The notes under the pieces: model-generated
Told to the model about the DNA's origin: nothing
What the model saw: the letters and a program-made list of their open reading frames with translations, nothing else
Database searches by the model: none
Part shown: positions 1 to 64,000 of the stretch, piece after piece
Layout of the letters: each line of letters begins with the position of its first letter
Numbering within the stretch: the stretch's first letter is position 1
Assembly (NCBI GenBank): GCA_029948255.1
Contig: JALIZF010001912.1
Span: forward strand, 1,178,001-1,242,000
Reading direction: 5' to 3'
Origin: Telmatactis stephensoni
Taxonomy: Eukaryota; Cnidaria; Anthozoa; Actiniaria; Isophelliidae
Length of the DNA: 64,000 nucleotides
Translations under genes and position numbers: made by a program

Positions 1-479
1 TCAAAAGCTTTCAAACTAATTTGTTATGTTTTAAACACCTTTTTCAGAAACATTCGCGCTTTTTTCAGAGCCACGTGCTCAGTATTGTATGAGGGCGTCG
101 TCAAATGCCAGCATACACTTTAACTGTAAGACAAGTCGATTCGGAAGTAGAAATGCCTAGTTACGATATTCCTATGGGCGATTTTTCCCCTTGCATAACT
201 TAAAATCCTCTATCTGACCTCCGTCGGATATGCTTGGTTTGCGTCACTCATAAAAAGAGAACAATATCTCTCTGTTTATCTTAAAGTTTACATTGCTCGA
301 CTGAGGAAAACTGGGACGCAATATAAGGTCTTAAAAATAAAACGGATATTAAAAGATGTAGTTTGCGGATAATCTAAACTAGACGTGAACATCCCCACTT
401 CCGTCCAGATATGTATTTGATTGATGAGTTTTCATAATACCTGGTCGCGCAAAGAATGGGTTTAATCTCTCTTTCTCAT
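1..479. other. No recognisable feature
   Basis: AT-rich sequence. I see no coding exon, tRNA-like sequence or clear repeat here. Confidence 0.4.
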
Positions 480-1441
480 AGGCTTAGATACAAAATTCCG
501 GAATTTTTTTTTTGAGAATTTTAGACACCAAAAATAATTTTAGAAAATCTCGGGAAATTTAGACAGCGAGTAAAATTTGGCAGAATTTTAGATAAATATT
601 AGCTTTCAGCAAGGGACCATAATTCTAAGAGAGTGAAACTCGCCGATTGATGTCTCAGCGATGTGCTTGGCGCTCAAGGCTATGCAGGGGCTTGTAAGTG
701 ATTACGTATTTCCGTCCATTTTCGAATGATGTTTTACTTCCGGGTTCAAATGAAAACGAGTCCTCAACGAGCGAAGGACCAACTTGAAGCCAACTACAGT
801 TCCGCAAACTGCAAATATTTGAGCAAATTACACTTTATTTACAGAATGACGATTATGGCATACAAAACTAATGGTCAATTCAAGATATGATTGTAATGCG
901 TTTTTTGAAGAAAATATACAAGTATTAATTTATTAACAGGATGTTGACGCCATATCGCTCGCGCAAGGCTCTCACAATGGAAATAGATTTTTACGAACGC
1001 GCGCATAAGAATTCCCCGTTTGCGCCATATGGCGCCAACCTGTTACTAATAATAACCTTGAGCGCCAAGCACATTGATACACTTTCGCTTTCTTAGTGTT
1101 ATGGTCTCTTGCTTCCAGGTGACACTTTCACAATTTTACACAAGCAAAAACCTCGCGAAAGAGACGAAAGGCGACAACTAACTTGAGACATCGGTCAGCG
1201 GTTTCTCACTTAAATTATGCTAACTGCCTTTCTTTATTCTTTTGGAGCTTTGGTTATAAACTGTGTCGGTTGCTTTTATGGTTATCAATCATCAAGGTTT
1301 TGTTTTTCTATGAAAATGTCAGATATACTGTTTTAAGAGTTTTCGAGAATTTTAGAAAATTTTTCAAGAATTTTAGAACTTTTTTGGAGAAATTCCGAAA
1401 AGAAGTTTAACCTACTTTTCGGAAATTTTGTATCTAAGCCT
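480..1441. mobile_element. Old inverted-repeat element (outer)
   Basis: About 21 bp at 480-501 (AGGCTTAGATACAAAATTCC) recur inverted at 1420-1441. The inner flanks are rich in repeated AATTTTAGAA-type motifs on both sides. I read this as a degenerate terminal-inverted-repeat element later interrupted by the element at 610-1111. No transposase is visible and no target duplication is clear. Confidence 0.5.
610..1111. mobile_element. Nested MITE with CAAGAGACC-type ends
   Basis: Sequence at 610-683 beginning CAAGGGACCATAATTC matches the reverse complement of 1054-1111 (CAAGAGACCATAACAC), including a shared GTGCTTGGCGCTCAAGG stretch. Related ends occur at 3930-4001 and 28905-28970. The flanks GCTTTCAG and CTTCCAGG may be a decayed target duplication. 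No coding capacity is seen. Confidence 0.55.
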
Positions 1442-1627
1442 CAGTACTTCCTCGACTCACCCCTATTTTCCGATCGTCCAGGAATTTTAAAAACTCGTCT
1501 GTTGCTGAATCTGGAAGGAAACGTAGGACTGCTAACAGTCACCCAAATACACGTTTTCTGCAACGTAGCGCGCGTACGTAGCGGTTGCGTGGCATAGCGC
1601 GCAACACGATTGCACCATGTGTCCACC
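1442..1627. other. GC-rich spacer
   Basis: Contains a run of CGCGCG-type dinucleotides near 1565-1610. No gene is recognised. A 61-residue minus-strand reading frame here looks like chance. Confidence 0.3.
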
Positions 1628-3920
1628 CACAGGCAGCCCAGCCACTTCTCCTGACGAAGTTTATTTTAATAATTTATTTACTATTTTATTGATACGCTTT
1701 GATACGCTAAAAAGACAAAAAAATGCGCGCGCTTGTTTTAATTTGCTTGGCGCGCGCGCTCTTGTTATGCATGGGTTTCCTGTGGTAATATCCTCCCGAT
1801 ATCCCACGGGACGAGCGCGCGCTTGTTGTGAATGGGTTTCCTGTGGCGATCCCGCGGGACAAAGCTACTTTGTGAGAAGGTATGAAACACGGTCACGTGA
1901 CAAAATACATTTTCGCTTGTATTTCACCAGCTAAGAAAGAAAATATCGATTTTTCTTCGAATATGTAAACAAAGTATTTATGTCCAAACAACTTAAAAGT
2001 TTGAGCGCTCAAAGTTTGTTATTTGACGAGAATTTCACCTGGAAAGCTTTGACTCGCGATGGACGTATGTGTGCCCCAGGTTGATGGACACAACGCTCGG
2101 GATTTTTCACTCGTTGAGTTGTCGAGGAATGTCGGATAGCTATCGCAAGTACACGAGAGTTTTCCGAAATGAAACCGAAATGAATGAAAAACGGTTGTGA
2201 ACAAGTTTACTTGAAACGGTGCTGGTTTTGGACTACAAAATCACTTCTTGGAATAAGCTTTTGAAAATGTCAAAAGCTTTTATGCTCATACAAGACTTCG
2301 AAACAATCCTTCACTGTAAATGAGCGGACCTTCAAGGTATTTGAGATAGTTTTATGAGTGATTTTTTGAAGTTTTGTTGTGTCGCTCACAGCTTCATGTA
2401 CAATGCTACCAGTTTTGGACTGCAAAAATTACTTTTTTGGGGTGTTTTAGGACGCTTCATAAGTTTTTATGTTCACATAAGATTTCGAAACAATTATTTA
2501 TATGAAATGAGCTGATTTTCAAAATTATTAAGCTAATGTTAGGCATAAAATTTTGATTTTTTGTTGTGCATTTTGACACTCGGTCGGTGGTTCATTCTGA
2601 CTCATAGAGAACAAAAACTTACTCCAGCTGAGAATTTGCAAAAAATATAGTCCGGATGTGACGCAGGCTACTGAATCTGGAATGAGAAGATATTGGGTTT
2701 ACAAGAATATTAAAAGAGTAAAGGAACCATCCTCATTGATATGGGCTGAAATAGTAGATGTGTATACACTGCCGAAGGCCAGATAAATCGATCAACAAAA
2801 GCCCAACAAATTCAATCCCAAGAAAACAAAAAAGACATAACAGTTTCAAAACTTACTTTATTTCTGTTTATAACTGAACTGCTTACAATCTTCTTGTATA
2901 TATTTTTTGCAAATTCTCAGCTGGAGTAAGTTTTTGTTCTCTATGAGTCAGAATGAACCACCGACCGAGTGTCAAAATGCACAACAAAAAATCAAAATTT
3001 TATGCCTAACATTAGCTTAATAATTTTGAAAATCAGCTCATTTCATATAAATAATTGTTTCGAAATCTTATGTGAACATAAAAACTTATGAAGCGTCCTA
3101 AAACACCCCAAAAAAGTAATTTTTGCAGTCCAAAACTGGTAGCATTGTACATGAAGCTGTGAGCGACACAACAAAACTTCAAAAAATCACTCATAAAACT
3201 ATCTCAAATACCTTGAAGGTCCGCTCATTTACAGTGAAGAATTGTTTCGAAGTCTTGTATGAGCATAAAAGCTTTTGACATTTTCAAAAGCTTATTCCAA
3301 GAAGTGATTTTGTAGTCCAAAACCAGCACCGTTTCAAGTAAACTTGTTCACAACCGTTTTTCATTCATTTCGGTTTCATTTCGGAAAACTCTCGTGTACT
3401 TGCGATAGCTATCCGACATTCCTCGACAACTCAACGAGTGAAAAATCCCGAGCGTTGTGTCCATCAACCTGGGGCACACATACGTCCATCGCGAGTCAAA
3501 GCTTTCCAGGTGAAATTCTCGTCAAATAACAAACTTTGAGCGCTCAAACTTTTAAGTTGTTTGGACATAAATACTTTGTTTACATATTCGAAGAAAAATC
3601 GATATTTTCTTTCTTAGCTGGTGAAATACAAGCGAAAATGTATTTTGTCACGTGACCGTGTTTCATACCTTCTCACAAAGTAGCTTTGTCCCGCGGGATC
3701 GCCACAGGAAACCCATTCACAACAAGCGCGCGCTCGTCCCGTGGGATATCGGGAGGATATTACCACAGGAAACCCATGCATAACAAGAGCGCGCGCGCCA
3801 AGCAAATTAAAACAAGCGCGCGCATTTTTTTGTCTTTTTAGCGTATCAAAGCGTATCAATAAAATAGTAAATAAATTATTAAAATAAACTTCGTCAGGAG
3901 AAGTGGCTGGGCTGCCTGTG
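1628..3920. mobile_element. Giant inverted repeat with 1,022-bp arms
   Basis: The left arm (1628-2649) and right arm (2899-3920) are exact reverse complements over the parts I compared, with one difference seen near 2310/3240. Each arm is 1,022 bp, so there is no net length difference between them. The spacer of 249 bp (2650-2898) is not palindromic. This is the structure of a foldback or long-TIR transposon that duplicated recently. A hairpin artefact of library preparation or assembly is the alternative. The open frames inside the arms (for example 2019-2204 and its mirror at 3344-3529) are identical because of the duplication and resemble no protein I know. The right arm abuts a CAAGAGACC-type end at 3930-4001. 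Confidence 0.85.
2601..2786 (+). pseudogene. Exon-like coding fragment at the palindrome centre
   Basis: An open frame runs from just after a TGA (2598-2600) to a TAA at 2784-2786. It crosses out of the left arm and reads through most of the unique spacer. The part from 2628 follows a plausible splice acceptor (ACTTACTCCAG) and has protein-like composition, including RYWVYKNIKRVKEPSSLIWA. I do not recognise the family. It may be a host exon captured between the arms, or a piece of the element's own gene. The lack of an early ATG argues that it is an internal or terminal exon rather than a free-standing gene. Confidence 0.35.
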
Positions 3921-3924
3921 TAGG

Positions 3925-4003
3925 CGCCACGAACATCGCACAGACATCAATACTGAGTTTCGCTCTCTTAGTATTATGGTCTCTTGGCTCGCACACTGTT
4001 GCA
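3925..4003. repeat. Solo CAAGAGACC-type repeat end
   Basis: Reads GTTTCGCTCTCTTAG and TATTATGGTCTCTTGG, matching the ends of the 610-1111 element and a copy at 28905-28970. It lies directly beside the right arm of the giant inverted repeat, so it could be that element's outer end. Confidence 0.5.
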
Positions 4004-4073
4004 AAAAACCTTGTACAAAAAGTTCAGTTGCATCTTGTGTCCGGGCCTTTGATCTGCTACGTAGCTGTGTTTA

Positions 4074-4106
4074 ACTAGAACAGATTTCGTATGAGTGTGA
4101 AACGGA
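4074..4106 (+). repeat. Solo end of the TA-type MITE
   Basis: Matches the start of the elements at 4651 and 18265 (ACAGATTTCGTATGAGTG, then GAAACGGACC). Only one end is present. Confidence 0.5.
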
Positions 4107-4360
4107 CCAGGAGAAAAATAATCTCCTTATATTATTTTCCAGGGATATCTCTATTTTTCTAAAATTCTGAGTTTTCCATCATTGTCTTATTCCTTTGTCC
4201 TATTTGCCTGATAAGTTGTCATTACCATTTTATATCTTACTTTGAATACTAAAAACTACAGAAATGGTTAGTATCTATCTCATGGCGAGATATCCGTATC
4301 TTGGACAATTTGCTTGTTTTCTTTAGTGTGAATACTGCGATTAACTCCCGTCAAAATATA

Positions 4361-4499
4361 TAGCCTCCTCTGCAGGCATCTCTTTCGGTATTCTGGGCTT
4401 CCTGTGTAGAAAAAGTAAACTAAACTCTCTTCCCTAGACTCTAGTTTCCCTCAGCTTTCTAGGACCACAGGAAGCCCAAGAAAAATGAGTTGCAGGCTA
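4361..4499. mobile_element. MITE with TAGCCTCC ends
   Basis: Starts TAGCCTCCTCTGCAGGC and ends GCAGGCTA, with an inner inverted GGGCTTCCTGTG. It belongs with the copies at 33853-33963 and 38892-38974, which have exact 9-bp target duplications. Here the flanks (CAAAATATA / GTAAAATTA) match poorly, so this is an older copy. Confidence 0.6.
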
Positions 4500-4650
4500 G
4501 TAAAATTAGTAACAAAGATATACCTCCTATAGTAATGGTGCTCATTTCATACCCTATATATATAGAGGATATGGATCAGATTCGGCACAATAGTAAGCTA
4601 AGGTAAAGCCGGAGAATTGCTCAGTCAACGACGTTTTATGCGGTGGCTAG

Positions 4651-4799
4651 TAGAGTAGATTTCGTATGAGTATGAAACGTACCGCGCCGTGCCGTGGCCG
4701 TGTCTGTGCCGTGATGTCTATAAAAACATTCGAAATTTCTACACTAACCGTGCCGTGACCGTGCGGTGCCGTTTTCACAGCCATACGAAATCTACTCTA
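4651..4799. mobile_element. TA-type MITE, copy 1
   Basis: Ends TAGAGTAGATTTCGTATG and its exact inverse CATACGAAATCTACTCTA flank a GC-rich core full of GTGCCGTG and CGTGCCG repeats. TA at each end fits a mariner/Tc1-type target duplication, which the nested copy at 7983-8127 supports. Confidence 0.8.
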
Positions 4800-5099
4800 A
4801 CTTTCTTGGCGGAAAGGTACACCTTCTTGAAGTGTAAGAAAACTGACCCTAGCTGTTTTATGCCGGTATACTTCAAAGCCCCATCACAAGGGGTTTTTTC
4901 TGTTACAAAATCAATTAACACTCTCTACTTTCAGTGTCTCATCTTTCTAGACTAAAATAAACTCACGCGTTGAATTTTGCTGAGGCAGGAAACAAAACCG
5001 AGAACATTGCAGAGGATTAATTTCAGTCTTGAAAATAACAAATTAAAACAAAAAAACATGGGCGATTACTCCTCGGGAACCCAGGAGTAATATTCTGTC

Positions 5100-5360
5100 G
5101 CTCGTTGGTGATAGACGAGCGGTCAACTGTTTTCCATTCGCGGAGCGGAGAGGAACAGGCATTTCAATATCCTTCCTCCTCATTTTAATGCCATTTTTCT
5201 CCCTCCTCCCCAATATTTTCGGCCATTTCTCCTTCACTACATCTCATAATTGCTTTCCTCCCTCCTCCCAAACCGATTTTTCTGCCTCTTTTCTCCCTCC
5301 TCCCTACTTTTTGGGGGCTATTTCTCCCTCCTCCCTAAACCATTCCTCTCCGCTCCATTC
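5100..5360. repeat. Pyrimidine-rich repeat flanked by inverted CGGAGCGGA
   Basis: TTTCTCCCTCCTCCC-like units recur about every 30-60 bp between 5195 and 5340, bounded by ATTCGCGGAGCGGAGAGG (5136-5153) and its inverse near 5345-5362. Reading frames across this tract are low-complexity and not credible genes. The rest of 4800-5678 shows nothing else. Confidence 0.5.
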
Positions 5361-5678
5361 GCATTGTACACTGACATGGAAATAAGACACTATAATTAAA
5401 GAAGAGGATTTTAAAACTGCAAACAAGTGTTTTAATAGTTTTGTAACTAAATCACGATACATAAACTTACTTTAAAAAAGTCAGGATAGGAAGCTTTATT
5501 CCCGTTTTTGACTGACTATTGAAATTGATGACCTTCGATGTCCAACTGAAGAAAATTAATACTAAAAGAAACAGATAATCATCTTTCTTAAGAACAAAAG
5601 GTATCTTGACGGAATTTCATAAGAAAATCTTTTTGTCGCCCTAATATTTTCTGAACTTTAGGTCATATTTCGAAGAAT

Positions 5679-5960
5679 TTACTGCGAAAAAGCTTGTATC
5701 GCGACCGACAACTTTAAACTTTCAGTTGGATTTTGGGTTTTTCTGATCCGCCAATCATGTGATGGGGGTGGAGCTTATACAAATACCCTCGATCCGATCT
5801 TGATCCACGTTTGCCATCAGTCTTGAGGTCCTTTGAGTGTATTTTCATAAGCTCCGCTCCCTTCACCTGATTGGTGGATCAGAAAAACCCTAAATCAAAC
5901 TGAAAGTTTGTTGTTGAAATTCGTTGTTGGTCGCGATACAAGTGTTCTAGCTCGCAGTAA
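5679..5960. mobile_element. MITE with TTACTGCGA ends
   Basis: TTACTGCGA (5679) and TCGCAGTAA (ends 5960) bound two imperfect inverted arms sharing CTTGTATCGCGACC, TTTCTGATCC and AAACTTTCAG. The centre (5795-5830) carries TTGATCCACGTTT, a phrase shared with the hammerhead-like motif near 61663. No coding capacity is seen. Confidence 0.65.
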
Positions 5961-6691
5961 GTTATTCAAAACGAAGATCTGTAGCCGGTCGACGTTACTT
6001 TGTGTCGTTTATGTCAGTCTTAGTTCAAAACCAATTGTCTCAAGATATCATTGAATATCATCGTGTCTCTTTCCCGGACTTTAGTTTCAAATCTGCTTCT
6101 AACTTCTCATAAGGTTGACCATGTACTCATCAGATACTATAGCTAGCTACACAATACTACAATAAAACTTTAAAAATGCTATTAAACATCGATACACATA
6201 TAGCTTCCTCAACAGCCGTTTTATAATATTTCTGAAGGAGTGTCTGCAGCCGACTTTCATATATTTTGGTGGGGAATATGGCCGTCGGAAATATTTCCAC
6301 CCTAAAAAGTACCAAATTGGCAAAGCTGAACTCAAAAAGGTACCATTAAAACAGAAAGTCTCAATATCTGGTGCCGATTTCTGTTAAAGTACCAACGCTG
6401 TCCGTGAATAGCCAACAAGGTACAAATCTCGTGATATTGACCCCAAGAGGTACAACGATAATCCCGTCCAATATATATATCTAGGGGCGTGTCCCTCCTT
6501 CCGGGGTCTGTAGTACGTGGCTTTCTTTGTTATCGTTTATAGGTTTTGATTTTTTGATAATGCTGAACTACAGGAAAACTGAATTGGGAATCGGGAGATA
6601 GGATATTGTGAAGACGACAAAGTCTTCAGACACGAAGAAACTCCGCCTCTTTTCGCACAGAACGTACTCCACGTCAGTTTCTCTTAAGAAT
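5961..6691. other. No recognisable feature
   Basis: AT-rich sequence with no supported exon or repeat boundary. Reading frames here are short and have no recognisable motifs. Confidence 0.3.
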
Positions 6692-6845
6692 TAGAGCAGT
6701 ATTTCGCATAGCTGCGAAAACGGCTTGGTTATGGCAGGAATTTCAAATGTTTTTATATAGACAGCACGACAGTTACACGGTCACGGTACGGCGCGGTCCG
6801 TTTCGCATTTTCATCAGCCTGTTTTCGTACGAAAACTGCTTTTAT
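6692..6845. mobile_element. TA-type MITE, degenerate copy
   Basis: Begins TAGAGCAGTATTTCG and ends GTACGAAAACTGCTTTTA. The core contains GCAGGAATTTC, GTTTTTATATAGACAGCACG and the CACGGTCACGGTACGGCGCGG stretch typical of the family at 4651, 7983 and 18265. Confidence 0.65.
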
Positions 6846-7088
6846 TAGCGCTGTAAATGAATTGAAAGTTTGACGAATTTTGGTTTGTGGTAGCAATGTC
6901 TCTAAGCACTTTATATTCTTTTTTATAAAATATTTGAGATATAACGCGCGCGTTGATTGGCTGGCTACCATGTTTATATCAGAGGACAGAGACATGGCTA
7001 GTCCAGTCCCAGACTCTCTTTCTTGCCGCTCCAGGACTCGCGGAGAAAGAGAGTCCAGTATAACTTGCATGCGCATGTCAGTTTAGTG

Positions 7089-7126
7089 ACCACGCGATCA
7101 CCACATTCATGTGGTGATCGCGTGGT
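7089..7126. repeat. Perfect 18-bp hairpin
   Basis: Arms 7089-7106 and 7109-7126 (ACCACGCGATCACCACAT and its exact inverse) are separated by two bases. The hairpin lies just inside the left arm of the Pack-type element, between the arm and the helicase-like frame. Confidence 0.9.
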
Positions 7127-7157
7127 TATAAATCCTGAAGTCATCTAATGATTCAAG

Positions 7158-7367
7158 ATGGCTGAAGAAGAAAGTGTTTTGTATACACGATATCAGTCTC
7201 ATTTCGGAAAGCCATTTGTTGATTCAGTGAGCTATGCACTTGGAAAAACCAACTATAATCTTTTACCAAAGTTTGAGCAGTTACAGGCCATTTACGGATG
7301 GACAGTTGTGAAAGACGTATTTGTGAATTTTTCGATACGCATCACTACCACTGCTACCAAACACTGA
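7158..7367 (+). pseudogene. RecQ-like helicase N-terminal fragment
   Basis: A 69-residue frame starts with ATG in good context (AAGATGGCTG) and reads MAEEESVLYTRYQSHFGKPF, then LLPKFEQLQAIYGWTVVKDVF near residues 36-56. In RecQ-type helicases the segment before the Walker A loop reads roughly KPEQ-x-AI, then GKDVFV, then PTGYGKS. The match runs up to DVFVN and then fails where the P-loop should be, so no ATPase can be made. It sits wholly between the arms of the 6999-7505 element. I infer a captured, non-functional host fragment; such RecQ-like copies are common in cnidarian genomes as far as I know. A chance resemblance is the alternative. Confidence 0.45.
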
Positions 7368-7779
7368 CATTTGCATATTGCAAGCTCGCAAAATACTAAT
7401 TAATCAATTGATTGGCTCATTTTGCACATGCGCATGCAAGTTATACTGGACTCTCTTTCTCCGCGAGTCCAGGAGCGGCAAGAAAGAGAGTCTGGGACTG
7501 GACTAAGACATGGCTCGCTCAAAAAACGTCGAAAATATTTTATAAAAGCAATATAAAACGATCGCTTATGTCTCTGTACTGTGATATAAACACTCTGGAA
7601 GATGTAGAGCACTCGAAAAGCAAGAGAAACACTCGGCTACGCCTCGTGTTCCTAAGCTTGCTTTTCTCTTGCTCTACATCTTCCATCGTGTTTATATCAC
7701 AGTACAGAGACATGCGCGCGCGTTTTATATTCCTTAATTTGAAAATTTGCAATGTTTCTTCGAAGTTAAAAAGCCTTGC

Positions 7780-7808
7780 GCACCGCCATCTTGATGACGT
7801 CATAAATG
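7780..7808 (-). promoter_or_regulatory. CRE plus YY1-like motif
   Basis: On the minus strand reads TTTATGACGTCATCAAGATG then GCGG: a palindromic CRE (TGACGTCA) followed by an AAGATGGCGG YY1-type core. The same pair recurs in the channel gene introns at 34405 and 34695-34760. It may be a shared repeat fragment rather than a true control site. Confidence 0.4.
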
Positions 7809-7934
7809 CGGAAATACTGGACTTCAAAAAATCAATGACTTACTTGATCAAATTGAGAAATATCTGGAAGGGATAAACAAAGGAAATAAGAATTAGGATA
7901 ATTCGGAGGCTGTAACTCAATAGACTAGTTATCG

Positions 7935-8201
7935 AGTGAAAACTGCACGGCGCGGTTAAGGCAGGAATTTCGGATGTTTTTAGAGCGGTTTTCGTATGTG
8001 TGGGAAACTTACCGCGTACCATGATCACCATGTCAGCGCCGTAATGTCTGTAAAAACATTCGAAATTCTTGCTGTAACTGTGCCGTGTTGTGACTGTGTC
8101 GTTTTCCCACTCATACGAAATTGGCTCTATAGACATGACGGCAGTGACACGGTCACAGTACAGCACCATCCGTTTCACATTCATACGAAAACTGCTCTAT
8201 G
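7935..8201. mobile_element. Older TA-type MITE split by a younger copy
   Basis: The left piece ends ...GGAATTTCGGATGTTTT and the right piece resumes TAGACATGACGGCAGTG, ending CATACGAAAACTGCTCTA at 8201. Joined, they give the family's usual GTTTTTATAGACA phrase. The break is exactly the 7983-8127 element plus a TA. Confidence 0.7.
7983..8127. mobile_element. TA-type MITE nested in its own family
   Basis: GAGCGGTTTTCGTATGTG at the left and CATACGAAATTGGCTC at the right, flanked by TA (7981-7982 and 8128-8129). The reconstructed target contains a single TA, which shows a TA duplication and supports a mariner/Tc1-like origin. Confidence 0.8.
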
Positions 8202-8275
8202 CAGTCAATTTTATTAACGTTGTCTAAATGGACTACAATAAATGACCTGTAAATGACATGCGTCTCACTGATTAA

Positions 8276-8407
8276 GGGCCTGATTATATGAACCGGGCCG
8301 GCCCGGTTAAGTGGGCTGACGTCTTTTGTTTTGTGGCCCCAGGGGAAAAGAAAACAGAGGAAGTGAGCCCGGGTATCCGGGCCAGCCCGATTCATATAAT
8401 CAGGCCC
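8276..8407. mobile_element. MITE with 3-bp TAA duplication (Harbinger-like)
   Basis: Inverted ends GGGCCTGATTATATGAA (8276-8292) and TTCATATAATCAGGCCC (8391-8407) are perfect. TAA flanks both sides (8273-8275, 8408-8410). The 3-bp TWA-type duplication and G-rich tip fit PIF/Harbinger. No transposase is present in the 132 bp. Confidence 0.8.
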
Positions 8408-8929
8408 TAAGCTTCTCGCGCGAAATATGGTGTGTGTACGGGAATTCACAGCTTTAGAGCCAATGAAAGGGAAAACATTGAAGCAAGCTCTTTTAGAATA
8501 CGCTAGAATGCTGATTGAATTCGTTTCATGAGATACGTGATATTTGTAAAAATCTGAATGTACTGTGTTTTTATATAGACGTTAATTAGATTTGATGTAT
8601 AGCACGACTCTGGTTAGAAAGCCTCACGAAAATAGACAACCGTCCATTTCCTGGTGAAGGTAGAATCAGCCGAAAATTTCACAGAATTGAAATCCGGGTC
8701 GGATAAAAAAAAACCTTTTCACATTTAATACTGAGCACCATTAGCTTTAGCTCAGATAAACTGAACACGACTTAACTTCAATTACAATCATGAGATTATG
8801 GGATAGATCAAATATCGACCTTTCAAGTTCAATATACATTGCCGTCCGGTCAGATGACATGTGGAAAAGGATCCTATAAGTTCTTCTATGAAATTTATGT
8901 CTATATGTAAACCTTTTTGAGGCTGAGGC

Positions 8930-8951
8930 AGAGAGAGGCAGAGAGAGAGAG

Positions 8952-9011
<60 letters not shown>
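8930..9011. repeat. (AG)n microsatellite
   Basis: Near-pure GA dinucleotide run. Serine/leucine-rich reading frames across it on the minus strand are artefacts of the repeat. Confidence 0.95.
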
Positions 9012-9012
<1 letters not shown>

Positions 9013-9842
9013 CATTATATAAAAATAAAAATGTACATTGTATATATTGCATTTAACAAGTGCAAATAGACGGATATGTATTTTAAATTGGAAGATAAAT
9101 AAAAATCTTGAAACCTCCCGGCAAAATTAATATACCCAGAAGGTTTGACCGCAAAAGTTATAAACGCAAGTCTACAAATATATATCGGTGTTCCAATCAT
9201 CATTTATCTGTTTTTCTAACCACAAATTTCACAACAGAGAAAAGCTGCATGAATAATTCAGTCTCTTTCGCAAAACAGTAAAAACGCTAAACCAAAAGAG
9301 CCTCATATAAAATTACGTCGCGACATAGTTATTCCATTAAAGGACGATTTTCCAAGGATCTTTTTGTAAACTTCCTTTTAAAGTGATTTATTTTATCCGC
9401 CCCGCATGGTGTACCGAAATGGTTCAAATTGCTCAAGCACGTCATGATAGAATACTGCTCTACAACATCTGTTTGTAGATTTTTCTGCAAAGGAAGATAT
9501 AATTCAAAACTTTCGATTCGGTCTTCAAAAAATGTTTACTTTTCAGAATACATCAATAAAGCAGCTAACATTTCTCATGCAGTTTACAAAGACAACGCCT
9601 TTTGATTTGTGCGTTTACCACATACGCCTACAATGGTGTGCGAGATCAAAATCAACATGTCACGAGCTGACATCGTAGAATGTATTTTTTATCATTTCTT
9701 CCTATTTTGCCCACTTCAAGCCTGCTTAATTTGCTCGTCTTGAGTACAGTTGTTGTGGCTACTCCACGATTATAGTAGTAAGCCATAAGTGGTGTAAAGT
9801 TTCGCAGTATAAGACAAGTAAAGCTCAAGAAATAGCAAACAT
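9012..9842. other. No recognisable feature
   Basis: AT-rich sequence. No exon with both splice sites, no tRNA-like boxes and no clear inverted repeat were found. Confidence 0.3.
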
Positions 9843-10046
9843 TTATCGATCAAACGACAAGATATTGAGTTCTTTAGCTTTGATGATGTTTCCACTGGTA
9901 TTTTTAGTCGATGGTATCTGATCAACAGTATTTGCAGAGTACGTGTGGCCAAGTTGTCTTGGTCTATAAAGATATTTACCGTCAGAATGATTACTAGTCT
10001 CTCGGGAGTCCATGATGACAGGGCTGTTTTTGCTTCGTTCTTCCAT
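9843..10046 (-). CDS. Small hypothetical ORF, 67 aa
   Basis: Starts ATG at 10044-10046 and ends TAA at 9843. An in-frame stop lies four codons upstream, so the start is bounded unless it is a terminal exon. The product is hydrophilic and rich in Ser, Asn and Lys (for example RETSNHSDGKYLYRPRQLGH), with no membrane segment, signal peptide or motif I know. A sequence resembling a TATA box (TTTTTATAC) lies about 35 bp upstream on the same strand. It could be a genuine small protein, the last exon of a larger gene, or chance. It runs in the same direction as the two genes that follow. Confidence 0.3.
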   Translation of the reverse strand: MEERSKNSPVIMDSRETSNHSDGKYLYRPRQLGHTYSANTVDQIPSTKNTSGNIIKAKELNILSFDR

Positions 10047-11849
10047 TAAAGCAATTTACGAGAGGATGTTGTATAAAAAGACAAACCTAAGTGAGAGGAG
10101 ATTGCCAGCGGCAGAATGTTGATGTGTCGGAGGTTGTTGTAGCTGTATGTTTATAGAACAAGGGGAAACAATTACAGTATATTATTACGGGAAAGGAAAA
10201 TTTTTTTTTAGAGTTTTGTTTCGGGTATATGTTTTGATTTTACTTTACTCCATCCATTGAGACAAATATGTTACAAAACCGCACAGCGAGAAAAAACAAA
10301 AATTGAAAACGGATAAGAGACAAAAGGTTAGTTTTGAAGTAACCACAAAATAAAACAAAATTCTGCAGGTTTAAGAAAAATTTTCTCAAGAGGATTACAT
10401 GAATTACCTTCTCCACATCGCAACAAAACGACAAAACATTACATTAATCTTGTGCAATCTCTTCACAATTTGATAGATTTTAAATTGAAGCTTTCGTAAA
10501 GTCACTTCGAAGTACTAAAAACACAACCTCGGGTCAGTTCAATATCTTTCTGCTCAGTCGTTTTTGAAAATCTCCCTATTCATTATTCTTTGGCGTATTG
10601 TGTTATCACATTGTGCAAATCACTATAATGACTTGAAAACGTAATTTCTTTGAATATTGAGCCTAAATCATCCAAGAAAATACGAACGTTCAATAAACAA
10701 CAAATTCAAGCTGCGATTCAAATTATTTCATGGCTTGCCGGGCATAGACTATAGGTCACTTTCGAAGCACCTTCCCGAGGTCATATTGGATTCACAAAGA
10801 ATATATTTATCCCTCTTGTTTATAGAACAACACTTTGTAATCTTTCACAATAGACGTGGGAATTGAAACAACATGTAAGTATAAACGGTGGGGTTTTTGC
10901 GCTTTCAACGAAGAAAAGCCTGATATTAGGGCTTGACTGAAAAAGGTTCATGCTATTTCCAGCTTGATCCCGGTAGTGATTTATTACTGGAGCGGGCTGC
11001 AAGGGTTTGGCTTGCTGCGTGCAAGGCAGCATATCGTGATAAATAAATCAACCCCTTGGTTTCTTTTGTTTTTAACCACAATGGGAATTTTATTGTTATT
11101 CTATGAACACACGCAATGCTACTCGAGGCAACTGCTCTAAATGAAATTTTATTTGATTATAGAATTAGTTCTACAGATCTGGTTTCCCGTAGCTAAAGTA
11201 CACAGATACTATAGGATCCTAGGGTCTGCAGACACTGACAAATAATCAGTATCCTATAGGGTCGAATGGAAGAAAGGCGACTTTTTACTCAGTACAACCT
11301 CAAAACATACAATATTTATATATTGACTACTTTGCAGATTTATATACATCATCTCGCTATATCCTTGAGCAATATTTTATGTGAAGTGAAAGAAAAAATC
11401 AAGCTAAACTCACTACTCTAGTTATCTGTCTTCCCAACTCTGATATTTTCTAAGATTTCAACTACTAAAAGTGCTGGCTTATCAAGTCAGTAGAGCTAGA
11501 ATCACGAAAAGATTATATCTGCTTTTTTTTCATAACCATTTCTTCGGGGGTTTTCGTTATTACATGAGCAAATAGATGCAATTTATTTGTTCCTTTGTGC
11601 ATCTGTCCTTGGAAATGTTTTCACAATTTGAAGAGCCATAAGAAGTCTTAAAGTCCTAGGAATAAGTACGCTCTTAGACCATTAAGTTTCTCTTTAAATC
11701 ATGAGTGACACTTTACTATAAAAGTGCAGTCGAACTGAAATAATAACTCTCGTTCAAATTGATATTTTAAGTCTCTAAATTGAACACAAAACAAAAGATT
11801 TAGAAGTGAGGACAAGACGAACAGTCGCCAACTGTTGCCTTTTTTGAAG
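10047..11849. other. No recognisable feature
   Basis: AT-rich. The frames at 10657-10866 (plus) and 10820-11032 (minus) overlap and lack splice or homology support, so no gene is called. Confidence 0.3.
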
Positions 11850-12256
11850 TTAATTGTTTTCAATAGGGAAATATTGGCACCGACAGAGCTCTTCGAGTTT
11901 TTTTACATCTGTTTTTGTCTTCGCGATCTCTAACAGGTGAGCTCGAAGAACAAAGAAACTAGACTCTTGAGCTTTATCGAATTTCCTCTGCACTGTCGCG
12001 TCGTCCAAAAGATTAAGGGTCACTGCTTCCCAACAATCTGATAACAAAAAAGAAAACGAAAAACAAAACAAAAAAAGCAATCTCCCACTTTGTTGAAGAC
12101 AAAGTTAAATTTACCTGAAGAGGGCTCGTCAGGTTGCGTGCATTGTGCAAGGGGGTGGCAAGTCCGGTTGATGTATGGCCAAAAAGGGTTGTCATATAAT
12201 GCCAGCGTGAATCGTGAGTGTAGAGGATATAACATGGCTCTGATCGCAGCGTGCAT
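11850..12256 (-). CDS. Probable two-exon gene, function unknown
   Basis: Exon A is 12115-12256 (ATG at 12254-12256) and exon B is 11850-12037 (stop TAA). The 77-bp intron begins GTAAAT, has a long T-rich tract and ends TTATCAG. Exon A leaves one base (G) and exon B supplies AT, making a GAT codon, so the frame is continuous. The predicted product is about 108 residues. The first part is Cys- and aromatic-containing (ALYDNPFWPYINRTCHPLAQ near residues 19-38). The second part is charged and helix-like (KFDKAQESSFFVLRAHLLEI). No signal peptide or known domain is evident. A stop lies just upstream of the ATG, but exon A could instead start at an acceptor and belong to a longer gene. It lies 460 bp beyond the end of the GPCR at 12716-13852, on the same strand. 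Confidence 0.5.
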
Positions 12257-12715
12257 ACTGCGCGTTTAAAGAAGGATGATAAACAATTTGTGAACATCAT
12301 TTAAAACAAATTGAATTAAATTTGAGCGCATTGACAAACTCACGGAAATTGAGAGTAGTGTGATAAAAACGGACAAAAGACGAAAATACGTTTAAAATAA
12401 ACATTCCAAATTAGAATCTTGAAGTTTGATTAGCAAATAAAACTCTAATAAACTTTGTTTATGTTTTACGATAGAAAAGCGCGCATTGAATTCGGCTTTT
12501 AATACTCAATTATGAGAAACCAATATGAAAATGATATATTTTAAAGAAAAACAGAAATCATACCGATGGAAATGAATATTGTATGCCTGCTAAGTGCATA
12601 ATCATACTCCCGAAGCGAGGAGATATTAATTATGTTCTTGCCGGAATAATATACCCAAAAAATGTCTATTTTGTAAACAAACTGAAGATAGCGTCGAAAT
12701 AAAGAGTACACTAAG
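12257..12715. other. Spacer between the two-exon gene and the GPCR
   Basis: AT-rich. It is the 3' flank of the GPCR. No polyadenylation site can be assigned with confidence and no repeat is recognised. Confidence 0.3.
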
Positions 12716-13852
12716 CTAAATCCTGGTATCTTCAACTATGTGAGATCCATCATCTTCGAGCGATTTTCGCCCCTGACTCATCATCATGGCATTGGAATCG
12801 GCATTGGAATCACCATTGGACGCGGGCTTGACTTCGTTGTCCGGCTTTTTCAGTGTAGACTTGTGGGTGGATCGTGATCTGAAGTAACTGCCTTGGTAGG
12901 CCATGAATTGCCTGTGTCTGCAGCAACATATGAGCATCAGGAGATATCGCTTGTATTCTTTGCGAAACTGGTGCGTTAGAATTCCATAGACCATAGGGTT
13001 TAGACAGCTATGTATGTACAGTAGGACGGAGGAATATACCAAAATTGTACTCATTCTTTCTGGGTCGTCGTTATCTCCAAAAAAAAACATGAAACCCACA
13101 ATCTCATGCGGTAGCATACAAACCGCAAAAAGAATGACAATGACTGCCACTGTTTTGATAATTTGGATGTTTTCTCGTCTTGTAGACTGCGAGACTGACT
13201 GCCCGTACTTATTGTCCAAAAGCAGGGTACCAGGAATCTTGCGATGGCGCAAACAGCGGACAATTTGGATATAGGCCACGGTTATGATGCAGAGTGGGAT
13301 CAAATACTGCAAAAGGAACATTACTACAGTAAAAGCCTGAGCGCTCAAGTGGCTCCATTTTTCCTGGCAATTATCACTTTTTTCTGTTAATCCCGTAGTG
13401 ATCATTAAGGGTAACACAGGAATAACTGCCATGACCCACAAAAACCCTGCCCAAATAGTTGCTTGCCTTGCTGTAAAGTTGGCTTTTAGTGGCCTGAGAA
13501 CTCCATTACATCTGTGGACTGCCATGGAAGTTAATGTAAAGACACTGGCGAAAAATGTAACAGTCATCATCGGCCAGACGAATTTGCAGTAGAATAGAGA
13601 GTACTTAAAAGACCCAGTATATACGTGGGAATTAATGGCCAGACTCAATATGAGAAATGTCAAGTCAGAGATTGATAGGTTCATGATGAAAATATCACTT
13701 GCAGTTCGCGTACCAGTTTTCCCAATTACCACCAAAAGTACAAGACCATGACCAACCAGCCCCAGTATAAGACACAGCACAAATACTACAATCAGTAAAG
13801 GCCCCTCGATTCCAGCAGTATCGCCACTGTCAATGGTAGTGTTGTTCATCAT
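12716..13852 (-). CDS. Class A GPCR, peptide-receptor-like, intact
   Basis: Intronless coding frame of 378 residues with seven hydrophobic segments. N-glycosylation sites lie at N3/N4. Landmarks: Asp63 in TM2 (NLSISDL); Cys89 before TM3 and Cys162 in loop 2 for the usual disulfide; HRC at 113-115 where rhodopsin-type receptors have DRY; Trp at 134/139 in TM4; Pro186 in TM5; MLP at 246-248 in TM6 (no Trp before it); NPMVY at 285-289 in TM7. Helix 8 is followed by four clustered cysteines (possible palmitoylation) and a Ser-rich tail. The TM1 position usually occupied by Asn (GN) is His35. The loop-TM6 phrase RRENIQIIKT recurs almost exactly in the broken receptor at 45777-46933, so the two are paralogues. 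The general pattern fits invertebrate neuropeptide receptors of the galanin/allatostatin/somatostatin type; the ligand cannot be read from sequence. The 5' side may have an upstream untranslated exon, with an acceptor near 13875. Function is inferred: a plasma-membrane G-protein-coupled receptor. Confidence 0.9.
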   Translation of the reverse strand: MMNNTTIDSGDTAGIEGPLLIVVFVLCLILGLVGHGLVLLVVIGKTGTRTASDIFIMNLSISDLTFLILSLAINSHVYTGSFKYSLFYCKFVWPMMTVTFFASVFTLTSMAVHRCNGVLRPLKANFTARQATIWAGFLWVMAVIPVLPLMITTGLTEKSDNCQEKWSHLSAQAFTVVMFLLQYLIPLCIITVAYIQIVRCLRHRKIPGTLLLDNKYGQSVSQSTRRENIQIIKTVAVIVILFAVCMLPHEIVGFMFFFGDNDDPERMSTILVYSSVLLYIHSCLNPMVYGILTHQFRKEYKRYLLMLICCCRHRQFMAYQGSYFRSRSTHKSTLKKPDNEVKPASNGDSNADSNAMMMSQGRKSLEDDGSHIVEDTRI

Positions 13853-14294
13853 GAGTTCTGCAGTTTCTTTTACTCTGAGGATACAATATCACGACCAAAT
13901 TCTTCCTTTCAATAATTTAGCGTATTTTTTACAATAATGTTTTTGGTATCGACGTCTTCTAAAGTTGAAATTCCAGTTTTGACAGGTGATTTGGTTGTTA
14001 ATATAACATGAAGGACTTGGAGAATCAGTGATGTAAAAACATCGGCGTAAAGATTCTCTAGTATGTCACTTTCTAGAGCTAAATTGTCATCTTTGTATCT
14101 CTTAAATATGTAAACTTGGCCCACAATTAATTGTTGTCTTCGATTTTTCTAGAAAATAAATCGCGCGTGAGATAGTGCCCACTCGTCAGTGCCATAAGCT
14201 GTTTACTTGCCGATACAGCGGCCGTACGAGCTAACGTCAACTTCTGACTGAGATTTGACATGAGTGAGCGATGATGAGCTTGTGAAAACATAAG

Positions 14295-14430
14295 ATTCGT
14301 TACCCATCGTATACACGATTGGCTCCCTGACGAAATGCTGCTGATACGTCAACGGGTTGCCACGTGATTTCTTAACCAATCACAAAGTCTTAAAAAAATT
14401 GACACGTGAATATTTAACCAATCAGGGACG
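14295..14430 (-). promoter_or_regulatory. Duplicated CACGTG-N9-CCAATCA module
   Basis: CACGTG at 14361-14366 is followed after nine bases by CCAAT (14376-14380). The same arrangement recurs at 14403-14408 and 14418-14422, a 42-bp period. Both read AACCAATCA. Another inverted CCAAT (ATTGG) lies near 14320. The block is 510-570 bp upstream of the GPCR start codon at 13852, so it is a candidate promoter for that gene or for an unseen divergent transcript. E-box plus NF-Y pairing is known in animal promoters; its use here is inferred. Confidence 0.45.
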
Positions 14431-16133
14431 TTGTTCACATCCCTGGCATTTGAATGGCTTGTGAAAGCCGTCAGCAAGCATCCTTTCTTCCTCTTGTCTG
14501 TTTTTCTTCTTTTTAGAGAGATCTTAACAATTAAAAGATTGAATGCTTCCGGTAATTTTTTGGCTAAAAACGATTGGCCTCTAGGCGAAGGAAAATCCAT
14601 GCTATTAAATTAAGCTATTAATTCAAGAATTGGTGTGAAGTTTTTCTTGTGGACTTCTGGGCTTTGTAAAAACATCGAAGCAGGTCACAACATATCATGT
14701 ATAATCTACATATTTTTACAGAAATTTTAAACAATTGTAAATTCACTTTGCAGTTGACAGGGGACGTGGGACGTAAACACAGATGTTGACTACTATAGTA
14801 TTCACTTAGTTTGTGCTTAAGAAATAGTTCTGATTTGCTTGCTAAATAATTGCATTTCATATCAAGTCGAGCGAGTGTCTAGAAAGCATGTACATGTATT
14901 ATGAAACTGAACGATTTGATAACCATTTTTTCTTTGTCACGACAACAAAGCTGCAGTTTCAGGCATGAAACTGAGAAAAAAATTTTGTTGAATGGGAAAA
15001 ATGTCTTTCTGAGAGACTGACAATATTTATATAGTTTCAGAGTATAATTTCAGCACTAAAGCCCTCCCTTTTCAGACGAATGTTCTATATCGTGCATTAT
15101 AGTGCAATATCACTCAGTTGGCTGGCGTCCTATTGTTTACAATCTCGCCAACTGTGCTTTTAACTCACTACAATTTTCAACCTCTAAAAAATACAAAAAT
15201 TATTAAATATAAATCAACGTACCGAGGATACGTCAAATCCACTTTAAAGCTTTGACTAAGCGGTGTCAGTGAGCGACTACAGCTGAGGCGACTTTGCAGA
15301 TCGTTCTATTTCCTTGGCTCTTTGTGGCTTATCCTAAGAAATGTCACTAGTGACAAAGCTTGGTAAATATAAATCTTTGATGCTGGAAAACGATTCATTA
15401 AAACCAGAAGTGGAAGTCAAGAGATAAAATATCTGATTAAGGAAAACTGTCAGAATCGAATATATTTTGTGGAGTTAGTGCAATGCGTCTTAACCTAAGC
15501 GATTGGCATTGAAAAAGCTGTTAATGTAGGATTTCCTCTTTGATTCCTCCACAACGCACCATTTTCACAACGAGTTAAAATTGCTTGCACGAGTAGGAAA
15601 AATAACGCCTTTAAAATGTTAACCATTTTAACAAACTTCAAATAAAGCTTCACAGTGTTTTTATTTCCTAATTTTAACGCGTTCTTCATTTAGTTATAAC
15701 CAAATAACAAAGTCAATTACAGCCTAATCAAGTTTAAATTTTTTTGCTTAAATTCAAATATAAAGGAAAGCCGCCTTTTCCTTATTTCAAAAGATGATAA
15801 ATATTACGTTCGAACATGGTTAAAAATGTAAGAATTGCTTATGAATACAGTGTTTGGGTCTTAAAATTTTTATCTTAATCGCTTCAGGCATTTACGGAAG
15901 CCATCCAAGAGCAAACCAAACGAACATCAATCAAGTTTAGTACACCATGCACTATAACCCTGTAGCCATGGCAACAGCTTCCATGGCTACACAAAATTAC
16001 CAAAGTACAATGGCTTTATGGAACATTCTTCTCAGACACAATTAATCAAGTAAGTAGTATATCATGCACTGTAATCCTGAAGCAATGGCAAAAGTTTCTG
16101 CAAAATTAACCACAAAAATTTGGGCAGCAGTTC
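14431..16133. other. No recognisable feature
   Basis: AT-rich. Overlapping frames at 14349-14613 on both strands are not supported by splice sites or family resemblance. Confidence 0.3.
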
Positions 16134-16164
16134 TTGCGGTACGGTACATAGTACCGTACCGCAA
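16134..16164. repeat. Perfect 14-bp hairpin
   Basis: TTGCGGTACGGTAC (16134-16147), loop ATA, then its exact inverse (16151-16164). It is too short for a MITE with a body and may be a minimal element or excision product. Confidence 0.85.
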
Positions 16165-17444
16165 AACATGAACACTAGTAGTCAAGGCAACAGTTATTCA
16201 ACAAAAATAAAAAATATGAACTGGCTTTACAAAATCCTCTTTGGTTTTCAAAGAGATTCACTAAAAATGCACTTAGAATAACTCCTTGCCAGATTTAATC
16301 ACATCAACATTAGAGCAATATCATAAAATTTGATAAAATCGGCCGGAATGTTTCAATCGGTAATGACTTAATGCTTTCAATGCCACCAGTGAGACCAGGA
16401 GCCCAGACAAACCAATCTAATTGTGCCTCAATTGAAGGGGGTCTTGATTCTTTTTTGGTGTTTCTACTAATGGATTTTCTGGTGGATGATCACGTACGCC
16501 ATGAACGGGATATATTTGACATTGAACCAACAGAAAATTAAAGATACTACTGAACCTCCTCTTACAACTGACCACTTCTACCAAATCCCCGCCATGTTAG
16601 ATAGATTTGATACGCTCTGTAAACTAAGTGATGTCGGATTAAACAACATTAATGTCATGTGTAGAGAAATTTAAAGATAGCTTTGTTGAATGGAATCAGG
16701 TCAGCCAGGATATCTACAGGAGGCTAAAAATTCAGTCAGCCACTAGAAACTGATGAAGTTACCCAGTGATGCCGAATTAAGTTGCCTGATTTTTTATGTC
16801 TAAAAGAACTCCGAGTAACACAGTCAAGTCATAATAAAGAAGATAGCCTTAAACTGATCTTCTAGCGGAATAGATGGTACGTCCTCTATCTCCCTCCAAC
16901 CCTCCCCCCCCCCCCCCTCCCCTTTCCTTCTCCCTACCAGAGTCCTCCATTCCAAATGTACTTGTAGCTACAAAGATTAGAGGGGGGTCTTGAGTTTTCT
17001 GATCATTCATGTCCACTTATTTTCAAAAGATAACAATGAAACAATCAAGTGTGATGTCACGCTGACAGTACTCAAGCGCAAGACTCTTCTTTAAAAAACT
17101 GCGAACTAACCACTTAGCCCGCGTTCCCTCCGACATGAAATTATAAGAAAATCTTTCTTGCTCTTTAAAGTTTGCTTCGCTTTGTGCAAAACGGAAAACG
17201 AGATGTGTTCAGTGTAATTTTCCGACAGTTTTCTTTGGCATGATCATACATAATTCAATGTAATAACCGGCAACCTCACTAGCAAACAGACCTAGCTAAA
17301 TTCGTCATGATCTACTTATGAAGTAAGTCCTCCAAACAGTGACCACATTCAATTTACTGCGAGGTATGTAATTTAGTTGAAATATCAGTATTTTTTTAAA
17401 CGAATACGAGTCATCTAAATGAATTTGATATACCTTCGGTGTTT
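16165..17444. other. Gene-free stretch with a poly-C run
   Basis: Holds a C-rich block around 16900-16923. The 62-residue frame at 16486-16674 has no recognisable motif and a competing frame in the same bases, so no gene is called. Confidence 0.3.
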
Positions 17445-18235
17445 GGAAAGTACGATTATTTTGGAGAAAGGGCGGGAAAAAAGTGGATGACGAGAAGAAA
17501 AGAGCATGCGCATGAAGACAAATTAAGACTCACACGCAAAGACGTCGAAGAAGGAAAATGATTATCCAAAACATCGCAGGTATATCACATTCGTTTGAAC
17601 ACATCGTAAAAAACACAACCTTAAAAGTTCGGGGGAAAAATACAAGACCTTAAAGGAAATCAGTTCGAGTGAGCCCTTGGAGATAAGAACAATAAATAAA
17701 TAAATAAATAAATTTGGGGTAGCTCATCACCCTTCCTCGCAGCCAAGTGCTGGATTACGAAGGGCGCAGCTCAACGTGATCGAGTCGAAGGTTTACAAGG
17801 GCGCTTTCATTACGAACAATTGAACAATCACACATTTACATACAAATTTACATACACATACACGTAGCAGCCACCATACGACTCATGTCTGATCACGGAG
17901 CACAGCTTAGATCGAAACTAGTTCGTTTTTACTGATGGAGGAAAAACCGGAGAACCCGGAGAAAAAACCCTCGAAGCAAGGGAGAGAACGAACAAGAAAC
18001 TCAAGCCACATGTGATGCCCCGTCCGGGGATTGAACGAGGGACCACAGCGGTGACAGACCGGCGCTCTCACCGCTCGGCCACCCTTGCTTCCCTTGCTTC
18101 CCCGAACGAAAACTAACGTAGGCTACAAGACCATGCGGATGTAGAAAGTACGAATACATTGGAGAAACATGAAAAAATGGACGACGAAAAGAAAAGAGAT
18201 TCAAAACGAATTCAGACTCACGCGTAAAATGAAAA
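17445..18235. repeat. Direct duplication flanking a SINE
   Basis: 17445-17530 (GAAAGTACGATTATTTTGG... GACGAGAAGAAAAGAG) recurs with changes at 18143-18235 (GAAAGTACGAATACATTGG... GACGAAAAGAAAAGAG). The SINE at 17692-18096 lies between the two copies. Confidence 0.55.
17692..18096 (-). mobile_element. tRNA-derived SINE (tRNA-Leu/Ser-like head)
   Basis: On the minus strand the head has a Pol III A box TGGCCGAGCGG (18071-18081) and a B box GTTCAATCCCC (18026-18036), 34 bp apart, as in class II tRNAs. The body follows and the element ends in an (ATTT)n tail at 17694-17715. About 400 bp in all. It is a retroposon copied by a LINE; the tRNA part is not a functional gene because the rest of the cloverleaf is degenerate. 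Confidence 0.8.
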
Positions 18236-18264
18236 CATGGCAGAACATATAGACTTGCGGTCGA

Positions 18265-18413
18265 TAGAGCAGATTTCGTATAAGTGTGAAACGGACCGCG
18301 CCGTACCGTAACCGTGTCAGTGCCGTGTTGTCTATAAAAACATTCAAAATTCCTGCTGTAACCGTGCCGTGATCGTGCGGTGCCGTTTTCACAGTCATAC
18401 GAAATCTACTCTA
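18265..18413. mobile_element. TA-type MITE, copy at 18.3 kb
   Basis: TAGAGCAGATTTCGTATAAG at the left and CATACGAAATCTACTCTA at the right, with the GTGCCGTG-rich core and TCTATAAAAACATTC phrase of the copies at 4651 and 7983. Confidence 0.8.
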
Positions 18414-19221
18414 GCAAATTTAGCTGATCTTATGACAGGGTGTCTCTAAAGTTCGTGACTCTAAGTTTTCATTATCTTCTTTAAGCTAATGGAAAAGCCG
18501 TTTTCAAAACATTTCATGGATAATCTCAAAGTCTGTTCTAAGTTCTAATGGCCTCAAAAGTTATACTTTATCCGTTTGCTTTTTCCTCTTGAAACAGGCT
18601 ATCTTCACCTGTGCCCTTTCTCGTATCCTTCATTTGATCAGCTCACAATTAGAAGTCTTGAGTCCACTTATTTTTAAAAGATAACCAAGACAGACTGCAT
18701 CAATTACGTGCTCAAAGATTTATAGTAAGACCTTCTGGACGATCTCTCAAAGAAAACTCAAAAGTATTTGAAAAATGCGATTTTTATCATTCGGGCATAC
18801 GAAAATGTACTATTCAGTTGCCATACATGTTACTGAAGTTGTTCAGTTATGATAAAAATAAAGGTTCCGAGTTCAGTTATGATAACATTTTATTTAATAA
18901 AGGAGGCCAGCTGCTGAAACTCCTCATATAAACGACACGGGCCGGTAAAAAACGCAATGCGCATACTCGGAAGTTTTAAATATAAAACTTTGGCCTCAAA
19001 TGCAAATTTTTAATCGATTACCAGTGTTAAAAGGTTGTTTTATATTTACTTTTATTACATCCTACTGAATTTTAATAATTAATTTTTTTCACTTTACCCT
19101 TTTTCATTTTTAATTATTTCTACGTTATCGCGGTTTATGATCCACAAAAAATAAACGAAAACGTCACAACACTTTCAATAATTTATCATCTTTCTAGCTT
19201 TTCTCTTTTAATTTCTGATTC
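18414..19221. other. No recognisable feature
   Basis: AT-rich. A short direct repeat (GTTCAGTTATGATAA) occurs near 18841 and 18872; nothing else is clear. Confidence 0.3.
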
Positions 19222-19242
19222 TTTCTCTCTCTCTCTTTCTCT

Positions 19243-19298
<56 letters not shown>
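19222..19298. repeat. (TC)n microsatellite
   Basis: Nearly pure CT dinucleotide run. Confidence 0.95.
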
Positions 19299-19301
<3 letters not shown>

Positions 19302-19496
19302 TGCTTGGTTTAAATACTCTAAAAAAATGAATTCATAACAAACAATGTAAAGACCGCGAAGTACTCGACTTGAGACAGTTTCGGACTGCCAAAATTACGC
19401 ATTATCATAAAAGTAGTGTGATGTTCATGAGCAGCTTGTCTTTCTGCCAGACATAGGATTGTACTTCTAGATCTCATTAGTAGTGCTCAGCTTTTC

Positions 19497-19657
19497 ACTA
19501 GAGTGATTTTCCTTCGTCTGTGAAAGAAAATTGACTACTTAGTCAATACTGTCTAGTTGATAAAGGACAAAAGAAAACAATTAGTGGTTTAGACAAGAGT
19601 CAACTACTAACTATTAGTTTGTCTATTCTTTCACAGACGACGGAAAATTACTCTAGT
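19497..19657. mobile_element. MITE with ACTAGAGTGATTTTCC ends
   Basis: ACTAGAGTGATTTTCCTTCG with CTGTGAAAGAA at the left and its imperfect inverse TTCTTTCACAGACGACGG ... ACTCTAGT at the right. A second copy lies at 43283-43437. Confidence 0.7.
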
Positions 19658-20215
19658 CAGAAATATCCAAAACCACAAGCAACATTAGGTGAGTGGTTTT
19701 AATAAACCTGTGAAATAAATACTAGCAGTTAATGTGTAATTATAGTCAAATAAGAACAGAAAGCAATGGAATTAGGTCTACTAATGTGTATTAGTTTAGT
19801 ATCTATTAGCTTCTATTTCAGTTCACGGGTTTGTGAAAACCACTCTAACAGGCTCAGTAATGTTTGCTCGTTAGCAGTGATTGTATGGGTATTTTCACTA
19901 GAGTGGGTTTCATTAGACCCGGTGAAACAAAGTGTATTAGTTAAAGTGTGATAGCCAAATAATAACAAAAGAACATAATGGAATTAGGGTGTGTGTATTG
20001 GTGCAGTGATACACTAAAGTGTATTTCACGAGTTAATGAAAACCACTCAGTATAGTGCATAAGGATAAGCACAAGTAACATACACAGACTCAGCAATGTA
20101 CTGCTCATTAGCAGTGCTTGTCTTTTAACTAGTGACATAAAAAGTCTAAAAAAAAGTCTAAAAGACATAAGCATAAGCACAAGCAACATACGCACGAGCA
20201 ACGTCCTAACTAGTC
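19658..20215. repeat. Cluster of GAGTGGTTTTCATTA-type repeats
   Basis: Variants of GAGTGGTTTTAATAAACCTG, GAAACAAAGTGTATTAGTT and AGGCTCAGTAATGTTTGCTC recur in both orientations (19691, 19823, 19898, 20020, 20088). A related fragment precedes the element at 26433. They look like several broken copies of one short element. Confidence 0.5.
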
Positions 20216-21094
20216 GAGATAAATAGAAAAACGCATATTTTTGTTACGGTTAGACCTTCCGTCCGCACTAAAACTCCCTTGGGTTTTTTTACTTTTGTCT
20301 TGGAAAAAACCGTTTCAAGATAGATAGAGGAAAAAAAAAAAAAAAACCAGACGAGAAAAGATACATTTTCAAATTTATTCGGATTTCTGCGGACGCAACT
20401 TTAGATCCACTGGAGCACCAACTAACTCGAAGGCAAAATGGCCCTATTTAACCTCGGTAGTTCATATTGGACTAATAAACTGAGGTGCTCACTTTAGCTT
20501 TCTCTATCAATGCTCCATTTTACCGGTATTTAAAGCTAAATCCTTCATAGATCATTAGAGAGACATCTAGACAAAGCTACGGTGATCTTTGACGTTTTAT
20601 ATTTGAATATTTAACTCGCTGGTGACCACAGCAATACACAGCTTAGTATTATGCTTTGGAAACCCCCAGTAGAGCTCAAGAAAGGCGTTCGTACTGCAAA
20701 ACGATAAGAACACAGAAAAATGACCGCACCTGAGTTCCTAAAAGCCCATTTAGTGCTAATCCAAGATAAACTCTTCACAAAACCATTGGGTTTAATCCTG
20801 GATTAGCCTAATCAGGCTCTTAGGAATCGACCCAAGAGCAGTAATTGCAAAATATTAATGATAATGAAAACTTTATTTTATTATTTTTCGTTTATATTTA
20901 TAAATCTCACTACGAATAGGTAATTTTTCAACTGGCTACTGAATCGAAGATATACAAACACCGACACATTCAAAATGATAAAAGATTATAGTAATGATAA
21001 TGATGAATAATATTATAATAATGATAATGATAATAATATTTAATGCTTATATTTGTAATATGAAAAATTGCGTATTACTTAACTGAACAATATC
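20216..21094. other. No recognisable feature
   Basis: Contains a short poly-A run (20330-20346) and an imperfect (ATAATG)n stretch (20990-21045). No gene is supported. Confidence 0.3.
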
Positions 21095-21097
21095 AAC

Positions 21098-21356
21098 ACG
21101 ATGGAAGATGCAGAAGCAAGAGAAAAGCAAGCCTACGAACTACGAGGCGTAGCCGAGTGTTTCTCTGGCTTTTCGAATGCTCTACATCTTCCAGAGTGTA
21201 CATGTTTACATCACAGTACAGAGACATAAGCGATCGTTTTATATTGCTTTTATAAAGTATTTTCGACGTTTTGGTGCAAGCCATGTCTCTGTCCTCTGAT
21301 ATAGACAATGGTAGCCAGCCAATCAGCGCGCGCGTTATATCTCAAATATTTTATAA
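21098..21356. mobile_element. MITE, uninterrupted copy of the 6.9-7.7 kb host
   Basis: Inverted relative to the 6925-7732 copy. Continuous through GGTGCAAGCCATGTCTCTG near 21280, which is the exact target site that the 6999-7505 element occupies in the other copy. It contains the GGCGTAGCCGAGTGTTTCTC phrase and a CGCGCGCG end. Confidence 0.75.
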
Positions 21357-21975
21357 ATTCTATATATAGTGTATACTAGCTAGTGAAAATGAGTAGAAGA
21401 CATCAGATCAAATCGGTTGAGTATTTTAGGTTTGATTTCTTGGACTTCTTAGCTACAATCCACCTTTATTTCGCGACATGATTGTGCTGCACGCAGTCTT
21501 GGCAAGCCAGTAGTATAAGGGGTAAGAAATTTCCGTACTTAATGTTTTGGCGCGCTTGATTAATTTCTGAGCTAAAATCCGGATTTTAATGGAAAAACAA
21601 CACCGATAAGTCGCTAACCTTAATCGTTTGAGCCTCCCACGCAGTCGTTTTTGGAATGACTGAGCTGCCTAACACTGCACGACTTTTGTGGGGTTATTTT
21701 TGTTAGCGATTGTTATTAGATTCTCCTCTGTTCCTTTAAATATCTATGTCACCCGTCTCACTGTCTATTTTAGTCGATCCATTAGGAATTTATTATGATT
21801 CATTCTTTATGGTCAAACAGCTACTTGAATACGAAATTTTCTGATTACTAAACACTAAACTTACTACAAAATCAATATAGAATTATATCTAGAGCAAAGG
21901 GTAGAGTGCAAACGGTATATCGCCGTGAAATATTTGTAGTACTAAATTGTGCAATTTTCATTTCTTCGTCTTTTA
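21357..21975. other. No recognisable feature
   Basis: AT-rich; no gene or repeat boundary seen. Confidence 0.3.
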
Positions 21976-22155
21976 TTTCGTTCGTTCGTTCGTTCGTTTA
22001 TTTGTTCGTTTGTTTGTCTGTTCGTTTGTTCGTTTGTTCATTTTTTATATTACGCTGCATACATTCACACACTTCTTATTTCACTCATTCATTTTTTCTT
22101 TCATTCTCTCGTTCGTTCGTTCGTTCTCTCGTTCGTTCGTTCGTTCGTTCATTCA
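21976..22155. repeat. (TTCG)n and (TTTG)n microsatellite
   Basis: Two blocks of GTTC tetranucleotides with TTTG variants. The FVRSFVRS-type frames across them are repeat artefacts. Confidence 0.9.
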
Positions 22156-22705
22156 TTGACTTAAAATGTACATATACACTGTGAATTACATATCGTACCA
22201 AGAAATAATGGCAACGATTGCAGCCTCATAACACTTTGCAAAAACCTAATCCATTGGAAATAAATGCAACAAAACATTTTTTTCGTTTGGCAGCACATAC
22301 CGTTTCTAAAATCCTTAAATGAAATATACGTGTGTCACTTTTGAGTCTTTCGTATTTAATTTGTATCTCTATGCATTTATCATATAATCTAATTTTATCT
22401 TATGATATATCTATTTATCTATTTATCTATATTTATATATTTATCTATTAACCTTTATTCTGAAAAGCCTTTTTAAGGACGAATAATGTATGTGTGTGTA
22501 TGTACGTGTTTTGTAACTCCGAAGATTGTTATCAAAAGCTCAGTCTTACCATCCGTAGTCGAGTACTAATTGAACTTATGATCTTTATTAAAGTTATTAC
22601 TTTTAAAGAGCACTCAATTTGAAGTTCATATAGTGTCTAAGACCTTGCTGTCCCTTGACCCTCGAAAGGCAAAAATCATCAGGTCAGATCATTTGGCTAG
22701 CTTAC

Positions 22706-22735
22706 CATGTGACGTCACGGCAGCCATCTTGAATT
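22706..22735 (+). promoter_or_regulatory. CRE-like site with YY1-like motif
   Basis: ATGTGACGTCACGGCAGCCATCTTGAATTG in two parts: TGACGTCA, then GCCATCTTG nearby. It is the same pairing as at 7780 and in the channel introns, in looser form. Confidence 0.3.
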
Positions 22736-22784
22736 GATGAATTTTAACAAAAGATTTTTCTCTCCCTTCTTTTTCTTTCTTAAT

Positions 22785-22787
<3 letters not shown>

Positions 22788-22816
<29 letters not shown>

Positions 22817-22840
22817 TTTCTTTTTTTTCTTTTTTGAATT
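22788..22840. repeat. (TTTC)n microsatellite
   Basis: Tetranucleotide run followed by T-rich sequence. Confidence 0.9.
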
Positions 22841-25186
22841 AGGCTAGGGTGATTTTTTGTTCATCCTACATGGCCAGAAATTCACAGTTATCTTTCCATT
22901 TCTTTCGATTCCATGAAATACTAAAAACTCAGCCATTGATGGCTGTTATGGACAGCAACTATGGATCTTGAAACAAAAGATTTCTCAGTCTATTGTTTAA
23001 TTCATTTATGCAAAATGACTACCTCTTTTTTTATTCTATGTTTTATTTTATCTTTATTTGCTTCTCACGGGAATGATCACAAACCAAAATAGAATGTGTG
23101 ATCATATCGCTATTGAACCCCTAAGTAATAATAGCTCAAAGGTTTGAAAACTGATAGGAATATTGGTTTAAAGAATTGCTCTTTTCATAAAATGCCTATT
23201 AATACTGCTGTCAGATAAAATGCAATAAAAGTTCCATAGTAATTGAGTTTAACAATCGATAATTGTCATTAGAATGATTCATTAGATTCCGCTTCCGCCA
23301 AGAGGCAGAAGAAATCGATATGCCACCTCGATCATGTTAATGACACCTACGTGAAAGCTAACTACTTTTCATCCAATTTTGTGGGATAAAAGCCTCTGAA
23401 AGTCCTGAAAGGTGTCCGGATTGAAAGTTGAATAGATATCATATATCTTTTTTTTCTTTTCTGTCTTTGTTATTGTTGTAACTCAAGTTTCTAAACTTGA
23501 TGACGGATGCTCATACAATAATTCTAAATTAATAAAGCTTTTTATTATCAAGAATTTTATCACATATTCTCTTTTCTTTTCTTCCTTCCTTCCTTTCTCT
23601 CTTTTTCTGTTTTCCCGTCTTCCATTGTTCACTCATTGCCGGTTTCTTTTTTTTCTTTATCTCTCCCTTTCATATTATTTTTACTTTCTCTCTTTTATAT
23701 TTGTTTGTTTGTCGTCGTCAGATTTCTTTCTTTCTTTCATTCTTTCTTTCCAGCTTAATTAGTCTCTTTATTTCTTTGCAGTTTTTTGCTTGTTTTTCGT
23801 TCTTTCTCTCTCATTGAATTATGTAACAATTTTGAAATATATATGGTACTGACAATTAAATTTGACTAGAGTACTACAAAAGCTAAAAAACTCTTTCAAA
23901 TTAACACTAATTCTAAACCCAAACTTTCCTACTTTCAAAAATAAAGTAAAATTAAGATGCAGCCGGCTTTTTTCCTTTACTTCTGTATTTTTTCCGTCTT
24001 TCTCAAGAATCTACTAGGAAAATCAACAACTATCAAATCAATTGAAGCTTTTTCTTGATATACCGATGTTTATCATTGTCAACTATTGTCTAATTATTGC
24101 TATCTAGCTCTTAATTTGAGATTGTCATTCCTCTGTCTTCCTCGTCATACTCAAGGCATGAGAACTACCGACCTTTGCCGCCAACTTTACTCGAGCCGCT
24201 GGCAAACTAAATCTTTGGCGTTTCTATAAGAAGTTCCTATCAACATTCTTGTTTTCTATAAAGGATATAAGTTCTCTTTGTTTAGGTTTTACAAGGGTTT
24301 ATGGCGACACTTATCCAAATTAGGGCTATAAACAAGGAAATATTCTCTACTACAGGAATTGAAGGAATTGACAAATCTCTAAAGACGTGAGTATCGAGAT
24401 AAAAAATCACGTTGCTTAGCAACACTTCGGCTACCATGTTGAAAGAGACTCGGTGAAGATTAGCATTCCAATTAAAAGAAATAAGGGCAAGAAAGAGAAA
24501 ACAAAAGTAAAAACAGAAAGATAATGATGCCGCTTTGAAATTAAGACGGTTACGGATAAATTTCAAAACGGCTATCCTCCCATCCACGGCGTACGTGGAC
24601 GTGACACGGGCGTGACGCGTGTTCTTTGTCAAAGAAAACGTTGATTTTGTGTGGATTGAGAAAAGGTAGCTTTTTAAAATTTATCCGAACTAGTGTGTAT
24701 GTACCTTAAGATAACTGGAAACCATTCGGATTCAAATTTTGCATAAAATTTTGCAATACACAAAACGCTGTGCTCATTTACAAAATAAGCTAGGGGGACC
24801 GAGAAAAGCCAGCTCCTTGAAAATAAACAGTAATAGGCCATTAATAGGGATCTGGCGGAAGGTCCAACCCCAGGCCACGAGATGTTGCAATCGTTATCAA
24901 TATTATTTCATTAGTTGGGGCAGTATGATATAGGCGCCGTTACAAGGCAGATTTTGCCGAGAATAAGTCGTGTGATGACGATAATATTACATTCGTTCAT
25001 TGCGTGACGACCGTGACAGCGTCACGACGCTACGTTCAGCTTACCATTTCTATACTTCGTAATATATGTCTGTCTACTGGTTTCAATCTTAAGTGATGGA
25101 AATATAATAGCCATTGAGCAGAGTGCGCCTTCCTGGACTGCCTCGCTCTCGCGTTTACCTTGAATTATGACGTCACTTTCTACAAA
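22841..25186. other. Gene-free, pyrimidine-rich in parts
   Basis: Imperfect TTTC/TCTT tracts occur near 23570-23760. The 116-residue minus-strand frame at 24282-24632 has hydrophobic runs but no motif or splice support and is not called as a gene. Confidence 0.3.
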
Positions 25187-25403
25187 TTAGAGTGATTTAT
25201 CAAACGCGACGCGATGCAAGAACAGGACAAAAATGACGAATACTCATAATCGTTGGTTCTGTGACTACCGTGACAACGTCGCGACGCCACGTTGAGGACG
25301 CCATTTCGTTTGTTTTAACGTCCGCGGTCATTTTGAACAAAATTGGTCATCGCGCGCGTCGTCGTCCTCTTTCACATCGCGTCGCGTTTGCTAAATCAGT
25401 CTA
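25187..25403. mobile_element. MITE with CGCGACGCGATG inverted ends
   Basis: Left TGATTTATCAAACGCGACGC then GATG; right CATCGCGTCGCGTTTGCTAA then ATCA. The interior repeats the GTGACAACGTCGCGACGC motif also seen just upstream (25006-25035). Confidence 0.65.
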
Positions 25404-25769
25404 TTACTGATATCGTGGAAGCTCGATAAGTGTGAAGGGTCTGTATACAAGTGGTTCAATTCGTTATGTCGGGTGTTTGAACGATAAATACGGTTCGTTA
25501 TAGCGGGGTCATCGTTATGACGGTTGGACATACAATATAAACACAGGCATAGAGCATTGGAATAGAGTACAAACACTAAAAGCGTGCAATACAGTTTGCA
25601 CCATTCTCTACTACTAGTAGCATTAATTTTGAAACCATTAGAAAATGAAGGAATTACAGCATATAATTTGGCACTGTAAAGCACTATTTTCAATTGCTAA
25701 CTTTTTGTGTTCGCTAATTTTAAACAAAAAATGCTGGCAACGGTGGGTTACTCTCTTTTGTGCATCTCC

Positions 25770-25853
25770 TATAACGCAGCCGCAGGTTTTGTGTCACGCA
25801 AGGCTTAGACCTCATTGCATGACACACAAACTGCGGCTGCGTAGTAGACTATC
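25770..25853. mobile_element. Hairpin MITE related to the TAGCCTCC family
   Basis: ACGCAGCCGCAGGTTTTGTG with TCACGCAA faces TTGCATGACACACAAACTGC with GGCTGCGT. The inner GTGTCACGC and GCAGCCGC are shared with the element at 38892-38974. Confidence 0.6.
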
Positions 25854-25984
25854 CTTTTTAATACAAACAATTTTTCGAAACTTCGCATATCCACTAGTTA
25901 CAAATGGCGCGCGTGTAAAGCTCATACCACTGATTAACGAAAAACTGCGCATGCTCACTTCATGCTCACTAATTTGCTCATTGT

Positions 25985-26065
25985 GACGTAATAAAAGAAG
26001 AAAGTTTCATTAATAATTTGCTTACTGTGACGTAATAAAGAAGAAAGTTTCATTAATGATTGACA
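25985..26065. repeat. Short direct repeat
   Basis: TGTGACGTAATAAA(A)GAAGAAAGTTTCATTAAT occurs twice in tandem, once with an extra A. It contains CRE-like GTGACGTAA. Confidence 0.6.
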
Positions 26066-26432
26066 GCAATGACATGGAAATTTGCGATTTTAACCTTTTT
26101 CCTCCTTACCTTCAGTCAAGGTATGTCTACTTATAGAAAATCATTTTGATTGAAAAACAGGAGATTCTTACTGATAACAAAATAACACCATTCGTTTTTA
26201 GTTCCCAATAGACTCTTGATCTTGGGCAAAAAAAGCAAAAAAAGAAAAATTCGAACTCAAGACTCATGGAAATAACACTTGATCTGAAATACCAAAACAT
26301 TTCGTCCAAACTTGACTTGCCTCAAACATATATTATGTATTAAGAAAATAATAATTCTAAGGGGAAAGTGATTAATAAGGTGCTAACATTAGAGTGGTTT
26401 TCATTAATCTGTGAAACAGAGTGTATTAGTTT

Positions 26433-26877
26433 TAGACTAGGCGCATTTTCGAAAAATCAGATACCTGGAGGCATTTTGGGGTATAGAGGCTGGTACGGCA
26501 TAACTATTCTAAACTGATTTTCCATGCTGAATACGAATATGACTGTTACCAAGACGTATTCTGCAATCTTATACGTGTAAATGACGTATTTTGTGAATTG
26601 CTACAGTCATTTCATACTAACGGCTTTTTCATGTAATTCCAAAAGTTCCCAAACTTAAAAACAGTGACCATAGCTGGAAAGAGCACATCAAAATGAGTAA
26701 AACTATGAAGTTTGAAGGATTTAAGTTGAAAAATCAAGGAGATACGAATTTTCAAAAACGAAATTTTGTATGAAAACACTTATAGTTATGCAAGAGATAC
26801 AAACAAATTTCGATTTTTAAAAATTAAAAAAATATGCACTTTTTGCGATCGACTTTTTCAGTTTTGCGCCTAGTCTA
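26433..26877. mobile_element. TIR element, TAGACTAGGCGCA ends
   Basis: Perfect 13-bp inverted ends (26433-26445 and 26865-26877) bound 445 bp without coding capacity. Confidence 0.6.
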
Positions 26878-26902
26878 TTTCATTCATTCGTTCGTTCGCT
26901 CA

Positions 26903-27311
26903 TTAGCCACTTTCATACCGTGAAGACTGGGTACGAGTCCCTCAAATTTTGACGATGGTAACGCAGAACTCATATAGTCAGAAAGAGCACATCGAGCTAT
27001 ATAAAATCCCGAAGTTTGGTGTTAATCGGTTTAATATTGAACGTTTTACAGCCGTTCTAATATGGTAGAATTTACAAAGAAATGTATGGTTGTAGGGACA
27101 TTTGTGGACATTTGTCCCTACAGCCATACATTTCTTTGTAAAATCTAGCATGTCTGTAACTGCTGTATCTCTTTCAATGTATATCCGATTAACATCAAAC
27201 CTCGGGATTATATACAGCTCGATGTGCTCTTTCTGACTACAAAAGTTTTGTGTTGCCATCATCAAAGTTTAAGGGACTCGTACCCAGTCTTCACGGTATG
27301 AAAGTGGCTAA
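26903..27311. mobile_element. Near-full-length palindromic MITE
   Basis: Starts TTAGCCACTTTCATACCGTG and ends with its inverse. The two arms (about 200 bp each, diverged) face each other around 27107, sharing GACTGGGTACGAGTCCCT, TCAGAAAGAGCACATCGAGC and ACAAAGAAATGTATGG. Confidence 0.8.
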
Positions 27312-27473
27312 TATAGAACTGAAGGTGAGGCTCGATAAGAAGAAGACAAAATGTACCTTTAATTTACCGAGTTTAAATTGACAGGGGCACTATATTGGCA
27401 GGAATATGAGGACAGATTGCTATTAAAGTTAGAAACGAAGAAAACTATTAAAATCTCTCGCGAAACACATTTA

Positions 27474-28095
27474 TAATAATAATAATAATAATAAGTTTAA
27501 TTTAACATTTCTCGCATATAAATGAATTACAAATGTTGTAACAAATGGAAACATTTACCATACAAACCAGTTAAGTAAAAATCGGTAACATATTTAAGAA
27601 ATAAATAGAACAAAATTTGAATAAATTAATAATGATGCAATTAAATATTTATATTAGAACAGATTGCAAAAAATTAAAAACACTCAAAAATTACAAAAAA
27701 TGCTAAAATCTAAGTATTAAGAAACCGAAAAAGACAAAAGAGAGTGAAAAGAAAGGGAAAACAGGGAAAAAAAGAAAAATATTCCGACCTACACAGGGAT
27801 CGAATCGGTAACCCTTAAATCGGACCCCCCGGAAATGGGGAAAGAATAACTAGATAATTGAAAAAAATAGGAAAAAGCTAAAAATGAAATTTGGGACGAT
27901 TCTCCCGAGACATTCAAAGAAGCTGAGACATCGAATCGACTTACGTTTTGGATGAAGATTTCGGCCCCATCCACGCTATCCCGGTGCTACATATTACAGT
28001 TGTCTTAGCCCGAAGGCCAGGGAGGGAGACGATATCCGGACCCTAATCCATACCTTTAGATATCACCTTAGACCGCTGCGCTACCTAGACACTTA
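27474..28095 (-). repeat. Possible old tRNA-derived SINE or LINE tail
   Basis: A box-like TAGCGCAGCGG (minus, 28073-28083) and an (AAT)n run at 27475-27494 in the position of a 3' tail. A B box-like ATTCGATCCC lies at 27794, much too far from the A box for an intact tRNA head, so this is a degenerate or composite element. Confidence 0.3.
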
Positions 28096-29404
28096 ATAAT
28101 TTTAATGTCTAATTGGGGTAGTCTATTCGGCGAAGTTTCATTGTGATGCTAATAGACTGTTCCAAACCCTTGGGGAAATAGGAAAACCAATCAAAGTCCA
28201 GTAACCGTAAGAATGATTTCATAAATAAGCTGAGGAAAGAGTAATAAAAGAATAAATTTCCGTGAGCATTTCTAAGTGCATAAGGGTTCTTTGCAAAGTC
28301 AAGAAGTTACACTTATGACTGTTTATGGATTTTACGGTTTTTTCTTTTGCTGGATGATCATTGAAACTGATTTCCCAGTTCAAGAACAATCTTGAGGCAA
28401 GTTTGAAGGCTTAAAACGTCAGTAAAGTTAAGTACTTTGTGGATTGTAGATTCTACGCGTAATTAAGAAGCCCATACAAATTTAGCTGAGACTAAAAGCC
28501 CTACGGGCTTGGTTCGCACTGTCAAGACCTCGGTCTGATATTTTTCCGTAATAACCGCGCTTTCGGTTAATAAGAAGTAATTATTCACTTCAGATCTTTA
28601 TCAGATAGATTCATTACTGGGCTACCTGTCGTAGACTGAGCATGCAGACTGTGTGCAAAATTACCCAAGTGGCCTTTGCAAGCAAGCTTTGTTACTCGAG
28701 CTTCCTCGTATAGCCCAAGTGAACGCTATTATGTATATCTTCTTGTTTTAAGTAACAACGCCATCGCACGCAAGCAAGGCTCTCGAACAGAATCTCGAGC
28801 AATAGAATTTGATTTTTGACGCGCGCGCGGACGGGACCGTTTGCTTTAAATTTGTTTAAGAGCCTTGCGCGCGCGATGACGAAGTTGCTAAAAATAGCCT
28901 TAGTCGCCACGTACATCGCACTGAGATCAATAGTTAGTTTCGCTCTATTAGGTATTATGGTCTCTTGGTTTTAATAAATATCCCCGCGAAACTTTATTGT
29001 AACGGCACAAGGTTTTGTAAAAAGGTTTTACTAAAACCAGTAAAAGTGTAGCAGTTACTGTTTCTCATGCTTAATTATCAGTTTATGAAAAAACTATGAA
29101 AACAACCGCCTAGCTGTTTTTCCGCTATGTCTACCTGCACGCAAAAAAGAATTCAACCAAATATCCTCCTACCCGAACCTCGCGTTCGGTCAAAAACATA
29201 TATATACTGTATGTATATTTAAAGAAAATAGCTCGCGCGCCCATGTCTATCTCTGTACTGTGATATACTGGTAGGTAGGTGTAAAGCATAACTGAGAAAA
29301 GCAACCTTAGAGTTGCTTAGTTTTTCTGTTTTCTAGTGCTCTATATCTTCCATTCTATCTCAAACATTTTATAATTATAGTTAAAATATATTTTTTTGCG
29401 ATAG
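28096..29404. other. Gene-free upstream flank of the Ly6 exon
   Basis: Contains a CAAGAGACC-type repeat end (28905-28970), CGCGCG-rich fragments and a truncated copy of the host MITE (29228-29365). The expected signal-peptide exon of the Ly6 gene was not identified here. Confidence 0.4.
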
Positions 29405-29808
29405 GAAACTGCCTGCAGTGTCACAAGTGTCCACCGCATGAGCATCGAAGTGCAAGAGCATGCCTGGCAGGACCCCCTGAAGAATGCAAATCCTACCAAA
29501 AAGCCTGCTTCTTCGAGTATAACAAACTCAACATCAAACTAGGGTGCGGACGGGATTGGGCTCATCCCGCGGGATGCTACGGGACAATCTGTATCAGCTG
29601 GTGCAATAGTGATTTGTGTAATGAAAAGCTTTTGAGGGCAAATGCTCCATTTAAACTTGACCTTAAGGAGTTACCGACTACAGAAGGTCCGATGATCCTG
29701 TCTTATAATTGGTTCGAATCAGTGTTCAATACGTCATCGCGACAGGGGTATAATTTCTGGCTAATTTGCCTTCTCCTTGGAACTGTTCTTACTATCACAA
29801 CTTTATAA
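29405..29808 (+). CDS. Ly6/uPAR-domain GPI-anchored protein, last exon
   Basis: The exon starts after TTTTTTTGCGATAG (acceptor) with two bases that finish a split codon, and runs open to TAA at 29806-29808. It encodes a cysteine-rich three-finger domain: NCLQCHKC, then Cys at regular spacing, ending CISWCNSDLCNE, the usual closing motif of Ly6/uPAR domains (a Cys cluster followed by C-N). Eleven cysteines lie in about 75 residues. After a linker with an NTS glycosylation site, the chain ends in a hydrophobic tail (YNFWLICLLLGTVLTITTL), as expected for GPI attachment. The signal peptide must be on an upstream exon that I could not place. Family members sit on the outer cell surface and bind receptors or peptides; lynx-type members modulate nicotinic receptors. 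It lies 2.4 kb from the 3' end of the channel gene, convergently oriented. Confidence 0.8.
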
Positions 29809-31932
29809 TTCAGTACGAACTTTAAGAAATCATTGACTGCAAAAGATCCAAAGATTCTGCCTTATAACTGGTCGGATTCAATAATGAACGCTATTGATTG
29901 TCTACCCAATGTGCGTCGTTCTTTAGACTGATTTTCGTATTGCGAATTAAGGTTGGTGCCTACTATTGTCCGCGCGCACTGCTTTCTGCGCATGCAAAAA
30001 CAATGAATTTTTGTCGGTAAAGCAATCGTAAAAGCAAGGCCTTTTTACGACTTTTTGAAAAAAATTAACTTACAGAATTAAAGGAAAACCATTTAGCCTC
30101 TCCTGTGTTTGAATGAAATTCACAGTTGATAAATAGAACCTGAGTTACAACGCTTGTTTTGACTATCATTTCTACCAGAAACGATCTGTTTTCGCCGCCA
30201 TCTTGAAAATTTCCCACAATACATTGTAATTCGCTCTACTTTCCGGGGAGGGCTAGGGAATTTTTGATCATTTTCGCGAATTCTGATCAGTTTTCGCGCG
30301 TTTATCGGCAAATAACTTTCTAAATCGCACGGATACCCCTATTTTTTATTTCTGTAAATTGTAAAGTGGAGATTAACCTACTATTTTAAAATACTTTTAT
30401 AAATTTAAAATTGAAACTTGATTGCAAAAATTGGACTTTTCATTTGGCGGTCATGAACCAAAACAGGTCTAAAACTAGTAAAAAGTCATTGAAAAAAATT
30501 GTTATTCTGGTTTTTCATATTTCGTATGGCATTGACAAGTAAGAGAATTGTGTTGTAAACGTTTTAGTAAAAAACTTTTGACATTTTTTCAAAATATGGG
30601 GTATTTATGATTTTTTCTTTGGGCCTCTAGAATAGGCAGATTTTGCAACATTTGATGGCGTGTAACTCATTAATATGCACGGTGACCCCCAATTTTTTCC
30701 TTGGATTCTAGCTCCCTATGATGGGTTCTTTGATACCCATGTGGTTTTTGGCCAAAAAAATTACCTTCCCATTAGTAGGCACCAACCTTAATAACTTTGA
30801 CAAACTTGATGTTTTTTCGCGTATGTTCAGTACACGTTTCAAAGTCATGTCTTTGTTCATAAGGATGTTTGTAATGAGCTTTTTTATTCGCAATCATGAC
30901 CATAAGCAACAAATAATCAGATTATTCACTACGTAAATCGTCATAAAATACACACAAGCGGATATTTTTTAATCAGTCCTTCTCAGTAGTCATCAACTAA
31001 GACCTGTTATCTAGCACTACAAAAGTATTCTCTCTTCGACATTTACGTCATCTAAGCTCAGTGTGACCAATGACCAAAGCCAGTGGTCCTGCAAGAGTGA
31101 CTACTCAAGATATGCAGCCACGACTACAGCGAGAATTAGAGAGAATTATTCTGTTATAAAAGAGCAAGGATTACTGATGAAATCAATCGGTATATTTATA
31201 CAATACACCTATTTCAAAAAATGGTTGTCCCGCGAGAGGCCTCAAGCCCACGCAACTAGACCGAAAAGGAGTATGGGTAATTGCAAAACTTCACTCTCTT
31301 TACAGCCTTGGTCTTAATTTTTAAAGTAAACAGATGAAAGGTCAGAGCAAGCGAGATTTGAACTGTCGTATAGATATTTAAACAAGGACAATTCAATAAT
31401 AATGCATGTATAGATATTTGTTTGGTTTTATAGCTTTAGTCATTTTTACCCATGATTCCTTTCAGGTGAGTCACGTAGGATAGTGGCCTTTGGCCAGACA
31501 ATGTCTATTGAAGTAGATATATATTATATACATAAGAATGATGGATAATATGTAGTTGGACATTAAGGGGGAAGTCCTTAGTTATGAAAATTTTTGGTTG
31601 AAAATTGTGCTGACTTGGACGTTACTTCGTTCTTTTGTAACGACAATACGAAACAGCTTAGTTTCCAGGTACCTGGTTTTATTTCGACCTGTCTTATTTA
31701 TCCTAGAGTAACTATAGTGATGGATTCATCAATATCTGACGTCATACTCAATCTCGTTGGCATTTTCATCAGCTGATTGATGTGTGTTTTCAATACAACA
31801 TTCTCTGAGTTGAGAGCACATGTTTGACCAACGCAACATTTGAAGGGAGATAATGAGATTCGCCAGCTGTTTGAATTGAAACCCAGCAATTATTTTTTGT
31901 TTTGTTTGTAATTGTTTGTTCGGTTGTTTGCA
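29809..31932. other. No recognisable feature
   Basis: AT-rich 3' flank of the Ly6 exon. A GCCGCCATCTTG (YY1-like) word occurs near 30188. Frames at 30708-30936 and 31063-31317 lack support. Confidence 0.3.
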
Positions 31933-32095
31933 ATTGTGTTCGTTCGCTTCGTTCGTTCGCTCGTTCGTTCGTTCGTTTCTTCGTTCGGTTAGTTGGTTGA
32001 TTGGTTGGTTGGTTGGTTGGTTGGTTGGTTGGTGTTTGGTTGGTCGGTCGGTCGGTCAGTCGGTTGGTTGGTTAGTTGGTTGGTTAGTTGGTTCT
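31933..32095. repeat. (GTTC)n / (GGTT)n microsatellite
   Basis: GTTC tetranucleotides change into GGTT and GGTC tetranucleotides. WLVGWLVG-type frames across it are artefacts. Confidence 0.9.
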
Positions 32096-32188
32096 TTCTA
32101 AAGTGGACAGTCAGTTTTGAGGGGTTCATCCTTGTTCAATCAAGGGGATTCACTTTATATAGTTTTCAATGTCCTCTATTGTCCTTAA

Positions 32189-32482
32189 CTATTTATAAGC
32201 ACGATAAAAATCTGGGAGATACCTGCCAAAATAATAGGCCTGGAAAGCAAGATACAACATGGGAAACATAACGCGACAAATTTTGTCGATGAGGAGTGAT
32301 AAATCTCTTGGAAGTTGCTCAGCCTTCTTTTCATCTTTGGCCTCTGTAATGGTCTCGTTAGCGTTGGAATTTTGTTGTTTGGCGTCTTGGTTCTCGCTGT
32401 TGTCGTTCTCACTGTAAAACTTCATTTCAAATTGGCTGTCATCAAGGGATGATATCTTGCAATCATTGCAACCGAGATTGTC
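32189..32482 (-). CDS. Channel exon 8: M3-M4 linker and M4
   Basis: Acceptor GGTGGTTGCAG. Encodes an acidic, Asn/Gln-rich linker, then LIDKICRVMFPMLYLAFQAY and the C-terminus FGRYLPDFYRAYK before TAA. IDKICRVMFP is the standard entry to M4. Confidence 0.85.
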   Translation of the reverse strand, partial: DNLGCNDCKISSLDDSQFEMKFYSENDNSENQDAKQQNSNANETITEAKDEKKAEQLPRDLSLLIDKICRVMFPMLYLAFQAYYFGRYLPDFYRAYK

Positions 32483-35400
32483 CTGCAACCACCAAACACG
32501 AATACTTTAACTTTGAAAGACTATGGTACGGTACGGTACGGCACAGGGTAGGGCAGGGCGGGGTAGGGTATGGTATGGCATATATAGCATGGCATGGTGT
32601 GGTGTGGTGTGGTGTGGTATGGTATGGTATGGTATGGTATCTATTTTTAAGACATTTCCATACTAACAGTGGTGATGATGAAGTTACGATGAGTTAAGAC
32701 AACGACGATAATGATGAATATGGCATTGTTTGCTCATGAGCTGAGTTCTGAATAATTTCCATCCCTGAAGAATTGTTGTGTTGTACTGTGTTGTGTCGTG
32801 TTGTGTTGTGTTGTGTCGTGTTGTGTGGTGTGGTGTGGTGTGGTGTGGTGTGGTGTGGTGTGGTGTGGTGTGGTGTCGTGTCGTGTTGTGTTGCGTTGTG
32901 TTGTGTTGTGCGTGTACTGTTGTGTTGTGTTATGTTGTGTCGATTCTGATTTAAAACACTTACTCTCACAAATGATTTGACAGTTTTCTTTGGACGACGC
33001 TTCTTCTCTTCCTCTTCTTTTTTCGCCAAAACATCAGGACGGTAGTTATAAATCACCACACTTTCAAGCAGAGCAGCAAAAATGAAAATAAACGTCGCAA
33101 GTAGATACTCATCTGCAGCTTTGATGTAGCTCACACGTGGCATTGAACTATTGATGTACTGTGAGAGGAACACCTCCGTCAACAAGGTGGTAATACCCGA
33201 GAGCCAAGCGTTCACCAATCTCATATCGATCCATCCAGAATGGAAGGCAAGAAACAAAGGCACAGAGGATGCAAGGGAAGAAGAATTGTAGCACAAAGTA
33301 ACGGAGCCGACGTCTCACAATAACTAGGAGGGACAGAAAGCTGTAGTCGTCTAAAGGAAAAATACAAAAGAGATATTTCCTGTAAATGAACACAGCGTTT
33401 GTACGATGCAAACAACAAGAGCAAACGGGAAAATTTTTCATTTATTACCAAATCATCCCAACCCGACCGGCCCATTTTCCCCTCTCCATTTTTCTCTAGG
33501 GGGGCAGGTATATCTATTGCCAAGAAGAGGGTCAACTCACATCCAGAAACTTCGACTTTAGCGTTACCATTTTTTTTGCATGATTCTGGTGCATGTATTT
33601 TTTCCGTGCGCATTTCATCAAAGAATTCCTTAGGCTACTTATTGATTTCGACACCACACGACTTTAAATGGAACTTGTAAAGTTACAACGTACATATTTC
33701 AGGTCTCTAACGATGGTGTGATATCCCAGGACATTCATTACCTCTAACTATGGTAGGATATCCTGCAAGATCCTTTGTGTCCTTAACCATTGTACGATAT
33801 CTCTCAACATATCAGTAATTTCCCTAACAATGGTACCATACCCGCAACAGACTAGCCTCCTCCACAGGCAACTCCTTTTATCTCTTGGGCTTTTGTCCCC
33901 CTCTCCCTCTCCTCATTTACCACAGGAACTCCAATAGAAAGGAGTAGCCTGCGGAGGAGGCTAGCAACAGACATGTATTTAATGATATGTCCTTGACCAT
34001 GGTACGATATTCCGCAACATATTTTATGTCCTCAACCATATGGTACGATACCCCGCATTATATTTAATAATGTGCTTGACCGTGGTACAATATCACCTCA
34101 ACATATTTAACATCATTAACCATTGTACGATATCAGTAATGTCCCTAACAATGACACGTTATTCCGCAACATATTTATGTCATTAACCATGGTACGGTAT
34201 CCCACAACATTTTTTAATGCGGCTTTAACCATGGTTCTTACCAGTTCCATCAAAATGGATCTCTTCGATTTTATCGATCTTCTTAACCACATAGGCAGCT
34301 ATTTCATCAAGTAGAATGGATCCTCGCTCCCACCCAAGCCGGACCTGGTTAAACTTGTAGCTAGCTAGGACATAAATGTGAAGTGAACGTAATCATTGAT
34401 CATTTATGACGTCATCAATATGGCCGACAGAGTTTCAGAGTTATACGTAATACATTATTCAGTTAAAGAACTAGAGTACAAACACTAAAGGCGTGCAACA
34501 TAAATAGTACTGATTAGTGCTATTTTATGCTAATTCGATTGTTTTCTATTGTTTAATTAGTGCTATTTAGTGTTGCGCAGGCAGCTTAAATTCAGTCAAA
34601 GCCTCGTTTTGAACCCATTTGTCTAATTTCAGCGGGTTACAATTCCAGACTAAAACATTTTTTCATAGTAAACGCCAAAACGTGCTATGCTCTTTATGAC
34701 GTCATCAACATGGCGGACTAAGGTGTCTATTTATGACGTCATCAACATGGCGGACTAAGGTGTTACTAAGATAAAAAGTACTTGAAAGACATATCGCGCG
34801 CGTTTTCAATTCCATTGGTTTATGTTGTACTTACAGGTATATATATCTATGTGCAGTTTTTGGTGGTCCATAGGATAGTAGAGAAAATTCATACGTGATA
34901 GCAATGTGATGGACAACCTAAGAATATATGACCTCGCTAAATATTATATAAGATACAATAAACAAAATACATAAATAATATTTTCGCAGCAGAATATCCA
35001 AATAGTGGTTCTTTATCTCCTGGCACCCACACTCATCGTCTTGACACAAATTCTGATTTTTGCATGCTGAGGAAGAAACAACAGAGAACCAGGCAAAAGA
35101 AACCCTCGCAGCATGGAAATGGACAACACCAAAAAAACTCACCGATGACCCATCACCCAAGTTCACCCGGCGATGACCCATCATCCGAGCTGGGACTCGA
35201 ACCCGAACCATAGCGTTTTGAATAATCATTGCATTTTAACGAAAACCCCCAACATTCTTTTGATTGTCACGCAGTTTTTTAATGGAGTATCGAGCAACGT
35301 GATCACCGTCATCATCACTTCCATGATGTTAATCACCATCTTTACATGGCCATTATCAATTATTATTATCATCGTTATCATCAACACCCGGCCTCAACAC

Positions 35401-38400
35401 CAATTATTTGTATATTCAAATCGACTTCATTTACTATCTTCATCGCTGAGCACCATCTATAGAAATCATAATGATTAATATTCATCAATAATATATTACC
35501 TAAAAGAATAATCAATCGTGCCATCTCCGTAGATTTTAACAGCTGGTGTATAAGGATCAATGGCGTAGGACCTCGCATTACTGATGTATGTGTCAGGCAG
35601 CCATATTCTACTGATATCGTTCTCTCGTAGCATGATATAAGACAGCTTGTTGCTTTGATTGAATGCAAGCCTTGGGTCATACCAGCTTTGAGTGAAATAC
35701 ACAGTAGCACGAAAGTCCTTGAAAGAATGAAAAATAACATCAGTTCTTGGAGTGATATTAAAAGGAAAAAGTTTTGAAATTGCAGTCAGAAGTGATGTAT
35801 ATCAGTTATCTTGTTTTTCTCTGACTTTTGTGGTGTTTTTACATATAGACGTTTCGATCCCTATCAAGGATCTTCTTCAATATATATAAGGATGTTATAT
35901 AAAATAGCCATCATATAACGCGCGCTCTCATTGGCCGAAGGACGCGTATACTCTAAATATGCACACAGCGCGCGCGCACTGTTTCGAATTTTTGTCAGTG
36001 TAAATGAATACTGAATTTGCTCGAAAACAACGTATTTTATGAAATAAATAGAAAACGTGCCCGCTGCGCTGAGTGCAGATTCAGAGCACTTGGGGATTGA
36101 TCAGAACGCTCGAGAAGCGATGAGAAGCACTCGGCTACGCCTTGAGTTTCTCTTAACATTCCATCGTGTTCTGATCAATCCCCGCGTGCTCTAAATCTGC
36201 ACACAGCACACGCGCGCATTTTCTATTTCTCCTTTTTCACGCGCGCAGGATTTTGAAACAGCTGATACAGTCGTTCTCTAATCTGCCATCTTGTATTGTT
36301 TATCAACATTCCAGAAATATATAGAACGCTACCGGCTATTTTTTCTTGGTTTCACCACAGGTAGCCCAAGCTCACTACTTGTGTTGATTCACTAGTCAAG
36401 AGTCTATAAAGTGACTCAGTTTTGAACATTAAATTTTTTTGCCTTAAGTCTCGATCAATAATAATTAAATATTATTCTTAATATTCAAAATAGCATGTAC
36501 AGTGTCTTCTTGCTGTTCTTGCCGTAATCCTTTGACTGAGTTCCAGCCAATTTCATTCGGATTTAGCTGATTTTCACCATGTGTGGTCGATAAAAGTCAG
36601 CTAAACCCGGGCGAAATTGGCAGAAACTCATTCAGGGTATTCTCAAGAACAGCAAGAAGGCACTGTGAGTATTTTATTGAATTTTATTGAGAATTATGGC
36701 CAAAAAAATCTAATTTTCAGAAGTCATGATCGCACTATAATCTTTAGTAAATCAACACAAATAATGAGCTTGGGCTACCTGTGGTTTTCATCTCAGTTGT
36801 TTTCTGAAATCTTATTAAACTGATTGCCCCATTTCTCATACATATACTAGTATGAATTCCCAAGCGAAGACCAAAACTCCCTTCGTCCCCTCACCCTATC
36901 AGTGCATGGTTTGGTCCATATATCAAATACTTTCTCTATCATTTCAGTCTATGTATTTGTTGTCTTTTCAACTTACCATATTTTCCTCTGAAATATGACT
37001 TATCGATGAGACGTCAAAACGTAATATGATGTCCACTGGCTTGACTGTAAAAACAAAATACATAAACTAAAAGAAATACACTCGAACCCCTCTGACTCGA
37101 ACCCTTTCAACTCGAAAACCCCACTATCTCGAACACTAACCCATTTCCCATTAAGTCATTTTTTCAGTCAATTACTATGAGTTACTATCGATCACTTCCC
37201 AATCCTATAACCAATTTCCTGAAAAGAAGTACAGTGGAGCCTCCCTGTGGAACAGCCTCCCCGCAGAGCTACGTACTATTAACTCTCTGGGAGTGTTTAA
37301 AAAGAACGTAAAAAGACATTTTACTTCACTGGGCTCTAGCACGGCAATCATGTAAACCAGTTTTCGTTTTTATTTTTTTTTGTATTTTACTGATGAGTTT
37401 ACCGTGTTGAAATAAAGTATCTATCTATCTATTTAGCGTCAACTGGGAGTTCGAGTTAGCGGGGTTATACTGTATTTCAAATGAACCACCCTTGGTATAA
37501 ACTGGTGGTCTTTTCTCTGAATGGGGGTGGTCGCAAGGGAAGGTTAGATTGTATCAGTCGCGAACAAAACATTGGTCGTTAAATAGAGGTTGGTCGGATA
37601 ATAATAATAATAAAATCTTTATTTTAATGAGGGTATAGACATTATTACCGGTGACTCGGTAGTTTACATAATGGCCCTCAATTAAGACAATTAAGAATCC
37701 CAACCGGCAAGGAGGCGAACCAGTTGGCTATCAAGCATGGTCGAGAAACTGAATTTGAACTAGGGATAATTGCCCGGAACAAATTCAGCCTCAACTAGTG
37801 GCCAGAACAAGGACTCGAACTCGGGACCACCGGATTGCGAGACCGACACTCTGACCACTCGACCATGCTGCCTCCATAATAAAGGAAGTCACTGTCAATA
37901 TGATACAACGGGAAAGTTCTAATTATAGGCAACATATTTTGTTTTTATGTCAAGGATCAGTAACTCATTTTCCGTTATTAATTCCTACATTAACAGTTAG
38001 ACTAAACAATAAAAGTGTTTTGCAGTAGAATATTTGTGCCTCCAACTGTGCTCAACCATTGTGTTCCGTCGAGTTGTTTTTCACGTTTGTAATTAAGCCG
38101 CTTTTAGGAGTCGCACAATTGGTCTTATTTATCTATGAGTCTCATAATTCTTTTATTTCAAAGTTAACTAGTAAGCAGGCGGAAATATGGTAAATAGGAT
38201 TAATCTGAATCAAGACAATCAAGGGCCAATAATTACACAGTTCAAAGTCAAGCGATTAGAGGAAAACGTGACGACAACTCAGCGGGAGTAAGTCAATGAC
38301 GCAAATCTGATGAAAAACATAATTATCTTTTTGCTATTTTCATTGAATTTTTCCTTTTTCCTTTTTCCTTTCCTATTATCTTTTCTTTTTTTTCTTCTTC

Positions 38401-40572
38401 TTCTTCTTTTCTTTTTTTTACTCTTTATCTTTTAATTTTTTCCTAAGCTTATTACCTCACTCGTTTAGTCTCACTATTTAATAGGGCTTTGCACAGCTAA
38501 AGCAGATGAAATGAAGTTGCTAATAGTTTTACTGAAAACTGCTTAAAACGGGCTAATTATTGAATATCTATGAATTTAGAATAATGATGCACAAATACAC
38601 GCAATATAATTTTTTACAACACTTGATACTAATCTCGCGATCTGATTGGTTGATTAGAGTGTCAATAAGAGGACAGACACACTGCTGACGCGCTTCGGCG
38701 CGCTCGCTCGTTCTGTTGCCCCGTTTGAAAAGGATTTTTTAACTTTTATCTCAAATAATTGTTGTAAAAAACGAATTACTCGTGATTCCACTTGAGTTTT
38801 GAACATTTTATGACGTCAAGAGTTTGTCAATAATAAGAGGACAGACAACTCAAAACCATCTTCAATTTGTTAAATTTATTCGCAGTGATGTTAGCCTCCT
38901 ATGCAGCCGCTCCTTTGTGTCACGCGACGCGTATCCCCACGTGTGACACAAAGGAGCGGCTGCATAGGAGGCTACAGTGATGTATGCTGAAGAAAGTAAT
39001 CCAACCGGCACGATTCTTAGCAATTTTCGTTTTGGTATAAAACCACTCGTTGGAGGTTTTGTAACAATTGATATTGATTTCTTTTGTTTGTTTGCTTGTT
39101 TTTCATCGTTACAAAATGTAGCCCCTTCTACCAGATTGTTGGTCCGACGTAATGCGGATAAATTTGAAAACTAATCTTTTTTCCTCAGTTTTATTTGTCC
39201 ACACTAAAAACGATGTCAGTTTTCTCAATCAAACGAAGTAGTATGGACGCAAAGGTGTCACTGATTGGTACTAACTTTCTAATTATTCTGTAATTCATTC
39301 TATATTGGTCTCACCTCTATAATAAGGTCTTTCAAGTCTTTCATAATTCTTAAACATTTCTTTCAGTAACTGCCCCACATTTGGAGGCTCAATGTTTTCT
39401 ATCCCTGAGCTCCCACTTTGTTCTTGGCTTGTTGTTGCATTGGTGCCGTCAGTGGAATCATTCTCTGGTTCGTCTTGAGGCTCGTCATGAGCTCCGCTGT
39501 AGACAAGCAAAATGTCTAAGCGTTAGCGAGACACAAACAGCTGACACTACGTACTTAATCGAAAGGAATTTTACATTTAGTGTACCAGCCAGCCAGAACG
39601 GCCAGTTCTTAAATGGTACACATCGTTTCTTAGAACTGGTTCTGGCTAATGCTAAGAACTAACATGTATCATTTAGAACTGGACGTTCTGACCGCTGGAT
39701 TTATGAGAATGCAAAAGAGACGCGGTTTAGATAAGACACGAACTCTCCGTATAAACGACAGTTTTTCATTCGACTTGACGACAAATAAATCGTCCAGACA
39801 GACAGTCGTCTCTGACGAAAAAATCGTCAGAGTCTGAAAACCGGACGGACGCACTTTGAGATAAAAGTCGTCTGATTCTGTATGACGATTTGATCGTCTT
39901 GTGAGACTTTTCTTGAGAGATTTTTCGCTTTTGTCTTTTTAATTTTCGTCTTAAGGGACAAATCGTCGTCAAAACCACGAATTGAATTTGAATTCACAGA
40001 GCAAATTGTCAGACATCTTGTCCGTACGAACGACTTGACTGTCTTCTAGTGTGAAAACGGCTAATTACTGATATCAAGCTCGACAAAATAAGAGATGAAC
40101 TTATGTATTAAACGGTGCATGATTTCATAAAAGGGTAAAATATCTGTAAATCTTTGGAAAACAGATTAACTACTCGCAGAAGTTGCGAAGGTTTTTAAAA
40201 CGTGCAGGTCTGATGACGCAGATATAGGACAGCAGTTTTTGTTCCACACTCCAACAAGCTGTATACTATCACATTTTATTTTCACGTGGTCTCAAATGAT
40301 AGAGAAAATTAAATTGCAGCATCAAAACCAAAAACAAGAGACAACAAAAATGCAGAGTTACAGTTCTCATGCAGTTCTCATAAATGTTCGCCGAGTGAAA
40401 AACTCATGCATAGACGATGATTTGCAATCTTTTATCGTAGGAAAATGAAGACGGTATTCACTAACCTCGCTTCATCACCGAAGCCTTCTTCGTCCTGACT
40501 ATTCACAATGAATAATATCATTATTAAAACAAGAAAAAACTGTAGCAGTTTTGAGACAGTCCTCAGAGACAT
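32189..40572 (-). CDS. Pentameric ligand-gated channel, Cys-loop lost
   Basis: Eight exons join in phase: 40466-40572, 39315-39496, 36977-37044, 35500-35717, 34835-34917, 34242-34364, 32964-33350, 32189-32482. The product is about 486 residues: signal peptide, ligand-binding domain, M1-M3, a short charged linker and M4. Family marks include WLPD near residue 158, SWYDPRLAF near 130, YSFLSLLVIVRRRLRY before M1, and PRVSYIKAADEYL after M2. Exons of 68 and 83 bp match the sizes known for vertebrate GABA-A and glycine receptor genes. The two cysteines of the Cys-loop are Ser199 and Leu213. The pore entrance reads IGERLALGITTLLTEVF, with Gly-Glu in place of the anion-type Pro-Ala. Exon 7 needs one base removed from a CCC at 33196-33198 (GGG in the coding sense) to stay open, so the gene is either broken or mis-sequenced there. 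It acts at the plasma membrane; ligand unknown. Confidence 0.85.
32523..32642. repeat. GGTAC/GGTAT/GGTGT pentamer repeats in intron 7
   Basis: Pentanucleotide units shift from GGTAC to GGTAT and GGTGT. Confidence 0.9.
32776..32941. repeat. TGTGG/TGTGT pentamer repeats in intron 7
   Basis: About 165 bp of TGTGG, TGTGT and TCGTG pentamers. The His/Thr/Asn-rich reading frame through it is intronic, beyond the exon 7 donor. Confidence 0.9.
32964..33350 (-). CDS. Channel exon 7: M1, M2, M3 with one-base shift
   Basis: Acceptor TTTCCTTTAG, donor GTAAGT. Encodes M1 (YFVLQFFFPCILCAFVSCLP), M2 and M3 (LLATFIFIFAALLESVVIY), then a basic stretch. Within M2, at the residue after Leu3', a run of three G (33196-33198 on plus as CCC) shifts the frame; two G would restore LALGITTLL. 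Confidence 0.85.
33690..34232. repeat. Minisatellite in intron 6
   Basis: Ten or so diverged units of about 40-48 bp around TAACCATGGTACGATATCCC and GCAACATATTTAATGTC. Interrupted at 33853-33963 by a MITE. It ends about 10 bp from the exon 6 donor. Confidence 0.75.
33853..33963. mobile_element. MITE with TAGCCTCC ends and exact 9-bp TSD
   Basis: TAGCCTCCTCCACAGGC to GCCTGCGGAGGAGGCTA, flanked by GCAACAGAC on both sides (33844-33852 and 33964-33972). The target is inside a minisatellite unit. Confidence 0.9.
34242..34364 (-). CDS. Channel exon 6: loop B to loop C
   Basis: Acceptor TATGTCCTAG, donor GTAAGA. Encodes SYKFNQVRLGWERGSILLDE then IAAYVVKKIDKIEEIHFDGT. The loop C region has no vicinal cysteine pair, so it is not an acetylcholine alpha-type subunit. 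Phase fits both neighbours (two bases in, one base out). Confidence 0.8.
34405..34762 (+). promoter_or_regulatory. Three CRE motifs with YY1-like words, intron 5
   Basis: TGACGTCA at 34407-34414, 34697-34704 and 34734-34741, each followed by TCAA(T/C)ATGGC. The last two are in an exact 37-bp tandem duplication. CREB-type control of the channel gene is possible; a repeat origin is equally possible given the copy at 7780. Confidence 0.45.
34835..34917 (-). CDS. Channel exon 5 (83 bp): Cys-loop without cysteines
   Basis: Acceptor ATATTCTTAG, donor GTAAGT. Encodes LSITLLSRMNFLYYPMDHQK then LHIDIYT. The F-x-Y-P-M-D core of the Cys-loop is intact, but the first cysteine position is Ser199 and the second is Leu213, 14 residues apart as in the standard loop. 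Length is exactly 83 bp, which argues the exon is correctly delimited. Confidence 0.85.
35500..35717 (-). CDS. Channel exon 4: loop A and core of binding domain
   Basis: Acceptor TTCTTTCAAG, donor GTAATA. Encodes DFRATVYFTQSWYDPRLAFN and the WLPDTYISNAR loop A motif, ending in a strand with DGTIDYSF. 218 bp, close to the 221-224 bp of vertebrate genes. Confidence 0.9.
35845..35884 (-). ncRNA. Degenerate hammerhead-ribozyme-like motif
   Basis: Minus strand reads TTGAAGAAGATCC, a short loop, GGGATCGAAAC then GTC. GATCC/GGATC forms the stem between the CUGANGA-like and GAAA core parts. The first core base is T rather than C, so activity is unlikely. Such motifs mark Penelope-like retroelement remnants. 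Confidence 0.35.
35925..36240. mobile_element. CGCGCGCG-ended MITE in intron 3
   Basis: AACGCGCGCTCTCATTGGCC at the left and CACGCGCGCATTTTC at the right. The inner inverted repeat GGGATTGATCAGAACGC/GTTCTGATCAATCCC surrounds GCACTCGGCTACGCCTTGAG, the same phrase as the elements at 7.6 and 21.1 kb. Confidence 0.65.
36977..37044 (-). CDS. Channel exon 3 (68 bp)
   Basis: Between acceptor TTTTTACAG and donor GTAAGT. Encodes VKPVDIILRFDVSSISHISE then ENM, equivalent to the GABA/glycine receptor segment VDVxxxxxVxSIxxxSExNM. Exactly 68 bp, as in vertebrate homologues. Confidence 0.9.
37075..37475. mobile_element. Remnant of a CGAACTCGA-rich DNA element
   Basis: CTCGAACCCCTCTGACTCGA at the left and its diverged inverse GAGTTCGAGTTAGCGGGG with TTATACTGTA at the right. 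This resembles ends of pogo/Tigger-type elements. A LINE fragment is inserted in the middle. It lies just beyond the exon 3 acceptor, inside intron 2. Confidence 0.5.
37230..37432 (+). pseudogene. 5'-truncated LINE: C-terminus of reverse transcriptase ORF
   Basis: One frame reads YSGASLWNSLPAELRTINSL then GVFKKNVKRHF, ending in TAA after GSSTAIM. The W-N-x-LP-x-x-LR ... SL-x-x-FK pattern is the standard C-terminal end of CR1/L2/Jockey-type polyproteins. A short 3' UTR follows and ends AATAAAG then (TATC)n. Only the last 40 or so codons are present, so the copy is dead on arrival, as is usual for LINE insertions. Confidence 0.75.
37598..37876 (-). mobile_element. tRNA-derived SINE in intron 2
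   Basis: Minus strand: A box TGGTCGAGTGG (37855-37865), B box GAGTTCGAGTCC (37811-37822), a tRNA-unrelated body, then AAAATAAAGATTTTA and a (TTA)n tail at 37600-37611. Confidence 0.8.
38640..38891. repeat. MITE fragment with repeated AGAGGACAGACA
   Basis: GTCAATAAGAGGACAGACA near 38669 and TCAATAATAAGAGGACAGAC near 38827, with a GCGCGC-rich inverted core between. A partial element related to the CGCGCG-ended family. Confidence 0.4.
38892..38974. mobile_element. Hairpin MITE with exact 9-bp TSD
   Basis: TAGCCTCCTATGCAGCCGCT with its near-perfect inverse AGCGGCTGCATAGGAGGCTA, flanked by CAGTGATGT on both sides (38883-38891, 38975-38983). 83 bp long, essentially all palindrome. Confidence 0.9.
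39315..39496 (-). CDS. Channel exon 2: acidic N-terminus and first helix
   Basis: Follows acceptor TTGTCTACAG. Encodes an acidic, Gln/Ser-rich segment (QDEPENDSTDG), then LLKEMFKNYERLERPYYRG, the amphipathic helix that begins the ligand-binding domain in this family. Donor GTGAGA. Confidence 0.85.
39520..40050. repeat. GACGAT/ATCGTC-rich palindromic repeat, intron 1
   Basis: Several short inverted motifs (CTCTGACGA-AAAAA-TCGTCAGAG near 39810; TCTTAGAACTGG and its inverse) cluster here. It looks like an old MITE, but the ends are not clear. Confidence 0.35.
40466..40572 (-). CDS. Channel exon 1: start and signal peptide
   Basis: ATG at 40570-40572. Encodes MSLRTVSKLLQFFLVLIMIL then FIVNSQ and an acidic stretch, a typical cleavable signal peptide. 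Ends AG before the donor GTTAGT, leaving two bases of a codon. Confidence 0.85.
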
Positions 40573-43500
40573 CTTCAAAGTTATATTTTCAACGTCAGAT
40601 TTTGCAACTATCGCCGAACAGACGATTTTGCAGTTTTCCTTTTACAGAAAAAAAATTCAATTCCCAATAAACAATTAAAAAGCAAATGCCTCAAAAAGGC
40701 GAAAATTGCTATAGTTTTATTGAAAACTATCTTCACGGGATACTGTTATTTGTATGATAATAGTCCTTTTGTTTCTAGAACGATGGTAATACTTTGGTAA
40801 ATTATATTTTCGCGAGTAGATGAAAATAAGTCATTTTTTTTCTTGCATTTAATTTTTTTGAAAGACACTTAAACTTGCCTATTTTGTTCGTAGTTTGGAA
40901 TTAATGGTCAGTATTTTTCTCTACGAGTAGCTGTCGGCTACGTCAGTTTTATTTTCGTTGTTTTTGGTAACCTTTGGAGAATCAAGTTAAATGGAATAAA
41001 AATCGGCTACCAAAATAAAATGAATATGAATAAAGTTTGATGCAGGGAAAAAGAGCGAGAAAAAGACCAGACTTGGAGATTTTAGTTTGAGATTTCATTG
41101 TTTTCCGCATAGAAAGTTTTTTAGGTATACGATGCATATTTTTAAATAAAAGCCAAGTAAAGCTCTATTTAATTTACAAAGGTTAATTTCTAAAACAATA
41201 TCAGGTCTGAAATGAAATCATCGGCATTTCTTTGCTACAAGATGTTATAATTTGTTGTGGGTAACGTTGCAAAATTAAAGCTGAATTCGTTTCTACGTCT
41301 GTAATTTTGCGTTAAATGCTGGGTGCAATAGTTGTATGTAAACACACATGGAATCTAGCTAAAGTTGCGCGCAATTTTACGATAAAATTAAAGATACATC
41401 AGTGTCTTGACGTTTAGTCCTCCGTGTATGCAGTACGTAAAATACTCAGTATTATATTTGGGGATTTGACAGCTCAGGTTTTTCACATATTAATACTGAT
41501 AACTTGGCCTATTTGACAGTAGCTGTAAGTGCCAACCACTAATTCATTGGTTGATTTAGCAAAGCTGATTAGCATCAAAGTATCAATGTTTGTAGTTTGT
41601 TGTGGTCGAGGTGTACTGCTGTTTGTAGTTAGTTAGTCATTCTTATATCGAGTGAGTGAAAAAATGAGAAAATATAGTTAGAAACAACAGAAGAAAAAAT
41701 GAGAGAAAGAAAGAAACAACGTAATTTAAAAACGAACGAACGAACAAATGCATGAATGAATGAACGAATGAATGAGTGAATGAATGAATGAAAGGATGAA
41801 GGGAAGAAAGAAGGAAAGAAAGCAGGAAAGAAAGGAAAGGAAGGAATAAAAACGAAATAAAAAGGAGAAGAAACAGAAAAAAAAAACGAAACAAATGAAA
41901 AAAAGAAAAGAAAAAATATGATTGAAAAAAGGAGAAAGATGAGAAAAGAAGGAGAAATTAGAGATATTTGATAAATACAAATAATCTTTGTGTCCATCTG
42001 AAAAATTCTGACGCCAAGCAGTCTCCATGGCCTACTTGTTAATTAACATATATGAGTTATTTTAAATCATTACTAACACAAGGTTCCACCCGGTCTTTTA
42101 AGATATCTTAATCAAAATTGCTCGACGACATCTCTGCATCTTCCTTTCGACATATTCATTAGCTTGCCTGATTGACTATAATTAGTAATATCTCGAGGCT
42201 ATCAGTTTATGAACTCACGATATCGCATTCACGAGGTGACCGGCCACGCCCACCAAACATTGGCTCCAGGCTGTTTTCTTGTCGATGAAGCCATCCATGT
42301 CTGGATTTTAGCCTCTCACATCCCCATATCAGCAACCCAGTAACTCTCCAATGAAGTATTAAGCTAAAAACAGGGTTATCGTACATTCATATATACGTAA
42401 TTATCAAACTAAACCAACAAGGCGATAGTAATCATTCCTACAAAGGCGTTCCCTGAGGGTCGATATATAAACTAGGTTCTCAGACGCAAGAAAATGATTT
42501 TAGTACCTCTTTTACTGACAGGAGTTATTGGGAAACGATCCGAGTTAGGACGAACTAAGTCAAGGTTAAAAAAAATTGGGCCGAAAGAAACCTTTTTTTT
42601 TTAGAAAAAGCTGGCAGGAGAGCCATTCAAATTAGATCGAAGAAAAACTCTAGCTGGTGGTAAGGAAGCTTAAGGCAACAGGACGGAAATGTTTATCTTG
42701 TAAAGGACAGTGTCTTAATTATAAACAATTTTAAAGAAACACAGAGGGCAGCGTAAATACGAAGAAATGTTGTCCCTTTCTCGTTTTTTAAGATATTTGA
42801 CTTCGTTGACTTTTTTGCGTATTTCTTCAACTATTTTGATCAATCGCAATCAATTGAAAACAAATCTTGTTTAGCCTTTAGCCTTCGGCAATATCAACAC
42901 TAATCGAGATTAATTTGAGAAAGCTTTTTTTTGGCTGTGCCGTCCACACTAAAACTGTGGTTTTCATCTTTCTAAGGTACCAAGTCCAAGAAAAAAAGCT
43001 GATGCATTTTCAAATTTATCCATTTTTCTGTGGACGTATAGCTTTTCCTCGCGTTTTAGCAACAAATGTCAACTTTAACTCATTACAATAAAAGTAGATA
43101 TTACACCCAAAGTAAAAAACGCAAAAGTGCAAAAGCTACTCAGAATTACTAGGTAGCTAGTAACTTGCTAAGCAACTATTGTCAATCTAAAGTAGCATGC
43201 AGACTTTTCTCAAGTGCTTTAACATGTGCTGAAATTCTGATCTGTTCAGCTAATTTGCCAACTAATGATAGCTGGCTACAACTAGAGTCATGTGGTTTTC
43301 CTTCGCCCGTGAAAGAATAGGCTAGCTTATAGTAAGTACTGAGAAGACTCTAAACTCATTGTTTTCTTTTGTTCTTTATCAACTAATATACAAACCAAAT
43401 AGTTATTTTTCTTACGGGCGAAGGAAAAATTACTCTTATATATATATCTTATATCTCACATAGCTAGACAGACTGTGAGACGATGGAGAATATAACAACA

Positions 43501-45776
43501 TTTCGGTAGATTTACATGGAGTCATAATTTAAACACTTTTCTGTCGGCGGCAAAATGTACTATTACTTGTGTTCTCTCTTTTGATCGAATTTAACTAAAT
43601 CGCCAAATGATGTTTAGGCTATTCAAACCTGAATATTTTGCAGCGTAACAAGAATATAATCAAAAGACATGCAAATTTTAGTGAGTTCAGAATATTCTCA
43701 AATCAAGAAAAAACATGCACTCGTGGAGATGTTCGCGTTGTTTCTATCAATAATGATTCTGCTATAAGTTTTAGCCAGGAAAAAATATCGACTTCTTAGA
43801 ATTTTTCACAAAATGACAGCTGATTTTAAATTGACTGAGTTTGTTTTTTATTTGTATTTCTACTGACTCGAGCAATTTTTCCTTGACTAACTTCGCAAAC
43901 ATCGAAAACATCGCAATCAAGGAAAAATTGTCAAGGAAAACTCGCTCGTGGGATTACAACTTATAGCTTTCTCCTTTGCTAGTCCAAGAAGATTTTCTGT
44001 TTTCTAAAGTCTTTCCTTTTTGGACTTGGACACTAAATATCGAGGTACTTTTTTCCGTTCTAAGTAAGTTACTTTTTCTGTTTTAAGTATAAAGTTTGTT
44101 TTTATTCCGGAAAAAAATAATTAAAATTTGTAATTTTTGAAATAAAAATAGGTTTATTCAAAACTAGATCATCTGGAACTTGCAAGTGTGCAGAAAACAA
44201 TACGCCGAATTGTCGAGAAAATGAAACTAGGAAACGAAAACAGGTGTGAGTTATTGTGGTATTATTCGCCAGAAACTAATTGCAATAAAGAAAAATTACT
44301 GACTATAATAAGTAAGCAAATAATAGAAGCTTGAAATAAAAAGGGACAAGAAAACATGACATCTATTTTCAGCCGACTATACCATACACGGCAACCTCAA
44401 ACCAACATCACAACCAAAAATAAACCATCATTTTGCTAATCACCACTGCAACAGCCACAAAAAATAACAACAGGTGCTTTTCCATCTTCTCTAATCTCAC
44501 TAACTTTTTACGTCAACTTCACCTTAAAACACTTGAAGTACTAGAGAATCTCATCAAGTTTCCAATTTTGATTAAGATTCGTGTCTACACAAATGACGTG
44601 TTGCTAATGTTTCTTATGAAGGACGTAAAATATTGTTCACTACAGTAATTCGTTGTCAGTAATTCTCCAGCTTCTATAACTGAACATTCGAGAAACTGAG
44701 ATTGGAAAGAAATTGCAGGAGTCTGTTTTTGTATAAACTGACTTATTGTTTAAAACCTTTTGCCTCAATATATATGTGTACCATTTCAGACGGTTCACGA
44801 GTAGTTGTTTTGATATTTCTTTTCATTAATAAGTAAAAACGCTTAGAGTGATGGAGCCAATTTAATCTCTCTAGACAAAATGGTGATATGAACCCACTTC
44901 CATAATGAAATAACACTTATGCTAGTATACGTAAATATGCATGATTTTGGCAAATCGATGTACAGGGTACTTAGCAAACAAATGTTCCAAAAGCTTGTAT
45001 TTTGTCAAATGTCATATTTCTAGGCTTTTCATCATTTTTGTCTTTCATAAGCTAATTGTGTATTCTCAGTAAAAATAGTTGACAATTAAGTAGATAAATT
45101 ATTAAATAAGGCAGGACATTTTCAAGAACTTTGAGAATAAAAGCAGTTATAATAATCTCTGTAGAGTGTTGACAGTTCTTTGCTTCAAGGTTTTTATTAA
45201 ATCATTCAGCTTCCATGAGGATCTAATTCATTGTATTTAAACTCGAAGCTCATTCAATTTGTCATTAATGCAAACAAAAAACAAAATAAAAGAGCTGTTC
45301 GTACGACATTTTAGTCTATGAGATCTCAAAATGAAACATTTTAACGACGAATGGCAAATAATTTAAAATCTAGCTTACAGTCACAATTTTAATGCAAATG
45401 AGTTTCTTTGCCCTGTTGTACTTCCTTTCTATAGCTACTTCACAGTCTTATTATCTTTCTTTGCTCTTAAGCAAATTATTATCCCTCCGTGTCCTGTTTT
45501 TTATTTATCTATTTTACGGTAATGAGTTTTTAATTTTTTTCTAAAGCTTTTCATCAACTGCACTCGATGTGTTCAGTGTTGGTGTCAGAAGTGGGATATC
45601 AGTGTTCACCGCGACTCCTCAGCCAAAATGCCGTCCTTAGACTGTGCTTAAAAATACACTCCTTTCTGTTCCTTTTCTTACTCCTTTTCAAGAGTTGATT
45701 CATATTTTTCCCGCGCAAAGTGTCCATGGTGTCAGGGGTGGGATTTAAGCCTTTTAATACCGCGGCTTCTCACCAT
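40573..45776. other. Gene-free stretch between channel and second GPCR
   Basis: Holds a purine-rich (GAAT/GAAA)n tract at 41650-41975 and one MITE at 43283-43437. Reading frames over the purine tract are artefacts. The promoter of the channel should lie in the first few hundred bases, but no core element is clear. Confidence 0.4.
43283..43437. mobile_element. MITE, second copy of the 19.5 kb family
   Basis: CTAGAGTCATGTGGTTTTCC with TTCGCCCGTGAAAGAAT faces ATTTTTCTTACGGGCGAAGG with AAAAATTACTCT. Confidence 0.65.
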
Positions 45777-46933
45777 TTAACCATTTAACAAACACACTTC
45801 CCCTTGTTTCTGGTTATGTTTGGTGATATCAGTCTCTACCGTTTCGATAAAACTTTCATGGTCATTTTGTTTAGCAGAACCTTTCTTCCACTTGAAGGAA
45901 GTTGCTTTAATTTCTACCAGCTCAAGTCCATCGCTAGTCCTCTCACTAGTAGTAATATCCTCCGCGTGATTTAAAAAAAGTCTGCAACAGAAGAGATTGA
46001 TAAAAAATCTCTTGTAGTCCTGACCAAAGTTCTTCATAAACGTTCCATAGATAATTGGATTGACGCAGCTGTGGGCAATGGTCAAAATAGCGGTTAATTT
46101 GTAAAAGTTCACGGTGAGGATGTCTTTGTGCCCAAACACTATCATAAGCCGAGTTATACGATAAGGCAGCATCAAGGCGAAGAAGAGGACGCTGATGATC
46201 ACTAAAGTCTTTATAACTTCAATGTTTTCTCTTCTGTTCGTGACATCACGGATATTTCCACTCGAGTCTGCGGCAAACCTCGGAGCTTGAGTCTTAAGCA
46301 GCGCAATGGCAATTTTGATGTAGGATATTACCATGAGACAGAACGGTATAGCAAAGCGCACGACAAACAAAGTCAGGGTGTATGTCCTTTGCTGGGAAAG
46401 CGACTGCCATCGAATGAGGCATCTTTGACGAAACGGCTTCGCAAAATATATTTTAGGAATCGAGAGAGCAATACTTAAGACCCAAATGACAACGACAATG
46501 ACAGTGGCGTGCTTGATGGTACATTCTTGACGAAATGGTTGGGTTATCACCAAACAACGGACCACAGCCATCGCCTGTCAGTGTATAGACTATACCACCG
46601 AGGGCCACTGTGATGATCGGTGCCGTGCATTTGCAGACAAACATTGTTGGTTGAAAGTTAGCCAGGTGAATGTACATTGAGAACTGGGATGAAAATCAGC
46701 AGTAACATCAAATCGGATATAGCAAGGTTTAGAATGAAGATGTCATTCGCTGTTAGTCTTTTTCTTCGACGTCGACGTCTCGAGGCAATACTGAAGACCA
46801 CCAGAAAATTTCCTAGAATCCCAACGACGAGTGTTACAATGTAAATATAGAGTACGACTTGGTCTGTTATAAACTTCGGTCGTCCCTTAACGGTCCCTAG
46901 TCTTCCGAAGTATCCTCGAGTACTGTTATTCAT
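45777..46933 (-). pseudogene. Class A GPCR, paralogue, two +1 shifts
   Basis: Three frames together make one receptor. ATG at 46933 opens an N-terminus with an NNST site, TM1 (GILGNFLVVF, Asn present) and TM2 (NLAISDL). At 46677-46682 the frame must move by one base (CTCAATG). TM3 follows (Cys in MFVCKCT) until 46571, where a second one-base move (GGCGATG) is needed to enter AVVRCLVI, TM4-TM7, VNPIIYG and a long tail ending in a stop at 45777. Removing one base at each site gives about 384 residues, against 378 in the GPCR at 12716. RRENIEVIKT before TM6 matches that receptor's RRENIQIIKT. Both shifts are extra bases in two-base runs (AA, GG). Either this is a recent pseudogene or the assembly has errors. 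If intact it would be a peptide-type GPCR with VRC in place of DRY. Confidence 0.85.
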
Positions 46934-47008
46934 TGCTGACTTGTCAAACTGCTATCAAGATCAACAGTAGGTGATGAAGGAACAGAGTCGGCTGCGCACC
47001 GTGATTTA

Positions 47009-47745
47009 TCTGCAGAGACAGAAACTGTATTAGTAATAATTTGTAGAATTTGCATGCGAAACTGAATTTATGAGGGCTTAATCATTCCGCATCGGGTTGA
47101 GGCGCTGCGGGAGGTTAGAGCAATTTCAAACGCACTATTTGTTTCAGATCGAATGGGAGCCAAAGTGTCTGTCGACACAACAATTAACATAACAACGTCA
47201 AAACTTGATGTATAGCCATAAAACCAACTTGATAACACTATAAAATATTATCCAAATTAATAAGTAATTGAGTAAGCTTTGTTTTTCATATGGACTACGA
47301 GATGTTGTATCATAGTGATCGGAAACAAGGACAAAATATTTTCCGGCTTTCGTTGCTTGTAATCGTGAATTAAATAACATCTTATTTATGCATACAATAT
47401 CAATCCTTTGATACCCAGTCTGTTGATTATAAAGGGAGCCCTTGGCGGGAGAAGAACAGTAGCTAGAAGGAGCGAAAGTTCTCGCTATTTCTGCAATTCC
47501 TTTTAAACACCGTTTTCTTCTGGCTGTGAAGCGTATTAATTAAAGATTGCGCAGCTGTGTTCATACCAAAATTGCTTACCTAGTACTCTGCGGTTTGAAA
47601 CTGCGGTCGATAATCGTATCGTTATAGGTCTCTCGTAAAATAGCCAGTACTAGGCATCATTTATCAGAAAGTGTAAATGGAAAACCGTACTGCTTAAATA
47701 TTATCAGTTCTATGGCTTGCTCACTGAACCATTTCCTATAAATAG
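47009..47745 (-). promoter_or_regulatory. Candidate promoter and 5' UTR intron of second GPCR
   Basis: A TATA-like CTATTTATAGG (47736-47745 on plus as CCTATAAATAG) lies upstream. A donor CTAG/GTAAGC occurs at 47579-47580, and a strong acceptor TTTCTGTCTCTGCAG ends at 47010, followed by an exon that reaches the ATG at 46933. This would give a 570-bp intron in the 5' UTR. Predicted from motifs only. Confidence 0.4.
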
Positions 47746-49640
47746 TCTCGGTTCGATTCCTACTTCACTTCATTTCATATTGGCATTAAAATAAATTATA
47801 AATGGTATTGCACAGCGTCCCTTTTTGCACGTTTGTTCTCAAATCAAGGAAATTACTATTTGAACAATATGTTAGTGAAAAGATATTTATGTACTTTTTA
47901 GGAGACTAAACCATTTACTGAATAGGACTTTTTCTTCAGGCGATGTTCTTTTCTTTTCCTTCCCTTAAAGTAACTGGTATGTGCTCCACTAAAGAAAGAT
48001 CCTCCCTCGTATTTAATTGGATCTTGATAAATCAGTTTTAAAATTCAATGAAAATTACTATTTACATTTTCTATTCTATTTTTGCAATCTAAGCCATCGT
48101 TTTCCGTGAATTATCATATCAATATTTCGACAAGATTATTCTCTAATTATACACTCATTCACATTTTTATTATCATTTTTCCCGCAGCATTAAGTTTCGA
48201 ACTTTCTGTGACATAAGTAGTTAGGCAAACCACAAGTCATTAGTTCGCAGTTTGAGGCCAAAATCGTTAAAATTTCGTTGCGTGTGTAATATTTTTACAT
48301 CTCTACTGCAGAGAATTTTATTGGTTTTTCTTGAAGTATCACGATCAAAAGACTTAAGATAGTGAAAAACGTGTTCACTACAGAACACTGATACTTGTCC
48401 TGTGCTATATATTACCCTATGTATATTGGAATTACAATAAGAAAATTAGAAACTCGTTCTTTTCTTTTTCATTGTATATATGTGCTGTTTAACATGATTT
48501 ATATATTTGGAAATGCGGTTTTTATATGAAGATTCAATGCGGGAGATAATGCAGTATTATGAGCGATAACTGCACGATACGTGTACCGAGAGTTCTTGTA
48601 CATGTTCGTTTCTTCTTGAAGAAAAAAAAAGACCTGCACAGATTTTGAAGGGATAAGTATTTAAGTTCGAAATCAAGAAAGCATAAAGTTTGTTTGTTTT
48701 TCTAACTGCATATTGTGTGTTTTCGCTCAACCATATTATCAAAAATAAGTGTGTAAGTTTTTTGTACCTAATTCTCAGATTCGTTTGTGCTTTCTATCTC
48801 TGTCTCTCTCTCCCTTCTCTCCTCTCTCTCTGTCTTTGTCTGTCTGTCTCTTTTTCCGTATGGTATCTATAACGAATCTGATGTAAAACATTTGTATAAC
48901 TGGTGAATAAAGATTCATTCATTCATTCTCTTTTTTGAATAAGATCCATCTTTAAGGTCGACATTTCCTTAAGATCTCAAGATGTCCGCTTAAAAGAAGC
49001 AGTTCACTGAACTAAGTAAGAACAATCGATTCAGTCAAAAGTGAAAAAATTCAAACCCTGAATAATTGAAAACAAAAGTATAGCATATGTTTATATTGTG
49101 GCACGAAACGTCTAAATAACGTCACTTTTTTAGAATGATATTTTTCGCTTAACCCACTCTCCTATCAGCATGCATCATATATGTCAGTATGTTTACAAAA
49201 ATGCCGCAATTCAATTCAAAATAATCTCTTTCAGTTTTGTAGCACAATATCACAATCAAGCCCCTAAATAATAAATATACAAACCTTTTCCGGTGACTGA
49301 TCTCAAGAAGACACAGCTCAGTGGTTTTTAAATTAGTAATTGAGAATCGACAAAATGACAGATCAAATTGCTGTGGATCATGCTCAGAAAATAGGGCGAG
49401 TGTGCGCGCAGTGCATGATGGGACGGACATGGCATCTTTAGCCTTTTATAAAACAATCCAAGCGATGCTATCCTCAGCCAATCTCATTAATGTTCTCCAG
49501 ATCAAGAGACATTAAGACTATTACAAAATGTCACTAGTGACTTTAATTTGCAAGTGTCACTAAATGTCTTTTTATCTGAACAACTAATTAGATTGACTAT
49601 TCCCATTAAAAGGCTTTAGTCTATGTTCGATGAAAAAGGA
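47746..49640. other. Gene-free stretch
   Basis: Contains a (TCTC)n run at 48795-48850 and a retroelement-like tail AATAAAGATTCATTCATTC at 48905-48927. A 93-residue minus-strand frame (49149-49430) has no recognised motif. Confidence 0.35.
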
Positions 49641-49659
49641 AACAAAAATTGACTTGAGT

Positions 49660-49884
49660 GAATTAAAAAGAAGAAAGAAAGATAGATAGATAGATAGACA
49701 GACAGAAAGAAAGAATGAATAAGAGAAAGGAAGGAATGGAGGAAGGAAGGAGGAAAGGAATGAAAAAAGAAATAATAGAAAGGAAGGCAAGAATTAAGGA
49801 AGGACGAAAGAAAGAAAGAAATGAAAGGTAGGAAGAAAGAAGGAAAGAGAAAGAAAGAGGGAAGAAAAGAAAGAAAGGAAGGAA

Positions 49885-49918
<34 letters not shown>

Positions 49919-50020
49919 GAGAAAGAAAGAAGAAAGAAACAACGAATATATAGAAAAGAAGAAGGAAGGAAGGAAGGAATCGAGGGAAGGAAAGAAAAAA
50001 AGAAGGAAAGAAAGCCAAAG
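49660..50020. repeat. Purine-only (GAAA/GGAA)n tract
   Basis: About 350 bp almost free of pyrimidines on the plus strand. The Phe/Ser/Leu-rich minus-strand frames and Lys/Glu-rich plus-strand frames are artefacts. Confidence 0.95.
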
Positions 50021-50199
50021 CCATAATGGACTATCAATTCAATTGAACTTCAATAATTGAAACCGAAATCTCTATTGAACCGAGCCCGCTTTCAAATCGA
50101 TATCATGGCAAGTACGCATTTCTTTTAATGTACAGTACATACATGCGATACAGTGCCTGAAGGTCAATTATTTCCAATAATTTTAAAAAGAAAGTTGCA

Positions 50200-50305
50200 G
50201 ATGGCCACTATCAATAACCCCGCCGATAATTTTGCAAATGTTTGTTATATTTGTGCGGGGGAGTTTAAAAGAAGAGATGTTATTAGGCATACAGTCTTCA
50301 TACAA
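50200..50305 (+). pseudogene. Fragment like a transposon-linked NPADNFCYxCGEF protein
   Basis: ATG GCC at 50200 opens MATINNPADNFANVCYICAG then EFKRRD. I recall a repeated animal sequence of the form PADNFCYICGEF at the start of uncharacterised, probably transposon-derived proteins. Here extra residues split the motif, and the homology fades after about 30 codons. It is probably a decayed fragment. It lies between a purine tract and the GGATA array. Confidence 0.3.
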
Positions 50306-50402
50306 GTAGAAGCTTCCAATAAACACATTTATGGGTATGTAATTTCACTTTCAAGAATATGACATTTATACTCAACTATCACGCACATGTACGGTATGAC
50401 TC

Positions 50403-51118
50403 GATAGGATAGGATAGGATAGGATAGGATAGGATAGGATAGGATAGGATAGGATAGGATAGGATAGGATAGAATACGATGGGATAGGATACGATGGGCT
50501 AGGCTACGATGGATAGGATACGATGGGATAGGATACGATAGGATGGATAGGGATAGGATAGGGATAGGATAGGGATAGGATGGGAGGATGGGATAGGATA
50601 GGAGATGAGTATGGGATAGGATTAGGATAGGTATAGGATAGAGATATGATGCATAGGATTAGGTGATAGGATGGATAGGATGGGATTGGGATAGGATAGG
50701 ATAGGATAGGAGGCTGATGGGAATTGGGTATGGATAGGAATGGAATGAGCGATAGGATAGGGATAGGGATGAAGGTATGAGGATGGCGAGTAGGATGGGA
50801 CTAGGGATGCGGATAGGATGGGAATGGACTACGGAATAGTGATGAGGTAGGATGGATGCTCCGATGGTATCGGATGGATGGGATGGAATCGCATGGACTA
50901 GGATGGGATCGATGGGATAGGATGGGATGATGGGTTATAGGATGGATAGGATATGAGGGGGGGGGATGTAGGGATAGGATTAGGATAGGATGGGATAGGA
51001 TAGGATAGGATAGGGATAGGATAGGATAGGATGGGATAGGAAGGATAGGATAGGATAGGATAGGATAGGATAGGATAGGATAGGATAGGATAGATAGGAT
51101 AGGATGGGATAGGATACG
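50403..51118. repeat. (GGATA)n array, about 0.7 kb
   Basis: Pure AGGAT units at 50403-50470 and again near 51040-51095, with many substitutions and indels between. The Tyr/Pro/Ser-rich minus frame is an artefact. Confidence 0.95.
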
Positions 51119-52790
51119 ATACTCATTGTGGGTAAAAAAAGAAAACGTAATTCCCAGAGGTATTGAATTGGGTAGAAACATACATTGCAACGCGTTAGCC
51201 GATTTGATCTATGGCTGAAAGCTTGGTAAATTAAAAGATCAAAAAATTTAACGCAGATGATACAATTATTCCTTATCTAATTTTTTGTTCTCGTTCGAAA
51301 ACTGAGTTTCCATAGACGTCAATCAAAAGTGTTTCCATGACAATTTTCTTTTCATTTTACCGCACTGAATTTTTGTGCCGTTGTTTCTGATTACAATTTT
51401 TCGTTATATGATCAAAAATGCCAAATAAACAAACAAAAGATATAGAAATTATATCTATACTAAATTCCAGGAAAATTTGAGCTCATGCATGAATAGAAAT
51501 TTGCGAAACTGTCAGTTCGTCCATTATCAACGGTCGACTGATTTTCCGACACTCCGTAGGAGGGCGCGTGTGATTGAGAACTGTACCGCTGCAAAGCTGT
51601 ATTCTCCCTCAGGGCCCAAAACAAAAAGACTGAGTTTAAACGAGAAAGCTACCTACAACTTAGCAAACAAAAATAATAAATACTTGATGTGTGAAGTAGA
51701 GAAAATATGAATAACTATGAAATTGAAATTCTTGATTAAGATTTTATCATTAGCAGAAAGAGAAGCTATCATAGCTTTCTTGGGCTCTATTTTAAACCCA
51801 TTCAGAAAGCTTTAAAAGGGCTTATAAGATCTTATAAAGGTACTTTTGGAATTATGTTTTTTAAATTTCAGAACTGGGATTTTTTTGCGTTAATATAATG
51901 CCAACAGGTGCAGCACCGCAAGAGATGTTTACAAAGTCAAGTGACGAAAAATCACTTCAGTTTTCCAAAAATAAACGCTTAAGGTCCTATTGCGAAGTCA
52001 AATATACAAGCAATTATTCTTCCCCAAACAAAAATCAGCTTTTCCGCTGAGCTAATTGTAAAATATCCACTTGAGATCCTAAAACTAAACAACAGCATAT
52101 TCCAGAATTACGGCTCTCGAAATAATTCATTTGAGGAAAAACTTTGACAGGGTGCGTTAATTCGATTGGCCGTATATATTCCGCAATGAGAAATAACACC
52201 CATAAATCGCTGCAGAGTGATAATTTTTCTACATTAAAATGAAAGGACTGCTTGTTTTATTATAATAAAGGTACAAAAAGCAATTTTTGATCTTTCATTT
52301 GCTGCAATAAGCGATTTGAAATGACTATTCTCTATCGAATGCACCCTTACCATGTGGCCGGTTACATGACTTATGAAGTAGTCATGCAGATTTCTTCCCC
52401 CGAAATGGGTGCTTGTGAGCAACGATTGATCGTTGTTGTTCTGTGTTATGAAATTTTGGTGTAAGTTTAATTGAATCCCGCACGCGAAAACAATCCGACC
52501 TCGCTTCACAATGCTTTGACTAAATAAGAACCAATAAGATATGCAACGTTGGAAATGCTATTTGTGGGTGAGTAAATGTTTTGTTTTTACTTTGTTATTT
52601 TCCCGCTAATTCCAACCCCCTTGCAGTGTTTCCCAGCCTTGTGGACAAAACAATAGAAATATTTTTCAAAAGAAAAGTGCGAAAGTAATCTTATTAGGAA
52701 TCACAGCATTTTAAAATATGAGACAGCAAGGAAAGTGCATGGAAGTAACTGATTCCGCCCCCTATGAGAGACTGGAAAAAATCCATGACT
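51119..52790. other. No supported gene
   Basis: A protein-like minus-strand stretch at 52360-52509 (KRGRIVFACGIQLNLHQNF) precedes a GTAAGG donor. No homologue is recognised and no partner exon is seen, so it is only noted. The rest is AT-rich without repeats. Confidence 0.3.
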
Positions 52791-52794
52791 CAAA

Positions 52795-53128
52795 GGAGTC
52801 GAACCCACGACCACTGGAATGACACCGCGTCAAAATGCACCGCGCATGCGTGCCACAATGTTGGCCTCTATGAAAACATTCGTCAAACAAACTTTGCTGG
52901 CATTGCGAAACTCCTTGTACTTTCTGCTTTCTCCCGTGCTCAAAATTAAGCTGAAAAATATTATATAGGAAAATCTAAAGAAAACAATCCTAAAAATAGT
53001 GCTTGGGATTCCTGTGATCAAGGCGCGTACGCGCGTAAGCCCGCGAAAATTCGCGCATGCGCAGTCGTTTTGCCGCGGTGTCCCCTAGAATACATGTCCG
53101 GTGCTCTACCAACTGAGCTATCGAGTCA
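52795..53128 (-). mobile_element. tRNA-Thr-like SINE head split by an insertion
   Basis: Minus strand: A box half GATAGCTCAGTTGGTAGAGC (53103-53122) with CACCGGACATG, then 250 bp of foreign sequence, then CAGTGGTCGTGGGTTCGACT with CC (B box, 52795-52805). Removing 52822-53084 gives a tRNA-like sequence with a 7-base anticodon loop CATGTAT, i.e. a UGU (threonine) anticodon. The 3' end of the SINE toward lower coordinates is not clear. Confidence 0.6.
52822..53081. mobile_element. TIR element inserted in the SINE
   Basis: ACACCGCGTCAAAATGCACC at the left and the inverse of ACACCGCGGCAAAACGACTG at the right, both followed inward by GCGCATGCG. Flanks CTGGAATG and CTAGAATA look like a decayed 8-bp duplication, with three extra C on one side. 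Confidence 0.6.
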
Positions 53129-53129
53129 G

Positions 53130-54977
53130 CCATTTCATTGGAACTAGATAATTTAAGTTAGTAATTGGCACTATGAATTGTGACTGGTTGCACACCCCAC
53201 GAGATACAGCGGGGAAAATGTGTGTTTCATTGGATTGTTTCAACGCCTTCTACTCTATGTTGACGTCACTGCCCTTGCTCGCTATATTTTAATTCCATTA
53301 TTTCTATTTTTCATTTCCATTAACTGCCCTAAAGTAATAACAAAGGCATTAACAATATAGAATTAAATTCCAAGTATAAAAAGTTGAAGTTATTTATCAT
53401 CATCTGATGGTCGTATTATATTATTAAGATAAGACATGCCTTTAAAGTTTAACTAATATGATAAATTCTGTAATCTTTTTCAAATATCCAGGCGTTCAAG
53501 TCTAGCTTATGATAGATTACCTTAATCTTTTTGAACAGATTTTTCTTACTTACAGTCGATTTTGTTTGTGGTTTATGCTAGTTGGTCGTGTTCTTGTTTA
53601 GCTAATGGAATTAGGTTTATAGGCCAACCGCACAGCCTAAGAGCTCTTGTACCATTCCATCTACAGTCCGTCTGCGATTAAACTGATTTGAATACGTTTT
53701 ATACCAAAAATAGACATTTTCCCGAGATGATCCGAGATGATGAGTTTAAGCATTAAGGGTTTCAAGAAGATTTTTTTCAGTCTCGTTCGTTTTAAAGACT
53801 ATTATCGAAAATCGGATTCATTGTCAGTCGGAAAAGCATGGCTTTCAGTCCTGGCGACTCTACCGGCTAAGTTGAGTTCAGCGACTAAAAGCTCATATTC
53901 TGATACCACGAACCAACAGCCATGGACAGCTTGTCTTGTCGACTGTGGAAGATTTTACAGGGGTGTACATGCATGGGCCTTCACAAATGCGCTTAATCAT
54001 GAGAGATATCTTCGTCACTCGAAGATAGCATTCGTATCTTTGTTTGTTATATAGATATCGATAAAAATCAGCGGATGAAATGCCCCAAAATAAAAACACT
54101 TCTGGTCCATATTTTGAATAAATTGTCTAGCCGTCAGTAGTATGTCTTTGAATGATCGACGAAAACATATGATTAATATGTCTTTTTCCTTTTGCTAGTA
54201 AACTGAGTATAACAGTCAGAGTAAAAGTATAGCAAAAACGACAAACAGTATTAAGAAAGAAAGTTTTTCAGAGTACGATAGAAGCTTAGATAAGATGTGG
54301 AGCGAGGAGACGATTTACATATACGCGTCTGACACAAATAATTCATCTGGACGAGCAATTCGTCTTTAGTATGAATACAGCCAATCGCGCGCGTCGTGGG
54401 CTCTTAACGAAAACCTTAGTCAAACATCAATGAATATACCTTCGGTGAGTAGTCTTTCCATCGGAACTAAATGACTATTTTTGAAGGCAATCAGATTTTC
54501 TTGGCATTAGGCTTTTTCTTTTCAAACTGCTTTCAACCACATGCACAAATTAAGAAAAAGTACCCAAAAAATTGTTTTGGCGAATGAATTTTATAATGTG
54601 ACTTTTGTGCTTTCGGCTATTGATAAAACATGCATTAAAATACAAATAATAAAACCCACACACTTATTTTTGAACGGTATTTTTAGGACAAACAGACTAC
54701 AGGAGTAAATTGGTCTGCAACCAGCTTTTCGGCATTATCAAGAGGGTAGTCATGGCAACGGTGATATCTTCACATGTGAAGAATATGATATCTGTAGTGT
54801 GTACCAAAGTTGTTCAAATTTTCAGACACCGGAGATATATCGTGATATTTGATCGACATCTGTATAATAATTGAAAATATTTATATCCGTCTAACGAATT
54901 TTAGCCATCTGACTACGAAGTTAGTTTAAATAAAGTATTTTTATTTTTAGTATAATATTAATATTATTATTATTATT
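53130..54977. other. No supported gene
   Basis: AT-rich. The 105-residue plus-strand frame at 53737-54054 has a competing minus-strand frame and no motif, so it is not called. Confidence 0.3.
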
Positions 54978-55120
54978 AGAGCGATAGCACTAAAACCGTG
55001 AAACAAGTACTAAGTAAAAAGTACAATAGTACTAATGAAACAATAGAAAACAAAGGGTTTTGCTACTATTTGTCTCTATTTAGTTACTAAGTTATTTCAC
55101 GGTTTAAGTGTTATCGCTCT
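54978..55120. mobile_element. MITE with AGAGCGATA ends
   Basis: AGAGCGATAGCACTAAAACC with GTGAAA at the left; TTTCACGGTTTAAGTGTTAT with CGCTCT at the right. Inserted in a (TTA)n run, which is present on both sides. Confidence 0.75.
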
Positions 55121-57386
55121 ATTATTACTAGGAGCAGTATTGTCAGTATTAGTAGTAGTAAGCCTAGAGAAACGTGTTTGCAGTACCTGCGTCGCTCGTA
55201 AAAGCCACGCGTATATACAGATTGTTCTTTTTGTGTGTGTGTGATTCTCATTCCCCCACCCCTCGCTCCACCCCCTCTTTTCTGAGTTTTTGATGTCTGA
55301 TATTCCAAATAAAAGACTTAATTACTTCTTGTTATTATCCAAAACTCGAAAATACTGACCTTGTTTAGCGATTTGTGTGAGAGTCGCTTGCTTTCAACCT
55401 AGCAGGGAGTACTTCCAGCCCTACTTCAATTCTTGAGTCTCATTTATTAAATACTTCTAAAATTGTAACATGTCACATTATCCTGTCATAATGTCAACTT
55501 TTCTTTAAGTACATAATCGAAAATATTGACCTGGTTTAGGGATTTGTCCTAGAGTTGCTTATTTTTGACATAGCAGAAGCACGTACAGCCCCTACTTCAA
55601 TTCTTGTTGAGCCTCGTTTATCAAATACGCCAAACTTAACGTCACATCGTCCTGTCACTAACGTCATTATATCAAGTTTCAACTGACAAGCATATAGCGG
55701 AAAATGCTTTCAAATGAAAAGAACTGGGCGTGATAATGTATCATACTTTGTTCACTTTGTGAAAAAAACTACTTTAGATCCATCTTGGAGCATCAATGCA
55801 AAGTATGTCAGCCATTAAGAAGGAAGTTACTTAAAGCAAAGATACTAGTGAAAACAATGTTAAAAGTATAAAACAATGGCAGTCCTATCTCTGGCTAAAT
55901 TTGTCTGAGTAAGCCTCACGAAATCACTTTTCTTTACTCTAGAGCATTAACAATTTATGTCAGTCTCTTTAAACATGAAAAGGAAGTGCGTCAAGAAAGA
56001 ATTTTGTGAAAATATGCGAGGATTTTAATGGAGGTATCGCAAGACTTGACTTGTCTTTGCCCTAGAAGTCCCAGAGCGTATCCCTCCCACCCCACCCCCC
56101 AGAATGGTGTATTTTGTACGGTTGATGCAAATGGCCTATTTTTGGTTAACACCCCTGTTAATTGGGCATCGAAATTGCTGTCGGTTTTAAAAACAGAATT
56201 GATAACTTATGCATTAGTCAACGGAAGAAGTCAAAGCTCAGTTAGCTGTACCATTTCAGTTAACTACAAATTTTGTTTTCTCACCTAACTACTTAACTGC
56301 TATTTTTTTAGGCCAAATGTTAAGTATAAAACCCTATTGGTACTTCCAGTTGTAATGTATATTATAACACTGACAATTTTTCTGACCAGGCTCGATGATA
56401 CCTTTCCGAGATCATTATCAATTTTACTTACCAGTACAAGACAAAAACAAAGATGGAATGTACAAAACAATGCTTGGATTATAAATAAATGAAATGAATT
56501 GCATTTATGTAGCGCAAATATCTATTGGTATATAATCAAATGCGCTTAGAGTTTGTTAGTAGTAAGGACAGACTGTTGTACCGGGCGACAATCCCCTACT
56601 CTTTTTTATATCTCGAGTCATATTTGTTCGAATCAGCGTCCCAAGAAATCCAATTTCGTTCTCTAGTTTTGCACTGTAGTCCCTTCATTCGTATAGTTGT
56701 GCACTGTACTGACTGTAGACTGTTCATTAATTCTTTCAGTTTTGTATTGTAGATCATTATTACTATTTCATCCGCCAAATCATCATGAATGAAAAGTTAC
56801 AAAAATAAAGAAATTGAAAATAACATTGAGAATGTAATGTCGCTTGATCCGGAGAAGAACCGATGAAATTTTGGGAGGGGATCTATGTGGTGCGCTTGAT
56901 AGTGAAGCCTTACCTTCAGTATTTCACAGCAAAAAGTGTGACCTACATTTCAGACCAAAACGCAGTTTTCCCCTTATATACCCTATTTCAGATCGTATAG
57001 CCAAAATTTATACTCTCAATTGTACCTTTTGGCGCCGCATACACCAGTGAAACCTACATCTATCTATAATAAATGTGAAACCGAATTAAATATATAATTT
57101 GCTTCAAGTCGTTGCAACTATAAAATTCTCATTATGCACTACCGTACCGTGGCTTTTAAGAGCATACAGCGGCAATGACAAAGCTAGAAATAAGAGGCCG
57201 GCCTGTAATGGTTACAAGAAATGTAGTATATAATATAAAATGGCAAAGTAATAGGTTTTTATGCCCTGCGAGTGGAAGTGTCTTGGCGATATTTCCTATA
57301 ATTATGAAGGGAAACCTGATCATTGTGGAAGGTGTTTGAGGTTTTTTACGTAATTGAATCTGCCAGACACTTACAAAGCCGGATAA
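55121..57386. other. No supported gene
   Basis: A diverged direct repeat (TGACCTTGTTTAGCGATTTG / TGACCTGGTTTAGGGATTTG) lies near 55358 and 55529, with TACTTCAATTCTTG following in both. Frames at 56028-56288 and 56525-56778 lack support. Confidence 0.3.
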
Positions 57387-57560
57387 AAAAAGAAGGAAAG
57401 AAAGAAAGAAAGAAGGAGAGAAAGAAAGAAAGAAAGAAACGGAAAGAAAAAAGAACGAAAGGAAGGAAGACAGGAAGGAAGAAAGAAAGGAAAAAGAAAG
57501 AAAGAAAGAAGGAAGGAAAGAAAGAAGGAAAAAAGAAAAAGAAAAAGACAAGAAAAGCAA
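57387..57560. repeat. Purine-only (GAAA)n tract
   Basis: About 170 bp of GAAA/GGAA repeats, like the tract at 49660. Confidence 0.95.
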
Positions 57561-57582
57561 AGCAAAGCTCAAAAAATTGCTT

Positions 57583-57613
57583 TTTTTTGGTTGGTTGGTT
57601 GGTTGGTTGTTGC

Positions 57614-57655
<42 letters not shown>
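57583..57655. repeat. (GGTT)n then (GTT)n microsatellite
   Basis: Four GGTT units followed by about 18 trinucleotides, mostly GTT. Confidence 0.95.
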
Positions 57656-57656
<1 letters not shown>

Positions 57657-58556
57657 AATGCTTTCGTTCGAGAGTGGAGCTCTAGATAGGTTTCCTCACT
57701 TCGTTCTTTGTCAGACAAATTATTGAAATCGTACGTTTTTAGGAAATGCGAAGGAATATTGTTTATTGATATGTTGTCAAAATGTCTCTGATTAATTATG
57801 GATGCAAATTTTTCTGAATTGGGCGTGAACAACAAAAGTGAACGCGTCTATTTTCCTGCCTTTTTGCAAGTTCCATTTTAGCATTTTGATCAATTAGAAA
57901 ATATTCTCTATGTTAGGATTTAAATTTTTGAGGTTTAAAACAGTAATGTCTTCACATATGTTCTTTTTATTGAGCAAACGTCATTCCAGAACAGTTTTGT
58001 TCAGTGTACCATAAGACCATATGGCAAGAGACGTCTGAGAAAGTCTAACAGCTCACATCAATGACGCTAGATCGATTCATATCATGAAGTACGCTCTGCC
58101 AAAACTAAATTTCAGCTTCGAAGTTCGACTTTTGCGCAAATAACAAACTTGTAATTAAAACCCGTTACATTGTAAAAAAACATTTTACCAAAAAGCCATA
58201 TCTAGTCCCCTTCCGTATGTACGTTTCAAGCATTATAATTTAATTGAAACTTATAAGATGTATAGCCCAAAAGCCACTAGACGGAAGTTAAAAAGAATGG
58301 TAATTTATAACGAATAATGTAACGATAATGCTGCCAAACGACTCCAATTGACTCTCCAGCCTTGAATGTATACAGCTAGAACTGGGGGACCTACTGCGAT
58401 CAATGTTTTCATTTATCTAACAGCTTGGAATTATAGCACTTAAAACAAAATAAAATAAGTCTCCAAATGGCTTACTACCATCTTATTAAGTCATCCTTTT
58501 AGTTCTGTTTCTCAACGGCGTGTGATTTAAAACTCGTATGTGTGCTTGATTTTTTA
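57656..58556. other. No recognisable feature
   Basis: AT-rich; nothing found. Confidence 0.3.
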
Positions 58557-58715
58557 AGTACTGGTCGAACAGCTGCATATACCTGATGGCCACACTTATA
58601 TACAAAGTCCAATATTTAAGTGATACAAAGTAACAGAAATGAAATGTGGTCTATTAAGATAAAGGTCAAAACGCAGTGCGCATGCTTGGGAATTGGACAG
58701 GAAAATGGCCGACCT
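58557..58715. repeat. Copy 1 of a 130-150 bp direct repeat
   Basis: Shares TGGTCGAACAGCTGCAT, ACACTTATAT, TTCAATATTTAAG-like and GGCAGGAAAATGGC-like blocks in the same order with 63158-63292. Confidence 0.6.
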
Positions 58716-58844
58716 ACACATCTGATTCCATGAAATCTTCACGTCTAAGTTAATACATCGTAAAAGATAAAAGAATGAAATATAGCCCATTAAGAAATGA
58801 ATAAAAAAACTTACTATGCACCTGTGGGACTTTAGCGGTAAATT

Positions 58845-59015
58845 AATTACCGGTCGACGCGTCCACTCTTCTCTAGAATTTTCGCGCCAAAATACATAGA
58901 TTTCGCGTATAAATCCGTAGAAAGAACATGAGCAAAAAAGGCCTGTGTGGAGTTGGGTAAATTATCGGTCGACGCGTCCGTTCTTTTTTTAAAGAATTTT
59001 CGCGCCAAAACTATA
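58845..59015. promoter_or_regulatory. Tandem MluI-box plus E2F-like module
   Basis: Copy 1: GGTCGACGCGTCC (58852-58864) then TTTTCGCGCCAAAA (58879-58892). Copy 2: GGTCGACGCGTCC (58967-58979) then TTTTCGCGCCAAAA (58997-59010). TTTCGCGCC is the E2F consensus and ACGCGT the MluI cell-cycle box. No associated gene is identified on either side. Confidence 0.45.
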
Positions 59016-59019
59016 TAAA

Positions 59020-61020
59020 ATTCCATATAAACTGGTGTTGCTGGAAGAACTCCTACTAGAAAACGTCATAAAAACCCTTCCAGACAATCTGACAAAAATT
59101 ATGGAGCTTCAAACAACATTTTTCTAATTGATATTTTCTAATTGATATTTGACACATACAAATCGGCAAACGACAATTGAGAGCAGTAACTGTCAATTCT
59201 CAATTTCGAACAGTTTAATTATGAATCAGAATATTTTTGGTGCACGCGATGAGTTGTATGCCTACGTATGAAAGATGCCGGAGAAAGTGCGGTTTCTAAA
59301 AAAATTAACTCGCCATAGTATGCATAAGAACTCGAGCACGGCCTTGAATTCATGGCAAGTCAGTTTGAGTACTTACCCGGAGCAGGCCCGCGCAGTTCAA
59401 CGGAAGTTAGTGTTGATAAGATATGCAAACTTGCAAAGGTTCAAGCGTTCGTTGACTGTTGAGCCTCGTTTGATCAGGGCTTTCTGGCGCTTGTGAATTC
59501 GCTTCAGAAAATAGATAGAAGAGATAAAGCTAAAATGGCGATAGAAAATACCTGTAAATCACCCTAAAGACAAATTCTCAGTCAAGCGATGCTTCAAATT
59601 GCAAATTGCCACTGACAACTGCAGTTTTCATGAAATATGCAAGGTACGGTTTATATTTTTCTTAGCACCCGTTGTTATGGCAATTGATCAGTAATATGCT
59701 TATACGCATTTCAAACTACTAAGCCTTTTTTACTAAGCCTAATATTGAGTTTAATCATCCTCTTCAACTTCAAATTCATTCGGTATCATTCGACTACGTC
59801 AAGAATTTCTGAGTATTAGTTGGATTTAAAGTATCGTGCTTTTTAAGACAAAATGAACATATCGCATTTTCTTTTGTTTTTTGCCTATAGCAGATCTCTG
59901 CCTTACATCGTCCTTAGCTCAAGAAATACTCTAATTGTGTTATTATAACCTAAAGCGAACCTTTTTGTGTGCCGAGAGTCACGTGGTCGAGTTCGGGTTT
60001 CAGCTTCGCGTTTCAGTATTAATCATGTAGGATCCAGATGTCGAAAGACAATTAGTATTTAGTACCTAAGCCGCCCTTCAAACGACCGGGTCCAGACGAA
60101 CAAGAAGTTTTGAAGAAAGAAAATTAAAGCATAAAAACAGATAAAATTTATACGACGTATTTTTCAAAGCGTACGAAACTTACAAACTTAAATCCAAAAT
60201 CGTATTCCGATTTTCCGGAGTTTTACATCTAATTTCATTAATTTTCAACTAAAAAGCCAAAACCATTTAATACTTCATTCTCATTTTGTCGAGTTTTCCG
60301 ATAAATTCCGGCCCTTAGTCTACAATGAAGGTGTTTGCCGCATACGACTTGACGAGCACTTGTTAGTCGAACGCTTGACAGAATCCATTAGTAGTTTCAG
60401 CAAATTGATAACGATAATTATTTAACTTGTAAAGCGTTCACTGATAACAGAAAACTCAGTCAGTCGTCGTTCAGATGCATGCACAAAAAAAATTGATACG
60501 TCTTTATAATATAACTCTTCAGTGAAAGAAATTAAATATCAGGAAATGGAATGGAGACTGTTTAGACCTTACCTCTAGTTTCGCTTGTGTCGAGTTCAGT
60601 AGTAAATATTAAATTATAAACTGTAGCCTTGAGTTTCAGCCAGCCATGCATAAATTTGCCTTATAACCGCTCTCATTTACATGTACAAAAGAAGAAGAAG
60701 GAAGAAAAAAACCCCAGTTCAACAACCACAAAACAACTAGGAATGTAATCCAATAATGAATACAACATGTTTGTTTTAAAAATCAATGATAATGTTGTTT
60801 ATACTTCAATGGTGACCATTAGCAAAAAAAATGTTATCAAAATTATAGAAAAATGTAGAAATAATTAAACAAAGATATCTATAAATATTTACATAAAATA
60901 TGGTTCATTGTTTTGAAATTATTTTTGAGTTCATTCATAATAGTATGTAGTCTGAGAAAGTATTAGTCTCGTCGCTACCCTTGGTTTTGTAAACACTCCC
61001 CCACCTAACTTTGATCATGA
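59020..61020. other. No supported gene
   Basis: A 73-residue basic frame at 59275-59496 follows the E2F-like module by 260 bp but resembles nothing I know. The rest is AT-rich. Confidence 0.3.
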
Positions 61021-61197
61021 ATAAGCCAGTTCGGAGTTTAAGAATCGTTTTCAGTGCGCATGCGATTTTATCCCGAACTTCTCACCTTCTTTTGTTTAAA
61101 ACTTCTTTTGTTTTTAATCAAACAAAAGAAGGTGAGAAATTCGGGATAAAATCGCATGCGCATAAGAAACGATTCTTAAACTCCGAACTGGTTTATT
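61021..61197. mobile_element. Palindromic MITE with about 75-bp arms
   Basis: Left arm from ATAAGCCAGTTCGGAGTTTA through GCGCATGCGATTTTATCCC to CTTCTTTTGTTT; right arm is its near-exact inverse ending GGTTTAT. The loop is about 20 bp. Confidence 0.8.
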
Positions 61198-61352
61198 GCT
61201 GTACCTCTCATCACAGAGCTCTCCTGAACGAGCATTTCTCCTTGTGACAATGCTTTAAAACTTATAGCATTTCTGAAACTTTTTCTTCGCAGGCCTTCTT
61301 GATTTTCTGGATTCATTATTTCGGGGTTTAGTCACTGCAATATTTTACACTA

Positions 61353-61649
61353 GTGAAAAACGTCTGCGCATGCGTGCATATTACAATGTTTAATTTCTTA
61401 AGAGATGTGTGAGTTTTAGCTTGAAATGAAATGTGCTCGGTGTATACACAAGATTTCTCTTGCATACTTTTGTGAGACAAAGATATTATTATGAAGATAT
61501 TTTATGAATACTGGTTCTAAGTTTCAAGAATTGACCTTAAGTTTTGACATTTTGTGAAAACATTGTTGAAGGCAAGCGTAAAAGCGAAATTTGCATAAGT
61601 TTACAAAAGCATGAAGACGTGACTACGAGCATGCGCAGACGTTTTTCAC
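61353..61649. mobile_element. TIR element with GTGAAAAACGTCTGCGCATG ends
   Basis: GTGAAAAACGTCTGCGCATG at 61353 faces CATGCGCAGACGTTTTTCAC ending at 61649, a perfect 20-bp inverted repeat. The interior is AT-rich and non-coding. Confidence 0.75.
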
Positions 61650-61659
61650 CGACGTCATC

Positions 61660-61706
61660 TTGATCCACGTTTCGACCTGAGTTTGTCGGTCTTCTTCAGG
61701 ATCTGG
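61660..61706 (-). ncRNA. Hammerhead-ribozyme-like motif
   Basis: Minus strand: CCTGAAGAAGACC, loop GACAAACTCA, then GGTCGAAACGTGG. CTGAAGA fits the CUGANGA core, GACC/GGTC forms the internal stem and GAAAC is the second core part. The base after GU is G, which should prevent cleavage. Probably a relic of a Penelope-like retroelement. Confidence 0.4.
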
Positions 61707-63157
61707 TGGTCCTGAATAATTTTTCCAATGTTGCATTCCAATGTTCAAGATTTGTACATGTATTAAGTGCGATATTTTTTTCTTTTGTGGGTTGCTTTAA
61801 AAACTTTTCGTGAGTTTGGGGGAGATCGCGATCGGCGCTAATGCGACCACAAGTTAATGACGACACTTCGCCGCTTACTGCTTATCAGTTTTCTCGGTAT
61901 CTAGTTGGGAGACCTAGTCAAGAGTTGTGTGACGAGAGAACAACGACATAAAGTTAGGTTGTTAGGTATTTACAAAACCAAATAAGCCTCCTTTACATAG
62001 AATCACTAATTAAAAAAAATTGATAATAATAATTTTGTTTGAACTATAGGAGTTGGGGTTAGCACAAAGAAATGTTATCCCAATTTGTCATGTCTCTGAA
62101 CAAAAACTAATTAGTCTAAATATAGAACAAATTGTATCAATACTGAATTCAACCAAAAATAATAATAGTAATACAAAAAATAATATTGCAAATTGTTTTA
62201 TACAAAATTGTCTATTGTTTTCACTTCATTTTTCAAGCTTAGTTTTAGAGAGAACGATCGACTGTTCCTAATTACCAAACTGAGGTACAATTCTCGTTAT
62301 ACAATAACTTAACCAGCATTGTTGTAAAGATGAAACCTCCGATAAGCATACGCTTAACTGCACAAATTAGTTTCCAACAAGTCGCTTACTGAATTGAAGT
62401 GGCTACAGAATCTAACACCACCTGCTAGTCTGTTAGTGTCCTGGCGGAAGTTACAAAGAGGAAAGAGTGAAGGTCCTGTGTAGCTCGCAAAAAACAAAAA
62501 CAAAATAACAATTTCAGGATAATTGTTTTTTGGTTTTTTTGTGTAAATATGTCCAACAGAGAACATGTATAAGAAAAACAAAAAGCGGAAATTGAGAAAA
62601 ATATAATAAATAATGTAACACATAGAGTACTAATGAATTCGTTTAATTCTGGAAAACTAAAAGCACTTGTAAGGCGAAAATTATTCTTATTTTTAATAAT
62701 GTTTGATACGGTAATGATGGAGGCAAAATTTTCTCCATTTGAGTGAGTATGTTTCGAAGTCAAACTGATAATAATTTCTGATTGAGCTAGTTCGTTTGAT
62801 GGTCTCCGTTTCTTTTATATACAAAAACAAGATGACACAGCAATATCTCGGTACTTACGACCTGTTCAATAATTTCATACCTTATTAATTAAAGCACAAA
62901 GTATTTTATCTGAGAATCAAGCATACGTTCAAACTGCATGTGCCGAGCTTATGTATTTTCTTGAAACAACAAAACTTAATCGTTAAGATTTGGTCAAAAC
63001 GTCTACAACGTTTAGAAATAACAGAACTTACCGTCTTGCCCAGATAAATTCCAGTTTTGAGTATTTTTGACGATTGTAAGTAGTCCCTCCCCTTCGACGT
63101 TCAACTATAAAAACCGCTCTAATAATTAGCTTATGTGCGCGCTTGTTTTGATAAGTG
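61707..63157. other. No supported gene
   Basis: AT-rich. GTAAGT donors on the minus strand near 62855 and 63030 were noticed, but no coding exon could be tied to them. Confidence 0.3.
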
Positions 63158-63292
63158 CTTGGTCGAACAGCTGCATGTCGCCTTAAGGCTTATGGGTACA
63201 CTTATATAGAAAGTTCAATATTTAAGAATAAAGAAATGTAGTCCATTACGACACTACAGCGCATTGTTGATTTGGCAGGAAAATGGCTGAAG
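63158..63292. repeat. Copy 2 of the 130-150 bp direct repeat
   Basis: TTGGTCGAACAGCTGCATGT ... ACACTTATATAGAAAGTTCA ... TTGGCAGGAAAATGGCTG; same order as at 58557-58715, about 4.6 kb apart. Confidence 0.6.
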
Positions 63293-63705
63293 CGCCCGTT
63301 CTCACGAAAATCTCCAGAATTCTCTTCCAAAGAAAATTTATTTTATAAAATGTGTAAAAAGTTAGCTCTTACGAATTTGCATGACAGAGGGTATGTAAAC
63401 TTCAGGTATAATTCCCACGAGGTCGGGTCTGATGATCTTGATGAAATACAAATTAACTAGTGTTAATGTATAAAGCTGAACTACCGGTATAAAGTCTAAC
63501 TTAGTGATTTTAAACAGAATTGAGGAAACTAAGGTTTGTTTGAATTTATCTCTCGCGCGTGTTCCGATTTTTTTCCGATTCCGTTTTTCAAGCGCGCTCC
63601 CAACAAGCCTCTGCAGTTTGTGAGAGCAAATATCCTTGCCTTTCAATCTCAAAAAGTGCCACTAATTTTCTTTAAAATGTATGAAAGGCCGATGAAAGGG
63701 ATACC
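63293..63705. other. No supported gene
   Basis: Two overlapping frames on opposite strands (63272-63460, 63362-63652) have no motif. Nothing else is seen. Confidence 0.3.
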
Positions 63706-63806
63706 GTTTCTCCCCTCCCCCTCCCCCCCAAAAAAAAATGGTAAAAGGGACCTTCGTGTAAAAGTGCTCGCACGGGGAGGGGGGGAGGGGAGGGGATTGG
63801 GGAGGT
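63706..63806. repeat. C-run facing G-run, quadruplex-capable
   Basis: CTCCCCTCCCCCTCCCCCCC at 63711-63730 faces a G-rich block (five runs of four or more G) at 63775-63802. The two could pair as a hairpin, or the G block could fold as a quadruplex. Confidence 0.7.
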
Positions 63807-64000
63807 GTCATTTCCTTTATCCGTAGCGAACAAGAGAGAAAGAGCCCGGGGGATTAATTACATGGAGTTTTTTTAATTTGTTCACAAAGCTTAGTGGATT
63901 TCCCTAAATATTATTGAGCTATGCTCCAGACAGACAACTTGCTATGACAAAAGTCGATCTACACGGTCAAAAGCATTTTCCAAAGATTTGATCGTCTACA
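63807..64000. other. No recognisable feature
   Basis: AT-rich end of the window. Confidence 0.3.

Follow-up and report, generated by a model that had tools for sequence, protein, structure and literature searches.

Gene content of the window and structure of the receptor gene

The window analyzed here is a 64,000-nt stretch of the Telmatactis stephensoni genome assembly (GCA_029948255.1, contig JALIZF010001912.1, positions 1,178,001 to 1,242,000, forward strand). It carries, on the minus strand at 40572-32189, a gene of the pentameric ligand-gated receptor family that has eight exons. The seven introns all follow the GT...AG rule, and their phases agree. The features of this gene, in window coordinates, are as follows:

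40466..40572, minus strand: exon 1, ATG and a signal-peptide-like start; donor GTTAGT
39315..39496, minus strand: exon 2, an acidic linker followed by the start of the ligand-binding domain; PF02931 match from residue 78
36977..37044, minus strand: exon 3, where the beta strands begin
35500..35717, minus strand: exon 4, beta strands as far as the loop
34835..34917, minus strand: exon 5, the Pro-loop (Cys-loop position), Ser199 to Leu213 with the YYPMDHQ core
34242..34364, minus strand: exon 6, the part that follows the loop, through beta9
32964..33350, minus strand: exon 7, beta10, M1, M2 and M3, with G-E-R before M2 and W295C in M1
33192..33201, minus strand: place of a frame change in M2; the assembled frame meets a stop 16 codons on
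32189..32482, minus strand: exon 8, intracellular loop, M4 and stop; PF02932 positions 158-233, E 3.6e-4

PF02931 matched residues 78-235 of the window protein (E 1.1e-30, obtained with a query that carried one residue for two at the exon 5/6 junction), and a PF02931 match in the genome scan (C31:1213496-1213717, i.e., window 35496-35717) corresponds to exon 4. PF02932 matched the four-helix membrane domain in three parts (E 0.0025, 1.1e-16 and 3.6e-4), the first two representing two reading frames of exon 7; only the second part passed the Pfam cut-off alone. The best PDB match is GABA rho-1, and the nearest solved structures, both by profile and with Actinia tenebrosa protein P0001 alone, are GABA rho-1 and beta.

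A receptor loop without its two cysteines

Exon 5, which encodes the loop, was found to have exactly the 83 nt reported in the earlier note (34917-34835), with a good acceptor (TTCTTAG) and donor (GTAAGT) and with phases that fit the neighboring exons (phase 2 in and phase 1 out). The spliced protein reads SRMNFLYYPMDHQKL, and the residues claimed for the two cysteine positions, Ser199 and Leu213, 14 apart with YYPMDHQ between them, are right to the residue. In a strict sense, in which a Cys-loop is defined by two cysteines 14 apart, this gene does not encode a Cys-loop receptor. It does encode a Pro-loop receptor as defined by Jaiteh 2016, with YPMD at 206-209, and the proline is present in all four Cys-less proteins identified here.

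Across 42 aligned receptors, both loop columns are occupied by cysteine in 38 and neither column in four, which are the window protein and three proteins from Actinia. The description of the disulfide as a near-universal mark of animal channels needs qualifying, as an inventory of Cys-less animal receptors was described in 2016 (PMC4795631). Within the T. stephensoni genome, 45 loci yielded 27 open-loop sites with the motif [FY]P[MLFIV][DE]xQ, the loop sites being a part of the 152 PF02931 matches; 26 of them carry both cysteines and the window gene alone has Ser and Leu, in a count that includes some presumed haplotype copies and that would miss any Cys-less loop whose motif is altered. One further site with both cysteines has a variant loop motif. 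The best-scoring other place in the genome that spans the loop, located with the query that had one residue for two at the exon 5/6 junction, retains the cysteines as well.

Relatives in Actinia and phylogenetic position

A protein search with the window protein found four proteins, all from Actinia tenebrosa, and the same four were found by a profile search; the query of the first protein searches had one residue for two at the exon 5/6 junction. Three of these proteins (P0001-P0003) are full length, have one open reading frame through M1-M4 and lack both cysteines, their loops being of the types A..L, S..L and S..L. The fourth, P0004, has no extracellular domain and hence no loop region. The earlier note had held that its reading would fall if no orthologue with the same loss existed; this outcome did not occur, the loss being shared by the three Actinia proteins. 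When a Cys-bearing paralogue was used as the query, 107 proteins were found in the same collection, which includes receptors of Nematostella, Exaiptasia, Porites, Acropora, Stylophora, Pocillopora, Montipora, Oculina and Xenia. No match to the Cys-less queries was found in Exaiptasia, Nematostella or the corals, either by the shared-word protein search, which can miss relatives, or by the profile search. Since the collection holds many cnidarian receptors that were found with the Cys-bearing paralogue, the Cys-less form looks rare, with a shared loss known in Actinia only, even though a shared-word search cannot prove absence.

A phylogenetic tree of 42 rows was constructed from the window gene, three paralogues in its own genome and 38 of 111 proteins that the searches had found; the remaining proteins (fragments, near copies and other rows) were omitted by choice, and the tree was built without nAChR, bacterial or deep Cys-less (protist and lophotrochozoan) rows. 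The window gene was placed within the Cys-bearing rows of GABA/glycine type. Together with the three Actinia proteins it forms one clade (support 100/100), in which its nearest relative is P0001 (56% identity over 398 columns). This four-member clade sits inside a 23-row clade (100/98) that is cnidarian in every row with a named organism (lgn5 and lgn7 being the rows without an organism name) and whose other 19 rows all carry both cysteines. The Cys-bearing relatives from the same genome are genes A and B, on contigs C228/C425, and gene C, on C63/C479, each present as two presumed haplotype copies. Gene B groups with Exaiptasia in the 42-row tree (99/95), and gene C was recovered there as the sister of the four Cys-less proteins (98/90); both are long branches, and their join was flagged by the tool as possibly false. 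For a second tree, five long rows, gene C among them, and the columns of the loop were removed. The four proteins again form a clade (100/100) within the same group (21 rows, 100/99), here as sister to the other 17 rows of the group rather than nested among them. The stem of the four-member clade is long in both trees (1.62 in the 42-row tree and 2.09 in the second tree).

The sister groups and the outgroups of the four proteins have the cysteines, the closest sister in the 42-row tree, gene C, being a long branch, and a single secondary loss on the branch to the four is the likely and simplest reading of these trees. For the lineage, the suggestion that the subunit assembles or gates without the disulfide finds support in the three full-length Cys-less Actinia proteins and the 100/100 clade, and the lineage as a whole likely works without the bridge.

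A frame break in M2 of the window copy

The joined exons of the window gene amount to 1462 nt, which is not a multiple of three, and a single frame change, not mentioned in the earlier note, is located inside M2 in exon 7 (33201-33192). The assembled frame runs into a stop 16 codons past the break, whereas the downstream frame continues uninterrupted over 175 codons as far as the gene's own stop. As assembled, the window gene does not have a single open frame through M1-M4; this copy would end inside M2 and make no channel as it stands.

An assembly error and a recent decay of the window copy are about equally likely. For an assembly error in a gene that is intact and under selection we would allow an even chance. 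The break appears to be either recent or not real, because the downstream frame is open over its 175 codons and has 58% identity to P0001, compared to 52% before the break, so that it is conserved as much as the upstream frame; moreover, two genes in the window are distributed over more than one frame, with each piece remaining open. On the other hand, the pieces of the paralogues elsewhere in the assembly have no frame break, and the window's other rhodopsin-type gene, at 12716-13888, has an uninterrupted frame of 390 aa. In a DNA search of the assembly for exon 7, the window copy was the only one found, so there is no second haplotype for comparison.

A recently broken gene, in which an older, shared cysteine loss was followed by decay in the window species, comes somewhat short of an even chance in our judgement. 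In addition to the frame change with its early stop and the length of 1462 nt, the window protein has changes of its own at conserved sites, namely W295C, which affects the M1 tryptophan, G277R and S219T, and 8 of 60 clade-conserved positions are changed, compared to 6/60, 5/60 and 4/58 in the Actinia proteins. Its terminal branch is 0.78, versus 0.44 for the nearest Actinia protein, and six copies of the three paralogues (presumed haplotypes) are without a break in the matched exon pieces. The counterpart of the M1 tryptophan, as positioned by our alignment, is described as governing the surface expression of homomers in GABA-A alpha1 and, less strongly, in rho1 (PMC6120189). Decay is opposed by the intact state of all splice sites and by the open post-break frame, whose identity to P0001 is not below that before the break. 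Local errors of the assembly are suggested by a GPCR gene approximately 5 kb beyond the receptor gene's 5' end, which is likewise spread across three frames, and gene C deviates at more of the conserved positions (10/55) and yet has no break in its matched pieces. Relaxed selection, which the earlier note had offered as an alternative, does not explain the cysteine loss itself, since the loss is common to the window gene and Actinia, but it may apply to the window copy, given the M2 frame break, W295C, G277R and the 8 changes in 60 positions.

Origin of the cysteine-less loop

Membership of the gene in the deep Cys-less clade of protists and lophotrochozoans, which would mean that the cysteines were never present, appears very improbable. 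The type of replacement, a polar and then a hydrophobic residue, is that described for bacterial loops, and one isolated Nematostella sequence is reported to fall in the deep clade (PMC4795631); however, the window gene was placed with high support among Cys-bearing receptors of GABA/glycine type (in a tree without deep Cys-less rows), its nearest solved structures are GABA rho and beta, it has the IG(D/E)R filter in common with Cys-bearing paralogues, and in two of the three Cys-bearing paralogues the loop is apparently on an exon of its own as well. Restoration of the cysteines by a different exon or splice form has almost no credibility: while the loop is on a small, in principle exchangeable exon, a search of the 8.4 kb that the gene spans found on its coding strand neither the cysteine-containing replacement exon that the earlier note had named as a refutation nor any open Pro-loop motif besides exon 5 or proline-bearing C-x13-C stretch, skipping of exon 5 would break the frame because 83 nt is not a multiple of three, and the Actinia proteins also lack the cysteines. 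Throughout the window there are 61 C-x13-C stretches, three of which have the proline in place, one of them within the gene span on the opposite strand.

Pore filter before M2

Directly before M2, each of the 22 rows that make up the inner clade (94/81 in the 42-row tree) has the motif G-[D/E]-R, the 23rd row having N-T-R. The window protein has G-E-R and the three Actinia proteins have G-D-R, and none of them has the anion filter P-A-R. The GABA/glycine rows outside the clade mostly carry P-A-R or a similar neutral triplet; Asp at -1' occurs in three outside rows (two rotifers and Stomoxys), and the Stomoxys row, named 'GABA receptor alpha-like', combines A-D-R with both cysteines and is located outside the cnidarian clade. 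Acidic residues at -1' are a mark of cation channels, and the pore of the window clade is predicted, from the filter alone, to pass cations. Because the Cys-bearing members have the same filter, the pore charge likely changed before the cysteines were lost. A Nematostella clade with Asp at -1' has been described by its authors as 'strongly suggested' to form cation channels (PMC13335744). Among the octocoral proteins, Xenia P0020 and P0021 also have a G-E-R filter, but with Tyr for Trp at the end of M1 (FYIDPKDIGER).

How a disulfide-free loop could hold and couple

In the four Cys-less proteins, the first cysteine is replaced by Ser or Ala and the second by Leu (4/4). For bacterial Cys-less loops the same pattern is described, with a polar residue first and a hydrophobic residue second (PMC4795631). 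Comparison with the 18 Cys-bearing rows of the inner clade identified 25 columns in which at least 94% of these rows have one residue and all four Cys-less proteins have a different one. Eight of these columns are at the loop and the top of M3, including six in or beside the loop (199, 203, 206, 213, 215 and 218). The changes in the neighbors of the loop are L203F, F206Y, L215I/V and E218Y/F; those at the top of M3 are I339A and W341E, and M2 has I319E or A and L323S. The Glu at 218 in the 18 Cys-bearing rows, which is Y/Y/Y/F in the four, is at the column that we take to be the loop-B Glu of GABA receptors, with a role in GABA binding; this GABA-binding residue is missing from the four proteins. 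The M2-M3 tyrosine, by comparison, is retained as VSY in 4/4. In GABA-A receptors (via the beta subunits) and glycine receptors, a bond from this tyrosine to the loop backbone is reported to be needed for efficient gating (PMC13232294). Coupling through the tyrosine would need no cysteine, because its partner is a backbone NH of the loop.

Taking into consideration the loop residues, the trees and the filter, we find it fairly probable that the window gene represents a GABA/glycine-type subunit with Ser199 and Leu213 that belongs to one clade with three Actinia receptors, in which the disulfide was likely lost once, leucine packing likely acts in its stead and the pore is predicted to be of the cation type. 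On this reading, the pore charge probably changed before the cysteines were lost, the loss falling on the branch that leads to the four. The loop would have kept its coupling through its proline and the conserved M2-M3 tyrosine (VSY), and Leu213 with its co-changed neighbors (L203F, F206Y, L215I/V and E218Y/F, with I339A and W341E) would stabilize both the loop and the place where it meets the membrane domain, the packed leucine side chain probably taking the place of the disulfide. The frame break and the lost M1 tryptophan of the window copy, the restriction of the known loss to Actinia and the long stem of the clade weigh against this reading. A bolder scenario is put forward tentatively, as one we would not yet bet on: in sea anemones, a GABA-type channel may have acquired a cation pore first and then dropped the disulfide, a fixed set of substitutions rebuilding the loop as well as the membrane-domain surface that it contacts. 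If this scenario is true, the lineage would show how nature builds an animal receptor without the disulfide, and the Cys-bearing sisters from the same genome would serve as controls.

Comparison with known receptors

The bacterial channels GLIC and ELIC work without a disulfide; they are primitively without it, whereas the window gene is found among Cys-bearing animal receptors. EXP-1 and GRD/LCCH3 are GABA-gated cation channels composed of GABA-type subunits with a non-PAR filter, and they are not known to have lost the Cys-loop. Secondary Cys-less animal receptors have already been published (Jaiteh, Taly and Henin 2016, PMC4795631). As in those receptors, both cysteines were lost here inside a GABA/glycine-type clade and the loop proline was retained; unlike the secondary cases described there, which come from another animal phylum, the present case comprises several genes that together form a clade and carry the cation-type filter G-[D/E]-R. 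That study reports one Cys-less sequence from a cnidarian, Nematostella, and places it in the deep clade and not with the secondary ones. Nematostella clade VIII (PMC13335744) resembles the window clade in being cnidarian, of GABA type and acidic at -1', where it has Asp, but the seven cloned receptors described there carry the disulfide. The IG(D/E)R clade and clade VIII are probably different groups, because clade VIII is called Nematostella-specific in that source and the IG(D/E)R clade includes corals and other anemones. The Cys-less channels of schistosomes (PMC9874803) also lack the loop cysteines and keep an F/YPxD core; they are described as having Glu at -2' and as not obviously related to other receptors, while the window clade has G at -2', D/E at -1' and R at 0'.

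Our literature searches found no report of this secondary Cys-less anemone clade. As far as these searches show, a secondary Cys-less clade that includes sea anemones, has a cation-type filter and has Cys-bearing relatives in the same genome is new. The few experiments on the loop cysteines are described as finding them essential (PMC4795631), and the disulfide is reportedly needed before nicotinic alpha subunits bind bungarotoxin (PMC9318448). What replaces the disulfide where it is absent is the question on which this lineage bears, and the interface concerned is that between the extracellular and membrane domains. Because the loss occurred among Cys-bearing relatives and the co-changed residues are few and located on both sides of this interface, the question is directly testable by residue swaps between sisters. 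The lineage would also add, for cnidarians, an example in which a receptor of GABA type has a cation-type pore, at a time when the mapping of fast inhibitory and excitatory signalling in cnidarians is only now under way.

Other features of the window and the genome

Further features identified in the window are as follows:

1628..2649 and 2899..3920: inverted repeat of two 1022-nt arms, 100% complementary and 249 nt apart
12716..13888, minus strand: rhodopsin-type GPCR in a single open frame, 390 aa
29311..29808, plus strand: cysteine-rich open reading frame with CNSDLCN and no Pfam match, 2.4 kb beyond the receptor gene's 3' end
45777..46951, minus strand: rhodopsin-type GPCR with a 7tm_1 match over separate frames, either a broken gene or the result of assembly indels

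The inverted repeat may represent a recent palindromic duplication, a mobile element or a fold-back of the assembly. The CNSDLCN reading frame presumably resembles Ly6/three-finger proteins, and Ly6 proteins can modulate receptors of the pentameric ligand-gated type. The 152 PF02931 matches show that the genome has a large set of receptor exons of this superfamily, on C228, C425, C63, C479, C26, C86 and C28 among others; several of these exons are clustered, and some pairs of the receptor-bearing contigs look like two haplotypes.
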